Positions 1 to 64,000 of a stretch of DNA of 64,000 bases are shown here, piece after piece. Made by a program: the position numbers and the translations under genes. Below the pieces are notes generated by a model. That model saw nothing but the letters and a program-made list of their open reading frames with translations. It did not search any database and was not told where the DNA came from. Source of the stretch: Actinobacteria bacterium HGW-Actinobacteria-2 (GTDB lineage Bacteria; Actinomycetota; Actinomycetes; Propionibacteriales; Propionibacteriaceae). The stretch is from assembly GCA_002841335.1 (NCBI GenBank), contig PHEY01000003.1, positions 124,001 to 188,000 on the forward strand, given 5' to 3'. Numbering within the stretch: the first letter of the stretch is position 1; each line of letters begins with the position of its first letter.

Positions 1-215
1 AAGATGAACCCACCGGGGTTCTGGTCGATGAGCTCGATGGACTTCGCAGCGAGGTCGATACGGAACAGCTGGCCGGCCTCACCTCCACACCACAGGCTGC
101 CGTCGACGGGATCGAGGTCGAGGCCTTCGGGGTGATCGAGGACCGGTGTGGTGCGAAAACCATCGAAGATCACTCGGGCACTGTTCACGGGCAGCAGCGG
201 GGTTGACGTCTCCAC
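1..215 (-). CDS. SMP-30/gluconolactonase-family protein, N-terminal part
   Basis: Only the first 71 codons are inside the window. The start is GTG at 215 with an AAGGAAG ribosome site a few bases upstream. The visible product contains DHPEGLDLDP and LWCGGEAGQLFRID, the first blade pattern of SMP-30/gluconolactonase/LRE beta-propellers, which hydrolyse sugar lactones in the cytoplasm. It is transcribed divergently from the hexuronate genes and its promoter carries the same TTGTATACAA palindrome, so it probably supplies the pathway with an aldonate from a lactone. The exact lactone cannot be judged, and the metal ligands lie beyond the edge. Confidence 0.7.
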   Translation of the reverse strand, partial: METSTPLLPVNSARVIFDGFRTTPVLDHPEGLDLDPVDGSLWCGGEAGQLFRIDLAAKSIELIDQNPGGFI

Positions 216-330
216 AGCGGTCTTCCTTGTCGAGAGATGACGTGACCGTCGTTGGTCGTCGTCGAGGGCGTTCGCGGGAGTGACGCCTGACCCGGGGCGT
301 GTTGGCGGTGGAGCCACACCCAGCAAGTGC

Positions 331-340
331 TTGTATACAA
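331..340. promoter_or_regulatory. GntR-like operator, copy 1
   Basis: Perfect 10-bp palindrome TTGTATACAA, the size and composition expected of a GntR/FadR-type operator. It overlaps the -10 box of the minus-strand promoter, so bound protein would block transcription. The identical palindrome is at 413-422 and a 9/10 match at 5028-5037; none was noticed elsewhere in the window. Confidence 0.6.
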
Positions 341-365
341 TAACTGTCTACTAGCCTCGCGTCAA
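337..365 (-). promoter_or_regulatory. Predicted promoter of the divergent lactonase gene
   Basis: On the minus strand TTGACG (365-360) and TATTGT (342-337) are separated by exactly 17 bp, close to the sigma-70-type consensus. The -10 box runs into the palindrome at 331-340. A leader of roughly 115 nt would separate it from the GTG at 215. Confidence 0.55.
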
Positions 366-391
366 GAACCGAAATTGTGGCGTGTCTAGGC

Positions 392-421
392 TTGACACTG
401 CAATGGTACCGTTTGTATACA
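392..421 (+). promoter_or_regulatory. Predicted promoter of the uxuB-kdgK operon
   Basis: TTGACA (392-397) and TATACA (416-421) with an 18-bp spacer give a near-consensus promoter. The -10 lies inside operator copy 2. The leader to the uxuB ATG at 486 is about 58 nt and ends with GGAGGAG. Confidence 0.6.
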
Positions 422-422
422 A
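413..422. promoter_or_regulatory. GntR-like operator, copy 2
   Basis: Second perfect TTGTATACAA palindrome, centred on the -10 box of the uxuB promoter. Its centre is 82 bp from that of copy 1, close to eight helical turns, which would suit co-operative or looped binding between the two divergent promoters; that part is inference. Confidence 0.6.
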
Positions 423-485
423 GACATGTACGGAAGTTGCCGTGCATGCTGTGACCATGACGCTGGCAGTCGGAGGAGAGCAAAG

Positions 486-1964
486 ATGACAACGACCCAG
501 GCTCTGACTCGGCTGTCGCTCGAGAGCGTGACGCGCTTGGATCCCGCGGCGCGACCCCTGGTGGAGCCGCGATCGCTTCAACCACGAATCCTGCACTTCG
601 GGCTGGGCGCGTTCCACCGTGCACATCAGGCCGTCTACACCGAGGCGGCGAATGCCGTCACCGGAGAGCACTGGGGCATTGTCGACGTCGAGCCCTTCTC
701 GTCTCGCGCTGTCGAAGGGATGCGCGCACAGGACTGCCTGTACTCGGTGACCGATCGTGCGCCAGGAGACCTGCGGACTCGGGTGGTGGGCTCGGTTGTC
801 GAGGCCGTGCTGCTCAACGAAGATCCCAGCAGAGTCCGGACGCTGCTCACTGACCCTGAGCTCGCAACGGTGACACTGACCGTCACCGAAAAGGGCTATC
901 ACCGGCGCCTCGACACCGGAAGCCTCGACACGACTGCGGCCCCGATCCAGACCGACCTCGCCGCCACAGTGACCGAGGAGGCCCCGCTCACCACCGTGCT
1001 GGGCCAACTCAGCGCGGGTCTACGGGCGCGATTCCATTCCACAGGTGCCCCGATCGACCTCATCTCCTGCGACAACATGGCCGGAAACGGGCCGGCCCTC
1101 GCCGCCGTCGTTCGAGGATTCATCGAGGCGTCGGCGTGGACCGACAAAGACGCACTCCTGAGTTGGATGACCCACGCGGTGTCCTTCCCCGCCACGATTG
1201 TCGACCGCATCGTGCCGGCAACCACCGATGAGGATCGAGATCTCGCATCCTCGGCACTGGGGCTGCGTGACGACGTCCCGGTCCTTGGGGAGCCTTACCG
1301 ACAGTGGGTGCTGGAAGACGCGTTCGTCGGGCCACGTCCGCTGTGGAACCACGACGGCGCGTTGTACGTCCCCGACGTCGCGCCGTACCAACTGATGAAG
1401 CTGCGCCTGCTCAACGGCTCTCACTCTGCGATGGCCTACCTCGGTCTCGCGGCAGGATGTCGAACCGTTGCCGACGTGCTCACCACCGACTGGGGTGAAG
1501 CACTGGTGCGCGAGTTCGGTGGTGAGGTCGCACCCACCCTGCCGAAGGCGGGAACCGACCCGGCTGCCTATGTCGAAGACCTGGTCGTCCGGTTCCGTAA
1601 CCCGGCGATGCGCCACCTGCTACGGCAGATCGGCTCGGACGGCACACTGAAGCTGCCCGAGCGGTGGTTCGGCCCGCTGCGAGAGCTGCGGGCCCTGGGA
1701 CGTCCTTCCCCTGTCCTGGAACTGGCGCTCGCCGCGTGGGTGCATGCCACGGCGCCCACCGCTGACGGCGGTCAGCGGTACGGCACCACGGATCCGGCTG
1801 CGCCAACCCTGGCGTCGTGCTGGTCGGGAACGATGGCCCCCACACAGCGAGTCGCTGCGTTGTTGACCGCGGCCGGCGCTGAGGACCTTGCCGCCGCCAC
1901 TGACCTCACCACCGCCATCGCCCAGCGGCTGGATGCCGTCTCTGCGGGAAAGGTCGAACTGTGA
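486..1964 (+). CDS. uxuB: Fructuronate reductase / D-mannonate oxidoreductase (mannitol dehydrogenase family)
   Basis: The 492-residue product matches the usual length of UxuB (about 486). It opens with ILHFGLGAFHRAHQAVYTE, the N-terminal nucleotide-binding pattern of the polyol-specific long-chain dehydrogenases, and keeps the central KLRLLNGSHSAMAYLG catalytic-region signature with the invariant Lys, Asn and His. UxuB interconverts D-fructuronate and D-mannonate with NAD(H) in the cytoplasm. I chose ATG 486, not the upstream in-frame ATG at 426, because GGAGGAG lies just before it and 426 falls beside the predicted transcription start. It is first in the uxuB-dehydrogenase-eda-kdgK run, and uxuA downstream takes mannonate on. 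Tagaturonate or mannitol dehydrogenases are related; the neighbours favour UxuB. Confidence 0.85.
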   Translation: MTTTQALTRLSLESVTRLDPAARPLVEPRSLQPRILHFGLGAFHRAHQAVYTEAANAVTGEHWGIVDVEPFSSRAVEGMRAQDCLYSVTDRAPGDLRTRVVGSVVEAVLLNEDPSRVRTLLTDPELATVTLTVTEKGYHRRLDTGSLDTTAAPIQTDLAATVTEEAPLTTVLGQLSAGLRARFHSTGAPIDLISCDNMAGNGPALAAVVRGFIEASAWTDKDALLSWMTHAVSFPATIVDRIVPATTDEDRDLASSALGLRDDVPVLGEPYRQWVLEDAFVGPRPLWNHDGALYVPDVAPYQLMKLRLLNGSHSAMAYLGLAAGCRTVADVLTTDWGEALVREFGGEVAPTLPKAGTDPAAYVEDLVVRFRNPAMRHLLRQIGSDGTLKLPERWFGPLRELRALGRPSPVLELALAAWVHATAPTADGGQRYGTTDPAAPTLASCWSGTMAPTQRVAALLTAAGAEDLAAATDLTTAIAQRLDAVSAGKVEL

Positions 1965-2022
1965 CGAGGCAGACGAGGGAGGCTCCCACGACCAACCGGG
2001 AGCGTCGTGATGGAGATGTGTC

Positions 2023-3078
2023 ATGAGAGCGGTTGTTGTTCACGGTGCGGGTGATCTTCGAGTGGAGGATCTCCCTGATCCCCAACCGTCCGATGATGAA
2101 GTCATCGTCGCTATGGAGTGGGGTGGGATCTGCGGCTCGGATTTGGCCTACTGGCGCCACGGTCGCTCAGGGACAGCTGTCCTGAAACACCCGATGGTGC
2201 TCGGCCACGAGGTGGCCGGAACGATCATCTCTCTCGGGTCGCGGGTCACTGGACTACAGGTGGGACAGGCGGTGACCTTCCAACCGGCACAGCTTCTCGG
2301 TGACGGCAAGATGCCAGCCCGGCTGACCGGGCGCACCAACCTCTACCCCAGCGTCCGATACTTCGGTTCAGCGGCCTTCGACCCGCACACCAACGGAGGG
2401 TTCAGCGAGCTTCGCGCAGTACGTGTCGAACAGATTCGTCCCCTTCCCGACGGGGTGAGTACTCGACTAGGCGCGGTGGCCGAACCGCTCGCGGTCGCCA
2501 TGCATGCGGTGGGCCGGGTTGGTGATCTCTCCGGGCGGCGGGTGCTCGTCAACGGCTGCGGACCGATCGGTTCGCTGGTGGTGGCGGCATTGAAGTTCAG
2601 CGGCGCCGACTACGTGATCGCAGCCGACATTGCCGCCCATCCATTGTGCGTTGCCGAGGAGATGGGCGCGGACCGGACGGTGAACCTGTCGACGGCACCA
2701 TTGCCCGACGATGTCGATCTCGTCTTCGAGGCCTCGGGAGCCCCCGCAGCGATCAGTGCGGTGCTGCATGCGGTGGCCAAGGGCGGCACCGTGGTGCAGG
2801 TGGGCAACCTCCCCGGAACTCCCGTGACCACGGTCTTGGGTGATCTGGTCAGCCGCGAGGTCACCTGGATCGGCTCATATCGGTTCGCTGAGGAGATCGA
2901 TCTTGCCGTTGCCGCCCTCGGTGCCGGCCTGAACGTCAATCCGCTGATCACCCACGAGTTCGACATCGAGGACGCGGAGCTGGCGATGAAGACCGCAGCG
3001 GGCCCGGAGAGTTCAAAGGTGCTCCTGCGACTTTCGGAGGCCGTCAGTCACCCGGAACCCAACCTGCAGAACCACTAG
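2023..3078 (+). CDS. Zinc-type dehydrogenase, L-idonate/L-gulonate 5-dehydrogenase-like
   Basis: A 351-residue medium-chain dehydrogenase. GGICGSDL with Cys37 and VLGHE with His62-Glu63 supply the catalytic zinc site, and VNGCGPIGSLVV near 180 is the GxGxxG dinucleotide fold. RYFGSAAF...HTNGGF in the middle is typical of the IdnD (L-idonate 5-dehydrogenase) branch. The lobe that normally carries four structural-zinc cysteines (roughly residues 85-125) contains none. Placed between uxuB and eda, it most plausibly oxidises C5 of an aldonate such as L-gulonate to fructuronate, feeding UxuB; idonate to 5-ketogluconate is the alternative. It starts 58 nt after uxuB with GGAG before the ATG. Confidence 0.7.
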   Translation: MRAVVVHGAGDLRVEDLPDPQPSDDEVIVAMEWGGICGSDLAYWRHGRSGTAVLKHPMVLGHEVAGTIISLGSRVTGLQVGQAVTFQPAQLLGDGKMPARLTGRTNLYPSVRYFGSAAFDPHTNGGFSELRAVRVEQIRPLPDGVSTRLGAVAEPLAVAMHAVGRVGDLSGRRVLVNGCGPIGSLVVAALKFSGADYVIAADIAAHPLCVAEEMGADRTVNLSTAPLPDDVDLVFEASGAPAAISAVLHAVAKGGTVVQVGNLPGTPVTTVLGDLVSREVTWIGSYRFAEEIDLAVAALGAGLNVNPLITHEFDIEDAELAMKTAAGPESSKVLLRLSEAVSHPEPNLQNH

Positions 3079-3094
3079 GACAGGACGCATAGAC

Positions 3095-3736
3095 ATGACA
3101 GACGTGCTCGCACCCCTGGTCCGTCGCATCGTGCCGGTCGTCGTCCTGGACGAGGTGGAAGCTGCCGATCCATTGGCCGCAGCGCTTGTCGCAGGCGGGC
3201 TTCCGGTGGCGGAAGTCACCTTCCGCACACCAGCGGCCGCCGATGCTATCCGGGTGATGGCCGAGCGCGGCGACATCATGGTCGGAGCCGGCACCGTCCT
3301 CAGCGCCCGACAGGTCGACGATGCCGTGGCTGCTGGGGCGTCCTTCGTGGTGTCTCCGGGGTTCAGCGCGGCGGTGGTCGACAGGTGTGCCGAGCTCGGC
3401 GTGCCGGTGCTGCCGGGCGCAGTGACGGCCACCGAGATTCAAGCCGCCCTGGAAGCCGGCCTCAGCGTGGTGAAGTTCTTCCCGGCGGCGACCTCTGGAG
3501 GGCCAGCCGCGATCCGGGCGCTTGCTGCTCCGTTCCCGGGTCTTCGCTTCGTCCCTACGGGGGGCGTCGCCGCGGACAACCTCGCCGACTACCTCGCCAT
3601 CCCGGCCGTGGTAGCGGTCGGTGGTTCCTGGATGGTGGCGCGCTCTCTGATCTCAGCCGGGGCCTTCGTCGAGGTGTCTCGGCTTGCCCGGGAGGCCGTC
3701 GAGCTGGCCGCCGCGTTGACCGAAGCAAGACAGTGA
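3095..3736 (+). CDS. eda: KDPG (2-keto-3-deoxy-6-phosphogluconate) aldolase
   Basis: The 213-residue product is of normal length for the family. EVTFRTP (residues 40-46) carries the general acid/base Glu40 and VVKFFPA carries the Schiff-base Lys127; VGAGTVL and PTGGV are the substrate phosphate loops. It cleaves KDPG to pyruvate and glyceraldehyde-3-phosphate, the last step of hexuronate breakdown. It follows the dehydrogenase by 16 nt and precedes kdgK by 10 nt, so the three are surely co-transcribed. Cleavage of unphosphorylated KHG is a possible side activity. Confidence 0.9.
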   Translation: MTDVLAPLVRRIVPVVVLDEVEAADPLAAALVAGGLPVAEVTFRTPAAADAIRVMAERGDIMVGAGTVLSARQVDDAVAAGASFVVSPGFSAAVVDRCAELGVPVLPGAVTATEIQAALEAGLSVVKFFPAATSGGPAAIRALAAPFPGLRFVPTGGVAADNLADYLAIPAVVAVGGSWMVARSLISAGAFVEVSRLAREAVELAAALTEARQ

Positions 3737-3746
3737 GGAGGCGACA

Positions 3747-4844
3747 GTGCTGAAAATCAAACCTGCCGGCGAGTGCCGCTATGACGTTCTTGCGCTCGGC
3801 GAGGTGATGCTTCGCCTTGACCCTGGTGAAGGCCGGATTCGCAGCACTCGAACCTTCCACGCCTGGGAGGGCGGCGGCGAGTACAACGTGGCTCGCGGAC
3901 TGCGTCGGGTCTTCGGTCATCGGGGCAGCATCGTCACGGCCCTGGTCGACAACGAGATCGGACACCTCATTGAAGAGCTCATCCTCGCTGGCGGCCTGGA
4001 CACAAGGCACCTCACCTGGATGCCCTTCGACGGAGTCGGACGCACAGTTCGCAACGGGTTGAACTTCACCGAGCGTGGCTTCGGGGTGCGTGGCGCCGTC
4101 GGTGTCTCCGACCGCGGGCATTCCGCCGCCAGCCAGCTGCGTGCTGGTGACATCGACTGGGACGAGATCTTCGGCGTCCAGAAGGTGCGCTGGTTCCACA
4201 CCGGAGGGATCTTCGCTGGGCTCAGTGAAAGCACAGCGGACGTGGTGATCGAGGCTGTGACGGCTGCCAAACGTCACGGCACGATCGTCTCCTACGACTT
4301 GAACTATCGGCCGAGCATCTGGCGTGCTGTGGGCGGGATGGCCAGGGCGCAGGAGGTCAACCAGGAGATCGCACGCCACATCGACGTGATGATCGGGAAT
4401 GAGGAGGACTTCACCGCTGCCCTCGGCTTCACAGTCGAGGGGTTCGATCCCGGCCTTGCGTCGGTGGAAGCCGAGCACTACGGCTCCATGATCGAACGCG
4501 CTGTCGCGACCTACCCGAACTTTGCGGTCGTCGCGACGACGCTACGCACGGTTCGCAGCGCCTCGGTGAATGATTGGGGTGCGATCGCGTGGTCGGCCGA
4601 GAGCGGGCTTGTGACCTCAGTTCCGCGCGCCGGGCTTGAAATCTTTGACAGAGTCGGCGGTGGTGACTCCTTCGCATCGGGGCTGATCCACGGGCTCTTG
4701 GACGGGCAGGACCTGCACACGGCGGTTGAGTATGGCGCCGCCCATGGCGCATTAGCCATGACGACGCCGGGCGATACCAGCATGGCGACCCTGGCCGAGG
4801 TGTTGAAGGTCGCCTCTGGAGGCGGTGCCCGGGTGGATCGCTGA
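3747..4844 (+). CDS. kdgK: 2-keto-3-deoxygluconate kinase (PfkB family)
   Basis: A 365-residue ribokinase-type sugar kinase. ALGEVMLRLDPGEG near the N-terminus with GGGEYNVARGL is the KDG-kinase version of the sugar-binding pattern, and DRVGGGDSFASG is the C-terminal PfkB signature with the anion hole and catalytic Asp. It phosphorylates KDG to KDPG, the substrate of the aldolase just upstream. The start is GTG 3747 with GAGGAGG five or so bases before it. It is somewhat longer than E. coli KdgK (about 309), with extra loops around residues 85-150, as in many actinobacterial copies. It ends the first transcription unit; a 291-bp gap with its own promoter follows. Confidence 0.85.
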   Translation: MLKIKPAGECRYDVLALGEVMLRLDPGEGRIRSTRTFHAWEGGGEYNVARGLRRVFGHRGSIVTALVDNEIGHLIEELILAGGLDTRHLTWMPFDGVGRTVRNGLNFTERGFGVRGAVGVSDRGHSAASQLRAGDIDWDEIFGVQKVRWFHTGGIFAGLSESTADVVIEAVTAAKRHGTIVSYDLNYRPSIWRAVGGMARAQEVNQEIARHIDVMIGNEEDFTAALGFTVEGFDPGLASVEAEHYGSMIERAVATYPNFAVVATTLRTVRSASVNDWGAIAWSAESGLVTSVPRAGLEIFDRVGGGDSFASGLIHGLLDGQDLHTAVEYGAAHGALAMTTPGDTSMATLAEVLKVASGGGARVDR

Positions 4845-5007
4845 GATCGCTCCCGGCGACTCCAGCGCCGCGTGATCGCGGCACACCGACCCTGCTCCAC
4901 GGAGTGGGGGACGGTCGATTCTGGCTGCTCACAGGAGTGCCTCCTCCCCGGAAGACGAGGGATGGTTGCGGAGTGATAACAACTCCCTGACTAGCAGCGA
5001 GAGAGGC

Positions 5008-5037
5008 TAGACATGAGAATACAAGTGATGTATACAA
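5008..5037 (+). promoter_or_regulatory. Predicted promoter and GntR-like operator of the transport operon
   Basis: TAGACA (5008-5013) and TATACA (5031-5036) are 17 bp apart. The -10 box is embedded in ATGTATACAA (5028-5037), which differs from the two upstream operators by one base. This links the ABC importer and uxuA to the same regulator as uxuB. The rest of the 4845-5135 gap shows no other clear element. Confidence 0.55.
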
Positions 5038-5135
5038 GTACTTGGGTGTATGGAGATCCGCTCGAATGAGACGCCTGAGCCGGCGACCACGGACCACCTG
5101 ACCCAACGGGCATTCAGCTTCAATGAGGAGGACAG

Positions 5136-6197
5136 ATGAGAAGGAAGATGCGCCGAGCGCTCTTGGCAGTAATCCCGCTCGCGGCGATGCTTCCGCTCGC
5201 AGCCTGCACCAGTGGCACCGATGTGGCGCCATCAAGTGGCGGCAAGACCGGCGGCTACGTGATCGGGTTCAGTAACTCGTTCAATGGCAACACCTATCGT
5301 CAATCGATGGAGAACTACGCCAAGCAGGCGGCGGACGAACTGATGAAGTCCGGCGAAGTGAAGCAGTTGATCTTCGCCGAGGCGAACCAGGACAACAACA
5401 AGCAGATCCAACAGATCCAGAGCTTCATCCTGCAGAAGGTCGACGCCATCATCGTTGACCCAGGCTCGGCGACAGCGCTGACCGCGGTCGTGCAGGAAGC
5501 CTCCGATGCGGGGATTCCCGTCATCGTGGTGAACGACGGACCAATCGAGTCGAAGGCCGAGAAGGTCTACCAGATCAGCTTCGACGCGGTGTCGCAGATG
5601 AAGACCCTGACCGACTACGTCGCCAAGGGGATTGGCGGCAAGGGCACCATCATCGAGTTGCGTGGTGCAGAGGGCGACGCCTTCGATGCCAAGGCTCATG
5701 AGGGTGTCGTCGAGTCACTCAAGGCCTACCCGGACATCAAGGTTGCTGCAGAGATCTACACCGACTGGAACGGCTCGAAGGCTCAGACCGAGCTCGCCGC
5801 CGCACTGCCCAGTCTGTTGAAGCAGTACGGCAAGATCGACGGTGTGGTGAACCAGGGTGGTGACTCCTACGCGGCAGTCCAGGCCTTCAAGCAGGCCGGC
5901 GCTCCGCTGCCGATGATCGGCGGCGACAACCGTGGGTTCTTCCTGAAGTGGTGGGCGAACCAGGCCCCCGCTGGCTACGACACCCTCTCGGTTTCGGCCA
6001 ACCCCTGGGACGGCGCTACTGCGGTGTACGTTGCTGCGGACGTGCTCTCGGGCAAGTACCCGGTGCCGCACAACATGATCCACCCCATCGGTGTGATCAC
6101 CAAGGATGATGTTCAGAAGTACAAGGACGTCGCCGACGAGGCGATCGCCACGCCGACCTACGATCGTGAGTGGGTCCGGTCCAACCTCTACAAGTAA
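5136..6197 (+). CDS. Ribose-type sugar ABC transporter substrate-binding lipoprotein
   Basis: A 353-residue lipoprotein: basic N-terminus, hydrophobic stretch and lipobox LAAC with Cys24. The mature part begins with VIGFSNSFNGNTYRQSMEN, the periplasmic-binding-protein fold of the RbsB/XylF (CUT2) class, and has the DAIIVDPGSATAL and IPVIVVNDGP strands of that fold. It would sit on the outer face of the membrane and hand sugar to the fused transporter downstream. Context suggests an aldonate, hexuronate or related sugar, but the ligand cannot be read from sequence. GAGGAGG precedes the ATG. Confidence 0.85.
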   Translation: MRRKMRRALLAVIPLAAMLPLAACTSGTDVAPSSGGKTGGYVIGFSNSFNGNTYRQSMENYAKQAADELMKSGEVKQLIFAEANQDNNKQIQQIQSFILQKVDAIIVDPGSATALTAVVQEASDAGIPVIVVNDGPIESKAEKVYQISFDAVSQMKTLTDYVAKGIGGKGTIIELRGAEGDAFDAKAHEGVVESLKAYPDIKVAAEIYTDWNGSKAQTELAAALPSLLKQYGKIDGVVNQGGDSYAAVQAFKQAGAPLPMIGGDNRGFFLKWWANQAPAGYDTLSVSANPWDGATAVYVAADVLSGKYPVPHNMIHPIGVITKDDVQKYKDVADEAIATPTYDREWVRSNLYK

Positions 6198-6249
6198 CAG
6201 CCGGCATTCCTCGTTCCCCTCACCCCCCGGGGATGCTCATCAGATGACG

Positions 6250-6286
6250 AGCGGGGCTGTCATTCACGCCGAATGGCAGCCCCGCT
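6250..6286 (+). terminator. Intercistronic hairpin after the binding-protein gene
   Basis: AGCGGGGCTGTCATTC (6250-6265) pairs with GAATGGCAGCCCCGCT (6271-6286) over 16 positions, one of them G-U, with a 5-nt loop. No T-run follows, so it is more likely a partial terminator or 3'-end stabiliser that raises binding-protein mRNA above the membrane components. Confidence 0.65.
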
Positions 6287-6337
6287 GTTACCCCCAATCG
6301 ACCCACTGCCCCCAGCTCAACGACGAGGAAAGGCACT

Positions 6338-8815
6338 ATGGAAGCCTCCACCGCACCGGCCAGCAGCACTGAGTCTGGCCCGTCGGGAGCCGCTGCCCCA
6401 CTCCTAGCCCTGCGAGACATCGACAAGACCTTCGGCATCACGCACGCGCTTTCTCGCGCGAGCCTGACGATCTCGCCCGGCGAGGTGGTCGGGCTGGTCG
6501 GCCCGAACGGGGCCGGCAAGAGCACCTTGATCAAGGTCATTACCGGCGTGTTGGAGCCGACCGCAGGAACCATCAGCGTCAACGGTCGCGATGTCCAGCA
6601 GATCTCCCATCGGGAGGTCGCCGAGCTCGGCATCTCCTGCGCCTACCAGGACCTCTCGCTGTGCACCAACCTGGCGATCTATGAGAACTTCGCGCTGCTC
6701 AACATGGACCACAAGCTGTGGGCCCCGGTGGGCTGGCGCAAGCGACAGCGTGCCGAAGTGAGCGCCCTCCTGGAGCGCTACTTCCCCGGCAACTCCATCG
6801 ATGTCTCCCAGCCGGTCTCGGCGCTCACCCTGGCTGAGCGCCAAATGGTGGAGATCTGCAAGGCGCTGATGAACGACAACCTCGGCTTGCTCATCTTGGA
6901 CGAACCGACCTCGGCGTTGTCTGCGAACCGAGCCGACCAGCTTCATCACGTCGTGCGGGAGATCTCTGAAGCGGGAGTGGCCGTCATCTACATCTCCCAC
7001 AAGCTGGATGAGATTCAACGCGTGTGTCATCGCATCCTGCTGCTGAAGAATGGCTCGAACGCCGGTGAATACGACCCGCGCGACATCAGCCCCGCCGACC
7101 TCGTCGGAATCATGGGCGGCGATGCCCGGGTCCGTGAGCGCCAGGATGTGCCCACCGTCGAGGTGGGCGCTGCGCTCGTGGTGGCCAATGGTCTGAGCTC
7201 GGACGGACTGAGTGATGTCAGTGCATCGGTTCACGCCGGCGAAATCGTCGGGATCGCGGGATTGGTCGGCAGCGGACAGACCACCTTGCTGAAGACGATC
7301 TTCGCTGCCGGGAAGCGCCGCCGACCAGGACTCGACGTCTACGGCAAGGTCGCCTACGTTAGCGGCGATCGTGCCGGTGAGGGAGTGTTCGGCCTGTGGA
7401 GCATCCTGGACAACATCCTGGTCTCCAGCTTGCGGTCGGTGACCCGTTTCGGGTTGCTGGACAAGACCGCGTCCAGGGAGTTGGGCCAACGCTGGTTTGA
7501 TCGGCTCAGGTTCCGGGCAGAGAACGTCGACAGCCCCATCACGTCCATGTCGGGCGGGAACCAGCAGAAAGCACTCATCGCCCGGGGGCTCGCCTCGGGG
7601 GCTGACATTCTGCTCCTGAACGACCCCACCGCCGGAGTCGACATCGAGACCAAGCAGGAGATCTACTCCCTGCTGGTTGAAGCCAAAGCAGCTGGCAAAG
7701 CCGTCGTCCTGCACAGCACCGAGGACGCGGAGATGGAGATCTGCGACCGGGTGTATGTGATGCGCGAGGGTCGCGTGACCGCCGAACTGATGGGCTCAGA
7801 AGTGACCGTCCCGAATGTCGTTCGGGCCTCCTTCTCTGAAGTAGATCGAGTCGCCGGGCGGGAGAGGTCGAGCGCGTCGCTGCTCAGGCGAGTTCTGCAG
7901 TCACGGCTGTTGCTTCCGATCATGGCGATGGTGATCATCTACGCACTCAATGCCATCGTGAACCCGAATGTGCTCTCGGTCGGAAGCACTCGACTTCTCC
8001 TGAACACCGCTGTGCCGCTGGTCTTCGCAGCGCTGGGGCAGATGTTCATCGTCACCGCCGGAGATATCGACATGGGCAACGGCTTCTCCATCGGCCTGGC
8101 CAATGTGTTGGTTGCCGTGGTGCTGAGTCAGAACCTGGTGGTGGGCATCGTCAGCCTGCTGCTCCTGGTTGCCGGCTACGCAGCCATGGGTGCTTTGATC
8201 CACCTGCGCCAACTTCCCGCCATCGTCGTCACCCTCGGCGCGCAGTTCATCTGGCTGGGAATCGCCTTGATCATCGCGCCCGTCCCGGGGGGACAGAGTC
8301 CGAAGTGGCTCGGACGCCTCTACACCTCATCGTTGCTGTACGTACCGATGCCGGTCGTGTTGTGCATCGTCGCAGCCGTAGTCACCTGGTTCATCATCTT
8401 CCGGTGGAAGTACGGGATGGTGCTGCGGGGAATCGGTAACAACCGCGACGCCATCGAACGCTCGGGTTGGTCCTACGTCGTCGGGAAGATGGCCAACTAC
8501 GGCTTTTCCGGGCTGATGGTCGCGTTCGCCGGCGTCACCTTCACGGCAGTGACCTACGCAGCGGACGTCAACACCTCGGCCTCCTTCTGCATGCTGAGCA
8601 TCGCAACGGTGATCGTGGGCGGCTGTGAGATGGCCGGAGGCGTCGTCGAGCCAGTGGGGGTGGTTGCGGCCGGTGTCGCCATGTCGCTGATTACCTCGCT
8701 GCTGATCTTCATCCAAGTGGACTCCAACCTCCAGGTGGCAGTGACCGGCTTGATCATCATCTTGGTGCTCGCTGCCCGGATGCTCACGAACAAGAAGGCG
8801 GTCATCGCGGCATGA
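6338..8815 (+). CDS. Fused sugar ABC transporter: two ATPase domains plus permease (RbsA-RbsC type)
   Basis: This 825-residue protein joins two proteins that are normally separate. Residues 20-500 are an RbsA/XylG-type double ATPase: Walker A GPNGAGKST (55-63) and LILDEPTSAL (Asp188, Glu189) in the first half. The second half is degenerate as expected, with GLVGSGQTT (308-316, Gln at the Lys position) and LLLNDPTAG (Asn428-Asp429 replacing Asp-Glu), but keeps MSGGNQQ. Residues 520-825 are an RbsC-type permease with about eight to ten membrane segments. No stop or frameshift separates the parts. It overlaps the second permease by ATGA. Confidence 0.85.
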   Translation: MEASTAPASSTESGPSGAAAPLLALRDIDKTFGITHALSRASLTISPGEVVGLVGPNGAGKSTLIKVITGVLEPTAGTISVNGRDVQQISHREVAELGISCAYQDLSLCTNLAIYENFALLNMDHKLWAPVGWRKRQRAEVSALLERYFPGNSIDVSQPVSALTLAERQMVEICKALMNDNLGLLILDEPTSALSANRADQLHHVVREISEAGVAVIYISHKLDEIQRVCHRILLLKNGSNAGEYDPRDISPADLVGIMGGDARVRERQDVPTVEVGAALVVANGLSSDGLSDVSASVHAGEIVGIAGLVGSGQTTLLKTIFAAGKRRRPGLDVYGKVAYVSGDRAGEGVFGLWSILDNILVSSLRSVTRFGLLDKTASRELGQRWFDRLRFRAENVDSPITSMSGGNQQKALIARGLASGADILLLNDPTAGVDIETKQEIYSLLVEAKAAGKAVVLHSTEDAEMEICDRVYVMREGRVTAELMGSEVTVPNVVRASFSEVDRVAGRERSSASLLRRVLQSRLLLPIMAMVIIYALNAIVNPNVLSVGSTRLLLNTAVPLVFAALGQMFIVTAGDIDMGNGFSIGLANVLVAVVLSQNLVVGIVSLLLLVAGYAAMGALIHLRQLPAIVVTLGAQFIWLGIALIIAPVPGGQSPKWLGRLYTSSLLYVPMPVVLCIVAAVVTWFIIFRWKYGMVLRGIGNNRDAIERSGWSYVVGKMANYGFSGLMVAFAGVTFTAVTYAADVNTSASFCMLSIATVIVGGCEMAGGVVEPVGVVAAGVAMSLITSLLIFIQVDSNLQVAVTGLIIILVLAARMLTNKKAVIAA

Positions 8816-9816
8816 AGCGCATAGTCGATTTCGTTCAGAAGCACCCGGCGGTCTGGCCGATCCTGGGCTGCCTCGTCTTCTTGGTCATGATCGCGGGGCT
8901 CACTGGAAGCCCTGACGCCAATGTCTTGTTCACCACAGCTCGGCTGGCTACTTTCGCGGCCCTCCTCGGGCTCGCTCAGATGGTCGTGGTGACCAGTGGT
9001 GACGGTGCCATCGATCTCTCCCAGGTGTACGTGCTCACTCTGTGCGCCTATGCCTCGACCACGCTGATGGACGTCAATCCAGTCCTCGGCTTTGTCGTCG
9101 CCGTGCTGATCGGGGGCCTTGCCGGCCTCGTGAACGGGTTGATCAACATCTACCTCAAGATTCCGGCGATGGTCACCACCTTGGCCACGGGTTACTTGTA
9201 CTTCACGGTGATCCTGATCGGGTCCTCGCATATGAAGGTTCTTCCTCATCCCGGGTTCGTTGACCTGATCACCGGCGGAGTCGGCCCGGTCTCGACCCAA
9301 ACCATCGTGGTTGTGATGGTGGCGCTGGTGCTTGCTGTGGTTCTCTACCGAACGCCCTACGGCAAGCAGCTGCACGCCATCGGTCAGAACCGGAACGCTG
9401 CCCACTTGGCCGGCATCCCGACCAACCGGGTGGTCATCACCGCCTTCGTGGTCGGCGGCCTGCTGAGTGGGTTGGCCGGAGTGATCGCCGCCGCGGTCAT
9501 GGGCGGTGCCTTCCAGGACATGGGGATGTCGTACTTCCTGCCCTCGGTGGCCGCGACGTTCGTGGGTGGTACAGCGGCGTCAGGTGGACGCTCCAGCGTG
9601 CTGGGGGTCGCTTTCGGGGCACTGATGATGACCCTGATGTCGTCGTTCCTGAACACCACCGAGAGCATGTTCAACCTGGTGTCGGGGATCAAGCAGCTGA
9701 TCATGGGGACCTTCTTGGTGTTGATCCTGTTCGTCTCCGTGGCGGGCGTGAAGAGGCGGCGTCAGACCGTAGCCGCCACCACGGCGCCGGCGATGGCCAG
9801 CAACGAGAGCCTGTGA
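8812..9816 (+). CDS. Ribose-type sugar ABC transporter permease
   Basis: A 334-residue membrane protein of the BPD_transp_2 (RbsC/XylH) class, with about eight to ten hydrophobic segments. GDGAIDLSQ after the second segment and GKQLHAIGQNRNAAHLAGI in the long cytoplasmic loop are the typical family patterns for contact with the ATPase. Its ATG overlaps the TGA of the fused ATPase-permease gene, implying coupled translation. The importer would therefore contain two different permease halves, one fused and one free, so the fused chain and this protein could form the complete translocator. Confidence 0.85.
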   Translation: MKRIVDFVQKHPAVWPILGCLVFLVMIAGLTGSPDANVLFTTARLATFAALLGLAQMVVVTSGDGAIDLSQVYVLTLCAYASTTLMDVNPVLGFVVAVLIGGLAGLVNGLINIYLKIPAMVTTLATGYLYFTVILIGSSHMKVLPHPGFVDLITGGVGPVSTQTIVVVMVALVLAVVLYRTPYGKQLHAIGQNRNAAHLAGIPTNRVVITAFVVGGLLSGLAGVIAAAVMGGAFQDMGMSYFLPSVAATFVGGTAASGGRSSVLGVAFGALMMTLMSSFLNTTESMFNLVSGIKQLIMGTFLVLILFVSVAGVKRRRQTVAATTAPAMASNESL

Positions 9817-9847
9817 ACCTCTCGACAACGAGACGAAGGAGCATGCA

Positions 9848-10966
9848 GTGAAGATGGGCTTCCGCTGGTACGGCGAGGGCAACGACACGGTCACTCTCGA
9901 TGAGATCCGGCAGATCCCTGGCGTCGAGACGATTGTCTGGAGCCTGCACCACAAGCAGGCAGGAGAGGCCTGGGGTGAGCAGGAGATCGCGGACGCTGTC
10001 TCGGCGATCACTCGGATTCCCGCAGAGGCTGCGAGCCGGGGTGTGAGCAAGCGCTTTGACGCGGAGGTCGTGGAGTCGGTCAACGTTCATGAGTCGATCA
10101 AGCTCGGACGTACCGTTCTTGGACTCAGCCGGGACGAGGCCATCGATAACTACATCACCACCATCCAGCGCCTTGGTCGCGCCGGCGTCCGGGTGGTCTG
10201 CTACAACTTCATGCCGGTGTTCGACTGGCTGCGAACCGACATGTGGCATCCGCTGCCTGATGGTTCAACGGCGATGTTCTACGAGAAGGCCGTTGTTGAT
10301 CAAATGTCGCCGCAGACACTGATCGATGAGATGCGCGCCAACTCCGGCGGACTCACACTTCCGGGGTGGGAACCGGAGCGGCTGGCGAGCTTCGCTGAAC
10401 TCAATGCCGCCTACGTCGGGGTTGGACACGAGGACATGTACGCCAACTACAAGTACTTCCTCGACGCCGTCATCCCGACCTGTGAGGAGTACGACGTCAA
10501 GCTGGGCGTTCATCCCGACGATCCCCCCTTCGACCTCTTCGGCTGGCCGCGGGTGGTCTCGACCAAAGCCGATCTGGCCCGGGTGCTCTCCCTCAACGAG
10601 AGCGCCTACAACGGGCTGACTCTGTGCCTGGGCTCTTTCTCGGCCAACCCCGAACACGATGCCGTGGATGCCGTGAAGGCCTTCATGGACCGCATCCACT
10701 TCACCCACGTCCGCAACATCAAGCACTTCGGAAACGGTGACTTCGTCGAGGTTGCTCACCGAGCCGAGGAAGGCAGCGTCGACACTGTCGGGATCATGGC
10801 CGCCTACGCCCAGGCCGGATACACCGGCTACGTCCGGCCGGATCACGGCCGACATCTCTGGGACGAGAACACCACCCGGCGACCGCGGCCTGGATACGGG
10901 CTCTACGACCGAGCATTGGGGATCCAGTACCTACTGGGGGTGTGGGACGCGTCGACTCGTCGCTAG
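9848..10966 (+). CDS. uxuA: D-mannonate dehydratase
   Basis: A 372-residue product beginning MGFRWYGEGNDTVTLDEI, the UxuA family start, with LGVHPDDPPFDLFGWPR (metal-binding His and Asp), a conserved LCLGSFS strand, HFTHVRNIKHFG and VRPDHGRHLWDE. It dehydrates D-mannonate to 2-keto-3-deoxygluconate, between UxuB and KdgK. GTG 9848 is preferred over ATG 9854 because AGGAG lies 7 nt before it. It is last in the transport operon, 31 nt after the permease, so import and the dehydratase step would be induced together. Confidence 0.9.
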   Translation: MKMGFRWYGEGNDTVTLDEIRQIPGVETIVWSLHHKQAGEAWGEQEIADAVSAITRIPAEAASRGVSKRFDAEVVESVNVHESIKLGRTVLGLSRDEAIDNYITTIQRLGRAGVRVVCYNFMPVFDWLRTDMWHPLPDGSTAMFYEKAVVDQMSPQTLIDEMRANSGGLTLPGWEPERLASFAELNAAYVGVGHEDMYANYKYFLDAVIPTCEEYDVKLGVHPDDPPFDLFGWPRVVSTKADLARVLSLNESAYNGLTLCLGSFSANPEHDAVDAVKAFMDRIHFTHVRNIKHFGNGDFVEVAHRAEEGSVDTVGIMAAYAQAGYTGYVRPDHGRHLWDENTTRRPRPGYGLYDRALGIQYLLGVWDASTRR

Positions 10967-11027
10967 CGGCTATCGGGGTCCCGGGGTCGGAGGCCGGCAC
11001 GGACCCGCGCTGCTAACGTGATCGCCC

Positions 11028-11504
11028 ATGGAGATCTCCCCGCCCGTCCGGCTGCGTTCTTGCCGTGACCAGGCGGAATGGCCGACTTTGGTGGCGATCT
11101 GGCGCCGCGCGGTGGAAGCGACTCACCACTTCCTCACCGCCGCCGACATCGACCAGATCGAGTCCCAACTGATCCCGAACTACCTTCCCGCGGTCGCGCT
11201 GACGGTCGCCGAAACCGAGCGCGGGATCGTCGGCTTCAGTGGCATCGCCGACGGCAAGCTGGAGATGCTCTTCGTGGACGCCGACACCCGCGGCGGTGGC
11301 GTCGGGACAGCGCTGCTGCGCGACGCGATTGCGGCTCACCCCGCTCTCCTGGTGGACGTGAATGAGCAGAACCCCGAGGCGCTCGGTTTCTACCGGCACC
11401 ACGGCTTCGACGTGGTCGCGCGCAGCGAGACTGACGCTGACGGCCGCCCGTTCCCCCTGCTCCACTTGGCCAGGTCGGTGACCGGCTCTACGGCGTTCCG
11501 ATGA
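11028..11504 (+). CDS. GNAT-family N-acetyltransferase
   Basis: A 158-residue acyltransferase. LEMLFVDADTRGGGVGTALL holds the acetyl-CoA pyrophosphate loop (RGGGVGTA, a variant of RGxGxG/A), and NEQNPEALGFYRHHGF is the usual strand-helix after it. The acceptor is unknown; the sequence resembles the YjaB-like small acetyltransferases. There is no Shine-Dalgarno sequence; TAACGT lies 8 nt before the ATG, so the mRNA may be leaderless. It overlaps the gluconokinase gene by ATGA and is therefore likely co-expressed with it. Confidence 0.75.
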   Translation: MEISPPVRLRSCRDQAEWPTLVAIWRRAVEATHHFLTAADIDQIESQLIPNYLPAVALTVAETERGIVGFSGIADGKLEMLFVDADTRGGGVGTALLRDAIAAHPALLVDVNEQNPEALGFYRHHGFDVVARSETDADGRPFPLLHLARSVTGSTAFR

Positions 11505-12013
11505 GCACACCGGTTGTCGTCGTGGTGATGGGGGTTGCCGGCGCGGGCAAGTCGACAGTGGCAACCGCACTGGCTCAGCAGCTGGGCTGGGAGTTTCAGG
11601 AAGGCGACGACCTGCACCCGTCGGCAAACATCGCCAAGATGGCCGCCGGAGAACCACTCACCGATGACGACCGGCGACCGTGGCTCGACCAGGTGCGTGC
11701 TCGCATCGACCAGTGGCTCGCCGCTGGAACCTCAGGCGTGGTCACCTGCTCGGCGCTCAAGCGTGCCTATCGCGACCGTCTCGCCACCGATGGCGTGGTG
11801 TTCGCGGTGCTGCACCTGGACCGAGCCACGCTCGCCGAGCGCTTGGATCGGCGCAGCGGGCACTTCATGGGTGCCGCCCTGCTCGACTCGCAACTGGCTA
11901 CCTACGAACCGCCCACCGATGATGAGCCGGCCGTCAGTATCGACGCCGACCAGGACCTTGACGCCATCGTCGATCAGTTGATCTCGCGGCTCCACCTGAC
12001 GCCGGCGCGCTGA
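11501..12013 (+). CDS. gntK: Gluconokinase
   Basis: A 170-residue P-loop kinase: GVAGAGKST at residues 11-19 is the Walker A loop, QEGDDLHPSANIAKM is the gluconate-site pattern of thermoresistant gluconokinases, and TCSALKRAYRDRLA is the lid-proximal motif. Length and pattern match GntK/IdnK. It makes 6-phosphogluconate from gluconate and ATP. Its ATG overlaps the stop of the GNAT gene. Nearness to the hexuronate genes and the lactonase suggests a general sugar-acid region, but there is no visible shared operator. Confidence 0.9.
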   Translation: MSTPVVVVVMGVAGAGKSTVATALAQQLGWEFQEGDDLHPSANIAKMAAGEPLTDDDRRPWLDQVRARIDQWLAAGTSGVVTCSALKRAYRDRLATDGVVFAVLHLDRATLAERLDRRSGHFMGAALLDSQLATYEPPTDDEPAVSIDADQDLDAIVDQLISRLHLTPAR

Positions 12014-12034
12014 CGACGGCGGCCTCGACGACGC

Positions 12035-12478
12035 TCAGCTGGGGGTGCCCCAGACGACGCGCTCGGCCTCGCTGACCAGGAGCTCACCGAAGGCCACTTC
12101 GCGGGTGATCGGCTGAAGGCGGTACGGGATCATGATTTCCAGTGCGACGCCCTCGCGATGCTCCAGGACGATCCGGATCGCGTCGGTGTCCAGATCGGGC
12201 AGATGGACATCGGCCACCACTGCCGTCGCGCGCAGGTCGTCGCGCTTCTCGGTGAGCCCGGCGTTGAGGACATCGATGACTTCCGTCGATTCGGGCTTGT
12301 CATCGCCGACTTCGGCGGCAGCCATGCTCTGCTCACCGTCGGTACCGACGACGAACGCGAACGGGAAGAACTCGCCGCGAGCGAGCAGTTGATGCTCGGC
12401 GAAATCCCACACCGGTTCGACCAGGCCGTCCAAGTCATCTTGGGCAGCTTCGCTGATCTCCTCACGCCACGACGTCAT
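12035..12478 (-). CDS. Conserved hypothetical acidic protein
   Basis: I do not recognise a named family. The 147-residue product is acidic and soluble, with EFFPFAFVVGTDGEQ and VALEIMIPYRLQP as its most distinctive strands, and no signal or membrane segment. GAGGAGA is 5 nt upstream of the ATG, which supports a real gene. It is convergent with gntK (21-bp gap) and diverges from the aldo/keto reductase. The pattern is reminiscent of small actinobacterial proteins of unknown function. Confidence 0.6.
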   Translation of the reverse strand: MTSWREEISEAAQDDLDGLVEPVWDFAEHQLLARGEFFPFAFVVGTDGEQSMAAAEVGDDKPESTEVIDVLNAGLTEKRDDLRATAVVADVHLPDLDTDAIRIVLEHREGVALEIMIPYRLQPITREVAFGELLVSEAERVVWGTPS

Positions 12479-12571
12479 TACATCTCCTCATCTGGGGCTG
12501 GCTCCATCCTGACATCCCGCGCCTAGACTGAAAGACGTTCTGCCTCTACCTGACCAGCCGAAAGGAAGGCG

Positions 12572-13570
<999 letters not shown>

Positions 13571-13661
13571 GGGATTCCGCACTTTCACCGGCCGAGGGGA
13601 CTCAGGGGCGGTGAGATAGGAGGGTGAGCGCCGACGGCGCCAACCCGAAAGGACCCCTTCG

Positions 13662-14045
13662 ATGGACTTCTTCCATGACCTCGGCAGCTTCTTCCTGGCG
13701 CTGCTGAGCTTCTTCGTACTCGTTGCCTGGCTGATGGCGCTGTTCTCGATCGTCGCCGACCTGTTCCGTGATCGGGAGTTGGCGGGCTGGGCCAAGGCCG
13801 TCTGGCTGTTCTTCCTGATCGTCATCCCGCTGTTCACTGCGCTGATCTACGTGATCGCTCGCGGCGGCGGCATGGCCGAGCGGGCCATGGCGGACGCCAA
13901 AGCCAGCAAGGCCGAGGCCGACGAGTACATCCGCTCGGTCGCCAGTGGTGCGGTCGGTGAGATCGCCAAGGCGAAGGAACTGCTGGACGCCGGCGCCATC
14001 ACCCCCGAGGAGTTCGCCACCCTGAAGGCCAAGGCTCTGGCCTGA
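13662..14045 (+). CDS. Small membrane protein with C-terminal SHOCT domain
   Basis: The 127-residue product has two membrane helices (about residues 8-33 and 46-68), the second ending in VIARGGGMAERA, as in proteins with a phospholipase-D-nuclease-like N-terminal membrane module. A helical linker leads to IAKAKELLDAGAITPEEFATLKAKAL, the SHOCT (short C-terminal) domain, which is thought to help oligomerisation. No enzyme activity is expected. AAAGGA is the ribosome site. A strong bidirectional hairpin separates it from galE. Confidence 0.75.
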   Translation: MDFFHDLGSFFLALLSFFVLVAWLMALFSIVADLFRDRELAGWAKAVWLFFLIVIPLFTALIYVIARGGGMAERAMADAKASKAEADEYIRSVASGAVGEIAKAKELLDAGAITPEEFATLKAKALA

Positions 14046-14057
14046 CGCCTCGACCAC

Positions 14058-14093
14058 AAAGGCTCAGCGCTTCACCCGAAGCCCTGAGCCTTT
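14058..14093. terminator. Bidirectional terminator between the SHOCT gene and galE
   Basis: AAAGGCTCAG (14058-14067) pairs with CTGAGCCTTT (14084-14093); inside it GCTTC (69-73) pairs with GAAGC (78-82) around an ACCC loop, with one C-C mismatch. A-run on one side and T-run on the other make it work for both convergent genes. Confidence 0.85.
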
Positions 14094-14110
14094 GTCGTGT
14101 CCGTTGAGGG

Positions 14111-15124
14111 TCAGCCGGCGCGGTAGCCGTTCGGGTTGGCCGACTGCCAGCGGTAGGTGTCGGCGCACATCTCGTCCAGGGTGCGGGTGGCTTGCCAGCC
14201 GAGTTCGCGATTCGCCTTCCCGGGATCGGCGTAGGACGCAGCCACATCGCCGGGACGGCGCGGCTTCACCGCGTAGGCGATCGGGTGGCCGCACGCCTTC
14301 TCGTAAGCGTGCACGACTTCCAGCACCGAAGCGCCCTGGCCAGAACCCAGATTCCACACGTTCCAGCCGGCATGGTCGACCAGATAGTTCAGCGCGGCCA
14401 GGTGGCCGGCGGCCAGATCCATCACATGGACGTAGTCGCGCACACCGGTGCCGTCGACGGTGTCGTAGTCGTCACCGAACACCGCGAGCTGCGCCAGCCG
14501 TCCGCTGGCCACCTGGGCCACGAACGGAACCAGGTTGTTGGGGATGCCCCGCGGGTCCTCCCCGATCCGGCCGGACGGGTGTGCGCCGATCGGGTTGAAG
14601 TAGCGCAGCACGCCCACCGCGAGCTGGGGATCGGCTGCGGCCGCATCGGCCAGGATCTGCTCGATCATCCACTTGGTGCGTCCGTACGGATTGGTCGCTC
14701 CGGTGGGCGCGTCCTCGGTGAACGGCGGGGTGCCGTCGCCGTAGACGGTGGCCGAGGAGCTGAACACCAGTAGATGGCAGTCGTGGTCGGCCATCGCCTG
14801 AGCCAGCGTCACCGTGGCCGAGACGTTCTCGCGATAGTAAGTCAGTGGTAGTTGCGTCGACTCCCCCACCGCCTTCCAGCCGGCGAAGTGAATCACTGCC
14901 TCGGGGGCGAACCCACCGAAGGCCTGCTCCAGCACCACCGGATCGGCGATGTTGCCCTCGATGAACGCCGCCTCGCGTCCGGTGAGTTCGGCGACCCGGC
15001 GCAGCGACTCGGCCGAGGAGTTCGACAGATCGTCCACCACCAGGACGTCGTGGCCGGCCTCCAGCAGCACAAGCACCGTGTGAGATCCGATGTAGCCGGC
15101 ACCGCCGGTGACGAGAACGCGCAT
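14111..15124 (-). CDS. galE: UDP-glucose/UDP-N-acetylglucosamine 4-epimerase
   Basis: A 337-residue short-chain dehydrogenase fold: MRVLVTGGAGYIGSH is the NAD loop, SSATVYG and NPYGRTKWMIEQ carry the catalytic Ser/Thr, Tyr and Lys, and NPIGAHPSGRIGEDP is the GalE pattern. It interconverts the 4-epimers of UDP-glucose and, if the active-site pocket is wide enough, UDP-GlcNAc/UDP-GalNAc. It is 16 bp downstream of nagA and in the same direction, so it belongs to the nagB-nagA-galE unit. That context favours a role with N-acetylated sugars, which is inference. Confidence 0.9.
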   Translation of the reverse strand: MRVLVTGGAGYIGSHTVLVLLEAGHDVLVVDDLSNSSAESLRRVAELTGREAAFIEGNIADPVVLEQAFGGFAPEAVIHFAGWKAVGESTQLPLTYYRENVSATVTLAQAMADHDCHLLVFSSSATVYGDGTPPFTEDAPTGATNPYGRTKWMIEQILADAAAADPQLAVGVLRYFNPIGAHPSGRIGEDPRGIPNNLVPFVAQVASGRLAQLAVFGDDYDTVDGTGVRDYVHVMDLAAGHLAALNYLVDHAGWNVWNLGSGQGASVLEVVHAYEKACGHPIAYAVKPRRPGDVAASYADPGKANRELGWQATRTLDEMCADTYRWQSANPNGYRAG

Positions 15125-15140
15125 TCCTCAGGCTTTCCGT

Positions 15141-16268
15141 TCACTGGGCTGAATCATTGCCGCCAACCCATGTTCCCTGCCGCAGGGTGCGCTGCACCCG
15201 CAACCGGTCGTCCAACAACACTAGGTCCGCCGTCTGGCCGACCTGCAGGCGTCCGGCGTCCAGACCCAAGTATTGCGCGGGCTGGACGGTACTCGCCGCC
15301 AGCACCTGCGCGGGCTCGACTCCCCACGAGAAGCACTTCGCCACTGCGTCGGCCAGGATCAACGTCGAGCCGGCGATAGCCCCAGTGCTGGTAAGTCGGG
15401 CCACCCCGTCACACACGTCGACGGTCAGATTTCCCAGCAAGTAGCCGCCGTCGCCGAACCCGGCCGCAGCCATGGCGTCGGTGATCAGTACGACGCGCGA
15501 CGGGTAGGTCTGCAGCGTCCAGGCCACCAGTTCAGGGTCGACGTGGACGCCGTCGGCGATCAGTTCCAGCCACACCGCGGGGTTGCGGAGCAGCGCCAGG
15601 ATCGGGCCGGGGTCGCGGTGGTTCAGTAGCGGCATGGCGTTGAACAAGTGGGTGGCGCCGCGCGCTCCCCAACTCAGCGCCGCCTTCGCAGTGGCATAGT
15701 CGGCGGCGGTGTGGCCGACGGCCACCATCACTCCGGCCTCGGTGAGCAGGCGAGTGGCCGCCTCGGCGCCCGGCAACTCCGGCGCCAAGGTGGCCATCTT
15801 CACCGTGCCGCGTCCCGCAGCCAACACTTCTGCGATCACCGACTCGGTGGGGGCGGTCAGCAAAGACTCCTCATGGGCGCCCTTGCGCTCGGGTGCCAGC
15901 CACGGGCCTTCCAGGTGGATACCGGCCAACTCGCCGCGCTCGACCCAGCCGGCCAGGTGACTCACCTGCCGCACCAGGTTTGCGGTGGAGGCGGTGACCA
16001 GACTGGCGATCGTGGTGGTGGTGCCGCGCTCCCGGTGGGTGCGCAGCGCGGTGGCAGTGGCCTCGTCGTCGGGCTGGTCGAAGGAAGCGCCGCCCCCTCC
16101 GTGGCAATGGACGTCCACCAGTCCGGGCGCCAACCAGGACGAGCGCTGTGAGGGCGCGGCCGGCGGTTCGCCGGAGCCGATGCCGGTCAGTGTCTGGTCG
16201 GTGACCTCGACCCAACCGGGACTCAACACGGCATCGCCGGTGAAGATCTGCTCAGCCGCCAGGTACAT
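15141..16268 (-). CDS. nagA: N-acetylglucosamine-6-phosphate deacetylase
   Basis: A 375-residue amidohydrolase. LVDVHCHGGGG is the first metal motif, HLEGPWLAPERKGAH holds the conserved Glu, VGHTAADY and GATHLFNAM carry the two metal/substrate His residues, and LITDAMAAAG holds the catalytic Asp. It removes acetate from GlcNAc-6-phosphate to give glucosamine-6-phosphate. It starts 2 bp after nagB, so the two are translated from one message. Length and motifs are normal. Confidence 0.92.
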   Translation of the reverse strand: MYLAAEQIFTGDAVLSPGWVEVTDQTLTGIGSGEPPAAPSQRSSWLAPGLVDVHCHGGGGASFDQPDDEATATALRTHRERGTTTTIASLVTASTANLVRQVSHLAGWVERGELAGIHLEGPWLAPERKGAHEESLLTAPTESVIAEVLAAGRGTVKMATLAPELPGAEAATRLLTEAGVMVAVGHTAADYATAKAALSWGARGATHLFNAMPLLNHRDPGPILALLRNPAVWLELIADGVHVDPELVAWTLQTYPSRVVLITDAMAAAGFGDGGYLLGNLTVDVCDGVARLTSTGAIAGSTLILADAVAKCFSWGVEPAQVLAASTVQPAQYLGLDAGRLQVGQTADLVLLDDRLRVQRTLRQGTWVGGNDSAQ

Positions 16269-16270
16269 GG

Positions 16271-17068
16271 TCAGTTCACCTGATCGAACTGCTGCCAGCC
16301 GGGTTTGTGATCGAAGGCGGCGCGGTAGTAGTCGGACATCTTCAGCTCACTGGCCGCGTCCTCGTCCACCACGATGGTGGCGAAGCGGTGCAGCTGCAAC
16401 ACCGAGCCGGGAACCATAGCCGCGATCGGGCCTTCCACCAGTGCCGCCACGGCGGCCGCCTTCCATTTGCCTTGCGCCACCAGCACGACCTGGCGCGCAT
16501 CCATGATCGTACCCAGTCCCTGGGTCAGGCAGTGGTGTGGCACCTCATCGGGCGAGGCGAAGAAGCGGGCGTTGTCGGCACGGGTGCGGGCGGTGAGAGT
16601 CTTGATCCGGGTACGGGACGCCAGCGAACTGACTGGTTCGTTGAACCCGATGTGGCCGTTCGACCCCACTCCGAGGATCTGGACGTCCACCCCGCCGGCG
16701 GCCTGGATCAGCTGCTCGTACTCGACGGCGGCCGCATCAATGTCGGCGGAGTGGCCGGCCGGAACGTGGACGCGGGACGGCTGCATCCGCAGCGGCTCGG
16801 TGACGGTGGTGCGGATCACCTCCGCGTAGCTCTGCGGATGCCCCTCGGGCAGGCCGACGTACTCGTCCAAGGCGAACGCCTGCGCCTCAGACAGGTCGAG
16901 GTCGCCGGAGTCGACCAGCTTGGCCAGTTCGGCATAAGTGGCCAGCGGCGACGAGCCTGTGGCTACGCCGAGGACCGCGTTGCGACCCGCAGCTCGACAC
17001 ACCGACGCCACCTTGCGCGCGGCAACTCGCCCGACCTCTGCGGCGTTGGGGCAGATGACTACCTCCAC
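16271..17068 (-). CDS. nagB: Glucosamine-6-phosphate deaminase
   Basis: A 265-residue product of standard length. GVATGSSPLATY is the phosphate loop, ALDEYVGLPEGHPQSY the catalytic Asp region, and ILGVGSNGHIGFNEP the family signature with the active-site His. It converts glucosamine-6-phosphate to fructose-6-phosphate and ammonia. It is the first gene of the minus-strand arm and is divergent from the sugar-binding protein at 17234, sharing a 165-bp control region. Confidence 0.93.
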   Translation of the reverse strand: MEVVICPNAAEVGRVAARKVASVCRAAGRNAVLGVATGSSPLATYAELAKLVDSGDLDLSEAQAFALDEYVGLPEGHPQSYAEVIRTTVTEPLRMQPSRVHVPAGHSADIDAAAVEYEQLIQAAGGVDVQILGVGSNGHIGFNEPVSSLASRTRIKTLTARTRADNARFFASPDEVPHHCLTQGLGTIMDARQVVLVAQGKWKAAAVAALVEGPIAAMVPGSVLQLHRFATIVVDEDAASELKMSDYYRAAFDHKPGWQQFDQVN

Positions 17069-17086
17069 GGCTTCCCTCTCCCTCGA

Positions 17087-17168
17087 GTGACACTGATTGA
17101 CGCGGATCTGTTACGAACTAGTGACCAATCATGACTGGAAAACATCATAAACGATCAGTTACAGTCAT
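17087..17168. promoter_or_regulatory. Divergent control region with candidate operators
   Basis: GTGAC-N6-TGAC occurs twice (17087-17101 and 17121-17135), 34 bp apart. ATGACTG (17131-17137) also forms an inverted pair with CAGTCAT (17162-17168). These lie between nagB and the binding-protein gene and are candidate sites for the DeoR-type regulator or another factor. No confident -35/-10 pair was found. Confidence 0.35.
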
Positions 17169-17233
17169 TCACATCTAGAGACCGCCGCGCAAGTGTGTCC
17201 GGAGGTCGACTCTCGAGGAGGAGGATCGGGCCT

Positions 17234-18493
17234 ATGTTGGCCAAGCTCACCAAGGTCACCGCCATCGCTGCGGCGTCCATGTTTGTTCTGACCGCGTGCA
17301 CGGGGACCCCGTCGGGTACCAGCAGCGCTCCCACGGGTGGCCAGCTGCCCGCGACGACCATCAAGATTCTTGCCCCCAACTACGGCGACACGTCCAAGGC
17401 GGACTGGGAGAAGATCATCGCCGAGTTCAACAAGAAGCAGCCCAACGTCAAGGTCGAGCTTCAGATGGAAGCTTGGGAGACCTTCACCGACAAGGTGAAG
17501 GCCCGGATCCAGGCCAACGACCTGCCCGACATCCTGAACGACAACGCGTTCGCTTCCGAGGCCACTACCGGCCTGCTGTACCCGATCACCGAAGTGATGT
17601 CGGACAGCACCGTGAAGTCGATCGAGCCCTCGCTGCTGAAGAACGGCGTCGGCCCCGACGGCACCCAGTGGGCCGCTCCCGACATCGCATCGGCCCGCAT
17701 GATGACGATCAACACCGACATCATGTCCAAGGCCGGCGTGACCGCCGCGCCGAAGACCTGGGCCGAGATGGAAGCCGCTTGCGCCAAGATCGTGGCCACC
17801 AAGGTCTCCTGCTACGGCATGCCGCTGGGTAAGGAAGAGGCTCAGGTCGAGTCCTCGCTGTGGTTGTGGGGCGCCGGTGGCGACTGGGTCAAGGACGGCC
17901 AGCTCGTGGCCAACCAGCCCGCCGCTGTCGAAGGCTTCACCGAGATCAAGAAGCTGATCGACGCCAAGGCCACCCAGCCCGACCCGGGTGCGTCCAACCG
18001 TCAGGCTGTGGCCGATGCGTTCAACCAGGGCAAGGTCGCGATGTACGTGACCCACTCCGGTCTGATGGCCACCACCCGCAAGGACTTCCCGAAGATCAAG
18101 TACACGCTGTCGCAGATCCCGAGCAAGGACGGCTCTCCGGTCGCCTTTGGTGTCACCGACTTCATCCTGGCGTTCAACAACAAGGACGCCAACCGCAAGG
18201 AAGCCACCAAGCAGTTCCTGGACCTGTTCTACAGCGACGCCATGTACGAAGGCTGGTACAAGGGCACCGGTCTGCTGCCGGTGACCACCTCGATGATCAA
18301 CGCGGCCAAGTCCACTGACGCCGACAACAAGGACTTCTACGACTCCCTGTCGTACGTGAAGTTCAACCCGGTCTCCGACCCCAAGTGGGATGCCTTGAAG
18401 AACGCGCTGCAGGGCACTGCCGGCACGATTCAGAAGGACAGCCCCGAGAACGTCCTCAAGGCCGTTCAGGAGCAGCTGGACGCAGCGTCCTGA
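17234..18493 (+). CDS. Sugar ABC transporter substrate-binding lipoprotein (family 1, MalE/UgpB-like)
   Basis: A 419-residue lipoprotein with basic N-terminus and lipobox LTAC (Cys22). The mature chain has TTIKILAPNYGDTSKADWEK and the two-lobe extracellular solute-binding pattern, including PKTWAEMEAAC and a WLWGAGGDW stretch typical of sugar stacking. It would capture a sugar, probably an amino sugar or short oligosaccharide, for the permeases downstream. ATG 17234 is chosen over the upstream GTG 17195 because AGGAGGAGG lies 9 nt before it and the signal peptide then begins properly. It is divergent from nagB. Confidence 0.88.
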   Translation: MLAKLTKVTAIAAASMFVLTACTGTPSGTSSAPTGGQLPATTIKILAPNYGDTSKADWEKIIAEFNKKQPNVKVELQMEAWETFTDKVKARIQANDLPDILNDNAFASEATTGLLYPITEVMSDSTVKSIEPSLLKNGVGPDGTQWAAPDIASARMMTINTDIMSKAGVTAAPKTWAEMEAACAKIVATKVSCYGMPLGKEEAQVESSLWLWGAGGDWVKDGQLVANQPAAVEGFTEIKKLIDAKATQPDPGASNRQAVADAFNQGKVAMYVTHSGLMATTRKDFPKIKYTLSQIPSKDGSPVAFGVTDFILAFNNKDANRKEATKQFLDLFYSDAMYEGWYKGTGLLPVTTSMINAAKSTDADNKDFYDSLSYVKFNPVSDPKWDALKNALQGTAGTIQKDSPENVLKAVQEQLDAAS

Positions 18494-18526
18494 GCCGACG
18501 GCTTAGCACGTTCTGATCAATCACCA

Positions 18527-18561
18527 GGTGGGGGCGCTGTCATCCAGACGGCGCCCCCACC
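18527..18561 (+). terminator. Intercistronic hairpin after the second binding-protein gene
   Basis: GGTGGGGGCGC (18527-18537) pairs with GCGCCCCCACC (18551-18561); TGTC/GACG extends the stem to 15 positions with one G-U and an ATCCA loop. There is no T-run. It has the same place and design as the hairpin at 6250-6286. Confidence 0.65.
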
Positions 18562-18678
18562 GACCCGAACTGGCAGCGCGAACGCGGTGCTGAGCGGGCC
18601 AAAACAGCCCAAAACCGTTCCCCGTCCTCGACGAACCGCCATCCTGAGGTGAGCGGAGTCGTCCCACAGGAGAATCTG

Positions 18679-19605
18679 ATGTCTTTGCCGGTAGCCCCAG
18701 GGCGAGCCAGGTCGCGGCGGCGCAAGGAAGCGCTGGCCGCGCTGCCATGGCTGGCCCCCACCTTGCTCCTGATCGCGGGAGTGGTGATCTACCCCGCGTA
18801 CTTGATGTTTTGGACCGCGTTCCAGAAGTACAACAGCTACGGGATCCTCCAGGGCCCGGCCGGCTGGAGCAACTTCTTCGGCAAGGGCGGCGCCTTCACC
18901 TTCCCCACCGTTCCCTGGACCTCGGTGTGGACCAATACCGTGATCTGGGTGGTCGTGGTGGTGATCATGACCCTGGCCTTGTCGCTGCTGCTGGCGCAGT
19001 TCCTCAGCAAGGACTTCCCCGGACGCAAGGCGCTGCGCCTACTGGTGCTGCTGCCCTGGGCGTGCTCGGTGGTGCTGACCACCACGGTCTTCCGTTACGG
19101 CCTGCAGGGTGACGTGGGCATCTTCAACCGATTCCTGGTCGACACCGGCATCCTGAACGTCCCCTACGGCTTCACCAAAGACCCGACCGCCGCGTTCTGG
19201 GTGGCGGTCTTCGTGGCGATCTACGTGTCGCTGCCCTTCACCACCTACACGATCCTGGCCGGCCTGCAGTCGGTGCCCAACGACATCCTGGAAGCCGCCC
19301 ACGTGGACGGCGCCAACGCCGTCCAGCGGTACTGGCAGGTGGTCTTCCCGATGCTGCGCCCGGCGATCGCCGCAGCCACCCTGATCAACATCATCAACGT
19401 GTTCAACTCGCTGCCGATCCTGACCATCCTCAACGACAACGGCGGCTACCACACCGGTCACACCACCACGACCTTGATCTTCCAGTTCAAGGCTCAGCTC
19501 GGTCCCGGTGTCGCCTCAGCGCTCTCGATCGCGAACTTCCTGTTCTGCCTGGTCGTGGTGGCGTTCTACTTCTGGATCGTGAAGCCCACCAAGGAGGTGC
19601 AGTGA
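18679..19605 (+). CDS. Sugar ABC transporter permease (MalF/UgpA type)
   Basis: A 308-residue inner-membrane protein with six predicted segments. EAAHVDGANAVQRYWQVVFPML is the EAA loop that docks to the ATPase. It forms a heterodimer with the next gene product. ATG 18679 is preferred over the GTG 30 nt upstream because AGGAGAA sits 4-5 nt before it. No ATPase gene is next to the permeases, which in actinobacteria usually means a shared MsiK-type ATPase encoded elsewhere. Confidence 0.87.
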   Translation: MSLPVAPGRARSRRRKEALAALPWLAPTLLLIAGVVIYPAYLMFWTAFQKYNSYGILQGPAGWSNFFGKGGAFTFPTVPWTSVWTNTVIWVVVVVIMTLALSLLLAQFLSKDFPGRKALRLLVLLPWACSVVLTTTVFRYGLQGDVGIFNRFLVDTGILNVPYGFTKDPTAAFWVAVFVAIYVSLPFTTYTILAGLQSVPNDILEAAHVDGANAVQRYWQVVFPMLRPAIAAATLINIINVFNSLPILTILNDNGGYHTGHTTTTLIFQFKAQLGPGVASALSIANFLFCLVVVAFYFWIVKPTKEVQ

Positions 19606-20450
19606 TGGCCACCAAGGGCGGTGTGTTCCGCAAACCGAACCCCTGGACGACGGCGATCGTCGCGGTGATCGTGGCGGTCTTCTTCAGCTTCCCGTACGTG
19701 GTGATGGTGATTTCGTCACTGAAGACCCGCGCCGAGATCACCCAGCAGCCACCGGACTACCTGCCGACCAGTCCGCAATGGGTCAACTACCTCGACGTGT
19801 GGGGCTACCAGGCGGTCGATCCCGGCCAGGCGCTGCTGTCCAGCATCGTGGTCGCGCTCGGCGCCACCCTGCTGGTGCTGCTGGTCGCCACCCCGGCGTC
19901 CTATTACGTGGCCCGCTACCGCTTCCCGGGACGGATGGCGTTCCTGCTGCTGGTGCTGATCACCCAGATGCTGCAACCCACCGTGCTGGCCATCGGCTTG
20001 TACGTGGAGTTCGTACAGTGGAAGGGCTACCTGGTCTGGCTCGCACTGATCCTGATCAACGCCGCCTTCAACCTCAGCTTCGCGGTGTGGATCATGCAGT
20101 CCTTCTTCGCCTCGGTGCCCAAGGAGATCGACGAAGCTGCCATGTTGGACGGCCTGGGTCGACTGCAGACCATGTTCAAGGTGTCCCTGCCGCTGGTGTG
20201 GCCCGGCATCGTCACCGCGATCATCTTCGTCTTCGTCAACACCTGGAACGAGTACGCCGCAGCCTTCGTCCTGCGCAACGACAAGCTGCAGACCCTGCCG
20301 GTGGCCATCCCCAGCTTCCTGGGTCAGTACGTGAAGGAATGGCACTTCATGTTCGCCACGGCAGTGGTCGCGATGATCCCGGTGATCATCCTGTTCTCCA
20401 TGATCGAAAAGCGACTGATCGGCGGACTCACCGCCGGGGCAGTCAAGTAA
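19605..20450 (+). CDS. Sugar ABC transporter permease (MalG/UgpE type)
   Basis: A 281-residue membrane protein with about six segments and the EAA loop IDEAAMLDGLGRLQTMFKVS, partner of the MalF-type permease. AAGGAGG is 7 nt before ATG 19605, whose A is the last base of the upstream stop (TGATG), so translation is coupled. An in-frame GTG one codon earlier is possible but less well spaced. Confidence 0.87.
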   Translation: MATKGGVFRKPNPWTTAIVAVIVAVFFSFPYVVMVISSLKTRAEITQQPPDYLPTSPQWVNYLDVWGYQAVDPGQALLSSIVVALGATLLVLLVATPASYYVARYRFPGRMAFLLLVLITQMLQPTVLAIGLYVEFVQWKGYLVWLALILINAAFNLSFAVWIMQSFFASVPKEIDEAAMLDGLGRLQTMFKVSLPLVWPGIVTAIIFVFVNTWNEYAAAFVLRNDKLQTLPVAIPSFLGQYVKEWHFMFATAVVAMIPVIILFSMIEKRLIGGLTAGAVK

Positions 20451-20465
20451 CGGAAGGAATCATTG

Positions 20466-21896
20466 ATGATCGAGTTCGGCACCGGCGGCTGGCGAGAGAT
20501 CATCGGCGATGGGTTCACCAAGGCGAACCTGCGACTGTTGGTGCAGGGCCTGTGTGACCGGATCCTCGCCGAAGGCGTCGCCGAGCGCGGTGTGGTGATC
20601 GGCTACGACCGCCGCTTCTTGTCCGACACCGCAGCGTGGTGGGCGGCGGAGGTGTTCATCGGCAACGGCGTCCCGGTCACCGTGGTGACCCGGCCGGCGC
20701 CGACCCCGATGTTCATGTGGACGGTCCGCAACAAGGACTGCGCTTACGGCATCGCCGTCACTGCCTCACACAACCCGGCGCTCTACAACGGCGTCAAGGT
20801 GTTCACCGCCGGCGGCCGCGATGCCGATGCCGAGATCACCAACGAGCTGCAGGACCACATCAACAGCCTCACCGAGGCGGACGTTCGCTCGGTGTCCTCC
20901 CATGAGGTGGCGACGTCACCGCTGGTGACCAGGCAGCCCTCGCTGAACTGGTACATCGACGCCATCTTGGACAAGTTGGACACCGACACCATCCGCCACC
21001 AGCACCTGTCGATCGTTGTCGATCCGATGTTCGGCGTGGCTCAGACCTGCCTGCAGACGATCCTGATGACTGCCCGCTGCCAGGTGGACTTGATCAACGA
21101 CCGCCACGACACCTTGTTCGGGGGCCGACTGCCGTCACCGACGGCAGCCACCTTGGAACCGCTACGCCAAGCCGTCCTCGAACGCGGCGCCGACCTGGGC
21201 ATCGCCACCGACGGTGACGCTGACCGGCTGGGGATCATCGACGACGCGGGAAACTTCCTGCACCCCAATCAAATCCTGGTGCTGCTGTACAACTACCTGC
21301 TCACCGGCAAGGGCTGGAAGGGCCCGGCGGTGCGCAACATGTCGACCACCCACCTGCTCGACCGAGTGGCCGCTGCCCACGGCGAGCAGTGCTACGAGGT
21401 TCCGGTGGGCTTCAAGTGGATCTCGGCGAAGATGGCCGAGACCGACGCGGTGATCGGTGGGGAGTCGTCCGGCGGTCTGACCGTCCGTGGCCACATCGCC
21501 GGCAAGGACGGCGTCTACGCCGGCAGCCTGTTGGTGGAGATGGTGGCGGCGTCCGGGCGCAAGCTCAGCGAGCTGTACGCCGACCTGGTCGAGCAGTTCG
21601 GGCAGCTGGAGATGGTGGAGGCCGCGTTCGGTTTCGATGCGGCCCGCCGCGCCGAACTGCAGCAGCGGATCTTCGTCGATCACGATCTGCCCGCGTTCAG
21701 CGAACCGGTCGACCACGTCGGCTGGGTGGATGGCTGCAAGGTCTACTTCGCCAATGGCGGCTGGGTGACCATCCGCTTCTCCGGCACCGAGCCGGTCTTC
21801 CGGGTGTTCTGCGAAATGCCCACCCAGGTGGAGGCGGCCGCGGTGGCCGAGTTGGTGGCCGGCTACTACGGGCTGGCCTCGGATGGAGAACGGTAA
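20466..21896 (+). CDS. Phosphohexomutase (alpha-D-phosphohexomutase superfamily)
   Basis: A 476-residue product with all four superfamily loops: TASHNPALYNGVK with phosphoserine Ser101, ATDGDADRLGIID for the metal, GGESSGGL as the sugar-specificity loop, and RFSGTEPVFRVF for phosphate binding. It moves phosphate between C1 and C6 of a hexose or N-acetylhexosamine. The GESSGG loop is nearer to archaeal/bacterial PGM-PMM types than to GlmM. In this cluster its likely job is to turn a sugar-1-phosphate into the 6-phosphate, for example GlcNAc-1-P to GlcNAc-6-P for NagA. The start is ATG 20466 with GGAAGGAAT in front; the next gene overlaps as TAATG. Confidence 0.82.
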   Translation: MIEFGTGGWREIIGDGFTKANLRLLVQGLCDRILAEGVAERGVVIGYDRRFLSDTAAWWAAEVFIGNGVPVTVVTRPAPTPMFMWTVRNKDCAYGIAVTASHNPALYNGVKVFTAGGRDADAEITNELQDHINSLTEADVRSVSSHEVATSPLVTRQPSLNWYIDAILDKLDTDTIRHQHLSIVVDPMFGVAQTCLQTILMTARCQVDLINDRHDTLFGGRLPSPTAATLEPLRQAVLERGADLGIATDGDADRLGIIDDAGNFLHPNQILVLLYNYLLTGKGWKGPAVRNMSTTHLLDRVAAAHGEQCYEVPVGFKWISAKMAETDAVIGGESSGGLTVRGHIAGKDGVYAGSLLVEMVAASGRKLSELYADLVEQFGQLEMVEAAFGFDAARRAELQQRIFVDHDLPAFSEPVDHVGWVDGCKVYFANGGWVTIRFSGTEPVFRVFCEMPTQVEAAAVAELVAGYYGLASDGER

Positions 21897-22708
21897 TGAG
21901 TTCTGACCTGACCCGTGCAGTGATCTTGGCTCGGGGGTTGGGCACCCGCATGCGTCGGGATGCCGAAGGGACGACACTGAGCGCCGAACAGGCCGAAGCG
22001 GCCGCGTCCGGGGCGAAGGCGATGATGCCGATCGGACGACCCTTCCTCGATCACGTCATCTCCGAGCTGGCAGACGCCGGGGTGAGCGAGGTGTGTTTGG
22101 TGATCGGACCGGAGCACACCGCGATCCGCGACTACTACGACACACTGCCCAAGGCCCGAGTACGGATCAGCTACGCGGTGCAGGAAGAGCCGTTGGGGAC
22201 GGCGAACGCGGTCGCCGCAGCTGAGGAGTTCGTCGACGGGCATCGCTTCGTGATGATCAACGGCGACAACTTCTATCACGGCTCCACCATCGCGGCGCTG
22301 GCCGCGGTGCCGGGCAATGCGCTCGCCGGCTACACCCGCCGCGGGTTGCTCGCCAAGGGCAATGTGCCCGCGGCGCGGCTGTCGGCTTTCGCGATGGTTC
22401 ATGCTGTCGACGGCGTGCTCGTCGACATCGTGGAGAAGCCCGACGCCGAGGTGATCGCCACCGTCGGTGCGGACGCGCTGACCAGCATGAACTGCTTCGT
22501 GTTCACCCCGGCGATCTTCGACGCCTGCCGGGCGATCACGCCATCGGCGCGGGGTGAGTACGAGATCGTCGACGCCGTGCGCCGGCTGGTGGCCGGTGGC
22601 GAGGCCGTCCGGGTGGTGACCGTGGACGACGGGGTGCTCGACCTGTCGAGTCGGGCCGATGTCGGCCCGGTGCAGCGGGCGCTGGCCGATCACGAGGTGC
22701 GCCTGTGA
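21896..22708 (+). CDS. Sugar-1-phosphate nucleotidyltransferase
   Basis: A 270-residue Rossmann-like enzyme of the RmlA/GalU/GlmU-N class. LARGLGTRMR (residues 11-20) is the nucleotide loop; the catalytic Lys appears at 41 in GAKAMMPIGRPFLD, after an unusually long insert (about 20 residues) rich in Ala and Glu. EEPLGTANAV and MINGDNFYH carry the base- and metal-binding residues. It would join a sugar-1-phosphate to UTP or another NTP. It begins on the stop codon of the mutase and overlaps the kinase by GTGA. Substrate is unproven; the neighbours suggest an N-acetylhexosamine-1-phosphate. Confidence 0.78.
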   Translation: MSSDLTRAVILARGLGTRMRRDAEGTTLSAEQAEAAASGAKAMMPIGRPFLDHVISELADAGVSEVCLVIGPEHTAIRDYYDTLPKARVRISYAVQEEPLGTANAVAAAEEFVDGHRFVMINGDNFYHGSTIAALAAVPGNALAGYTRRGLLAKGNVPAARLSAFAMVHAVDGVLVDIVEKPDAEVIATVGADALTSMNCFVFTPAIFDACRAITPSARGEYEIVDAVRRLVAGGEAVRVVTVDDGVLDLSSRADVGPVQRALADHEVRL

Positions 22709-23898
22709 CCACCGTGGCCTGGCGAGTGCCGGGCCGGCTGGAGGTTTTCGGAACCCACACCGACTACGCCGGCGGTGATGTGCTGGTGTGCGCCATCGAC
22801 CGCGGCGTTACCGTCGAGGCCCGCGAGGTGGCTGGCACCGAGCCGGTGCTGATCGCCGGGTCCGATGCCGCCAAGTCGGGGGTGGTCATCCATCCCGCTG
22901 CGCCGACGCCCTACCCGCCGGGCCATTGGGGTCGCTATCTGCAGACGGTGGCCGATCGGCTGACCGCCAACTTCGGCCCGCTGCGTCCGGCCGAACTGCG
23001 CTTCACCGCCGAGCTTCCGCTGGCCAGCGGCATGAGCAGTTCCTCGGCGCTCGTGGTGGCCGCGGCCTTGGCGCTGGCCGATCTCAATGGCTTCAGCCAG
23101 ACCGACGCGTGGACTCTGGCCAATCCCGACCGGCTGCAGCTGGCCGGCTATTTGGCCTGCGTCGAGAACGGCAAGAGCTGGGGTGCCCTGGCCGGCGCGC
23201 TGGGGGTGGGCACGCTGGGCGGGTCGGAGGATCACACCGCGATGCTGTGCGGCCAGGCCGATCGGCTCTCGCAGTACCGATTCGATCCGCTGAGCCTGGT
23301 GCAGACCGTCACCTTCCCCGCCGACTGGGCGTTCGTGGTGGCGGTCAGCGGCGTGCGTGCCGAGAAGACCGCGGCCGCGTTGGCCGACTACAACCGGGCG
23401 TCCCTGGCGACCGCCGAGGTGCTGCGGCGCTGGCAGGAGGCCACCGGACGGCAGGATCCGAGCCTGGCAGCTGCGCTGCGGGTGGACGCCGAGCGGCTGA
23501 CCGCAGTGGTGGCCGACTCCCCAGCGCTGGCCCGGCGGCTGGCGCACTTCGTGGTGGAGTCGACCGAACTGGTGCCGGCCGCAGCACAGGCCTTCGCCCA
23601 GGCCGATCGGACGGCGGTGGCCGAAGCGGCCGCGCGTTCGCATCGCGCCGCGGCGGATCTGTTGGGCAATCAGGTGCCGCAGACCAACGCCTTGGCCGAT
23701 CTGGCCCACGCGCTGGGGGCGCCGGCGGCGTCCTTCGGGGCGGGATTCGGTGGCAGCGTGTGGGCGCTGGTGTCGACCGGCGAGGCCGAGGCGTTCGCCG
23801 CGGAGTGGTTGGACGGCTATCGCGCGCGCTTCCCCGAGCTGAGTGATGCCTCGGTGCTGGTCACGCGGCCCGGTCCGGCGGCGTCCCGGCTCGACTGA
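22705..23898 (+). CDS. GHMP-family sugar kinase, galactokinase-like
   Basis: A 397-residue kinase with the three GHMP motifs: GRLEVFGTHTDYAGG (residues 10-24), LPLASGMSSSSALVV, and GAGFGGSVWALV near the C-terminus. The first resembles the galactokinase signature but has Thr17 where galactokinases have Glu (GEHTDY), and the GIMDQ region is replaced by TLGGSEDHTAML. It therefore probably phosphorylates C1 of a sugar other than plain galactose; GalNAc or GlcNAc would fit with nagA, nagB and galE. It starts with GTG overlapping the previous stop and is convergent with the DeoR gene, 2 bp away. Confidence 0.8.
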   Translation: MTTVAWRVPGRLEVFGTHTDYAGGDVLVCAIDRGVTVEAREVAGTEPVLIAGSDAAKSGVVIHPAAPTPYPPGHWGRYLQTVADRLTANFGPLRPAELRFTAELPLASGMSSSSALVVAAALALADLNGFSQTDAWTLANPDRLQLAGYLACVENGKSWGALAGALGVGTLGGSEDHTAMLCGQADRLSQYRFDPLSLVQTVTFPADWAFVVAVSGVRAEKTAAALADYNRASLATAEVLRRWQEATGRQDPSLAAALRVDAERLTAVVADSPALARRLAHFVVESTELVPAAAQAFAQADRTAVAEAAARSHRAAADLLGNQVPQTNALADLAHALGAPAASFGAGFGGSVWALVSTGEAEAFAAEWLDGYRARFPELSDASVLVTRPGPAASRLD

Positions 23899-23900
23899 GG

Positions 23901-24695
23901 TCAGTCGCCGGCCAGCACGACCTCGACGCCGTAGCCACGAAGCCGACTGATCGCTTCGGCGTCAGCGGAGCGGTCGGTGATCACCAGCGAAACCGCGTCC
24001 AGTCCACAGATACGCGCGAACGCGTGCTCGGACAGCTTGGACGCATCAGCCAGCACCACCACTCGGCGAGAGGCGGCCAGCATGGCGGCATCCATCGCGG
24101 CTTCCTCTTCCGAATCGGTGTAGATGCCACCGGCGGTGAGGTCGACGGCGTTCGCGCCGATGAAGACGGTGTCGAGCTGAATGGTCGGCAGGATCGCTTG
24201 GGCCAGCCGTCCGACCAGCGCGAACGAGCGGGTGCGGGCCACCCCGCCGGTCACCACCACCCGCGCCTGCGGACGGACGGTGAGGCTGTTGGCGATGTTG
24301 ACCGCGTTGGTGACGATGGTCAGCGACTCGGGTCCGAACGACCGATCCCCGGCAATCCGGACGCCGACCTCGTGGGCGGCGGCGGTGGTGGTGGTGCCGG
24401 CGTTGAAGCCGATCACGTCGCCGGGGTTGACCAATGAGGCCGCATGTTGCGCGATGGCCTGCTTGGCGGCCCATTGGCGGCCGCTCCGAAACCGCAACGG
24501 CATTTCACCCGAACTGGGGTTGGCCAGCGCGCCGCCGCGGGTACGGACGATGAGCTGTTGGTCAGCCAGATCATCCAGGTCGCGGCGAGCCGTGGCCGGG
24601 GAGATGTCCAGCTCAGTGACGAGTTCTTCTAGGCGGACCGACCCGCGCTCGATGACCAGTTCGACCAAGCGGGCCAAGCGTTCTTCGCGGTTCAC
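23901..24695 (-). CDS. DeoR-family transcriptional regulator
   Basis: A 264-residue regulator. The N-terminal winged helix includes RLEELVTELDISPATARRDL, with the recognition helix, and the C-terminal DeoR sensor has IGFNAGTTTTAAAHEV, the sugar-phosphate phosphate-binding loop. The start is GTG 24695 with GGAGGGGG upstream; the longer reading frame to 24818 would place the ribosome site inside the gene. DeoR proteins usually repress sugar genes and release DNA when a sugar phosphate binds; GlcNAc-6-P or a hexosamine phosphate would be the logical signal here. Confidence 0.85.
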   Translation of the reverse strand: MNREERLARLVELVIERGSVRLEELVTELDISPATARRDLDDLADQQLIVRTRGGALANPSSGEMPLRFRSGRQWAAKQAIAQHAASLVNPGDVIGFNAGTTTTAAAHEVGVRIAGDRSFGPESLTIVTNAVNIANSLTVRPQARVVVTGGVARTRSFALVGRLAQAILPTIQLDTVFIGANAVDLTAGGIYTDSEEEAAMDAAMLAASRRVVVLADASKLSEHAFARICGLDAVSLVITDRSADAEAISRLRGYGVEVVLAGD

Positions 24696-24754
24696 AGTTT
24701 CGCCCCCTCCCATGCGTCTCGGACAACGTGGCTTCAGCGTAACGGTGAAGCTGT

Positions 24755-24792
24755 CGATAGTGGAGTGTTGGGTAGTGGAATCGTCACTATCG
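24755..24792. promoter_or_regulatory. Candidate autoregulatory operator of the DeoR gene
   Basis: CGATAGTG (24755-24762) and CACTATCG (24785-24792) are perfect inverted copies 22 bp apart, and GTAGTGGAAT between them is a further direct copy of ATAGTGGAGT. It lies 60-97 bp upstream of the GTG start, where DeoR regulators commonly bind. Confidence 0.45.
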
Positions 24793-24819
24793 CTCACCAG
24801 GGGTGGGGGCTGGTTCAAC

Positions 24820-24983
24820 GGCGCCGAGTTGTCGTGGCTATGGGCGCCCGCGAGCTGCCGCCGAGGTGAGTCCGCCGAGTTACCGGGGTTATCAGCACTC
24901 CTGCGGCCGTCATAACCCTGATAACTCGGCGGTGGTGTCGCTCAACGGCCGCGCCCCGGCCGATAACCCGGATAAGTCGGCGC
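24820..24983. repeat. Four-copy intergenic repeat with core GATAACTCGGCG
   Basis: Two copies read on the minus strand (24820-24841 and 24872-24894) and two on the plus strand (24911-24932 and 24960-24983). The consensus is ATAACCCnGATAAsTCGGCG; the middle pair can fold into a stem. The 352-bp gap from 24696 to 25047 holds this array, the DeoR operator and the thioredoxin promoter, and no gene that I can support. Confidence 0.6.
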
Positions 24984-25047
24984 TCACCGGTGTGGCCCGA
25001 GCTTAAGCAGGTTCGCTGGCCGCGCCGGCAGCGCCTACCCTGGGTCT

Positions 25048-25380
25048 ATGGCGCGCAGCTACCTTCCTGAGCAGGTCACTCGCGACGACGTCGATCGACT
25101 GCCGGGCCTGACCGTGCTGCAGTTCGGCACCGACTGGTGTGGCTACTGCCAGGCGGCCGAGCCGGCGATCGCGGAGGCGCTGAGCGGGTTGGACGTCGAT
25201 CGCCACGTGTTGGTCGAGGACGGCAAGGGTCGTCCGTTGGGCCGATCGTTTCGCGTGAAACTGTGGCCGACGCTGATCTTCCTGCGCGACGGCGTCGAAG
25301 TGGCGCGCACGATTCGGCCGTGGAAGGCAGAGGACTTCACAGAAGCGCTCACTGTGGTGCGCGCGGCCGGAGGCCGCTAG
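25048..25380 (+). CDS. Thioredoxin-family protein
   Basis: A 110-residue thioredoxin fold. TVLQFGTDWCGYCQAAEPAI carries the redox pair in a Trp-Cys-Gly-Tyr-Cys site, and VKLWPTLIFLRDG has the cis-Pro of the family. With no signal peptide it should work in the cytoplasm. There is no ribosome site: TACCCT ends 6 nt before the ATG, so it looks leaderless. It is not part of an operon. GYC in place of GPC is seen in many actinobacterial thioredoxin-like proteins of unknown target. Confidence 0.8.
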   Translation: MARSYLPEQVTRDDVDRLPGLTVLQFGTDWCGYCQAAEPAIAEALSGLDVDRHVLVEDGKGRPLGRSFRVKLWPTLIFLRDGVEVARTIRPWKAEDFTEALTVVRAAGGR

Positions 25381-25585
25381 GACGTCAGGCTCACGCTCGC
25401 CGCATCCAGCATCGGGCCACCTTCCAGCCACCGGTCCAGGCAGCGCAAAAAGCCTAGTCAGCGAACGGTATGGGCACGGACGGTACGTCCGACCGGCGCC
25501 AAAGATCCGTCGGCCAGATGAGGGGCAGATGAGAAAAGCGGGCCGTCCTTCGCTCTGGTGGCTGCCGAGCGCCAGACTGTAGCCC

Positions 25586-27052
25586 ATGCAGGAACCAGGG
25601 CCATCGACGGGACTGACCGTCCGCGTGCGCCTGCTGTTCACGATGTTGGCCCTGACGACCTCGGTGCTGTTGGCGGCCGGCGCGACGGGCTTCCTGCTTG
25701 AACGACTGAGCATCGAACGCAGCGCCGTGGTCGAACTTGATCGCGAGGCGGCGGGCTTCATCGCCTTGGCCCAGAACATGACCGATCCCCAGACCGGCCA
25801 GCCGATCGACTCCACCTCGACATTGCTGCGAGTGGCGATCGAACAACGGGTGCTGGCGCCGGAGGACGGTGTGTTGGGGATCGTGAATGGCCGCATCGAA
25901 TGGGTCGCTCCCGAGGTGGCCGTGCTGCGTTTGGAGGACGATCCGGCCTTGGTGTCCGTGCTGCAGGTGGCCGCGATGGCGTCCACCACCACCCAGGGTC
26001 GCTACACCGACGCCACCCACGACCTGGTGTACGTGGTGATTCCGGTGCGGGGACAGACACCTGCCAACTCCGGCGCGTTGGTGCGAGCGATCGATCTCGT
26101 GCCCGGATTCCGGGCGCTGGAGTCGACCTACCGCCTCTACGCTGCGGCGGCCATCGTGATCGGCCTGGTGGCCGGGGTGGTTGCCTGGGCGGTGATGGGA
26201 CGGCTGCTGGCCCCGATCGCGCGCCTGCGCGAGACGGCCGAATCGATCAACCGCGACGACCTCTCCCAGCGACTGGACGTCTCCGGTCACGACGACCTGT
26301 CGGCACTGACGGTGACGATCAACAGCATGCTGGATCGCATCGAGGCGCTCGTCGAAGGCCAGCGCCAACTCGCCGACGATGTCGGCCACGAGCTACGCAC
26401 GCCGCTGACGATTCTTCGCGGCCATCTGGAGCTGCTCGACCCCACCGATGGGGCGCAGGTCGCCCAGACCCGAGCGTTGGCGCTGGAGGAGATCGATCGG
26501 ATGAGCCGCCTGATCGAGGATCTGTTGCTGCTGGCCAGCACCGAGCGTGCCGACTTCGTGGTGCCGACCGTGTGTGACCTCGCCGAACTGACCGACGAGA
26601 CGTTCGCGCTGGTGTGCCGGATCGATGAGCGGCCCTGGAAGTTGGCTGAGTTGGCCGAAGCCGAGGTGGTGGCCGACCCGCAGCGCTTGAGGCAGGCGTG
26701 GCTGCAGCTGGTCGACAACGCGGTGAAGTACTCCCCTGTCGGCTCCCCGATCACCATCGGCAGTCGAGTCGAGAACGGCGAGGCCTGGCTGTGGGTGGGC
26801 GACCTCGGACCGGGGATTCCGGCTGAGGAACGGGCCCGGATCCTGCAGCGTGAGGTGCGTGGAGAGAACGCCCTGGCGTCCGGGCGAATCGGGCAAGGGC
26901 TCGGGCTGTCGATCGTGATCAAGATCGTGCAGGCGCATCACGGCCGCCTCGACATCGCCGCCGGCGCCGAGGGTGGCTCGGTGATCAGCCTGGTGTTGCC
27001 CGTCCCGAACGTCGTCGAAGGAGGTCTTCATGACCCAGATCCTGATCGTTGA
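25586..27052 (+). CDS. Membrane sensor histidine kinase
   Basis: A 488-residue kinase with two membrane helices (about 15-36 and 184-205) flanking an extracytoplasmic sensor of about 145 residues, then a HAMP domain, the dimerisation box DDVGHELRTPLTIL with His268, and an HATPase domain (QLVDNAVKYSP N-box, DLGPGIP and GQGLGLSIV G-boxes). It would autophosphorylate in response to an unknown envelope signal and pass phosphate to the regulator encoded next, whose start lies 23 nt inside this gene. The two exported low-complexity proteins beyond are possible targets. Confidence 0.88.
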   Translation: MQEPGPSTGLTVRVRLLFTMLALTTSVLLAAGATGFLLERLSIERSAVVELDREAAGFIALAQNMTDPQTGQPIDSTSTLLRVAIEQRVLAPEDGVLGIVNGRIEWVAPEVAVLRLEDDPALVSVLQVAAMASTTTQGRYTDATHDLVYVVIPVRGQTPANSGALVRAIDLVPGFRALESTYRLYAAAAIVIGLVAGVVAWAVMGRLLAPIARLRETAESINRDDLSQRLDVSGHDDLSALTVTINSMLDRIEALVEGQRQLADDVGHELRTPLTILRGHLELLDPTDGAQVAQTRALALEEIDRMSRLIEDLLLLASTERADFVVPTVCDLAELTDETFALVCRIDERPWKLAELAEAEVVADPQRLRQAWLQLVDNAVKYSPVGSPITIGSRVENGEAWLWVGDLGPGIPAEERARILQREVRGENALASGRIGQGLGLSIVIKIVQAHHGRLDIAAGAEGGSVISLVLPVPNVVEGGLHDPDPDR

Positions 27053-27686
27053 GGACGAGCCGCGGATCGCGGCGTTCGTCGCCGCGGGATTGAAGGCGGC
27101 GGGCTATGCCAGCCACATCGAGGGCACGGGGACGCCGGTCGCCGACCTGGTGGCGACCGGAGAGTTCGACCTGGTGATTCTCGACGTGGGTCTGCCCGAC
27201 ATCGACGGCTTCGAGGTGCTTCGCCAGGTCAGACGCAAGAACGCGGCGATCCCGGTGATCATGCTCACCGCGCGGTCGGCGGTTCGCGATCGGGTCGCCG
27301 GCCTGGAAGCCGGTGCTGATGATTATGTGCCCAAGCCGTTCAGCTTCGAGGAGCTGCTGGCTCGGGTGCGATCACGGCTGCGCGTGAGCGTCCAGGAGAC
27401 GAGCCTGACGCTGCGGCATGGGGACATCGAGTTGGACGTCCGGACCCGGCGGGTGCGGGTGAACGACACGGAGATCGACTTGTCGGCGCGCGAGTTCGCC
27501 CTCGCCGAGGTGTTGCTGCGCCATCCCGATCAAGTGCTCAGCCGCGAGCAGTTGCTCAGTGCGGCCTGGGGCTACGACTTCGATCCGGGATCGAATGTGG
27601 TCGACGTGTACATCCGGTACCTGCGCAAGAAGTTGGGCGCCGAGGCCATTCAGACGGTGCGCGGCATGGGCTACCGACTCGCCTGA
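27030..27686 (+). CDS. OmpR-family response regulator
   Basis: A 218-residue regulator: receiver domain with acidic pocket VEDE, phospho-acceptor Asp52 in ILDVGLPDIDG, and the conserved Lys in YVPKPFSFEELLARV, followed by an OmpR/PhoB winged helix ending in VRGMGYRLA. It overlaps the kinase gene by 23 nt with GGAGG in the overlap. It ends 3 bp from the convergent gene at 27690. Confidence 0.9.
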   Translation: MTQILIVEDEPRIAAFVAAGLKAAGYASHIEGTGTPVADLVATGEFDLVILDVGLPDIDGFEVLRQVRRKNAAIPVIMLTARSAVRDRVAGLEAGADDYVPKPFSFEELLARVRSRLRVSVQETSLTLRHGDIELDVRTRRVRVNDTEIDLSAREFALAEVLLRHPDQVLSREQLLSAAWGYDFDPGSNVVDVYIRYLRKKLGAEAIQTVRGMGYRLA

Positions 27687-27689
27687 CGC

Positions 27690-28058
27690 CTAGGGGTGTT
27701 TGGGGCCGGGATTCGACACGGGTTGACCCTGTTGGCGCTTGCCTTGCCCCGAACCGGTCGACTGTCCTGATCCGGGTTGGCCCGAACCGGTCGCTTGGCC
27801 GCTGCCGGTCGGCTGGTGGGTCACCTGGCTGGCCGGGCGGGTAGCGCTTGGTGCGGCGGCCGATGGGCCAGTCGTGGTGGTCGCGCCAGAGGATGCGGTG
27901 GGGGTCGGACGAGCTGACGAACTCGTTGTCGGCAGGACGACGCCGTCGCGGGGAGCGGGGAGCGGTTCAGCGAAGGAGCCGGCTGAGGACGCCAAAGCGG
28001 CGGCCGCCACGAATCCGGCGACCACCAGGGTTGGTGCGACCACGAATGACTTCCGCAC
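27690..28058 (-). CDS. Exported low-complexity Ser/Thr/Gly/Gln-rich protein
   Basis: No named family. The 122-residue product starts with a signal-type segment (RKSFVVAPTLVVAGFVAAAA, ending near ALASSAGSFA) followed by a disordered Pro/Ser/Thr-rich tract and four GSGQ units near the C-terminus. GGAGGAG lies 5-6 nt before the GTG start, which supports translation. No lipobox or enzyme motif. Likely secreted or anchored by the uncleaved helix. It is convergent with the two-component system. Confidence 0.6.
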   Translation of the reverse strand: MRKSFVVAPTLVVAGFVAAAALASSAGSFAEPLPAPRDGVVLPTTSSSARPTPTASSGATTTTGPSAAAPSATRPASQVTHQPTGSGQATGSGQPGSGQSTGSGQGKRQQGQPVSNPGPKHP

Positions 28059-28128
28059 GGGTTACTCCTCCGCTTCCGGTCTCAGCATCCCATTGCGGGC
28101 GGGATGCTGAGACCGAAAGGGCAGCAGG

Positions 28129-28587
28129 TCAGCGACCTGCACGCTTTCCGGCGCCCGTCGGCGTCCCGGTGGGGGTGCCGGTCGGGGAGCCGGCGCAGTC
28201 GGTGCAGGAGCCGTCGCGCTTGCGTTCGCGCAGCTGAACCTGCTCGGTGGCCGCGGCCGTGGCGGTGCCGGCGGCCTGATCGGGCTTGTGGAGTTGCAGT
28301 CGCTGTTGCGTGCCGGTGCTGGCCGCCTGGGAGGCCCGAGTTGCGGCAGTGGCGACGGCCTGGTGGATCCGATCGCGGTCCTGGAGCTGGGTCTGAGTAC
28401 CCGTCGGCGTCCCAGTCGGGGTTCCCGTCGGCGTCCCGGTGGGGGTGCCGGTGGGAGTGTTGGTGCAGGTCGGAGTTGCCGTCCCGTTCGGGTGTGGTCC
28501 CGAACCCTGCGCCACCGCCGGGATAGCGGCAGCCCCGCCGACCAGGACGGCCGTGGCGGCCAGTCCGATGGCGAAGTTCTTGATCAT
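28129..28587 (-). CDS. Exported protein with PTGT repeats
   Basis: The 152-residue product begins with a signal peptide (MIKNFAIGLAATAVLVGGA, cleavage probably after AVAQ or PAVA), then a run of five PTGT tetrapeptides at about residues 45-66, an Ala/Gln-rich helical middle, a basic region with CTDC, and a second GTPT block at the C-terminus. The DNA repeat unit is 12 bp. AAAGGG precedes the ATG. Thr/Pro repeats of this type are often O-mannosylated in actinobacteria. I cannot assign a function. It has the same orientation as the 27690 gene. Confidence 0.6.
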   Translation of the reverse strand: MIKNFAIGLAATAVLVGGAAAIPAVAQGSGPHPNGTATPTCTNTPTGTPTGTPTGTPTGTPTGTQTQLQDRDRIHQAVATAATRASQAASTGTQQRLQLHKPDQAAGTATAAATEQVQLRERKRDGSCTDCAGSPTGTPTGTPTGAGKRAGR

Positions 28588-28684
28588 GATTGCCCTTTCG
28601 TGGAGCGGGTTGACGCTTCCAGTACACGAGGGCCGCGTGAGATCGGCATTGGAGCAGGATGAGAGCTTTCTCACCTGGGGATGA

Positions 28685-31213
28685 TCACTCCTGATGAAGC
28701 GCGGCCACCACGTCCAGCCGAGACGCTGAGCGCGCCGGACCGAGGGCGGCCAGGACGCCGAAGACGATGCCGACGACCACCGTGGCGACCAGGCCCGCCC
28801 ACGGGAATGAGTAGGGCATCTGCCAACCGACCGCACCCATCGCCACCACCAGCGCGTAGCCCAGCCACAGCCCGGCGATCGCGCCGAAGGCCGTCCCGAT
28901 CACCGACAGCAACAGCGACTCGGCCAGCACCATCCGCTTGATCTGGCGTCGGGTGGCGCCGACCGCGCGCAGCATGCCGATCTCGCGGGTGCGGGCGAGC
29001 ACACTGATCGCCAAGGTGTTCACCAGCGCCAGCAGGGACGGCAGCGCCAGCGCCGCCACCAGCACGTCGAAGATCACGATGGTGGAGTTGAACGTCTTGA
29101 GTTGCTCGTCCAGCCAGGTCTGGGACTCGTACAGCCGGAAGGCCGGGTAGTCGGCCACGATCTTCGCCAGCCGTGCCTGGGTCGCGGCCGGGTCGGCGTT
29201 GGGCGTCCGGTTGGCCATCAGCAACAGGTCGGCGGTGTTGTTGAAGTCGCGGGTGAGGTTGGACTGCGATGTGTACAGCGTCGACAGCTTGGCGTTGAGG
29301 TAGTCGTTGCCGATGCCGGCCACGTGATAGATCCGCGGCCCGTTGGGGGTCGACAGGGCGATCTGTTGACCGACCACCAGTCCGTTTTGAGAAGCGTAGA
29401 TGCCGTTGGCGATCACCCAGCGTCCGCTCGTCAACTGACCCACGGCCGCATCCGAGGAGCCGGTGTTCCAGTCGAAGGACGCAACCTTCAAATACGACGC
29501 CGGGTCGATGCCGATCACCTGCACCTGGACGTTGTCCAGTTTGGCCATCGACAGCCGCAAGCTGGACGCCGCCGCGATCCCCGGAGTGGAACGGACGCGT
29601 TCAGCCAGCTGCGGCCCGGCGCCCAGGTTTCCTTGTCCCAGCACGATCGACTGCGGCATCACCAGGTAGTCGGCCGACATCGACTTGGTCAGGTAGCTGG
29701 TGAAGCCAGCGAAGATCGAGGTGACCACACTGATCATGGCCACGATCGAGGCCAGGCCGAGCATCACCGCGGTCACCGTCACCGCACTGCGGCCCGGGTT
29801 GCGTTGCAGATTGCTGCGAGCGATCGCGCCCTCACGGGCGAAGACCGTCTCCAGCGGGCGGGAGGCGTACTCGGCGATCGGATTCACCACCGCCGGCGCG
29901 AGCAACGCGATGCCGACCAGGAAGACCACCGCCCCCAGCCCGACCAGCGCGGACGAGCCGGAAACCAGCCCGAACAAAGAGGCCACCATCAGCGCCCCAC
30001 CCACCCAGGCCTGAATACCGATCTTGCGGGCGTACACCTCGCCCAGTTGCGGACGCATCGCCTCCATCGGCGTCACTCGTCCGGCCGCGCGAGCGGGCAG
30101 CAGCGCGGCCACCACGGTGACGCCGATGCCGAGGGCGATCGACAGCACCCAGGTGCCGGGGGTGAAGATCGGCCCTCCCACAGTGAAGTGCATGACCGAG
30201 TTGAAGATGGGCGACAGCGCGGCGAAGAAGGCCGCGGCCATGCCCCAACCGGCCAGCAGCCCCAGCGCGGTGCCGATCACGCCTTGCAGGAGCGACTCGG
30301 TGAGGAACAGCCGCATCACTGTGCGCCGGGACGTGCCGACCGCCCGCAGCATGCCGATGTCGCGGCGGCGCTCGGCGACCACCGTCCGGAACGAGTTGGT
30401 GATGATGAAACCGGCTGTGGCCAGGGCAAACAGGCCGAACAAGTTGAACGCAAAGCTGCTCACCTGCAGCGCAGCCAGCAGCGAGGATTCACTGGTCAGG
30501 CCACCGACCTGGTAGTCGGGGCCGAGCACTCGCGAGACCGCCTGCTCGGTGGCGGCGCGGTCGGCCCCAGTGACGAACGACGCCTGAATGACGGTGATCC
30601 GGTTGCCCAGGCCGAGGAGCTGCTGGGCGGCCGGCAGGGTCAGATACGCCTGCTCGTTGCCGGGCAGGGTGACGGCGCTGAGTAGCCCGACGATCCGGAA
30701 GCGGGACGTCCCGGCCGCGGACGGCAGCACCAACTCGTCGCCCAACCCGAGCCCGAGTTGGTCGGCCAGGTCGGCGTTCAGCACGGTCGAGGTCGTGTCG
30801 GTCGGCGCCAGCATTCGGCCTTGCGACAAGGTGAAGTCCTGCAGAGCGGTGACGGTGCTCAGGTCGATGCCGACGACGCGCAGCTGGGCCAGCGCGTCCG
30901 CCGGGGCGTTGGCCGGGCGGGGCAGCGGCACCACCGACTGCGCTCCCGGACTGGCCACGGCGATCTGCGGAACGGTGAGCACCTTGTCGAGGCTGCTCGC
31001 GCTGAACGGCTGGTTGTAGGCGCTGGTCACGGTCAGATCGACCTTGCCGGCGGACACCAGCAGATTGCGGTTGAAGGCCTCCACCATGGCCGGCAGGATC
31101 CCGTTCAGGCCGAAGGTGAGCATCACGCCGAAGACGACCGCCAAGGTGGTCAGCAGCGACCGGGCGCCGCGACCGCGAAGGTAGCGCCAGGCCAACTCAC
31201 CGGTGAGTGTCAC
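28685..31213 (-). CDS. MacB/FtsX-type ABC transporter permease
   Basis: An 842-residue permease with two FtsX modules: an N-terminal helix, a long extracytoplasmic domain, and helices near 250-400 and again at 460-500 and 710-840. AVGTSRRTVMRLFLTESLL and AVGATRRQIKRMVLAESLL are the two paired cytoplasmic loops that contact the ATPase. It would act with the ATPase and adaptor encoded upstream to move a lipid, peptide or drug across the envelope. Its GTG start overlaps the ATPase stop by GTGA. Confidence 0.85.
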   Translation of the reverse strand: MTLTGELAWRYLRGRGARSLLTTLAVVFGVMLTFGLNGILPAMVEAFNRNLLVSAGKVDLTVTSAYNQPFSASSLDKVLTVPQIAVASPGAQSVVPLPRPANAPADALAQLRVVGIDLSTVTALQDFTLSQGRMLAPTDTTSTVLNADLADQLGLGLGDELVLPSAAGTSRFRIVGLLSAVTLPGNEQAYLTLPAAQQLLGLGNRITVIQASFVTGADRAATEQAVSRVLGPDYQVGGLTSESSLLAALQVSSFAFNLFGLFALATAGFIITNSFRTVVAERRRDIGMLRAVGTSRRTVMRLFLTESLLQGVIGTALGLLAGWGMAAAFFAALSPIFNSVMHFTVGGPIFTPGTWVLSIALGIGVTVVAALLPARAAGRVTPMEAMRPQLGEVYARKIGIQAWVGGALMVASLFGLVSGSSALVGLGAVVFLVGIALLAPAVVNPIAEYASRPLETVFAREGAIARSNLQRNPGRSAVTVTAVMLGLASIVAMISVVTSIFAGFTSYLTKSMSADYLVMPQSIVLGQGNLGAGPQLAERVRSTPGIAAASSLRLSMAKLDNVQVQVIGIDPASYLKVASFDWNTGSSDAAVGQLTSGRWVIANGIYASQNGLVVGQQIALSTPNGPRIYHVAGIGNDYLNAKLSTLYTSQSNLTRDFNNTADLLLMANRTPNADPAATQARLAKIVADYPAFRLYESQTWLDEQLKTFNSTIVIFDVLVAALALPSLLALVNTLAISVLARTREIGMLRAVGATRRQIKRMVLAESLLLSVIGTAFGAIAGLWLGYALVVAMGAVGWQMPYSFPWAGLVATVVVGIVFGVLAALGPARSASRLDVVAALHQE

Positions 31214-31941
31214 AGCAATCCCGACCGTTCCAGGGCCGTCCGCGGGGCTTCGCGGGTGCCGTCCAAGGTGACGTCGTCGACGATGCGTCCGTCGCGCATC
31301 AGCACCAGGCGTTGGGCGTAGGAGGCGATCCGCGGGTCGTGGGTGACCATCAGCACGCTGCGTCCCCAGGTCTGGCTGACCTGCTGCAGCAGCTCGCCGA
31401 TCTCGGCCGCCGACTTCGAGTCCAGGTTTCCGGTGGGCTCATCGGCGAGCACCAGCGCCGGCTCGGTCGACAGTGCCCGGGCGATCGCCACTCGCTGCTG
31501 CTGACCCCCGGAGAGCTGATCGGGACGGCTGTGCAGCCGATCGCCCAGCCCGACGCGTTCCAGCCAGGTGGACGCCCGCTGCTCGGCGTCCCTGATGCCG
31601 TCCAGTCGCAGCGGCAGGGACGCATTCTCGGTGGCGTTCAGGACCGGGATCAGGTTGAAGAACTGGAACACGAACCCGATCCGGCGACGGCGCAGCTCGG
31701 TGAGCTGGTCGTCGGGAAGGTCACCGATGACGTGGCCGTCGATGGTGATCGCGCCGGCCGTGGGCGTGTCCAGGCCGCCGAGCAGGTTCAGCAGCGTCGA
31801 CTTCCCGCAGCCGGACGGCCCCATCACGGTGACGAACTGGCCTTCAGGGACGGTGAGGTGGACCGCGTCCAGCGCGGTCACCTGGGACGGCCCGCTGCCG
31901 TAGATCTTGGTCAGTCCGCTGACCTCGACGATGGCGCTCAT
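31210..31941 (-). CDS. MacB/LolD-type ABC transporter ATPase
   Basis: A 243-residue ATPase: Walker A MGPSGCGKSTLLN, the LolD-type FVFQFFNLIP Q-loop, signature LSGGQQQRVAIARAL, Walker B LVLADEPTGNLDS, and a final switch His in MVTHDPR. ATG 31941 is chosen because MSAIVEVSGLTKIYG starts the domain; the longer frame would run into the adaptor gene. It is 7 bp after the adaptor stop and overlaps the permease start. Confidence 0.9.
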   Translation of the reverse strand: MSAIVEVSGLTKIYGSGPSQVTALDAVHLTVPEGQFVTVMGPSGCGKSTLLNLLGGLDTPTAGAITIDGHVIGDLPDDQLTELRRRRIGFVFQFFNLIPVLNATENASLPLRLDGIRDAEQRASTWLERVGLGDRLHSRPDQLSGGQQQRVAIARALSTEPALVLADEPTGNLDSKSAAEIGELLQQVSQTWGRSVLMVTHDPRIASYAQRLVLMRDGRIVDDVTLDGTREAPRTALERSGLL

Positions 31942-31948
31942 GGCCGGC

Positions 31949-33202
31949 TCACTTGGTGCGCACTTGCTGGCCGTCGGCCAACGCGGCCGCGCCGGTGGTG
32001 ACCACCTGTTCACCGGCCGAGACCCCGGTCAGGATCTGAACCGAGGTGTCGGTGGATGCGCCGACGGTGACCGTGCGGGCGTGGACTACGCCACCGGCGT
32101 CCAGCACGAAGACGGTCTTGGTGGTGCCCTTGGTGACCACCGCCTCCACGGGGACGACCAGCGCGTTGGCGATCGAGTTGGTGGTGAGGTCGACCGAGCC
32201 GCTCATTCCCTGGAACAGTCGGGCGTTGCCGGCTTCGAAGCTGATCCGGACGCCGAAGGCCACTCCGCCGGTGCTGGTCTGCTCCGGCGCGGACTTCACG
32301 GCGGTGACCTTGCCGGGGAACGGATCGTTGAAGGCGTCCAGGGTGACCGAGGCGGCTTGGCCGACCTGGACGGCGGCGATGTCGGTCTCGTTGACCGCGG
32401 CCTCGAACTCCATCCGGGTCGGGTCGACCACGGTGAACACCGGCACCCCGGCGGTCACGCCGGCGCCGGGCTCGACGGAGGCGGCCATGGTGATGGTGCC
32501 GTCGAACGGCGCGGTCAGGTCGGCGTGGTCGAGATTGCGTTGGGCCTGTTTGAGCGCTTGCGAGGCGGCGCTGACGGCTTGGTCGGCCGCTGAGCGGGCC
32601 TGCGAGACCTTGGTGGCGCGACTGAGTTTGGTGACCGTGGCCGAGGCGCTCTTCACCGCGGCGTTGGCGGCATCTCTGGTGGCCTTCAACGTGCGCAACG
32701 TGGGCAACATGGTGGCTTGGTCGGCGGGGCCGGCGGCGTTGTAGTCGGCCAGGTAGTCGGCGTAGTTCTTGCTGGCGGCGTCGGCCTGTGACTTGGCCGC
32801 GCTGACCGCCTGGTTGGCAGCCGCACGTTCACCGCTGGACGGCACGGCATTGGTCACGGCCTCGCCGTGGGCGAGCGCCTGGGAGTAGGCGGCCTTGGCC
32901 TGGGCGACGGCGAGCTTCAGCGACGTGGTGTCCATTCGGGCGAGCACCTCGCCAGCCTTCACTGCGGCACCGTCGCGCACCTGCACCGATGCCAGGGTGC
33001 CCGACGTGGGCGGGTACACCCCCGAGGTGTGGGCCGGGACGAGGGTGCCGGGCGCGCTGGCGGTGACGTCCAGGGTGGCGGTGGTCACGGTCGCCACTCC
33101 GACCAGTGGACGGTTATTGGCGGCGGAGTAGGCAACGCCGCCGCCGATCGCGGCGACGACCGCGGTGGCGACTCCGATGGCGATAACGGTCTTGCGCTTC
33201 AT
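31949..33202 (-). CDS. HlyD-family periplasmic adaptor subunit
   Basis: A 417-residue membrane-fusion-type protein. After one N-terminal helix (VIAIGVATAVVAAIGGGVAY) it has a biotinyl-lipoyl half domain (SGTLASVQVRDGAAVKAGEV), a long alpha hairpin rich in Ala, Lys and Gln (about residues 110-225), the second lipoyl half, and a C-terminal beta barrel. In a Gram-positive such adaptors link a MacB-type ABC transporter to the cell wall side. Its start overlaps the tetR stop by ATGA. Confidence 0.85.
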   Translation of the reverse strand: MKRKTVIAIGVATAVVAAIGGGVAYSAANNRPLVGVATVTTATLDVTASAPGTLVPAHTSGVYPPTSGTLASVQVRDGAAVKAGEVLARMDTTSLKLAVAQAKAAYSQALAHGEAVTNAVPSSGERAAANQAVSAAKSQADAASKNYADYLADYNAAGPADQATMLPTLRTLKATRDAANAAVKSASATVTKLSRATKVSQARSAADQAVSAASQALKQAQRNLDHADLTAPFDGTITMAASVEPGAGVTAGVPVFTVVDPTRMEFEAAVNETDIAAVQVGQAASVTLDAFNDPFPGKVTAVKSAPEQTSTGGVAFGVRISFEAGNARLFQGMSGSVDLTTNSIANALVVPVEAVVTKGTTKTVFVLDAGGVVHARTVTVGASTDTSVQILTGVSAGEQVVTTGAAALADGQQVRTK

Positions 33203-33933
33203 GACTGCTTCCCCTTGAGGGTCTCGAACAGTTGATGGGTCATGGCGACGATGTGAGGGGTGACCGGGGTGGTGAAGGTTCCTGGCGCGACGCCGAGGAC
33301 GCGCTCTTGGGCTTGGGTGATCTCTGCGCTCCCGTTGAGCATCACCTCGGTGAACTCAGCTGAGGTGGTGGCGAGCAGGGCGCGCTCCCAGAGTTGATCG
33401 CCGGCCTCGAACCACAACAGCAGCACGATGTCGGTGGCGCCGTTCGCGTCGGCGAGATCGAAGGAGCCGTCTGCGGCACCGTCCTTGACCAGCGGGAGCA
33501 GCACTCGGCGGGCGTCCTCGCGCCAGGAGCGGTACACCCGCACGCGCATCCCGGCGTTCTCTTCGCGCATCAGCAACGAGGCGAGGGCGATCTCACCGAA
33601 GCCGAGCTTGAACGCTGCGGCGGCTTGCATCACTGCGTGAAGTCGCTGTGCGGCCGACCCGGGTCCCTCTGCGGCGGAGGAGAGTTGCGCGAACAGGCCC
33701 TCGCCGAAGCGTTGGATGAGGGCTTCCAGCACCGCGTCCTTGCTGGCGAAGTAGTGATAGAAGGTGCCCTTTGCCACGCCGGCCTGTTGGACGATGTGCT
33801 CGACCCGCAGAGCTTCGAAGCCTTGGGTGCGACACAGCTCGAAGGCGATGTCGAGCAGTTCCTCGCGGCGAACGTCGGGGTCTTTGGTGATCCGTACCTT
33901 CGGTGCGGGCGCCGTTTCGGCGGTGGTGGTCAT
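33199..33933 (-). CDS. TetR-family transcriptional regulator
   Basis: A 244-residue repressor. The N-terminal helix-turn-helix is ALRVEHIVQQAGVAKGTFYHYF, followed by an all-helical ligand domain. The start is ATG 33933 with GGGAG 7-8 nt upstream. A 21-bp palindrome lies in its own promoter, so it should repress itself together with the adaptor, ATPase and permease, with which it forms one overlapping operon. The inducer is unknown. Confidence 0.9.
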   Translation of the reverse strand: MTTTAETAPAPKVRITKDPDVRREELLDIAFELCRTQGFEALRVEHIVQQAGVAKGTFYHYFASKDAVLEALIQRFGEGLFAQLSSAAEGPGSAAQRLHAVMQAAAAFKLGFGEIALASLLMREENAGMRVRVYRSWREDARRVLLPLVKDGAADGSFDLADANGATDIVLLLWFEAGDQLWERALLATTSAEFTEVMLNGSAEITQAQERVLGVAPGTFTTPVTPHIVAMTHQLFETLKGKQS

Positions 33934-33977
33934 GTGATGACTCCCGTGGGCCGCGCACGCGGCGACCCCACCCATTC

Positions 33978-34006
33978 AGGCTACCGACCGACCGTCGGTC
34001 GGTCAA
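33978..34006 (-). promoter_or_regulatory. Promoter and TetR operator of the efflux operon
   Basis: TTGACC (34006-34001) and TAGCCT (33983-33978) are 17 bp apart on the minus strand. Almost the whole spacer is filled by a palindrome, arms ACCGACCGAC and GTCGGTCGGT around C33993 (33983-34003). A TetR dimer bound here would cover both promoter boxes. Confidence 0.8.
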
Positions 34007-34040
34007 TCAGCTACGTCGCGGTTTCGTCCCTGAACACCGA

Positions 34041-34067
34041 CAAGCCCCGCCACGAGGACGGGGCTTG
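34041..34067 (-). terminator. Hairpin downstream of the GRAM/PH-like gene
   Basis: CAAGCCCCG (34041-34049) pairs with CGGGGCTTG (34059-34067). It follows the stop of the minus-strand gene at 34085 and precedes the tetR promoter, so it probably separates the two units. There is no T-run. Confidence 0.55.
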
Positions 34068-34084
34068 CCAGCGGGGAACAAACG

Positions 34085-34528
34085 TCAGGCTGCGGCGGCG
34101 CGGGCGGCGCCGGCTGCAGATTGCAGGGTCTCCATGAGGTCGGACGCGGTGCGGCAGCGGAAAGTGAGCACTTCGCCGGTGGCGAGCTGCACGCGCATGC
34201 CCTTGTTGAACAGGGTTGAGACAGGTTCGATGGTGGTCACCTGGCCGATGCGCAGCGCCAGCGGGACGGCGTTGACTTGATCACGGGGCCGGAACTCGAG
34301 CGCCTCAGCGCTGACCACGACCCGGCCCGAGACCCACTGGCCGCCGAAGCGCTCATGGAAGCGCGCCAGCGTCCACGCGGTGTCATCGAGCTCGACGGCC
34401 GGTCGGTCGGCCTCGTCGAGCGCGTGCTCGTCAACGACGTCAGTCGCCGTGCTCGCAACCCCTAGCTGCAAGTCGGCCTCGGCGCTGGCCAATGCCCAAC
34501 GCCCAATCTGCATCGATGCAGGTGTCAT
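34085..34528 (-). CDS. Small protein with a GRAM/bacterial-PH-like domain
   Basis: The 147-residue product has a C-terminal half of alternating strands, GRVVVSAEALEFRPRD, ALRIGQVTTIEPV and GMRVQLATGEVLTFRC, ending in a helix (TASDLMETLQSA). This is the order of a GRAM or bacterial PH-like fold. The N-terminal 60 residues are acidic and probably helical. There is no signal or membrane segment. Function unknown; assignment rests on pattern only. Confidence 0.5.
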   Translation of the reverse strand: MTPASMQIGRWALASAEADLQLGVASTATDVVDEHALDEADRPAVELDDTAWTLARFHERFGGQWVSGRVVVSAEALEFRPRDQVNAVPLALRIGQVTTIEPVSTLFNKGMRVQLATGEVLTFRCRTASDLMETLQSAAGAARAAAA

Positions 34529-34802
34529 AGCTTCTTACCCCCCGGGCCTCCGTTATCAGCGGATGAGGCCACACGTCCATAGAACCTGGCGTATGAACAG
34601 CAGGCAACCGGAATTCGGTGCGCAATATTGCACATCGCACCTTGCTGATAGGTAATACTGAGGCCCCAAGTGACGCCCGTGTGGCTGCCGAAAATGAGAC
34701 AGTCATCGGCCGAGGCCGCCCAGTCTGTCCCCTGCGCGTGTGCGCCCCTAGAGTTGGCCCCGTCGACACGTTGTCGGCCGCAATGAGAGCGGAGGGGAAT
34801 CA

Positions 34803-35216
34803 ATGCGAAAGATAGCCTTGATGATCGCGGCGGGAGCAGTCGCGATCTCGATGTCGGGATGCTCGATGATTCCGGGCCTGGGATCACAGACCGGCGTACA
34901 AGCCTGCGCGGCTGTGTCGACGGAACTCAGCAAGGCCATGGAGAGCTTCCAGACGGCGATCTCGGGAGCCACCAACGATCCCGACGCCGCGATCAAGGCG
35001 CTCGCGCAGTTGGGGACCGATCTCAAGGCTGCCCGCACCAAGGTGACCAACGCCGACGTCGGTGCTGCCCTGGACAAGGCAATCGCCGGGGTGGAAGAGA
35101 TGTCGTCGCTGATTCAGGGAAGCGACCAGGCGATGACGAGCGACGAGTTCCAGACTGCCGCCACCGACGTCCAGACCGCATTCACCGATCTGGCCAAGGC
35201 CTGCACCAAGATCTGA
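34803..35216 (+). CDS. Small putative lipoprotein
   Basis: A 137-residue protein with a lipobox at MSGC (Cys20) after a hydrophobic N-terminus. The mature part is mostly helical with ALAQLGTDLKAARTKVTNA and two cysteines (near 35 and 134) that could pair. No family is recognised. GGAGGGGAA precedes the ATG. A stem-loop with a T-rich tail follows. The 274-bp gap upstream (34529-34802) holds its promoter and nothing else that I can support. Confidence 0.65.
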   Translation: MRKIALMIAAGAVAISMSGCSMIPGLGSQTGVQACAAVSTELSKAMESFQTAISGATNDPDAAIKALAQLGTDLKAARTKVTNADVGAALDKAIAGVEEMSSLIQGSDQAMTSDEFQTAATDVQTAFTDLAKACTKI

Positions 35217-35229
35217 TCCGAACGCGACG

Positions 35230-35271
35230 CACTGGCCGGCACCCCAGGTGGGTGTCGGTCAGTGTTGTTCT
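35230..35271. terminator. Bidirectional terminator between the lipoprotein and DUF456 genes
   Basis: A 15-position stem (35230-35244 with 35250-35264; arms CACTGGCCGGCACCC and GGGTGTCGGTCAGTG, two G-U pairs) with a 5-nt loop, followed on the plus strand by TTGTTCT. The two genes converge on it. Confidence 0.75.
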
Positions 35272-35753
35272 CAGGTGAGGGTTGCCGCAGCAAGCCAGAC
35301 AGAGCCGGCGATCAGACCGGACGCCAACTCGATCAGCATCCCCCAGCCGGTCGCCTTCAGCCCGACCTTCGCTGATGCCCAGGCGCGTCGGGTGTCGCGC
35401 AGTCGGACGTACTCGGCCAGCCACAGCCCCAGCACGAACCCCAGCGGCAGACCGATGAGCGGCACCACGAAGAAGCCGACAATGCCCAGGACGGCAGCGA
35501 AGATGAGTGAGGCGTTCGCGGTGCCGGCCTGCTGAGTCTGTCGGGCCATCAGTACTTTCGAGCCGACGGCACCGAGGATCAACACGGTGGCCGCGATGCC
35601 GAACGTCCACCACCCCACGGCGGTGTGGGTGAAGGCAGCCCACACGCCGATGGCCGCCCCGATCAGCAGACCACCGGGCAGCACAGTCACGACGATGCCG
35701 ATCAGGCCAACGACGATGATCAGTCCGACGATCACTTCGAGCGCGATTTCCAC
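35271..35753 (-). CDS. DUF456-family membrane protein
   Basis: A 160-residue protein with about four or five membrane helices and the DUF456 glycine-rich motifs VLPGGLLIGAAIG and PLIGLPLGFVLGLWLAEYVR. The family is widespread in actinobacteria without a known function. GTG 35753 is chosen because GGGAGGT lies just upstream and the sequence then starts at the first helix; the in-frame ATG at 35891 would add an unrelated, basic stretch. Confidence 0.75.
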   Translation of the reverse strand: MEIALEVIVGLIIVVGLIGIVVTVLPGGLLIGAAIGVWAAFTHTAVGWWTFGIAATVLILGAVGSKVLMARQTQQAGTANASLIFAAVLGIVGFFVVPLIGLPLGFVLGLWLAEYVRLRDTRRAWASAKVGLKATGWGMLIELASGLIAGSVWLAAATLT

Positions 35754-35906
35754 ACACACCTCCCTTCTCCACCAGTCTGACAGGGTCGTCCAACGGCCGG
35801 GCCGGGGACGCTGATTGGCGATGTCACTCGGCTGTCTCGGTGGTGTCACCGCTTCGAAATGCGTCCCGCACACACTGGGGCCCACCAACACTGATCAGGA
35901 GGATTC

Positions 35907-36332
35907 GTGAGCGCGCTCACTGTGACCAAGGTGAAGACCGGCAGCCCGTACGAGACCAAGGCCGGGTACTCCCGGGTCGTGGCCGTGGGCGACTGGATCT
36001 TCGTCTCCAACACCGCCGGCATCAACTACCAAACCCGCGTGATGCCCGAGGACGCGGCCGGTCAGGCGCGGCAATGCCTGGCCAACATCTCCGGCGCATT
36101 GGCCGCGGTGGGTTCCAGCCTGGCCGATGTGGTCTCCACTCGGGTGTTTGTGCCCAACTCCGGCGACTGGGACGCAGTCGTCGACGTCTTGGGCGAGCAC
36201 TTCCGTGGCATCGACCCCACCTCTACCTTCACCGCCGCGCCGCTGGCCGGGGCCTACCTGGTGGAGATCGAAGTGACCGCGTTCAAGGGTGCCGGCGCGC
36301 TGCCGACCGAGGTCATCACCGTCCAGCTGTGA
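35907..36332 (+). CDS. RidA/YjgF-family protein
   Basis: A 141-residue product with GYSRVVAVGDWIFVSNTAGI, the N-terminal strand pattern, and LADVVSTRVFVPNSGDW and LVEIEVTAFKG, the C-terminal family signature. RidA enzymes hydrolyse reactive enamines/imines made by PLP enzymes. The active RidA form needs an Arg near position 105, which I cannot place here with certainty, so it may belong to another Rid subgroup. CAGGAGG precedes the GTG start. Confidence 0.8.
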   Translation: MSALTVTKVKTGSPYETKAGYSRVVAVGDWIFVSNTAGINYQTRVMPEDAAGQARQCLANISGALAAVGSSLADVVSTRVFVPNSGDWDAVVDVLGEHFRGIDPTSTFTAAPLAGAYLVEIEVTAFKGAGALPTEVITVQL

Positions 36333-36379
36333 GCTTGGCTGTGAGCTGACTCTGCAACCCTTGGGTTGAGCCCGGTCGA

Positions 36380-36451
36380 AACCAAACGCCCCCGATCCCT
36401 GAGATCGCGCGGCGTGTCGGGCAATATCGGGCGTTGCCAGGGCGTTTGGTT
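36380..36451. repeat. Nested inverted repeat upstream of the glutaminase gene
   Basis: AACCAAACGCCC (36380-36391) and GGGCGTTTGGTT (36440-36451) are perfect 12-bp inverted copies; CCCGAT (36391-36396) and ATCGGG (36426-36431) form an inner pair. A third partial copy GGGCGTT lies at 36429-36435. It could terminate the ridA message or act as a control element for the glutaminase. Confidence 0.6.
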
Positions 36452-36456
36452 GCAGT

Positions 36457-37401
36457 GTGAACGTGCAGCATGCCCCCTTCGACCCTGACCAGGTAGAACG
36501 CGCCCTGGATCGGGCGTACTCCGACGTCCGTGACCTCACCGACGGTCAGGTGGCGCAGGTCTATCCGGCGCTGGCCGAGGTGGACCCGGGCCTGTTCGGC
36601 CTGTGCGCGGTCGACGTCACCGGCCAGGTGTGGGAGCGCGGGGACACCGAGGCCGGCTTCGGCTTGATGAGTACCGCCAAGCCGTTCACCTTCGCGCTGG
36701 TGTGTGCCGCGATCGGGGCCGACCGGGCGCGCGACGAGATCGGCGTGAACGCCACCGGCAGCGAGTACAACGACGTGGAGCCGGTGCTGGCCGCGCCCGG
36801 TGGTCGGACGAATCCGATGGTGAACGCCGGTGCGATCGCCACCTGCAGCCGGGTCCCCGGGGTGGGGGCGGACGCGCAGTGGGCGCGCCTGTTGGACGGG
36901 CTGTCGGCCTTCGCCGGTCGGCAGTTGTATCTGGACGAGGCGCTGTACGAGAACGTGATGGCCACCAACGTGCGCAACCGGGAGTTGGCCGACGCGCTGG
37001 CCAGCAAGGGGGCGCTGGTCACGAGCGCGGCTGAGGCGTTGGAGTTGTACTCGAAGCAGTCGTGCCTGTCGACCACCGCGCACGACCTGGCGGTGATGGG
37101 CGCCACGCTGGCCAACGGCGGGGTGAACCCGGTCACCGGGGTGCGGGTGGTGCCGGCGCACGTGGTGCGGCCGGTGCTGGCGGTGATGCTCACCTCAGGG
37201 CTGTATGAACTGTCCGGCGAGTGGCTCTACGACGTGGCTCTGCCGGCCAAGACCGGCTTGGGTGGCGGCATCGTCACCGTCGCCCCGGGACGGATGGGCT
37301 TGGGCGGCTTCTCCCCCCTGCTGGACGAAGCGGCCAACACCGTCCGCGGGGCACAGGGGTTGGCGGTTGCGGCCGACGAGCTCGGCCTGGGGCTGTTCTA
37401 G
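36457..37401 (+). CDS. glsA: Glutaminase
   Basis: A 314-residue serine-dependent glutaminase of the beta-lactamase fold: SxxK catalytic pair in GLMSTAKPFTFAL, the NPMVNAGAIAT strand, the conserved YEN region (LYENVMATN) and AKTGLGGGIVTV near the end. It hydrolyses glutamine to glutamate and ammonia. The start (GTG 36457, or 36463) has no clear ribosome site and lies only 6 nt after the inverted repeat, so the mRNA may be leaderless or controlled by that structure. It ends 9 bp from the convergent tad locus. Confidence 0.88.
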   Translation: MNVQHAPFDPDQVERALDRAYSDVRDLTDGQVAQVYPALAEVDPGLFGLCAVDVTGQVWERGDTEAGFGLMSTAKPFTFALVCAAIGADRARDEIGVNATGSEYNDVEPVLAAPGGRTNPMVNAGAIATCSRVPGVGADAQWARLLDGLSAFAGRQLYLDEALYENVMATNVRNRELADALASKGALVTSAAEALELYSKQSCLSTTAHDLAVMGATLANGGVNPVTGVRVVPAHVVRPVLAVMLTSGLYELSGEWLYDVALPAKTGLGGGIVTVAPGRMGLGGFSPLLDEAANTVRGAQGLAVAADELGLGLF

Positions 37402-37410
37402 GCGGGACGC

Positions 37411-40167
37411 TCACGCCCTGGCGCGGCTGCGTCCCTCGATCACCTGTTGGCAGAGCTCGATGGTCTCGGGCAGCAGGTCGACGCCGAGCACCCGGGCCTG
37501 GCGGGTCACCTGGTTGACCAGGCGTTCCACGTCCGCGGCGTTGCCGGCTTGATGCTCGGTGCGGATCCGCGCGGCCAGCAGGAGCTCGTCCTCGGGTGCG
37601 ACGGTGAGCGCCCGGGCCGCAGCCCAGCGAGCCAAGTCGAGATCGTTGTTGCGCAAGGCCCGATCAGTGAGTACTGCGCCGACGTCGCGCAGCGCGGCAG
37701 AGATGTCAGTGCGCATCTCCTCGGCCCAGTACCACTGACCAGGCGCGGCGTCGGCCAGCGGTGCGCCGCGCACCAACTCCATGGCGGCGATCAGGGTCGA
37801 GTCGGCCAGGTGCAGCACCCCCGGTGCCAGTAGCACCTGCAGCTGTTGCCAGTCCGAGGTGATGCCCGGGTGCAGGCTGATCCGTCCGGAGTAGGCATCG
37901 GGCAGGTAGGGCTCCCCATCAGGATCGTTGCCCAACCACGTGCGCAGACGGCTCAGGTTGGATCGCCGGGTGCTCTCGGCCACCGCCAGCCCAGTCGCCA
38001 TTTGGCCGGCGGTGCTTTGTGGATGCTCGACCATCCAGGCGCACAGCTCGGTCAGCTGCTGCCGGGACCGTGCGGGTTCGGGCCCGGTGGCGCCGTGCAG
38101 CTCGGCCGGCCCGATCAGCAACAGGCGGGGATGCGCGGCTGGTTCCATGAGTCTGACGATCTCCACTTCGTCCCCATCTCGGCTCGGCATCGGATACACG
38201 TTCTGGTCGTTCCACCAGGGCGCACGCTCCGCTGCGGTGTCGGTGAACAGTTCGCCGAGTTGATCGCGGACGTCGGCGTCGATCGCATGCGCGGCCAGGC
38301 TGCCGGGGCGTCCGGCCAGCCGACCTTCAGGACGACTGACCGATCCGCCGACCTGCCACTGCGCAGGATCGTCCGCGGTAGTGCCGGTGATCACCGAGAC
38401 CCCCACCGAAGGGCCCTTCAGAAGCGCCTCGACCTCAGCGAGGGTGGCCGTGGGCAGGTCATCGAAGAAGCAGAAGATGTAGGCCGCTACGGCGTCGGCG
38501 CGCTCGGGGTCTACCCGCAGGTCACTCAGGCTGACCTGAGCCAGCGCTGCCCGCCGCCGGGCGACTACCTGCCGAAGCTTGGCCAGAGCCAACTCGACAC
38601 TTGCTACCTGAACTCGATCGTCGCCGGCCAGGGCAAGGAGCCGCGCACCCGTACCGGTGGCAATGATCCGGGCATCGGCGCTCCAGGGCGCGCAAGCCAG
38701 CTCGACGCCCATCGCGGACAAGGCGTTCATGCGTTGGTCGGGACTGCCGGAGACTCCGAGAACCCGCGGCTGCTCCACGTCGATCAACAACACCTCGCCG
38801 TCCTCGGCCGTACCCAGGCTCACCAGCGCCGGGTAGGGGCAGGGCGCATCCAACTCTGGGAAGCAGTCGACGATGGGGGCGCTCCAGGTTTGCTCGTCTC
38901 CGCCAAAGCCCGATGGCGGCTCCCCATACGGCTGCGCCCAATCCAGCCACAGCTGGTCAGCGCCCACCCGGACGCTACGCAGCATTGGCAAAGGCAATGA
39001 CTCCTGGCGGCAGTGCCGTCCCAGGTGGCGGAGGGTGTTGGTCAACGCAGCCAAAGCGTCCGGGTCCTCCCCGGCGCGCAGGACGGCGCGCAGCCGGTCA
39101 GCGGCGTCGCTGGCCGGCGGTAGATGTCGGCCGAGCCCACGCTCGCGCAGTCGCAACGTCCTGCGCACTTCCAGGCTGCCGACGACGGCCGCTGCGGCCA
39201 ACGTGCCGATGGTCAGCGGCGTGGCGGGATTGACGGCGTCGTCGGGTGCGACCGCCGTGGTGGGTGTGGGCGCTTCCGTCTCGGAAGTGGACGGCGGGGC
39301 GGGCAGGGGATCCGGATCTGCGTCCGGTCGATGGGTTTGGGGTGTCGGTGTCGGGGGCTCCGGTTTTGTCGGGGCTGGCTCGGTCACGGCCCCGGGGATC
39401 TGTAGCTTCCAACCGATCTCGATGTGATCGGGGTCTTCGATGATCGGGTTCGCATGGGCGATCTTCGGCCACTTCGATCCGTCACCCAGGAACTCCTCAG
39501 CGAGCTCACTGAGGGTGTCGCCACGCTCGACCACGTGAAGTTCGGTAGCGGTAGCGGTGGCCTTGAGCGGCACCGCGTCCGGCACGCGCAAGACGCTGCC
39601 CGGTGTGAGTTCGGCCAGTGGGTCACTGAGTTCGGGGTTCAGGGCGGTGAGCGTTCGCCATTGACGCCCGTCGCCCAGCAGTCGCTCGCTGATCGTCCAC
39701 AGATCGTCACCGGGCATGACGGTGTAGGTGGCGGGCGGGGCTGTTGTCACGGGTGGCGTGACCGTCTGGACCGGCGCAGGAGGTGCAGGTGCGACGGCAT
39801 CAGCCGCAACCGGGACGGGCGCGGCATCGCTCAACGGAGGTGCGGGCAGCGCGGCCCGGGTCAAGGGGAGCGCGGCGATCACCAGGGCCACCAGGCCGCC
39901 GGCGAGCAGCTGAGTTGACCGCAAACCGGGTAGCCGCACCGGTCGTCCACTCAGTTGGGAGATGAGTTCGGCGATGGTGGCCACGGTGAAGGTCCCCCAC
40001 GCCGCCCAGCCGGCCAGGGTGAGGACGGCCAGGAGCGCCGAACCATCATCGAAACGCAGCAGACCGAGGTTGTGGGGGTAGCTGCCCCAGGTGATCAGGG
40101 CGAACGGAATCCCGAGGACAGCAGCGAGCAGAGTCAGGGCAGCCAGAGCGCTGCGAATCCACCTCAT
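37411..40167 (-). CDS. Membrane LysM protein with bacterial transcriptional activator (BTAD) domain
   Basis: About 918 residues. Three membrane helices in the first 110 residues lead to a Pro/Thr linker and two LysM domains (YTVMPGDDLWTISERLLG near 148 and HVVERGDTLSELAEEFLG near 212). A second Pro-rich linker and a further helix near 320 follow, then a large cytoplasmic part that ends in a winged-helix/BTAD tetratricopeptide-like region. Such proteins sit at the end of actinobacterial tad loci and may link the cell wall to gene control. The gene overlaps the TadE stop; ATG 40167 is better spaced from GGAGG than ATG 40170. Confidence 0.75.
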   Translation of the reverse strand: MRWIRSALAALTLLAAVLGIPFALITWGSYPHNLGLLRFDDGSALLAVLTLAGWAAWGTFTVATIAELISQLSGRPVRLPGLRSTQLLAGGLVALVIAALPLTRAALPAPPLSDAAPVPVAADAVAPAPPAPVQTVTPPVTTAPPATYTVMPGDDLWTISERLLGDGRQWRTLTALNPELSDPLAELTPGSVLRVPDAVPLKATATATELHVVERGDTLSELAEEFLGDGSKWPKIAHANPIIEDPDHIEIGWKLQIPGAVTEPAPTKPEPPTPTPQTHRPDADPDPLPAPPSTSETEAPTPTTAVAPDDAVNPATPLTIGTLAAAAVVGSLEVRRTLRLRERGLGRHLPPASDAADRLRAVLRAGEDPDALAALTNTLRHLGRHCRQESLPLPMLRSVRVGADQLWLDWAQPYGEPPSGFGGDEQTWSAPIVDCFPELDAPCPYPALVSLGTAEDGEVLLIDVEQPRVLGVSGSPDQRMNALSAMGVELACAPWSADARIIATGTGARLLALAGDDRVQVASVELALAKLRQVVARRRAALAQVSLSDLRVDPERADAVAAYIFCFFDDLPTATLAEVEALLKGPSVGVSVITGTTADDPAQWQVGGSVSRPEGRLAGRPGSLAAHAIDADVRDQLGELFTDTAAERAPWWNDQNVYPMPSRDGDEVEIVRLMEPAAHPRLLLIGPAELHGATGPEPARSRQQLTELCAWMVEHPQSTAGQMATGLAVAESTRRSNLSRLRTWLGNDPDGEPYLPDAYSGRISLHPGITSDWQQLQVLLAPGVLHLADSTLIAAMELVRGAPLADAAPGQWYWAEEMRTDISAALRDVGAVLTDRALRNNDLDLARWAAARALTVAPEDELLLAARIRTEHQAGNAADVERLVNQVTRQARVLGVDLLPETIELCQQVIEGRSRARA

Positions 40168-40583
40168 CATTTCCTCCCTCGATAGCTATCCAGTGGAGCG
40201 CTTCCTGACGCCGAGATGCTCACGGTGCCGGGCCATCCGGGTACCAGGACGTCACCGAGCGAGACCTCACAGACGACAGCCGTGGTGACGCTCCCGGGTG
40301 TGCCCACGGGACGAGCGAACGCCGCGGTATCGACGCGTAGTCGCAGGCTGGCGCAGCGCAGTCCGCTGGTAGTGGCCTGAATGGCGCTCAACCTCTCCGC
40401 GGCGCTGCGCGCGGATTGTGGTGAGCGTTCCATCACGGCCGCGCGGGCGGCGGCCCCGGCGATCGTTTCCACTGTGGACCGTGCCATCCACACCCGAGCT
40501 CCGCCGATCGCCAGGCCGAAGAGCAGCGCGATCGCCGGAACGAGGAGCGCGAATTCGACGGTCAGGGTGCCGCGTTGACTCAT
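40167..40583 (-). CDS. TadE-like minor pseudopilin
   Basis: A 138-residue protein starting SQRGTLTVEFALLVPAIALL. Gly5 followed by Glu at +5 is a good prepilin-peptidase site in front of the hydrophobic helix, as in TadE. The rest is an extracytoplasmic domain with a pair of cysteines. It is chained by 4-bp overlaps to its neighbours. It would be a minor pilus subunit. Confidence 0.75.
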   Translation of the reverse strand: MSQRGTLTVEFALLVPAIALLFGLAIGGARVWMARSTVETIAGAAARAAVMERSPQSARSAAERLSAIQATTSGLRCASLRLRVDTAAFARPVGTPGSVTTAVVCEVSLGDVLVPGWPGTVSISASGSAPLDSYRGRK

Positions 40584-40927
40584 CGGACGACCTCCCGTGG
40601 CAGGACGGCCTTCTCCACGATCAGTCCCTGGCCGATGTCGAAGAACAGCGGCGCGCGTCCGGTCACCGTGACCACAATGACGTCACCGACAACAGCGGTC
40701 TGGATGGACACCTGCTCCAGCCCTCCCTTCGCGGCGACGCGGGCGCCAGTGGCTGTGGCGTCGGGCGACCCGTAGGAACTCAGATCCGCCACGGTGGCGG
40801 CAGCTTGGCCGGCGACCGTACGCGCGTGGAGCCAGACGCCCAGCTGCACCAGCCCGAGCACCAGCAGCAGGAAGACCGGTGCCAGGATGGCCCACTGCGT
40901 CGACTCGGTTACGCCGCGTTGGCTCAC
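40580..40927 (-). CDS. TadE/TadG-like pseudopilin
   Basis: A 115-residue protein with start SQRGVTESTQWAILAPVFLL, a hydrophobic helix, and GLVQLGVWLHARTVAGQAAA, typical of actinobacterial TadE-like proteins. The SQRG start is shared with both neighbours, but Glu is at +3, not +5. Its GTG start overlaps the stop of the Flp-like gene and its stop overlaps the next start by ATGA. Confidence 0.7.
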   Translation of the reverse strand: MSQRGVTESTQWAILAPVFLLLVLGLVQLGVWLHARTVAGQAAATVADLSSYGSPDATATGARVAAKGGLEQVSIQTAVVGDVIVVTVTGRAPLFFDIGQGLIVEKAVLPREVVR

Positions 40928-41100
40928 GGACGCGGCAGCTTGGCGTTCACGTAGACGGTGATCGCGGCCCCGACGGCTACCGCAACGGTGACCACCACCC
41001 CGGTCAGAATGGCGACTTCGGTCGACTGCGACAATCCCCGCTGGCTACGCGGCGACGGTGGCGCCACCAGGTATCCGATCAACACATGTATGGACTTCAT
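40924..41100 (-). CDS. Flp-type pilin-like small protein
   Basis: A 58-residue ORF, too short for most gene finders. It starts MKSIHVLIGYLVAPP, then SQRG (19-22), Glu28 and one hydrophobic helix (about 29-50: VAILTGVVVTVAVAVGAAIT). A 22-residue leader ending in Gly, a Glu five or six residues on, and the single helix are Flp-pilin features. AAGGAGAG precedes the ATG. Position between tadC and two tadE-like genes suits the major pilin. Glu is at +6 rather than the usual +5. Confidence 0.7.
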   Translation of the reverse strand: MKSIHVLIGYLVAPPSPRSQRGLSQSTEVAILTGVVVTVAVAVGAAITVYVNAKLPRP

Positions 41101-41126
41101 TTCTCTCCTTCTTGGGGTGGTGGAGA

Positions 41127-41999
41127 TCAGCCGACCAGGAGCCGGAGGATCGGTGGGATCAGGAAGAAGCCGGCGAACACCAGCGCGGGCACGACCATGA
41201 AGAAGGTCATGCGCTCCGAGATGGCAGACGCTTCGACTTTGGCCCTGGTGAGGTGGGCGTCGCGAAGTTCGCGAACCCGTGCCTGCAGCGCCCCGGCCAG
41301 GGAAGCACCGGCGTCGTCCAGGCTCATCACATCGGCGATGTCAGCGAGCGCGGGAAGCCCGAGGTCAGCGGCCAACGCCTTCAGATCGCCATAGGGCGGA
41401 CGCTGCTCCAGTCGGGATCGCTCCAAGGCTTCGCGGATGGCGGCGAACACCGTGATGTCACTCACCGCCGCTGCCGCACGCAATGCTTGCGGTCCGGACC
41501 GGTTAGCCAGACGCTCCAACGTGACCAGGTCGAAGTAGGTGAGGAGAGCTTCGGTTGCATCTTCGATCGCCGCCGACTCCTCCGAGGCCAGCAGTAGATC
41601 GGGCAGGAAGAAGCCGAACACGGCCAGGGGTGCAGCTGCGAGGCCGATCACAGCGAAACCCAGGCCCGCGAGGGTGGCTCCGATGGCAGCGAGAAAGAGC
41701 GGGACGATCGCGCCCGCCAGTAGTCCGATGGCCTTGTAGGTGAAGTGCCGCTCGACGCTCCGTCCGGCTAGCCGCAAGCGCCGGAGAGTCGCGGCCGACA
41801 CAGGGCGACGCACGCGTTGCTGCAGCCAGTTGCCCAGGCGATCCGGGCCCGGTGCGGCAGCGATCGGACGGCGTCCATCGAGCATTTCGAGCGCGTCGCT
41901 CAGTCGGGGCGCGAACGGCACCAGCGCACCACCAGCCACCGCCCACGCACCGAAAGCGATCACCGCGCCGACCAGGGCGGCCAGAAGTATGGGGCTCAT
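41127..41999 (-). CDS. tadC: Tad pilus assembly platform protein TadC
   Basis: A 290-residue inner-membrane protein of the T2SSF class with helices near 5-25, 110-155 and at the C-terminus (FFMVVPALVFAGFFLIPPIL). The central cytoplasmic part (LVTLERLANRSGPQALRAAA...LADIADVMSLDDAGASLAGAL) matches TadC. ATG 41999 with CGGAGG in front is used; the longer frame is inside tadB. Works as a pair with TadB to anchor the ATPase. Confidence 0.82.
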   Translation of the reverse strand: MSPILLAALVGAVIAFGAWAVAGGALVPFAPRLSDALEMLDGRRPIAAAPGPDRLGNWLQQRVRRPVSAATLRRLRLAGRSVERHFTYKAIGLLAGAIVPLFLAAIGATLAGLGFAVIGLAAAPLAVFGFFLPDLLLASEESAAIEDATEALLTYFDLVTLERLANRSGPQALRAAAAVSDITVFAAIREALERSRLEQRPPYGDLKALAADLGLPALADIADVMSLDDAGASLAGALQARVRELRDAHLTRAKVEASAISERMTFFMVVPALVFAGFFLIPPILRLLVG

Positions 42000-42841
42000 G
42001 CGGGCCTCCGTAGGATCCGCTGGCGGCCGCGAGGCAGCGTCATCTGCCGAAGGAACATCAACGACCCGAGGTAGGCGGCCACCAGGATGCTGAGGAGGAG
42101 CTGCCCTAGTGGAGTTCCGAACGGGGCGAAGAAGGTGCCGCCGAAGACCAACGCCAGGCACAGGACGGTGGCGGTGATCAGGGTCACCTGGCGCACCACG
42201 AAGCGAGGCTTGGCCCGCTCGGTGCTGATCTCGCGCAAGGAGCGCAATCGGTCTTGAAGGTTGTCGGCCAGCGCCGCCAAGGTGGCACTGGCCCCGGTGC
42301 CCCCGCGTTGGGCAGCCAATGCCAGCGCGGCCAGCACCGCATCGGCATCCGGACTGTCGAGTTCGTCGGCCATCGCCAGGAGTGCTTGTTCGATCGACCA
42401 GCGATCATCCAACCGCGCGGTGAGCCGCCGTAGCGACGGTGCCAGCAGCGCGGGGGCCTGACGGGACGAAATTCGCACTGCGTCGAAGATGGATCGCCCA
42501 GTGGTCAGAAGCGATCCGAGTGTGCGAACCCAGCGGTCGATCGCCTGCAGCAACTCCAGCTCGCGGTTCTCCGGGGCCGACAGCAGCAGCGGCAGCACCA
42601 ATGCCACGGCCGGGACGATCACCACGAGTAGCCACCAGCCGGTGATGACGGCCGCCACGGTTCCAAGGAGCAGGCTCGCGAGTAGGACAAGGAGCAACCG
42701 ACGGCGCCTTTTGTCCACAGCCTTTGTCCACAACCCTGTGGGTAACTTGGGGACAGGCGGGGTATGACTGTTGAAACCTACGAACATGACCCAGGCGCCG
42801 CCGGCGATCAGGACGCCGCAGAGCGCAGCCAAGGCGATCAC
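41996..42841 (-). CDS. tadB: Tad pilus assembly platform protein TadB
   Basis: A 281-residue T2SSF-class membrane protein with two N-terminal helices, a helical cytoplasmic domain (SIFDAVRISSRQAPALLAPS, AAQRGGTGASATLAALADNL) and two C-terminal helices. Overlaps tadA and tadC by ATGA. The region 42711-42745 inside it encodes a repeated WTKAVDK-type stretch whose DNA happens to contain DnaA-box-like sequences. Confidence 0.82.
   Translation of the reverse strand: MIALAALCGVLIAGGAWVMFVGFNSHTPPVPKLPTGLWTKAVDKRRRRLLLVLLASLLLGTVAAVITGWWLLVVIVPAVALVLPLLLSAPENRELELLQAIDRWVRTLGSLLTTGRSIFDAVRISSRQAPALLAPSLRRLTARLDDRWSIEQALLAMADELDSPDADAVLAALALAAQRGGTGASATLAALADNLQDRLRSLREISTERAKPRFVVRQVTLITATVLCLALVFGGTFFAPFGTPLGQLLLSILVAAYLGSLMFLRQMTLPRGRQRILRRPA
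42711..42745. other. Cluster of three DnaA-box-like sites inside tadB
   Basis: TTGTCCACA occurs at 42711-42719 and 42724-42732, and TTACCCACA on the minus strand at 42745-42737. TTGTCCACA is the actinobacterial DnaA-box consensus. Two more such sites (45700-45708, 45719-45727) lie upstream of cpaB. Confidence 0.4.
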
Positions 42842-44223
42842 CGTCCACCCCCGAAGCCGAAGGCGGCCAGCTCGCTGGCCAGGCCAGCACTCGGGAAGAA
42901 CTCGTATTGACTAGGTGATTCGCTGTGGTAGACGACATGGGTGACGGGCCGGCCGTTCTCGATGGCGCCGGTCAACTCGCGAACTTCGGCCACCTGACGG
43001 CGACGAATCCCGCCTCGCCAGGTGTCGTCGACCAGCCGTAGATGGATCAGCAGGTGGAGGTGGTGGCCGATCTGCCGGTACGCCTCATCCACAGACAACA
43101 CGCCGCCCTGTGCAACACGCGAGGCCAGTCGGTCGATGGTGGAGGCCGCTGAGTGTGAGTGGGTGGTGGAAAGCGTTCCGGCGCCGGCCGTCATCGCCTC
43201 GAACATCGCCCCGGCTTCGCTCCCGCGCACCTCGCCGACGACCAGCCGAGACAGGTTTTGCCGGAGCGCCTCGGGGATCAGGTCGGCGACGCTGTACTCC
43301 CCGAGTCTCCTCCCGGCCACGATCTCGCCCATGCCAATACGTGACTGGAGAGCGAGCATGTTGCGCCGGTTCGGCTGGAGATGAGTGAGCAATTCGTAGT
43401 CGGTTTCCAGGGTGCCGAACCGCTCGTTGTCCGGGATGGCCGCGATCAGCGCACGCAGGAGAGTCGTCTTGCCGGCACCCTGGTCACCGGAGATCACCAT
43501 CGACTTGCGAGCGAGCACGGCGGCCTGCAGGAACTCTGCGAGATGAACCGGCATCATCCCGCCTTCGGCAAGTTCGGCCAAGGTGATCGTGGTCAGCGTG
43601 TGTTGGCGGATGGTGATCGAGGGGCGGTAACTCAACCCGAAGCCGATCGCGTGTAAGCGGAACCGGTCACCCAGTGCGAGCGTGAGCATCGGGTGCGTGT
43701 CATCGAAGGGTCTGGCCGGACTCACCGATTCACCGAGGAATCGGATCGCCTCGACCAACTCCTCGTCGCTGTCCGCCACTGGCCCTCTGGTCTCGCGGCG
43801 GCCGTCCCCGAACTGGACGACGACCGAATCGCATCCGTGGATCTCGATGTTCTCAGCGTCCGGAATCTCGAACAGCGGCTGCAGCCGTCCGTACCCGAAG
43901 ATGGCGTTCTCGACGGCGTGGGCGCAGGCGTGCTCGACCTCCACGGGCCACAGCGCCTCGCCGGTTGAACTCAGGCGTTCGACGTGATCTCGGACAACGC
44001 GGCGGATGATCGAACGGCCGAGGAGCCGCCGATCGGGCTCGCTGAGAGGGTTCAGTTCGGCCGCGGCCTGCGTGATGAGCTCGGACGCCTTGCGACGAAG
44101 CGTCACCACCAACTGCCAGTCGATGACAGGCTCGGTGGCAGCGCGAGTGAGTTGGTCGGCGCGGTGGACGGGTTCGAAGGCAGGCTCTCCAACCAGAAGT
44201 CGAACGTTCGCGAGTCGGTTCAT
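42838..44223 (-). CDS. tadA: Tad pilus secretion ATPase TadA/CpaF
   Basis: A 461-residue GspE/VirB11-type ATPase: Walker A ISGDQGAGKTTLLRAL, Asp box TLETDYELL, Walker B region RLVVGEVRGSEAG, and a His box TLSTTHSHSA. It powers assembly of the pilus from the cytoplasm. The true start is ATG 44223 (MNRLANVRLL), since its ATGA overlaps the cpaE stop; the much longer open frame is a shadow of cpaE. Confidence 0.9.
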   Translation of the reverse strand: MNRLANVRLLVGEPAFEPVHRADQLTRAATEPVIDWQLVVTLRRKASELITQAAAELNPLSEPDRRLLGRSIIRRVVRDHVERLSSTGEALWPVEVEHACAHAVENAIFGYGRLQPLFEIPDAENIEIHGCDSVVVQFGDGRRETRGPVADSDEELVEAIRFLGESVSPARPFDDTHPMLTLALGDRFRLHAIGFGLSYRPSITIRQHTLTTITLAELAEGGMMPVHLAEFLQAAVLARKSMVISGDQGAGKTTLLRALIAAIPDNERFGTLETDYELLTHLQPNRRNMLALQSRIGMGEIVAGRRLGEYSVADLIPEALRQNLSRLVVGEVRGSEAGAMFEAMTAGAGTLSTTHSHSAASTIDRLASRVAQGGVLSVDEAYRQIGHHLHLLIHLRLVDDTWRGGIRRRQVAEVRELTGAIENGRPVTHVVYHSESPSQYEFFPSAGLASELAAFGFGGGR

Positions 44224-44975
44224 GCGCGCGCCCCGACCAGAGCCTGCCGGGCGGAATCCAGGTCGGCCAGGCGACGATCGAGCGCTCGCACGTCGTTGAC
44301 GTAAGCCGAGGTGAGGTGACGCCGGCTGGGTGCCGTCCCGTGGGAGTAGACGCCGGCTTCCTCGGGCTGCCAGGCCAAGTGGCCCCAGATCGGCACGCCG
44401 AAACTTCGCTGGATCTCGGTGCCGCTGTACGGCCGGCCCGGTCCGACCAGAACCAGACCCACACGTTCTGGACCGACGGTGCTGACCAGTTGAGGGAGGT
44501 AGAGCCGAAGAGCCGCCAGATCCGGCAACGAAGTACGAGTGACCACCACGACGCCACTCGCCACCGATAGAAGCGGCAGCGGAGCGCCGTCTGAGCCCAA
44601 ACGTCCCACATCGACCAGCACTGATCGCGGCTGAGCCTCCACCGCGGCCGCGAGGTCGGCCCACACTGAGCCGAACAGGGAGATCATGCCGGGATGGTTG
44701 AAGCCGGGAAGCAGCGCCCCCTGTTCGCCGAGTGGCAGGGTGAGGGAGTCGATGACCGACTCCAATGGTTGGCGCTCACGGTGCGCCTGGAGCAGGCTGC
44801 CCAGCCCCCGGCCTTCTGGATCGGTGCCACTCAAGTACCCGGCCAGAACGGACTGATCAGGTTCGCGATTGGCATCCACCAGGAGCAGGGGGTTGGCGGA
44901 GTGAACGGTCAGCGCAACGGCCAACGAGGTCACTCCGGGCGAGTGGGCAGCGCTGGCCAGGACGAAGACGCTCAT
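44220..44975 (-). CDS. CpaE/TadZ-like localisation protein with degenerate P-loop
   Basis: A 251-residue MinD/ParA-like fold (VFVLASAAHSPGVTSLAVAL, PLLLVDANREPDQSVLAG, SVLVDVGRLGSDG, VVVVTRTSLPDLAALR). The deviant Walker A of the family, KGGxGKT, is replaced by AHSPGVTS, lacking both lysines, so ATP hydrolysis is unlikely. CpaE/TadZ directs the pilus machine to its site in the cell. Overlaps cpaB and tadA by 4 bp each. Confidence 0.75.
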   Translation of the reverse strand: MSVFVLASAAHSPGVTSLAVALTVHSANPLLLVDANREPDQSVLAGYLSGTDPEGRGLGSLLQAHRERQPLESVIDSLTLPLGEQGALLPGFNHPGMISLFGSVWADLAAAVEAQPRSVLVDVGRLGSDGAPLPLLSVASGVVVVTRTSLPDLAALRLYLPQLVSTVGPERVGLVLVGPGRPYSGTEIQRSFGVPIWGHLAWQPEEAGVYSHGTAPSRRHLTSAYVNDVRALDRRLADLDSARQALVGARA

Positions 44976-45586
44976 CGCGGTGCCTGGGGCAGTCGGATGA
45001 TGGACAGTTGGCCCGCTGCAGCCAGTTGGGCGACACGTTCACCGGCGTCGGTGGCGACGGTGACGTCGATCAAGGTTGAGCCGTCCGTCTGCTGCTGAGG
45101 AAGCGACGCGGTGACCGCGGCCACGCTCGCACCTGTCGGTGCTGCGGTGCCTTCTCGGGCGACCGGGACGAGTTGAATCCGGGTTCCGGGTAGCAGGGGT
45201 GAGTTCGGTAGTCGTCCGGGTTCGAGTCGGAGCCCGACCCGGACGACCCCGTCCGCCACGACGGGATCCCCATACGCCTGCGGGCTGAGTAGTCCACCCG
45301 CACCCAGATCCGTCAGGGCGGTCTTGCCGACGATGTCCCCTAGCCGTTCACTGGGCACAGTCTCCACGCCAGGAGGTGCGGCCAGCGACGTGATTGCTAA
45401 ATCGTCGGCAGAGATCACTTGATCGCGATAAACCGTGTGTTTGATCATGATCACGGAAGCCGCGCCACTCAGGTTGGCATAGAGCAGCGCGGCCCCCAAC
45501 CCCCCAAGGCAGATGGCCATCACTCCCGCAGCGATCCAGCGGACATTCCGTCGTGGACGCATTGCCGCGCGAGTGGTATCCCCCAT
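44972..45586 (-). CDS. cpaB: CpaB/RcpC-like pilus assembly protein (SAF domain)
   Basis: About 204 residues: one N-terminal helix (RWIAAGVMAICLGGLGAALL), then a SAF domain (HTVYRDQVISADDLAITSLA...LGDIVGKTALTDLGAGGLL) and a beta-rich C-terminus. CpaB anchors the Tad machine to the wall side. ATG 45586 is the start best spaced from GGGGAG; ATG 45592 and GTG 45604 are possible. It is the first gene of the tad run. Confidence 0.75.
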   Translation of the reverse strand: MGDTTRAAMRPRRNVRWIAAGVMAICLGGLGAALLYANLSGAASVIMIKHTVYRDQVISADDLAITSLAAPPGVETVPSERLGDIVGKTALTDLGAGGLLSPQAYGDPVVADGVVRVGLRLEPGRLPNSPLLPGTRIQLVPVAREGTAAPTGASVAAVTASLPQQQTDGSTLIDVTVATDAGERVAQLAAAGQLSIIRLPQAPR

Positions 45587-45908
45587 GGTCATCTCCCCGA
45601 TCACTGGCCTAGTCGGACAGGGGTTAGCCGACGATCAGACAGCGATTGGAGCCGATGTTAGAACACTGTTGTCACTAATTCCCAACGCGTTCTGAGAATT
45701 GTGGACAACCCCGCTGCCTGTGGATATCTGTACGAGGATTTTGAAACGTCAGCAATTGAAACGAACGAAATCCGCGGGGACGAGGCGGGTCGGAAGCCGA
45801 GTTTATGCCGTCAGCATCCAGGTGCTCCGGGTGCCGTCCACGGTGGAGCAGAGCCCGCGGCTCGTCCTGTGGTTGGGCCTGAAAGGCCTAGTCAGGCGAC
45901 GTTGATCT
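45587..45908. other. Gene-free leader of the tad locus
   Basis: No convincing coding sequence. It is more AT-rich than its surroundings in 45660-45790 and carries DnaA-box-like sites at 45700-45708 (minus strand TTGTCCACA) and 45719-45727 (one mismatch). The tad promoter should be here, but no clear -35/-10 pair could be picked. Confidence 0.4.
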
Positions 45909-46049
45909 TCAGCAGCCCGGCCACCACGGGAAGACATCACACACGTCTGGACCGGACTGCCCCGCTTGGATCACCTGCACGATCAGGCCCGCAAGGGCGG
46001 TGCTGACCATCACCGCACCGATCGCAACGTCTACTGCCCAGCTACGCAT
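45909..46049 (-). CDS. Putative 46-residue membrane peptide with two cysteines
   Basis: The ORF starts with MRSWAVDVAIGAVMVSTALA, continues as one hydrophobic helix to about residue 29, and ends in CDVFPWWPGC (Cys37 and Cys46, the last residue). Third-position GC is high, in line with a real gene, but the ribosome site is weak. It lies between the tad locus (same strand) and a divergent two-component system. It could be a small Tad component, or a membrane-anchored peptide with a disulfide loop. Too short for routine annotation. Confidence 0.4.
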   Translation of the reverse strand: MRSWAVDVAIGAVMVSTALAGLIVQVIQAGQSGPDVCDVFPWWPGC

Positions 46050-46229
46050 GCTTCATGGTCAGGCCGGGTGAGCTGCGACGGCCCGGCCGAGCGGCGCGCT
46101 TTGGCCAGTTGGCTAGCGGAATTGGCCAATAGGTCAACGAGAGTGTTTGCGTAGTCAGCAGGGTGCGTTAAGTTTCACCCGGGGAAAGCGACCACGAGTG
46201 GTAACGGGGTCGTCGGGTGAGGAGGTCCG

Positions 46230-47357
46230 GTGGTCAAAGCATCGCCGTGGAGCAGGCTGGGCGCAGGCGTGCGTTCCCTGCTGAATCCGGGTCGTGTCGA
46301 GCTGGTCCTCTCAGGTCTGACCATTGTGTTCATTCTGACGATCATCGGCCCCAAGGAAAGTCCACTCGGAGCCGCCCTCGACATCCTCGCCTACAGCTTC
46401 GCCGCCCTCGCCGCGCGCTGGCCCAAGACCGGGGCCACCTTGTTGGGTTTGTACCTGGCGGTCCGTGGCTTCCTGCCCCGCGAGATGGGCAGCCTGAGCG
46501 AATACAGCGCACTGTACGTATTGCTCGGTGTCGGCATGCGTGGCGACTTCGTGATGCGCCGCGTCCTGACCGTGATCTACTACCCCCTCCTGATCTGGGT
46601 GACCCGGGTGTTCACCCCAGACGCAAAGGCGTTCGGACAGAGCTTCCTGATCTGGATCCTGCTCATCGGTTTGGTCTGGTTGATCGGCAGCGCGTCACAC
46701 GGCTACACCACCGCGCTGCGCCGGGCGCACGCCGCCGAAGCCCAGCTGCAGCGCCAAGTGCTCGCCCGAGAACTGCATGACACCGTGGCGCGATCGTTCT
46801 CCAAGGTGGCCATGGTGAGTGAACGGGCACGCCTTCGCGGTGGCGCCACCGCCGACGACCTGGACGTGATCAGCGAAACCGCGGCGCAGGGTGTGGACGA
46901 GTTGCGTTTGGTGATGAGCCTGCTGCGTGACCCGGCGGCCTCTGTCGAAGCGCTCAGCAGTGGCACTTCGTTGGCCGAGGCGCTGGCTGAGGCCCAGAAG
47001 TCGTTGCGGGCCGACGGGTTCAACACCGCGGTCAGTGTCGAGGGCGATCTGAACGCGCTCGACGAGACGGCGTCGGCCACCTTGGCTGCGGTGACCTCCG
47101 AAGCGGCCGCCAACATCCTTCGCCACGGCGACGCCAGTCAGCCGGCCGGCATCATCGTCCACATCGACGACGCTCGCGCGGACGTGACCTTCCTGAACAC
47201 CCCGGTCAGTGACGACACTCACGGCTCGGCTGAGCCGCTGGGATTGCGGGGCCTGCGCGAGCGCGTCGAAGGCGCCGGGGGTACGGTGAGTTACGGAGTG
47301 GAAGACCAGCTGTGGGTGGTGCGCGTCGGATTGCCTGTGGCGGAGAAGGCGGCTTGA
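46230..47357 (+). CDS. NarL-type membrane sensor histidine kinase
   Basis: A 375-residue kinase. Four or five membrane helices occupy residues 24-155 with little outside the membrane, so the signal is probably sensed in the bilayer. RELHDTVARSFSKVAMV holds His183 of the HisKA_3 domain; EAAANILRHG (N-box) and GLRGLRERVEGAGG are HATPase parts. GAGGAGG precedes the GTG start. Its stop overlaps the regulator start by one base (TGATG). Confidence 0.85.
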   Translation: MVKASPWSRLGAGVRSLLNPGRVELVLSGLTIVFILTIIGPKESPLGAALDILAYSFAALAARWPKTGATLLGLYLAVRGFLPREMGSLSEYSALYVLLGVGMRGDFVMRRVLTVIYYPLLIWVTRVFTPDAKAFGQSFLIWILLIGLVWLIGSASHGYTTALRRAHAAEAQLQRQVLARELHDTVARSFSKVAMVSERARLRGGATADDLDVISETAAQGVDELRLVMSLLRDPAASVEALSSGTSLAEALAEAQKSLRADGFNTAVSVEGDLNALDETASATLAAVTSEAAANILRHGDASQPAGIIVHIDDARADVTFLNTPVSDDTHGSAEPLGLRGLRERVEGAGGTVSYGVEDQLWVVRVGLPVAEKAA

Positions 47358-48019
47358 TGAGCGAGAACCAGACCGGGCCGATCCGGGTGCTGATCGCTGA
47401 CGACGAGCCGATGGTCCGCGACGCGCTCACCGAGTATTTGGGCGCCGCCGACGACATCGAGGTGATCGGTACCTGCGGCACCGGCGTTGAGGCCGTCGAG
47501 CAGGCGCTGGCATTGACCCCGCACGTGATCCTGATGGACATCCGGATGCCCACCGTGGACGGAGTGGCCGCCACCCGCGCCATCGTCGAGAGCAGCCCGG
47601 ACATCCGGGTGGTCATGTTGACCACCTTCGACGAGGACGAAGTGATCGCCGACGCCTTTGCCGCTGGAGCAGCCGGCTATCTGCTGAAGACCACTCGATC
47701 GACCGCCCTGGCTGAAGCCGTCCGCGCAGCCCATGCCGGGCTGTCGGTGGTGCCGCCGGGCCTGGTGAGCCGGTGGAGCCCCGCACGAGCGGTGGCCACG
47801 CCGCCGCGGCTGCTGCCTCGTGAACGTGAAGTGCTCGAGCTGCTCGCCCGCGGGCACACCAACGCCCAGATCGCGAGCAAGCTGTTCGTGTCGGCATCGA
47901 CGGTGAAGATTCACGTTGCCGCGTTGATGCGCAAGCTCGACGCCGAGAATCGCACCAGCCTGGCCGCCCGCGCGCACGTTCTGGGGCTGATCGCCGGCGG
48001 GCAGTCGAGCCAGGAGTAG
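47357..48019 (+). CDS. NarL/LuxR-family response regulator
   Basis: A 220-residue regulator: IADDEP acidic pocket, Asp61 in ILMDIRMPTVDG, conserved Lys in YLLKTTRST, and a C-terminal LuxR helix-turn-helix (LPREREVLELLARGHTNAQI, then SASTVKIHVAALMRKL). Partner of the kinase in front. ATG 47357 is chosen because it is coupled to the kinase stop and the longer frame would begin inside the kinase. Targets unknown; the small-peptide ORF and tad locus upstream are candidates. Confidence 0.9.
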   Translation: MSENQTGPIRVLIADDEPMVRDALTEYLGAADDIEVIGTCGTGVEAVEQALALTPHVILMDIRMPTVDGVAATRAIVESSPDIRVVMLTTFDEDEVIADAFAAGAAGYLLKTTRSTALAEAVRAAHAGLSVVPPGLVSRWSPARAVATPPRLLPREREVLELLARGHTNAQIASKLFVSASTVKIHVAALMRKLDAENRTSLAARAHVLGLIAGGQSSQE

Positions 48020-48153
48020 CTGCAATTGGCCAAGTGGACAACGATTTAGCCACTTGGTGGATGTTGCTCAAGGCCGTCTCATGTTGGGATGTGGGAGCGC
48101 TGAGGGATTCGTAGAGGCGGGCTCAAAGAGTCCTCGCAGTGCGAGGAGGAAAA

Positions 48154-48456
48154 GTGAGCACCACCGTAGTCACGGCGTTGGCGCCCAAGTTGTCGGCCTA
48201 TTCGCTGCTCATCCGGATGGTGATCGATCAACGGATTTCGGCGCGCGAGTTCGAGACGCTGTATCTGCAGCTCTACCAGGACGATCCCACCGACTGGCCG
48301 ATCGATGTCCTTGACGTCCTGGAAAGCCTGTTCGCCGACCTTGACGAACTCTTCGGCCCGAACGAACCGGGTAACCCCGGACGCGCCAGCTCTGAACTGC
48401 AGCGACGGGCGCGCGGCGCCTACTCTCGGCTCGCCGAGCTGGCACCAACCATCTGA
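48154..48456 (+). CDS. Colicin-immunity-like small acidic protein
   Basis: The 100-residue product has LLIRMVIDQRISAREFETLY, LDVLESLFADLDELFG and ELQRRARGAYSRLAEL. This arrangement resembles the four-helix, acidic proteins of the colicin-D immunity/self-protective type, which bind and block a tRNase toxin. No toxin is next to it. The start is GTG 48154 with GAGGAGGAAAA just upstream. The match is by pattern and could be a general helical acidic protein. Confidence 0.5.
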   Translation: MSTTVVTALAPKLSAYSLLIRMVIDQRISAREFETLYLQLYQDDPTDWPIDVLDVLESLFADLDELFGPNEPGNPGRASSELQRRARGAYSRLAELAPTI

Positions 48457-48538
48457 TTCACCCCCAGGTCATCAGGGTCGGGGGGAGGAGGGGGCTCCCC
48501 GACCTTGATCCTCGCCGGGAGGGACACCCGGCTGAGGG

Positions 48539-48566
48539 CGCGGGCGAGGGCACCACCTCGCCCGCG
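48539..48566 (+). terminator. Hairpin after the immunity-like gene
   Basis: CGCGGGCGAGG (48539-48549) pairs with CCTCGCCCGCG (48556-48566) around a 6-nt loop. A second, weaker stem (GGTCGGGG with CCCCGACC) lies at 48476-48503. No T-run follows either. Confidence 0.5.
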
Positions 48567-48584
48567 ACTGCGTGTGGGCGACGC

Positions 48585-48624
48585 TCAGTGAAGGTGCCGA
48601 TCAGTGAAGGCGGCGATCAGTGCG
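48585..48624. repeat. 16-bp tandem direct repeat
   Basis: TCAGTGAAGGTGCCGA (48585-48600) is followed directly by TCAGTGAAGGCGGCGA (48601-48616) and a partial third unit TCAGTGCG. It is in the gap 48457-48733 ahead of the MFS gene and may be an activator or repressor binding array. Confidence 0.5.
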
Positions 48625-48733
48625 CTGAGACCGCCCGGCTGCAACACATGCACGCCGATCTAGTTGCTGTATCGGGCATGTCGTGACATCATCGAAGGCT
48701 GCCCAAAAGCCACTTTGATTAGGAAGTTTTGTC

Positions 48734-50017
48734 ATGTCCGCGCCCAGCCAGACCGCTGAGTTGATCGCCAACCGTCCCTACCTGGTGCTGTTGTCCGCCC
48801 GCACGCTGTCCATGCTGGGGGCCGCCTTCGCACCGGTGGCGCTGGCTTTCGGCGTCCTGGCGTTGCCCGGCGCGGACGCGGGAACTCTGTCGATCGTGCT
48901 GGCGGTGCACACCATGCCGATGGTGGTGCTGATGCTGGTCGGCGGTGTGATCGCCGACCGCTACCCGCGCCAAGCCGTGCTGATCCTCGGTGAGTGGCTG
49001 GCCGCGCTCGGCTTCGGTCTGATCGGCGTGATGCTGCTCACCGGCTTCGCCCCGATCTGGCTGCTCAGCGCCGCCGCCGGAGTCGCCGGTGCCGCGGGCG
49101 CGATGATCTACCCCGCGTTGAGCGGGATCATCCCCGACCTGGTGCCGGAGGACCTGCGGCAGAAGGGCAACGCCTGGCTGGCCATGGGAGCTTCGGCCGC
49201 GCGACTGCTCGGCCTGGTGTCCGGCGGCGCCGCCGTGGTGTGGCTCGGTGGCGGTTGGGCCATGGTGGCGGCCGGTGCGCTCTACCTGTTGGCCGGCCTG
49301 CTGCTGCTGCGCCTGCCCAAGATCGTCGGCAACATCGCCGGCGAAGAGCACCACCCGCTGCGCCAGCTCAAGGACGGCTGGGGCGAGTTCTCCTCGCGGC
49401 AATGGCTGTGGGTCGTGGTGGCGCAGTGGTCGCTGATGATCATGATGCTGCAGGCGTCCCAGGGCGTGCTCGGCCCGGTGATGGCCAAGCAGGAGCTCGG
49501 TGGAGCTGCGGCCTGGACCATCATCCTGCTCGGAGAAGCTGTGGGTGCGGTCACCGGGGTCGGCCTGTCGATGATCTGGAAGCCGCATCGTCCGATCTTC
49601 GTGGCGACGCTGATGACCCTGGCCGCCGGGGTTCCGCCGATCCTGTTGGGGATGCTCGCGCCGCTGTGGGCGGTGACGGCCTCGATGTTCATCCTCGGTG
49701 TGACCTTCGAACTGTTCGGGGTGCTGTGGATGACGACCATGCAGGACGAGGTGCCGCCCGAGGCGCTGTCCCGGGTGGCGTCCTACGACGCACTGGGCTC
49801 GCTGCTGCTCGGCCCGGTCGGGCTGGTGCTCGCCGGTCCGGCGATCCTGGTGTTCGGTCTGCATCAGTCTTTGATCGGCGCCGGCGCCATCTCCACCATC
49901 GTGACGGTGTTGGCGCTGCTCTCCCCCGAGGTGCGCCACCTCCGCTCGAAGTCGTCGCGGCGGCCCAGCCTCGAGGAAGTGGCGCTGGACACCGATTCTG
50001 CATCCCCAATGAAGTAA
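48734..50017 (+). CDS. MFS transporter
   Basis: A 427-residue protein with 12 predicted helices. GGVIADRYPRQAVL in the loop after the second helix is the MFS motif A (GxxADRxGR). The overall layout (short N-terminus, LLSARTLSMLGAAFAPVALAFGVL first helix) is like actinobacterial drug or macrolide exporters of the MFS_3 type. Substrate unknown. AGGAAG is the ribosome site. No regulator is adjacent. Confidence 0.82.
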   Translation: MSAPSQTAELIANRPYLVLLSARTLSMLGAAFAPVALAFGVLALPGADAGTLSIVLAVHTMPMVVLMLVGGVIADRYPRQAVLILGEWLAALGFGLIGVMLLTGFAPIWLLSAAAGVAGAAGAMIYPALSGIIPDLVPEDLRQKGNAWLAMGASAARLLGLVSGGAAVVWLGGGWAMVAAGALYLLAGLLLLRLPKIVGNIAGEEHHPLRQLKDGWGEFSSRQWLWVVVAQWSLMIMMLQASQGVLGPVMAKQELGGAAAWTIILLGEAVGAVTGVGLSMIWKPHRPIFVATLMTLAAGVPPILLGMLAPLWAVTASMFILGVTFELFGVLWMTTMQDEVPPEALSRVASYDALGSLLLGPVGLVLAGPAILVFGLHQSLIGAGAISTIVTVLALLSPEVRHLRSKSSRRPSLEEVALDTDSASPMK

Positions 50018-50179
50018 CACGGATGCAGCTAGTCACAGCTGCTTAGCCCGCAGCAGACTCGATGGGCTTGTCGGGACGGGCGTGGTCGCGTGGCGTGGAC
50101 TGAGCCGTGTGGAAACTCACACAGCAGGTGTCGCGGGCGCTACTGTGTCGCCGAGCCGCTGCCCGGAGAGGAGACGCCG

Positions 50180-51103
50180 ATGCTGACGCCCAGCAATGTG
50201 CCGCCGCCTTCTCCTGAGTTGGCCGACTGGGTACGCCAGGTCGCCGCCGAGCAGGACCCACGGGTGGGGCCGACCACCCCGGTGGTACCGCTGCTCACCC
50301 GTGGGCTCCCCACCCGTCCGTACGCGCCGGTGCACTCGCAGGTCTACATCTGCGCGGGCGTGATCGTGAAGCTGCACAGCCCCGCGGCCAACCGCGAGCG
50401 CCTGGTCAGTCGGATGCATTGCATCGGCGGCCCGGACATCGACCGACTGTGGATTCAGCCGCTCATCTACGCCCCGTTCGAGGCGCCCGGTGATCGGTTG
50501 GCGACCATCTGGCCGCGGGTCACCGTGCTGGCCACCATCGACCGCCCGCCGTGGTCCGACATCGGCACCTTGTTGGCCAAGCTGCACAGCCTGCCGATTC
50601 GCGACGACCCGCCGCGGCTGGGCGGCCACACCCGGCTTCGCCTGGCGGTCGACTATCTGCGTACCGATGGCGGGGCGCAGCTGCACTGGCTGGTCGAGCG
50701 CGGCGAGGAACTCGCCGAACTGCTCGCCGAACCCACCCAGATCACCCTCGCCCACGGCGACTTCCATCTGGGGCAGCTCGGCCACACCCCGCTGCGACGC
50801 AGCTGGAAGCTGCTGGACGTGGACGACTTCGGCACCGGCGACCCGTCCTGGGACCTGTCGAGCCCGGCGGCGTACTGGGCTGCCGGACTGCTCGAGGACG
50901 ACGCGTGGGCGGAGTTCCTGACGGCGTACCGCGAGGCCGGAGGCCCAGCCGTCCCGGCCGATGGCGATCCGTGGCCGGCGCTCAACCTGCCGGCGCAGGC
51001 AGCCATGTTGATCGCGGTCACCCAGCATCTACGGGCTGCGGGTTCGGTGGCCGGCGCGGAACCGCTGCTAGTCGCTGCCCGGCGACTGTGGGACCAGTCC
51101 TAG
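50180..51103 (+). CDS. Aminoglycoside phosphotransferase-like kinase
   Basis: A 307-residue APH/choline-kinase-fold protein. LAHGDFHLGQLG is the catalytic loop (HGDxHxxQ, with Gln in place of the usual Asn), and KLLDVDDFGTGDPSWDLS is the metal-binding DFG-like part. The N-terminal lobe has VYICAGVIVKLHSP with the ATP-binding Lys. The substrate is unknown; these proteins include small-metabolite kinases as well as antibiotic kinases. GGAGAGGAG lies before ATG 50180, which is preferred to the earlier in-frame ATG at 50090. Confidence 0.75.
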   Translation: MLTPSNVPPPSPELADWVRQVAAEQDPRVGPTTPVVPLLTRGLPTRPYAPVHSQVYICAGVIVKLHSPAANRERLVSRMHCIGGPDIDRLWIQPLIYAPFEAPGDRLATIWPRVTVLATIDRPPWSDIGTLLAKLHSLPIRDDPPRLGGHTRLRLAVDYLRTDGGAQLHWLVERGEELAELLAEPTQITLAHGDFHLGQLGHTPLRRSWKLLDVDDFGTGDPSWDLSSPAAYWAAGLLEDDAWAEFLTAYREAGGPAVPADGDPWPALNLPAQAAMLIAVTQHLRAAGSVAGAEPLLVAARRLWDQS

Positions 51104-51155
51104 TTCCGGCCTCATGGCCGGTGGGACAGCAGGAACCGTCCCCGGTGTCCCAGGT

Positions 51156-51195
51156 GGTTTCGACACGGACGCTGCGCGTCCTGCTCAACCAGCGG
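51156..51195. repeat. REP-like palindromic extragenic element
   Basis: GGTTTCGACACG followed by the hairpin GGACGC-tgc-GCGTCC (51167-51181) and then CTGCTCAACCAGCGG. This GTTTCGA...CTCAACCAGCGG frame with a variable hairpin is a common extragenic repeat in actinobacterial genomes, as I recall it. Only one copy is in the window. Confidence 0.5.
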
Positions 51196-51337
51196 CGTGA
51201 GGGCGTTGCGTGTCTCGCTCATCCCACGGTGCTGGGGCGAGGTCGCGCGGCTTGGTCAGTCAGCGGCGTACGGTTGTGAATGCCGAGGCCCCCGACGCGT
51301 AGGAACGCCGGGGGCCTCGACCTGACTCGGTCATCTG

Positions 51338-53779
51338 TCAGATGTCGGCGAGCGCCTCGGTAGGGGCGGCCTTGGCGGCACGCCGCCCCGGCAGCACGGA
51401 CGCCAGCGCCGCAGCCGCCATCGCGATCGCGATCATCGCCAGAGTCTGTGGCGCGTCCACGGCGAAGATCGCCTTGTCGAAACCACCCGACTTCGCCGTC
51501 GCCTCCACCGCCAGCCAGCCGAAGAATGCACCGGCGATGATGCCGACCACCACGCCGACGATGGTCACCTGCAGCGCCTCGATGGTGAGCATCACCCGCA
51601 AGGAGCGAGATTGCAGGCCCAATGCCCGCAGCAACGCCGACTCCCGGGAACGCTCCAACACCGACAGGCCCAGGGTGTTGCTCACCCCGATCAGCGCGAT
51701 CAGCACCGCGAACGCCAACAGAGCGGTGGTGATGGCCAACAAGATGTCCAACACCTGCTGGTACAGGGCTGCCTCCGGCATCGAACCACTGACGCGATCG
51801 GGCGATCCGGCCACGTCGGAGGCTTGGACGAGCAGGTCCATCGCCTTGCTGCGGTCCGGCACCGACAGCCACATCACCGCCCCGGGCACCGGCTTGCCGA
51901 GGCTGGCCAAGGTGGCCGCCGAGACCAAGACCTCGCCTGGATTCGTGAGGTTGCTGGAACGCACCCGCACAGTGGCCTCTCCGCGGGCCCCCTTGATCTT
52001 GACCGTCTTGTCCAGATCGTCGGCCAGGTAGCTGCTCACGAGCACCTCGTCATCGGCCGGAGCGGCTGAGACCCCGGTCACCGGCACGATCCCCGGGTCA
52101 TATCCCAGCACCAGAAGCGCGGAGTGTCGGCCAACCTGCGCGGGGACCGCACTCAAGGAGACAGTCTGATCGACCCCGGGCAGCCGGATCAGCTTGGCGG
52201 CCACCTCGGCAGGAATGCTGGCCGGTGCGCCGTTGTCCGTCCCGGCCCAGCTGATCTGCAGGTCGACCGGGAAGTGCCCCTCGATCTGATCCAGCACCGT
52301 GGCCCGCAAGCTTGCCGTGGCCACCTGCAAGGTGACCATCAAGCCGATGGCCAGCATCAACGCGGTCGCCGTCGCCGTAGCCCGGCGCGGATTGCGCTCA
52401 GCGTTGTTGGCAGCCAATCGAGCCACCGGACCGAACCGCCGCACCAACGTCCCACTGACGCGCAGCAGGCCGGGCACGAACAGAGGTCCACCGAAGAGCA
52501 CCGCAGAGGCGATCAGTGCGCCCGCGCCGATCGCGATCAGCAGGGCGTATTCCCCGCCGATGGTCAGCGAGACTGCAGCCAGAGCCCCGCCCGCGGCCAG
52601 CAGCAGCCCACACACCAGCACCCGCGCCACCGACCATGCGCGGCGCTCGTCGGCGCCGAGCGCCGGCTGCAACGCCTCCAGCGGCATCACCTTCGTGCCT
52701 CGGATCACCGGGACGACCGCAGCGATCACCGTCGCCAGGACGCCGATGGTCAGCGCGAGGGTCAACTGCCACCAGGGAAGTGCCAGCCCCCAGAACAAAG
52801 CGGAGCTCCACGCGGTGAGGCCGACCGCCAACCCGGCGCCCATCGCCAGGCCGAGCAGCGAACCGACCACTCCCAACACGCCGGCTTCGGCGAAGAAGCG
52901 CGTCCGCACCTGGGCACCGCTGGCGCCGACAGCGCGCAACAGGCCGATCTGGCGGCGTCGCTGAGCCAAGGTGATCGAGAACGTGTTGGCGATCGTGATC
53001 ATGCCCACCACGACGGCCACCGCACCGAAGGCCCACAACACATTGGCGAACACATCGAAATCGCCGGCGAGCTTGGCAACCGCCTCGTCCCGGACGACCT
53101 GGCCCGGCTTGGCCACGACCTTGGGGCTGAGCGCGGCCAGCTTCGGGTTCAAGGCGGCAGTCACCGCGGCGATGTCGGTGCCCGGAGCCACCTTGATCGC
53201 CCATTGGGTAGCCAGATCGGCCTCGGCGCCGGCCGACTTCAGCAAGGCATCAGAGGCGTAGCCGGTCTTCACGAAAAAGCCGCTCGGCTCGTTGGTGAGA
53301 CCGACGACAGTCACCTCCTGGTGACCGCCGGCCACGCGCAGCGGCTGGTTCAGCTGAGCGCCCAGCGCCTGGGCGGCCGCACCACTCAAGGCGATCTCTG
53401 TCGGTCCGACGGGCCAATGCCCGACGGTGATCGTGGCCCAGCGCAGCGGCTCGGGTGGGACGCTCACCAGATTGAGCATCTGCGAGGCGACCCCACCGGT
53501 GAGGATGGTCGACGTCCGCAGCACCGGGGCGTAGGCGGCGATGCCGGGCTGGGCGGCGAGCACCGTCGCGATGCCCTTCACCTCGGAGTCGGCCGATACG
53601 GTGACCACGATGTCGGCGGACGCGATCGCGACGTTGGTCGCCTTGCCCTGCGCCTGACCTTCGGTGGCCACCAGGATGGCCGAACCGCTGAGGAAGGCCA
53701 CCGCGATCGCGATGGCGATCAGTGTCGAGATGAAGCGGCCCGGATGGTGCCGCACTTCAGAAAGCGCTTGTCGAAACAT
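51338..53779 (-). CDS. FtsX-type ABC transporter permease
   Basis: An 813-residue permease with two FtsX modules. The N-terminal helix (ISTLIAIAIAVAFLSGSAIL) is followed by a large outside domain, helices near 260-400, a middle segment, a second outside domain and four C-terminal helices. AVGASGAQVRTRFFAEAGVL and ALGLQSRSLRVMLTIEALQ are the two ATPase-contact loops. It starts on the last base of the ATPase stop (TGATG). It lacks an adaptor gene, unlike the operon at 28685-33933. Role: export or extraction of an unknown substrate. Confidence 0.83.
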   Translation of the reverse strand: MFRQALSEVRHHPGRFISTLIAIAIAVAFLSGSAILVATEGQAQGKATNVAIASADIVVTVSADSEVKGIATVLAAQPGIAAYAPVLRTSTILTGGVASQMLNLVSVPPEPLRWATITVGHWPVGPTEIALSGAAAQALGAQLNQPLRVAGGHQEVTVVGLTNEPSGFFVKTGYASDALLKSAGAEADLATQWAIKVAPGTDIAAVTAALNPKLAALSPKVVAKPGQVVRDEAVAKLAGDFDVFANVLWAFGAVAVVVGMITIANTFSITLAQRRRQIGLLRAVGASGAQVRTRFFAEAGVLGVVGSLLGLAMGAGLAVGLTAWSSALFWGLALPWWQLTLALTIGVLATVIAAVVPVIRGTKVMPLEALQPALGADERRAWSVARVLVCGLLLAAGGALAAVSLTIGGEYALLIAIGAGALIASAVLFGGPLFVPGLLRVSGTLVRRFGPVARLAANNAERNPRRATATATALMLAIGLMVTLQVATASLRATVLDQIEGHFPVDLQISWAGTDNGAPASIPAEVAAKLIRLPGVDQTVSLSAVPAQVGRHSALLVLGYDPGIVPVTGVSAAPADDEVLVSSYLADDLDKTVKIKGARGEATVRVRSSNLTNPGEVLVSAATLASLGKPVPGAVMWLSVPDRSKAMDLLVQASDVAGSPDRVSGSMPEAALYQQVLDILLAITTALLAFAVLIALIGVSNTLGLSVLERSRESALLRALGLQSRSLRVMLTIEALQVTIVGVVVGIIAGAFFGWLAVEATAKSGGFDKAIFAVDAPQTLAMIAIAMAAAALASVLPGRRAAKAAPTEALADI

Positions 53780-54528
53780 CAGGCGCCCAGCTTCGCCATG
53801 GCAGCCATGATCTGCTCCGCGCTCGGCGCGTCCAGATCGTCGACGACCTGTCCGTCACTGAGCAGGACGGTGCGGTCGGCGAACGCGGCGGCGTTCGGGT
53901 CGTGGGTGACCATGACGATGGTCTGGCCCAGCTCACGACAGGTCTGCCGCAGGTAGCCGAGCAGGTCGTGGCTGGCGCGGGAATCCAGCGCGCCGGTGGG
54001 CTCGTCGGCGAAGACCACCGCCGGGGAGGTGACCAGGGCGCGGGCAATCGCCACACGCTGCTGCTGGCCACCGGATAGCTGTGAGGGAAGGTGCTTCAGC
54101 CGATCACCGAGCCGCAAGGACGTCACCAGGCGAGCGAACAGGTCGTGGTCGGGCTTGCGTCCGGCCAGGTCGAGGGGCAGCAGGATGTTCTGCTCAGCGG
54201 TCAGCGTGGGCAGCAGATTGAACGCCTGGAAGATGAAGCCCACGGCGTCGCGGCGGACCCGGGTCAGCTGGCGGTCGTTCAACGCCGACAAGTTGTTGCC
54301 GCCCAGCATCACCAGCCCGGACGTGGGCCGATCCAACCCGGCCAGGCAGTGCATCAAGGTCGACTTGCCCGAGCCGGACGGCCCCATGATCGCGGTGAAC
54401 GAGCCGGACGCGAAGGCGACGTCCACCCCGTCCAGGGCGCGGACTTCTGCCTCCCCGGTGCCGTAGAACTTCGTCAGTTGGCTGGCTGAGGCGATGGGCG
54501 CGGACAGCGCGCTCGCAGGCAGGGACAT
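53779..54528 (-). CDS. LolD/MacB-type ABC transporter ATPase
   Basis: A 249-residue ATPase: Walker A MGPSGSGKSTLMHCLAG, Q-loop FIFQAFNLLPTL, signature LSGGQQQRVAIARAL, Walker B VVFADEPTGALDS and switch His in MVTHDPN. Paired with the permease that follows by TGATG overlap. Two direct repeats flank its likely -10 box. Confidence 0.9.
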   Translation of the reverse strand: MSLPASALSAPIASASQLTKFYGTGEAEVRALDGVDVAFASGSFTAIMGPSGSGKSTLMHCLAGLDRPTSGLVMLGGNNLSALNDRQLTRVRRDAVGFIFQAFNLLPTLTAEQNILLPLDLAGRKPDHDLFARLVTSLRLGDRLKHLPSQLSGGQQQRVAIARALVTSPAVVFADEPTGALDSRASHDLLGYLRQTCRELGQTIVMVTHDPNAAAFADRTVLLSDGQVVDDLDAPSAEQIMAAMAKLGA

Positions 54529-54567
54529 GGGTCACTCCAGGGTCGATGGGTTCAGCATCCGTTGGCC

Positions 54568-54620
54568 CACGCGTGCCGCGCGGGCAGGATCATCGCCAGC
54601 CTAGGCACGCGTCCGCGCGG
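54568..54620 (-). promoter_or_regulatory. Direct repeats flanking the promoter of the ABC pair
   Basis: CACGCGTGCCGCGCGG (54568-54583) and CACGCGTCCGCGCGG (54606-54620) differ by one inserted base and lie 38 bp apart. Between them, on the minus strand, is TAGGCT (54603-54598), with TTGGTC (54625-54620) as a possible -35. Candidate regulator sites. Confidence 0.4.
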
Positions 54621-54666
54621 ACCAATCGTCCTCGCAGGCAGCCCAGATCGTCCCTGAGGAGGAGAT

Positions 54667-55743
54667 TCAGTCGCCGCCGTCGAAGCCGTCGAAGACGTCC
54701 CCGATGCCTTCGGTGATGCCGTCCAGGCCTGAGAAGTCGGCGAAGTCGGCGAACTCGGTGGTGAGGCTGTCGAAGATGCCGAAGTCGGCGCTGAACAAGT
54801 CGAGGATCATCACGGTCTGCAGGGCGTCGCCCAGTACCAACCAGTCGAAGGTGTCCAACTCGCCGGACGGGTCGGCCCGCAGCGCCTCACTGAACACGGT
54901 GCGCCAATGATCGACCACGCCGAAGACCATGGCGTAGGGCAGATAGCGGCCGAAGGTGTCGATACCGACCTCGAACTTCAACTGCTCGGCCTCCGCGGTG
55001 GCCAGGTACTGCTTGAAGCCCTCGCACTGCACCCGGACGGCGTAGCCCTCCGCGCTCAGCGGCTCGGGCAGCTTGCGGGTGAGCCCCCAGAAGGTTGCGC
55101 CGCCGACCGCGAGACCGATGCCGATGAAACCAGCGCCGAACCAGAACAGTGCGGCCAACCCGATCACGATCATCGTCGGGCCCACCGACGTGATCGACCA
55201 CGACGAGGCCGAGCTGAGGTGACGCAACCAACGGCGATCGGCAGCTTCACCCAGCAAAGTGTCAGAGGCCGACTTCACTCCGGGCTCGCGGCGAAACGCC
55301 GACAGCGTGGTGGCAGGACCGGCACCGAAGGCCGCGGCCAACAACTCCTCCTCCGTCGGGCTCAGCGGCTCGTTCGGAGGCTGGGGGGCGGCGTACAACT
55401 GCCAGTCGTACGGCTTGGAGCCGGCACTGTGCGCGAGTGGATGCAGGGTCAGCCAGCCCCGCTGGGCCAGATCGATCAAGGTGGCCGACAGTTCCACCGG
55501 GTCGACTCGTCCGTCGATGGCGACGCCGGCCAGGCCGGGACGCACGCCGTCCGGCGGGTTGAAGCGGACGGCTACCGGCGGCTGCTGGCCTCGGCGGACG
55601 TGTCGACGCGCGACCTGCTGACCCGGGGCCGGCAACAGCCCGGGGATCAGACCCTCGAAGGTTTCGTCCCGGCGCAGGAACCGCACGGCGAAGCCGGCGA
55701 CGGCGGCAGCGATCGCGATGAAGGCAGCGATGATGACTGTCAT
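54667..55743 (-). CDS. DUF2207-like membrane protein, shortened form
   Basis: About 358 residues. A first helix (VIIAAFIAIAAAVAGFAVRF) is followed by RFNPPDGVRPGLAGVAIDGRVDP...LIDLAQRGWLTL, the cytoplasmic domain of DUF2207 proteins, two helices near 185-230, and an acidic C-terminus with repeated FADFADFSG-type phenylalanine/aspartate units. Typical DUF2207 proteins have a large exported N-terminal domain, absent here. ATG 55743 is used; ATG 55752 is equally possible. Function unknown. Confidence 0.65.
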   Translation of the reverse strand: MTVIIAAFIAIAAAVAGFAVRFLRRDETFEGLIPGLLPAPGQQVARRHVRRGQQPPVAVRFNPPDGVRPGLAGVAIDGRVDPVELSATLIDLAQRGWLTLHPLAHSAGSKPYDWQLYAAPQPPNEPLSPTEEELLAAAFGAGPATTLSAFRREPGVKSASDTLLGEAADRRWLRHLSSASSWSITSVGPTMIVIGLAALFWFGAGFIGIGLAVGGATFWGLTRKLPEPLSAEGYAVRVQCEGFKQYLATAEAEQLKFEVGIDTFGRYLPYAMVFGVVDHWRTVFSEALRADPSGELDTFDWLVLGDALQTVMILDLFSADFGIFDSLTTEFADFADFSGLDGITEGIGDVFDGFDGGD

Positions 55744-55868
55744 GGGCCCCATCATGACTGATCGCGCGAAATTGGTCGCCACTCGGCGGGTCCCGTCAAG
55801 GCGCCCCACGGTGCCTTGATTACGCCGAATGACCCGCAGGAGCCACCGGGGCGGCTAGCCTGAGGCGT

Positions 55869-57242
55869 ATGGCGCTGAGCGTCTTTGATCTGTTTCGCGT
55901 GGGCATCGGCCCCTCGTCCTCCCACACCGTCGGGCCAATGAAGGCCGCCGGACGGTTCGCTGCCGCGCTCGCCGAGAGCGGGCTGCTGGATCAGGTGGCA
56001 GGAGTGAAGGCCGAACTGTTCGGCTCGCTGGGTGCGACCGGGCATGGCCACGGCAGTGTGGACGCGGTCGTCCTGGGTTTGGCCGGGCATGACCCCCAAA
56101 CCGTTGACCCGCCGGCGGTGCGTCCGATGGTGGCCGAGGTGCGGGCCGCCAAGCGCTTGATGCTGGCCGGTGGCCGCGAGCTCGTCTTCAATCCCGATAC
56201 CGACGTGGTGCTGCACCGGCGCCGCACACTGCCCGTCCATTCCAACGGGATGATCTTCACCGCCTTCGACGCCGACGGCGGGGTGCTGGACGCGCGGACG
56301 TACTACTCGGTGGGTGGCGGCTTCGTGCTGGACGAGTCCCAAACCGGGCCCGGCCGGATCGTCCCGGACGCCACCGAGGTGCCCTACCCGTTCGCCAGCG
56401 GCGCGGAGCTGCTCGCGCATTGTGAGTCCACCGGCTTCTCGGTGGCCCGACTGATGCGCGAGAACGAACGGGTCTGGCGCACCGACGCCGAGATCGACGC
56501 GGGCCTGCTGCACCTGTGGGAAGTGATGGCCGAGTGCATCCACCACGGGCTGGACACCGAAGGCGTCCTGCCGGGCGGACTGAAGGTGCATCGGCGCGCA
56601 CCGGAGCTGCTGCACCGGCTGCAGGTGGAGACCGACACCACCGACCCTCTGCGGGGCATGGACTGGATCACCCTCTACGCCCTGGCGGTGAACGAGGAGA
56701 ACGCGTCCGGTGGACGCGTGGTCACCGCCCCCACCAACGGCGCGGCCGGGGTGGTGCCGGCGGTGCTGATGTACTACCGGCGCTTCATGCACGGCGCCGA
56801 CGAGAAAGGCATCATCCGGTTCCTGCTCACCGCGGGCGCGATCGGTGTGGTGATCAAGGAACTGGCCTCGATCAGCGGCGCCGAGGTGGGCTGCCAGGGC
56901 GAGATCGGCGCGGCCTGCTCGATGGCGGCCGCCGGCATGGCCGCCGTCCTCGGTGGAACCCCTGGTCAGGTGGAGAATGCCGCCGAGATCGGCATGGAAC
57001 ACAACCTGGGTCTGACCTGCGATCCGGTGGGCGGGCTGGTGCAGATCCCCTGCATCGAGCGCAACGCGATCGCCGCGGTGAAGGCGGTCACCGCCGCCCG
57101 CACGGCCCTACGCGGCGACGGCCACCACATCGTCAGCTTCGATTCGGTGCTCAAGACCATGCGCCAAACCGGAGCCGATATGAGCGTGAAGTACAAGGAG
57201 ACCGCGCGCGCCGGCTTGGCCGTCAACGTGATTGAGTGCTGA
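55869..57242 (+). CDS. sdaA: L-serine dehydratase, single-chain iron-sulfur type
   Basis: A 457-residue enzyme: [16 protein letters not shown] at the N-terminus (beta domain) and the alpha domain with [20 protein letters not shown] and [19 protein letters not shown], whose cysteines hold the iron-sulfur cluster. It deaminates serine to pyruvate. No ribosome site; TAGCCT ends 7 nt before the ATG, so it may be leaderless. Length and order are those of the fused actinobacterial/E. coli type. Confidence 0.92.
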
Positions 57243-57298
57243 TTCGCCTCCCCGGACGTCGCGAGACCGGTGTTCACGCAACCCGGTACCCTCCAACC

Positions 57299-57571
57299 AT
57301 GAGGAAAGAGCGACGCGTGTTGGAGTTCCTGGGGGTGGTCGGGCTCGTCGGCCTCGTGCTGTTCGGCCTGGATTTCGTCGGCAGCCAAGGACAGATCTCG
57401 ATGCTCGGGCTGGTGAGTCAGTTCTTCATCATGATCGGCGTGATGGCGGGGCTGGGCTTGCTCATTGTGGACCGGATCACCGTCCGCCAAGACCTGATTC
57501 TCGAGCAGCTGGCAGAGTTGAAGCGGGCGCAGGCTGAGCTGGCCGCGACCAAGGTGGCGTCGCAGTCCTGA
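57299..57571 (+). CDS. Small membrane protein
   Basis: A 90-residue protein with two helices (about 9-27 and 37-60) and a C-terminal charged, coiled-coil-like tail (DLILEQLAELKRAQAELAAT). No family recognised. ATG 57299 has TACCCT 6 nt before it, a leaderless pattern; GTG 57317 with GAGGAAAG in front is the alternative. Confidence 0.55.
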   Translation: MRKERRVLEFLGVVGLVGLVLFGLDFVGSQGQISMLGLVSQFFIMIGVMAGLGLLIVDRITVRQDLILEQLAELKRAQAELAATKVASQS

Positions 57572-57643
57572 GAGCGCTGCGGTAGAGCTGGGGTGACGCT
57601 CCCGGGTCGTAGAATGATGCGATCAGCAAAGGAGCTTGTCACG

Positions 57644-58684
57644 ATGCCCATTCTCGACGCCTACGCCCCCGACTCGAACCGCTACGACGGACGGATGCCC
57701 TACCGGAGGGTGGGTCGCACCGGTCTGAAACTGCCGGCGGTCTCGCTGGGCCTGTGGCACAACTTCGGCGACGACGTGGCCTTCGCCACCCAGCGCGCCA
57801 CCCTGCGCCGAGCGTTCGAGCTGGGCGTCACCCACTTCGATCTCGCCAACAACTACGGCCCGCCCTACGGCGCGGCCGAGACCAACTTCGGACGGCACTT
57901 CCGCGAGGACTTCAAGGGTTACCGCGATGAGCTGATCATCTCCAGCAAGGCCGGGTGGGACATGTGGCCCGGGCCCTACGGCGACCTCGGCTCGCGCAAG
58001 TACCTGTTGGCCTCGCTCGACCAGTCGCTGGCCCGGATGGGCCTGGACTACGTCGACATCTTCTACCACCACCACTTCGACCCCACCACGCCTATGGAAG
58101 AGACCATGGCGGCGCTCGATACCGCCGTGCGACAAGGCAAAGCGCTCTATGTGGGGATCTCGTCCTACTCCGGTGAACGCACCCGGCAAGCGATGGCGCT
58201 GGCCAAGGAAATGGGCACGCCGCTGGTGATCCACCAGCCGTCCTACTCGATGCTGAACCGCTGGATCGAAGAAGACCTGCTCGACGTCCTGGACGAGGTC
58301 GGCATGGGCTGCATCGCCTTCTCGCCGCTCGCCCAAGGCATGCTCACCAACAAGTACCTGGGCGGAGTCCCAGCAGATTCGCGGGCCGCGCAGGACAAGT
58401 CGCTGTCGACCGACCTGCTCACCGAACAGAACCTGACCCACATTCGCGCCCTCAACGATTTGGCCGCCGAACGCGGCCAAACCCTGGCGCAGATGGCGAT
58501 CGCCTGGGCGCTGCGCGACGAGCGGGTCACCTCGGCGCTGATCGGGGCGTCCAGTGTGAAGCAACTCGAAGACAGCCTCGGTGCGGTGAGCAACCTGAGC
58601 TTCAGCGACGCTGAACTGGAGCGTATCGATGCCTACGCCGTCGACGGCGGCATCAACTTGTGGGCTCGGCCGAGCTCGGCCTAG
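57644..58684 (+). CDS. Aldo/keto reductase, L-glyceraldehyde-3-phosphate reductase (YghZ) type
   Basis: A 346-residue TIM-barrel enzyme. MPYRRVGRTGLKLPAVSLGL and LWHNFGDD are the YghZ/Gpr (AKR14) start; FDLANNYGPPYGAAETNFG has catalytic Asp and Tyr, ISSKAGWDMWPGPYGDLGS the Lys, and FYHHHFDP the His. Members reduce L-glyceraldehyde-3-phosphate and methylglyoxal with NADPH. AAAGGAG is 9-10 nt before ATG 57644. The stop overlaps that of the convergent DinB gene. Confidence 0.85.
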   Translation: MPILDAYAPDSNRYDGRMPYRRVGRTGLKLPAVSLGLWHNFGDDVAFATQRATLRRAFELGVTHFDLANNYGPPYGAAETNFGRHFREDFKGYRDELIISSKAGWDMWPGPYGDLGSRKYLLASLDQSLARMGLDYVDIFYHHHFDPTTPMEETMAALDTAVRQGKALYVGISSYSGERTRQAMALAKEMGTPLVIHQPSYSMLNRWIEEDLLDVLDEVGMGCIAFSPLAQGMLTNKYLGGVPADSRAAQDKSLSTDLLTEQNLTHIRALNDLAAERGQTLAQMAIAWALRDERVTSALIGASSVKQLEDSLGAVSNLSFSDAELERIDAYAVDGGINLWARPSSA

Positions 58685-59196
58685 TAGCCGATGCTCCAAT
58701 CGGAAACCACGCCACGGACGTAGGCGGCTTGGCCGAGGTGGGCGACAGCGTCGTCAATGATGCTGACCAGCCGTACCCCGCGGATGACCGGCGGATCCCA
58801 GCGAGTGTCGACCACCTCGTCCAACTCGGGGGCGATCGCGAGGTAGCCGACCAGTTCGGCCACGGCGGCATCCAGGTAGGCAGCCAACAAGGCCGGATCA
58901 CTCACCCGCAGTGCGGCGACCTCAGCCACCGAGTCGCCGAAACCGATCTCGTCCGCGCCACGGTCAACACCGAGGCGCTGCGCCCAGTCGTCGCGAACCC
59001 ATACCTGGTCGTCTCCGCTGAGGGCGGCCAGCTGGGAGTCGAGTTGGCGGGCGGCATGCCACACTAACCAGGCGATCGAGTTGCCCCGTCCGGCCGGTTG
59101 GGCGTGGAGAGTCTGCGAGTCGATCCCGGAGAGGGCCTGCTGAGCCGCACCCGGGATCCGGCCGGCAGCTTCGATCAGAATCTGCGACGCATCCAT
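58681..59196 (-). CDS. DinB-family (mycothiol-type) protein
   Basis: A 171-residue four-helix protein. GNSIAWLVWHAARQLDSQLA carries the first metal-ligand His of the DinB/DUF664 fold, and LVSIIDDAVAHLGQAAYVRG the last. In actinobacteria many such proteins use mycothiol or are metal-dependent thiol transferases. Start ATG 59196 is preceded by CACAAT at 6 nt, again a leaderless pattern. Confidence 0.75.
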   Translation of the reverse strand: MDASQILIEAAGRIPGAAQQALSGIDSQTLHAQPAGRGNSIAWLVWHAARQLDSQLAALSGDDQVWVRDDWAQRLGVDRGADEIGFGDSVAEVAALRVSDPALLAAYLDAAVAELVGYLAIAPELDEVVDTRWDPPVIRGVRLVSIIDDAVAHLGQAAYVRGVVSDWSIGY

Positions 59197-59347
59197 GGCG
59201 CCATTGTGCCAAGGCCGCCGTCGTCATCGCGGAAATGACCTGTGCCCAACACGTCCTGGCAGTCACCGACGCGATGCAGCTCAGCCGCAGGGAGGGATCC
59301 AGGTCAGGGCTCTCGTACAGGGGTCGCCGCCACACCGCTGCACCGGA

Positions 59348-59515
59348 ACTCGCGGATTGGCGAAGGTTTTGGAGCGGGTGCGCCGACACCAACCCACAAG
59401 TCGCGGATCTGTGAGGGTTCTGACGCGCGAAATCGACCGCAAAACGTGCACGAATCCGCGGGTGAGCTCTGGAGCCAAGCTGACCCCTCTCATCACCTCA
59501 CTGAATCCGCGACTT
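59348..59515. repeat. Four-copy intergenic repeat with core AGTCGCGGATT
   Basis: Plus-strand copies begin at 59348 and 59399, minus-strand copies end at 59463 and 59515. The best pair (59399 and the 59515 copy) agree as AAGTCGCGGATnnnGTGAGG. The gap 59197-59521 holds this array and no gene. Confidence 0.6.
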
Positions 59516-59521
59516 GGAGGC

Positions 59522-60256
59522 TCAGCCGAGATTGCGCAGCAACTCCAACACCAGGTCGCGGGCGTACGGGGCCGCCACCTGTTCCAGGAAGGCAGCGAAA
59601 TCCAGCGCCGCGTCATGGTCGGCCCGGTCGGAGATCGTCCGGGCAAGGGCGAATGGGACGCCGGCCGTCCGGCACACCTGGGCGACCGCGGCACCTTCCA
59701 TTTCCACGGCCAAGGCGTCGGGCAAGGCGGCTTGAAGCGCATCGGAGGCAGCGGCCGAGCCGATGAACTGGTCGCCGGAGATGACCAATCCTCGATGCGC
59801 TCGTCCGGCCGGCAGCCCGAGGTGGGCCAGATCGGGCCGGTGTTCGGCGCAGACGGCCTCCGCGGCGGCGCTGAGCAGATCGGTCAGCGCAGGATCGGTC
59901 GGGATGCGGCTCTGGCCGACCCCGGGAAGCACCCACTGCGGCCACAACGGACGGGCATCGAAGTCGTGTTGAAGCAACTCCGTGGCGACCACCACGTCGC
60001 CGGGCGCCGAGTCACCCAGGCCGCCGGCGGTACCCACCATGATCATGGTGTCGCAGGTGGTGGCCAGCAGCGCCGACGTGGCCGCGGCGGCCACCTTGCC
60101 GACCCCGGATTGAGCCAGCACGACCGGACGGCCCGCCAGCGTGCAGTGATGCAGCGGGCGGCCAGCGAGAACCTGAGTGGTGACCGGACCCTCGGCGTGG
60201 GCGGCGACCATGATCGCGGCCAACTCCTGCTCCATCGCAGCGATGATCCCGATCAT
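59522..60256 (-). CDS. mtnN: 5'-methylthioadenosine/S-adenosylhomocysteine nucleosidase
   Basis: A 244-residue PNP/UDP-type nucleosidase: MIGIIAAMEQELAAI start with catalytic Glu, MVGTAGGLGDSAPGDVVVAT strand, ALAVEMEGAAVAQVC ribose-binding Glu, and ISDRADHDA with the catalytic Asp. It hydrolyses MTA and SAH, feeding methionine recycling. ATG 60256 with AGAGG 5 nt before it is chosen; the upstream frame lacks the family pattern. Confidence 0.88.
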   Translation of the reverse strand: MIGIIAAMEQELAAIMVAAHAEGPVTTQVLAGRPLHHCTLAGRPVVLAQSGVGKVAAAATSALLATTCDTMIMVGTAGGLGDSAPGDVVVATELLQHDFDARPLWPQWVLPGVGQSRIPTDPALTDLLSAAAEAVCAEHRPDLAHLGLPAGRAHRGLVISGDQFIGSAAASDALQAALPDALAVEMEGAAVAQVCRTAGVPFALARTISDRADHDAALDFAAFLEQVAAPYARDLVLELLRNLG

Positions 60257-60400
60257 GCATCCTCTTTCGTCGGTGGCTCCGAGTGGCATCACAGGACCAT
60301 TCCTGGCGTGCCGCACCGCGTAACGTGCCGGGAGGATTATCTCAGCCAGATGCCCCCGCGCCCGGCACGAGGTCAACGGTGCCGGACGCGAGGGGTGCGA

Positions 60401-60889
60401 CTAGGCGCAGATCTTCTCGGTGACTCGGACGAAGTTCGCCAGTGCCAGTGAGAACTCGCCCACGTGCTGCTGTGCCTCGTCCGCGCTCAACCCGACGACC
60501 TTCAGCGATGCGGTCTTCAGATCGGCGAAGGTCGGCAGGGCATCCACGGGCAACGCGTTGGCATCGGCCCCGGTGTAGGCCTTCTCGAAGTCGGCCTGGG
60601 AGGCCTTGCCCTGGTTGGCTTTCAGACCGAACACGGTGGCTTCTTGCAGAACGGCGCTGGCGGCCTTGCACTCGGCCGAACTGATGCCGTAGCTCTTCAC
60701 GTCGGCTGCCGGATCGACCGTGCTCTGCGCCTGGCTCGGGGCTTGGCTGGGAGCCTCGCTGGGTTGCGTCTCGGGCTGGCTTTGGCTGGGGACAGGGGCG
60801 GGCGGTTGAGCCGGCAGTCCGGGTAGCCCGGCGCAGGCGCTGAGCCCGAGCAGGGCCAGGGTGGCAACCGTCAGTCGAATCGCATTCAC
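60401..60889 (-). CDS. Putative lipoprotein
   Basis: A 162-residue protein with lipobox LSAC (Cys19), a Pro/Ser/Gln linker (about 27-57) and a helical C-terminal domain with two cysteines (near 75 and 161). The start is GTG 60889 with GAGGAG in front. It recalls the lipoprotein at 34803 in size and in the pairing of an early and a late cysteine, but sequence likeness is weak. Function unknown. Confidence 0.65.
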   Translation of the reverse strand: MNAIRLTVATLALLGLSACAGLPGLPAQPPAPVPSQSQPETQPSEAPSQAPSQAQSTVDPAADVKSYGISSAECKAASAVLQEATVFGLKANQGKASQADFEKAYTGADANALPVDALPTFADLKTASLKVVGLSADEAQQHVGEFSLALANFVRVTEKICA

Positions 60890-61069
60890 TTCACTCCTCT
60901 TTCTGCGCTTTCCGGCGCTGGTGCGCAGCAGGTTAGGGCCTGACCAGACGTCGCTGTGATGGCGATAAACAGCCATTTACCGAAAGGGAGTAAGGCTGCG
61001 ATCGGTGCCCCTCGGTGGCGCGGTTCGACCCTGTTGACGCAGAGCGAGGTCGGCGTAGGACGAACGCGG

Positions 61070-61897
61070 TCAGCGAAGGAACAGCGAGCGGAGCCGGCGG
61101 GTGGTGAATGCCACCCCGAGCACGGACATGATGAGGAAATAGCCGAGGTGGACTCCCGAGGAGCCGTCGAAGACGCCCACCGACAACTGACGCATCAACT
61201 CGACGCCGTGCCACAACGGCAGCGCCATGATGAACCACTGCACGCCCACCGGGAAGGTGGTGATCGGAAACAGCGTCGCGGAGAACATGAACATCGGCAG
61301 CAGCGCGATGTTGATCCAATCCATCTGCTGGAAGGTGGTGAAGTAGCTGGTCAGCGCCATTCCCACGGACGCAAAGCCCAGCGCGATCAGCAACGCCACC
61401 GGAATCATCGCCAACGCCCACCAGCTGGTGGTCAGTCCGAGGATGGCGATCACGCCGGTGAACCCGATCGCGTACAGCAGCCCCCGGAACAGAGCCATGA
61501 AGATCTCGCCGCCGGCCACGTCCAGCGGGCCGAGTGAAGTCGACAGCATCGCCTGATACAGCTTGGCGAAGCGCAGCTTGAAGAACACATTCCAGGTGGA
61601 GTCGTAAAGCGCACCGTTCATCGCCGAGGTGGCCAACAATGCGGGGGCGATGAACGCCGCATAACTCAACGGACGTCCGCCCGGACCGGTCACGGTGCCG
61701 ATCAGCCCACCCAGCCCGAACCCCATGCTGAGCAGGTAGAACACCGGTTCGAAGAAGCCGGAGACGATGATGATCCAGTTCTGGGCGCCGACCACCCGGA
61801 AGCCGCGCTCGATCACCGCGCCGACGCGTCCGGCCGAGTTCGCCCGCAGCCAGCCGCGCACTCCCCGCTCGGACGGACGGGCCACCACGGCGCTCAT
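61070..61897 (-). CDS. ABC-2 type transporter permease (second subunit)
   Basis: A 275-residue membrane protein with six predicted helices and an N-terminal cytoplasmic segment (RVGAVIERGFRVVGAQNW). SFGLGGLIGTV- and VQWFIMALPLWHGVELMRQL-type patterns are those of the DrrB/NodJ family of ABC-2 exporters. Its start overlaps the stop of the first permease (ATGA), so the two form a heterodimer. Confidence 0.85.
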   Translation of the reverse strand: MSAVVARPSERGVRGWLRANSAGRVGAVIERGFRVVGAQNWIIIVSGFFEPVFYLLSMGFGLGGLIGTVTGPGGRPLSYAAFIAPALLATSAMNGALYDSTWNVFFKLRFAKLYQAMLSTSLGPLDVAGGEIFMALFRGLLYAIGFTGVIAILGLTTSWWALAMIPVALLIALGFASVGMALTSYFTTFQQMDWINIALLPMFMFSATLFPITTFPVGVQWFIMALPLWHGVELMRQLSVGVFDGSSGVHLGYFLIMSVLGVAFTTRRLRSLFLR

Positions 61898-62751
61898 CGG
61901 TTCAACCTCGCGGTGAAGTTCTTCATGACCAACCAGCTACCGAGGCCGAGCAACGCGACCAGGAAGAGCAGGTGGAGCGCCACCTCCAAGCCGGGCAGTG
62001 GGAGGCCGTAGCTCACCGCCCGGGCCAGCTGCGTCCCGTGCCACATCGGCGAGATCCAGCCGACCCACTGCAGGTAGATCGGCATCGACTCCAGCGGATA
62101 GAAGGTGCCCGCGAACAGAAACATCGGCGTGAGCACGAAGCGCTGCAGGAAGGCGAACTCGAAGCCCTCGTCCTTACGGGTGGCCGAGAACGCCGCGATC
62201 GGGCTGCCCAGAGCCATCCCGGCCAAGGTTGCGATCGGGATCATCAGCCACGACCAGCCACCGCTGGTGGCACCGAGGACGACCAGCACCAGCCAGAACA
62301 AGGTGGCCTCCGCCGCTGCGCGAATGGCGACCGCAACCAGTTCGGCCAACGCGACCTGGCCGGCCGAGCCGGCGGTGGCGGCGCGGACGAAGTAGAGCTC
62401 CTGCCACTTGAAGCCGCTCATCACCGGGAACATCATCTCGTTGCCGACCGACATCACCACCGCGGAAACCAGGAGCCCCGGGGCGACGAAGGTGAGGTAG
62501 GGCACGCCGCCGATCCCGCCGCTGGTGGCATCCACGAGGCCACCGAGACCCACCCCCATCGCCAGCACGTACAGAACCGGGGTGAGCACCGCCCAGCCAA
62601 GCACCGACGTCCAATAGGCCTTCATCGAGTACAGACGCCACTCGGCCTGATACCACCAGCCCCAGCAGCGGACCTTGGCCGCTTGTTCGGCAGCACTCAG
62701 CGCCCGGCCGGAGTAGGCCAGGGCGTTGGTGTCGGTGGTCAGGTCAGTCAA
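61894..62751 (-). CDS. ABC-2 type transporter permease (first subunit)
   Basis: A 285-residue NodJ/DrrB-like permease with six helices: LGWAVLTPVLYVLAMGVGLG, PYLTFVAPGLLVSAVVMSVG and VGWISPMWHGTQLARAVSYG are typical ABC-2 segments. The start is TTG 62751, overlapping the ATPase stop by 8 bp, with GGAGCC as a weak ribosome site. Likely exports a lipid, drug or glycan together with the next subunit. Confidence 0.83.
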   Translation of the reverse strand: MTDLTTDTNALAYSGRALSAAEQAAKVRCWGWWYQAEWRLYSMKAYWTSVLGWAVLTPVLYVLAMGVGLGGLVDATSGGIGGVPYLTFVAPGLLVSAVVMSVGNEMMFPVMSGFKWQELYFVRAATAGSAGQVALAELVAVAIRAAAEATLFWLVLVVLGATSGGWSWLMIPIATLAGMALGSPIAAFSATRKDEGFEFAFLQRFVLTPMFLFAGTFYPLESMPIYLQWVGWISPMWHGTQLARAVSYGLPLPGLEVALHLLFLVALLGLGSWLVMKNFTARLNR

Positions 62752-63664
62752 CGAGGCTCCGTCCGGTGAGCCGCAGGAACACGTCCTCCAAGGACGCGCG
62801 CCGCACCAAGGAGGTGACCGGGTCGAGGCCGTCAGCCTTCACCTTGGCAAGCGCGGCCTCAGCATTGTCGGTGTAGAGCAGGACGCGATCAGGCAGCGGC
62901 TCGATCGAGTCGGCGTAGCCGCGCAGCCGGTCGACGAGGGCCGCATTTCGCTCCGAACCGAAGCGCAGTTCCAGCACCTCGCGGGTCGAGTACTGGCGAA
63001 TCAGGGACGCCGGGCTGCCTTCGGCGACGATCAAGCCGCCGTCCATCACGATCAGCCGGTCGCACAACTGCTCGGCCTCGTCCATGAAGTGAGTGGTGAC
63101 GATCAAGGTGACGCCGGCCTCCTTCAGCCGGAACAACCGATCCCACAGGATGTGGCGAGCCTGCGGATCCAGGCCGGTGGTCGGCTCGTCCAGCAGCAGC
63201 ACCGACGGCTCGTTGATCAGCGAGCGGGCGATGGTGAGGCGCCGCTTCATCCCACCGGAGAGGTTGTCGACCTTCTCGCCGGCCTTCTCGGTGAGCTGGG
63301 CGAAAGCCAGCAACTCCTCGGCCTTGGGTCGCAGGTAGGAGTACGGCAGGCCGAAGTAGCGGCCGTACATGATCAGGTTGTCGCGGGCGCGCAGCTCGGG
63401 GTCGAGATTGTCGGTTTGCGGCACCACGCCCAGGCTGGCGCGCACCTCCGGCCCGCGGGTCTCGGGGTCGAGACCGTTCACCAGCAACGTGCCGGACGTC
63501 CGCCGGGTCGTCCCGCCGATCATCCGCATGGTGGTGGACTTACCCGCGCCGTTCGGCCCCAACAGCCCAAATGACTCCCCCGGGGCTACGTCGAACGAGA
63601 TGCCATCGACGGCATGGACGTTTGCATAGGTCTTGACCAGCTCCCGGGCTTCGATGACAGGCAC
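62744..63664 (-). CDS. ABC-2 transporter ATPase (DrrA/NodI type)
   Basis: A 306-residue ATPase: Walker A LLGPNGAGKSTTMRMIGG, LGVVPQTDNLD Q-loop, signature LSGGMKRRLTIARSL, Walker B VLLLDEPTTGLDPQ and switch His in VTTHFMDEAEQL, with a C-terminal domain typical of DrrA/NodI. The start is GTG 63664; TAGGGT lies 6 nt upstream and there is no ribosome site, so the transcript is probably leaderless. It heads the three-gene exporter operon. Confidence 0.9.
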   Translation of the reverse strand: MPVIEARELVKTYANVHAVDGISFDVAPGESFGLLGPNGAGKSTTMRMIGGTTRRTSGTLLVNGLDPETRGPEVRASLGVVPQTDNLDPELRARDNLIMYGRYFGLPYSYLRPKAEELLAFAQLTEKAGEKVDNLSGGMKRRLTIARSLINEPSVLLLDEPTTGLDPQARHILWDRLFRLKEAGVTLIVTTHFMDEAEQLCDRLIVMDGGLIVAEGSPASLIRQYSTREVLELRFGSERNAALVDRLRGYADSIEPLPDRVLLYTDNAEAALAKVKADGLDPVTSLVRRASLEDVFLRLTGRSLVD

Positions 63665-63732
63665 CCGATCACCCTAACTCGCAGCACCGACATCGCGGGT
63701 GCCGCGACCGGCCACCCGGGTCGGGGGCGGAG

Positions 63733-64000
63733 TCAACTGCGGTTGGCGCGGTAGAGCAGGGAGTTGGGACGGCAGGGCGCCTCGGTAGCGATCTGCATCG
63801 ATGCGATCACGCCGGCGTCCCTCAGGTCGAACAACCGGGGTACCACCAGATCGCGCAGCTGATAGGGCCCGACCGTGTTGAGGTAGATCTTGGTGGCGCC
63901 CTCGAAGCCGGCGATCGTCGAGGTGCGCCATTTCAGCATCACTCGCCACGGCATCGGCAAGTCGGAATCGACCGGACGGTAGTGCCACTCCTCATTGCAG
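63733..64000 (-). CDS. C-terminal part of an unidentified protein, possibly DUF4921-like
   Basis: Open to the right edge. The last 89 or so residues include EEWHYRPVDSDLPMPWRVML, IAGFEGATKIYLNTVGPYQL and LYRANRS at the end. The pattern resembles the C-terminus of actinobacterial GalT-like DUF4921 proteins, but the active site would be outside the window, so this is tentative. Confidence 0.4.
   Translation of the reverse strand, partial: CNEEWHYRPVDSDLPMPWRVMLKWRTSTIAGFEGATKIYLNTVGPYQLRDLVVPRLFDLRDAGVIASMQIATEAPCRPNSLLYRANRS

Follow-up and report, generated by a model that had tools for sequence, protein, structure and literature searches.

We propose that a 46-codon gene in the window (the whole 64,000-nucleotide stretch of DNA analysed) encodes an autoinduced, disulfide-ringed peptide signal that would be read by the adjacent HisKA_3/NarL kinase-regulator pair, a reading to which we assign a probability of about 0.65. 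An autoinduced peptide signal read by a six-helix kinase would be the simplest account of what the computation revealed, namely a conserved gene, constrained ring codons, adjacency to a kinase and a regulator, recurrent operator-like sites and a kinase model with six helices. The ring peptide is a strong candidate for an undescribed cell-to-cell chemical signal. Quorum sensing by peptides is, to our knowledge, poorly known in actinobacteria, in contrast to Firmicutes, where it is well known.

In the proposed mechanism, the gene product would be a precursor for a small extracellular peptide, the last ten residues of which are predicted to be ringed by a disulfide between two cysteines. The hydrophobic N-terminal part would serve either as a Sec signal peptide or as a membrane anchor, placing the ring outside the cell, where it may act as the ligand of the divergently encoded six-helix kinase. 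The ligand-bound kinase would phosphorylate the NarL-type regulator, which in turn may bind a pair of palindromes between the peptide and kinase genes and so lead to more peptide, resulting in autoinduction. By binding at a second place, the regulator would also drive output genes, which encode a colicin-immunity-like protein in the window and, in relatives, other products or a bacteriocin cluster. The features concerned are collected in Table 1.

Table 1. Features of the putative signalling locus (window coordinates)
Feature	Position	Strand	Basis or remark
Ring-peptide precursor gene, 46 aa	45909..46049	minus	ORF and translation; profile match E 1.9e-13, with its own sequence included in the profile
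Ten codons of the CX8C ring CDVFPWWPGC	45912..45941	minus	DNA pattern, pN/pS, ring collection
Operator-like site TAGCCAACTGGCCA (minus-strand reading)	46102..46115		Upstream of peptide start
Second operator-like site TGACCTATTGGCCA (minus-strand reading)	46123..46136		21 bp from the first
HisKA_3 (NarL-class) sensor kinase, 375 aa, proposed receptor	46230..47357	plus	PF07730 E 1.2e-7; model
NarL/LuxR-type response regulator, receiver and GerE helix-turn-helix	47357..48019	plus	Pfam scan (as 47312-48019)
Operator-like site TGGCCAAGTGGACA	48027..48040		Just past regulator stop
Poorer operator-like copy TAGCCACTTGGTGG	about 48047-48060		Near the 48027 site
Colicin_immun (PF09204) protein, 100 aa, proposed regulon member	48154..48456	plus	E 3.3e-7

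The ORF is real and occupies exactly the positions assigned to it by the initial annotation, which gave no strand; it reads on the minus strand. Its translation, MRSWAVDVAIGAVMVSTALAGLIVQVIQAGQSGPDVCDVFPWWPGC, has the single hydrophobic stretch and the C-terminal two-cysteine ring (CX8C) that were described, laid out as an N-terminal signal or anchor, a short spacer and the ring CDVFPWWPGC. The gene does lie between the tad operon and the divergent HisKA_3 kinase gene, as had been stated. The tad operon shares its strand with the peptide gene, with a CpaB-like gene running from 45604 downwards, so that the peptide gene is 304 bp upstream of it. The peptide matches no Pfam or NCBIfam family (Pfam cut-off E 0.1), and no clear Shine-Dalgarno sequence was seen by eye upstream of the ORF. 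Nor does the window peptide contain a clear signal-peptidase site, and it might remain anchored. The approximately 300 bp between the peptide and CpaB (45605-45908) contain no called gene and have a G+C content below that of their surroundings; this interval may hold a tad promoter.

The peptide belongs to a family whose small members carry a signal or anchor and have a C-terminal CX8C ring, typically C-x3-P-x2-P-G-C. The 35 rings collected share the two cysteines without exception; P5 is found in 34 of them, P8 in 32 and G9 in 25, and positions 2-4 and 6 are variable. Most of the search patterns specified CX8C spacing, and many of the rings were found with patterns that included both this spacing and P5, so the conservation of these features is partly built in. 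Relatives' rings found on short ORFs include CDYFPFWPGC, CELIPWWPGC, CDVLPWWPGC and CDLFPYWPGC; that of Micropruina glycogenica is CDLFPFWPGC. At E<=10 the first search of relatives gave weak matches in 43 of 60 genomes; many of these were unrelated long frames, and we retained those whose frame is a short ORF with the ring at its end. Searched for as degenerate DNA, the ring turned up in 12 of 198 family genomes (none for a reversed control pattern); across the order it turned up in 11 of 391 genomes, including one outside the family, and a stricter pattern was found in 1 of 335 class genomes, the source genome itself. The sole match outside the family (G051, L045) is taken as chance, as its 3-kb locus has no kinase or regulator match.

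We also scanned for the architecture of the precursor, defined as a short ORF with a hydrophobic N-terminal part and CxxxPxxxxC at most 15 aa from the stop. The window (64,000 bases) and 30 loci (324,671 bases) gave 16 hits, representing 12 distinct genes as four loci duplicate others; all hits are members of the ring-peptide family beside the kinase, and since the loci had been chosen for kinase or peptide, this tests specificity within them, not genome-wide. Ten first-order Markov sequences of 64 kb each (640 kb) gave no hits. The precursors of relatives are 17-37% identical, with a similar ring at the same place, and the ring codons have a pN/pS of 0.18 in seven closer pairs of rings. From these comparisons the ring codons look to be under purifying selection, and the gene is probably translated.

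Some relatives have apparently cleavable signals with A-x-A ends (AVANA in G009a, TASA in G008 and SPANA in G188, judged by eye, as were all signal peptides). Many family members extend past the last cysteine, so the ring is presumably closed by a disulfide. No dedicated maturation gene was identified in a search limited to AgrB. In one genome (G186, set G186b) two ring peptides occur in tandem. The open-licence literature searched contains nothing on this family, and the strings PWWPGC, FPWWPGC, PFWPGC and PYWPGC are absent from the papers covered. The relatives are mostly partly incomplete genomes, and gene calls outside the window come from a custom script.

The kinase and regulator adjoin the ring gene in all 12 family genomes identified by the ring DNA pattern (11 loci and the window), a pattern that carries no kinase information, whereas a CpaB homologue occurs within the stretch fetched in 6 of these 12. 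Four 20-kb stretches that carry peptide and kinase have no CpaB match (G015, G028, G032 and G164), and two further CpaB-negative stretches are only 5 kb long. These counts indicate that the partner of the peptide is the kinase, not the tad pilus. The initial annotation had offered both possibilities, a signal for the kinase or a small pilus part; conserved adjacency, co-occurrence, operator-like sites and ring residues all favour the former, in which binding to the kinase is predicted, while the latter does not hold up.

A profile of the membrane part of the kinase (A1) gave 51 matches in 42 of 197 family genomes. At 32 of these sensor-domain matches a strict CxxxPxxxxC peptide gene lies within approximately 1 kb of the kinase-regulator pair, or at 33 when G178 is counted, which has a CX8C ring without the first proline (P5); a ring peptide is beside 25 of the best 29. 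The 18 matches without a detected peptide include four among the best 29 (G005, G026 C47, G165 and G009 C105), the others being G100, G186 C300, G183, G182, G179, G176, G187, G063 C2, G061, the second G164 copy, G185, G063 C12, G180 and G060. In G100, G187 and G186 C300 the kinase is near a contig end.

The peptide gene is divergent to the kinase in 27 loci (the window and 26 others). It follows the regulator in G188, G068, G178 and G018c, the last belonging to a kinase outside the 51 rows (G018 C14). In G022c and G177 the peptide gene is upstream of the kinase and on its strand, with another small gene in between in G177, and in G063a it is located between kinase and regulator. That the link between peptide and kinase survives such rearrangement argues for function. 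G018 and G022 have three kinase-peptide sets. No neighbour besides the kinase and regulator is common to most of the 31 mapped loci.

Within the genus, 16 strong peptide-profile hits (E 3.6e-12 or better) were found in 14 of 30 genomes, in 14 of the 15 that have the kinase and in none of the 15 that lack it (Fisher p 2e-7, a value that ignores shared ancestry and includes several incomplete genomes). As the profile was built from known members, the news here is the absence of strong hits elsewhere. A class-wide search with the sensor found only our own genome among 394, which is weak evidence of absence because 10 candidates were scored per genome. Nine named loci obtained via the kinase sensor include Propionicimonas MAGs, Micropruina glycogenica NZ_LT985188.1 and Micropruina sp. 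KQZ13P-5, and on their basis the 2.9-Mb source genome is taken to belong to a Propionicimonas-like bacterium of the Propionibacteriaceae.

In the window the start of the regulator gene (47357) overlaps the stop of the kinase gene. The sensing part of the kinase had been described as almost entirely within the membrane, and the kinase model agrees (mean pLDDT 80, pTM 0.47, from 10 sequences), with six helices at residues 20-39, 45-63, 65-79, 89-103, 107-128 and 132-202, the last of which continues into the bundle that bears the histidine. On the presumed outer face, the loops are about 5, 9 and 3 residues long. The best 50 of 497 matches to solved structures are cytoplasmic parts of histidine kinases, DesK first, and two phytochromes, and no title among these 50 names a membrane sensor of this kind.

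Ring distance correlates with sensor distance (r 0.50) in 25 of 27 sets, G008 and G167 being left out because their kinase or regulator is incomplete in the map used. The partial correlation between ring and sensor is 0.31 given the catalytic half of the kinase (p 0.019) and 0.40 given the regulator (p 0.004); as the catalytic half keeps a partial correlation of 0.23 with the ring given the sensor (p 0.023), the sensor-specific co-variation is modest. Comparison of the regulator helix with the operator variants by eye gave no clear code.

The palindrome TGnCCnnnnGGnCA recurs in the 27 kinase-peptide regions, with 22 perfect sites against 0.36 expected. At least one site at 7/8 or better is present in 23 regions (6.4 expected) and at least two sites in 15 (0.8 expected), all figures that are inflated because the consensus was read from the regions in which it was counted. 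The four other regions have no site at 7/8 or better, and in some regions the sole site sits away from the promoter. Across the window, a loose form of the palindrome is not enriched (4 against 2.7 expected, a count reached by 30 of 100 shuffles), and a tighter form, fitted to these sites, occurs 3 times against 0.26 expected (0 of 100 shuffles).

A less circular test used the pair of sites at 21 bp, with two mismatches allowed, in five whole genomes, and gave 14 to 23 matches in each, where the control gave 6 to 20. The sole zero-mismatch pair in the own genome is at the peptide promoter, which was the source of the pattern. A pair match also occurs just after the regulator gene in all four relatives (G004, G007, G008 and G023), where the window has its site at 48027 too. 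G026 C47 (L152 7696-7741) has a site pair upstream of a kinase that lacks the ring peptide; a second kinase copy in G026, with the peptide, is located on another contig. Based on the distribution of these sites, the regulator may control the peptide gene.

The Colicin_immun protein encoded downstream of the regulator has homologues at the same place in G004, G007, G008 and G023 (49-85% identity), and one is found in 5 of the 31 mapped loci, some of the maps being short. This family is known for nuclease colicins. In G032, a Lactococcin_972 gene (PF09683, E 6.7e-9) is preceded at a distance of approximately 300 nt by two operator-like sites and is followed by a DUF1430 bacteriocin-associated membrane protein (L034 3026-3331 and 864-2999); operator-like sites are also present there before the regulator, and none between kinase and peptide. 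Three sets (G009a, G026b and G164) carry genes for mutually related 661-713-aa proteins on the downstream side of the peptide, immediately next to it in the first two (L149 5381-7522, L139 5855-7960 and L035 7435-9420; one of these genomes is Micropruina glycogenica). These proteins look secreted in the two cases with sequence inspected, and the two scanned match no Pfam family.

The linkage of a peptide gene to a kinase and a regulator is shared with peptide-pheromone two-component systems in general. By analogy, the best reading is that the system works like ComX-ComP or AgrD-AgrC and belongs to neither by the features tested. DesK, the best structural match of the cytoplasmic half, senses membrane state, and we know of no ring-peptide partner for it. 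The ComX peptide carries a C-terminal tryptophan, and ComA, like the regulator here, is of the LuxR type. ComQXPA resembles the present system in its short, variable, tryptophan-bearing peptide and in its PF07730 receptor kinase (here E 1.2e-7) with consecutive membrane helices (PMC4008528), and differs from it in that ComP is given 8-10 of these helices rather than the six modelled here. Two cysteines close a ring in the present peptide, unlike ComX, and the peptide gene is divergent in the window and 26 other loci, in contrast to the one-strand QXPA order. The window peptide (P0001) has no match to the ComX family (PF05952) in Pfam at E 0.1.

The agr system likewise combines a small ring peptide, the AgrD cyclic thiolactone, with a membrane-integral kinase, AgrC, that reads it. 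The thiolactone is formed at the C-terminal carboxyl, whereas many members here have residues after the last cysteine, which argues for a disulfide. No AgrB (PF04647) match was found in 10 genomes with the system, and no control genome passed the cut-off either. AgrC is an HPK10-type kinase (PMC4873836), whereas the kinase here matches HisKA_3. With no AgrB match and a HisKA_3 kinase, membership in agr is unsupported. The bacteriocin-inducing three-component systems ComCDE and PlnABCD are similar in that a peptide is joined with a kinase and a regulator and that the likely targets include bacteriocin or immunity genes. In ComD six segments lie in the membrane and three loops on the outside, and CSP-ComD has bacteriocin outputs (PMC4873836). 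They differ in kinase class, and no conserved double-glycine leader is apparent before the ring in 20 aligned precursors.

The main rival to a released signal, which we consider unlikely, is that the peptide is a small-protein regulator that stays anchored in the membrane and modulates the kinase of the same cell through its outside ring. By eye, the window and G004 peptides resemble single-helix anchors more than cleavable signals, the modelled sensor is almost entirely in the membrane, and adjacency and feedback sites would fit this arrangement equally well; however, several relatives (G009a, G008 and G188) have the apparent cleavable signals described above, and the ring varies at some positions in a pheromone-like manner. 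We think it somewhat less likely again that the peptide is an antimicrobial (a mini-bacteriocin) controlled by a kinase and regulator that sense something else. In some loci, immunity-like or bacteriocin genes do follow a site of this type, and the tandem pair in G186b would suit effectors, but the immunity gene is not constant, no neighbour other than the kinase and regulator is shared by most loci, and the sensor co-varies with the ring.

A role as a minor component of the Tad pilus is highly improbable. The same-strand position upstream of the CpaB-like gene and the CpaB homologues in six pattern-positive genomes would suit it, but the inconstant linkage to tad genes and the lack of a Pfam match for the window peptide speak against it, and the 20-kb stretches with peptide and kinase and without CpaB largely refute it. 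Least credible of all, to the point of being nearly negligible, is an untranslated chance frame. Only 46 codons long, with no clear ribosome site and no database family, the ORF could have arisen in this way, yet like rings recur on short frames at the same place in precursors of low identity, the ring pN/pS is low and the control sequence gave no hits. The initial annotation had named a lack of conservation of the frame in related strains as what would refute it; the frame is conserved, so that its proposal passes this check and a chance ORF is refuted.

Returning to the peptide-signal reading, we put the odds at roughly even that these loci represent an undescribed group of actinobacterial Sec-exported, disulfide-ringed pheromones (C-x3-P-x2-P-G-C), which would have dedicated six-helix HisKA_3 kinases, no maturation enzyme, autoinduction through a shared operator, ring variants acting as private channels, and outputs in competition. 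If this is confirmed, the locus would be a compact three-gene system from Propionibacteriaceae (Micropruina, Propionicimonas) that could be rebuilt in a laboratory host, with a ring short enough for ordinary synthesis and natural variants that could map specificity. It would also tie peptide sensing to bacteriocin or immunity genes in a way that can be tested. Genes of this kind are missed by annotation, as the lack of family matches for the window peptide illustrates.

Two other types of small gene were observed near these kinases. In genus g29 (G177, G179, G180, G182 and G183; loci L105, L106, L108, L109 and L120), a different, conserved small two-helix protein with the motif ..SDLxVVxA..GDART.GAVGA.. 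is encoded divergently to weaker kinase homologues, and G177 has both this protein and a ring peptide. In L068 (G018 C14), an 86-aa ORF divergent to the third kinase copy, near the ring peptide CLVFPILPQC, resembles precursors of circular bacteriocins of the circularin/uberolysin type (TIGR03651, E 0.012, below cut-off).
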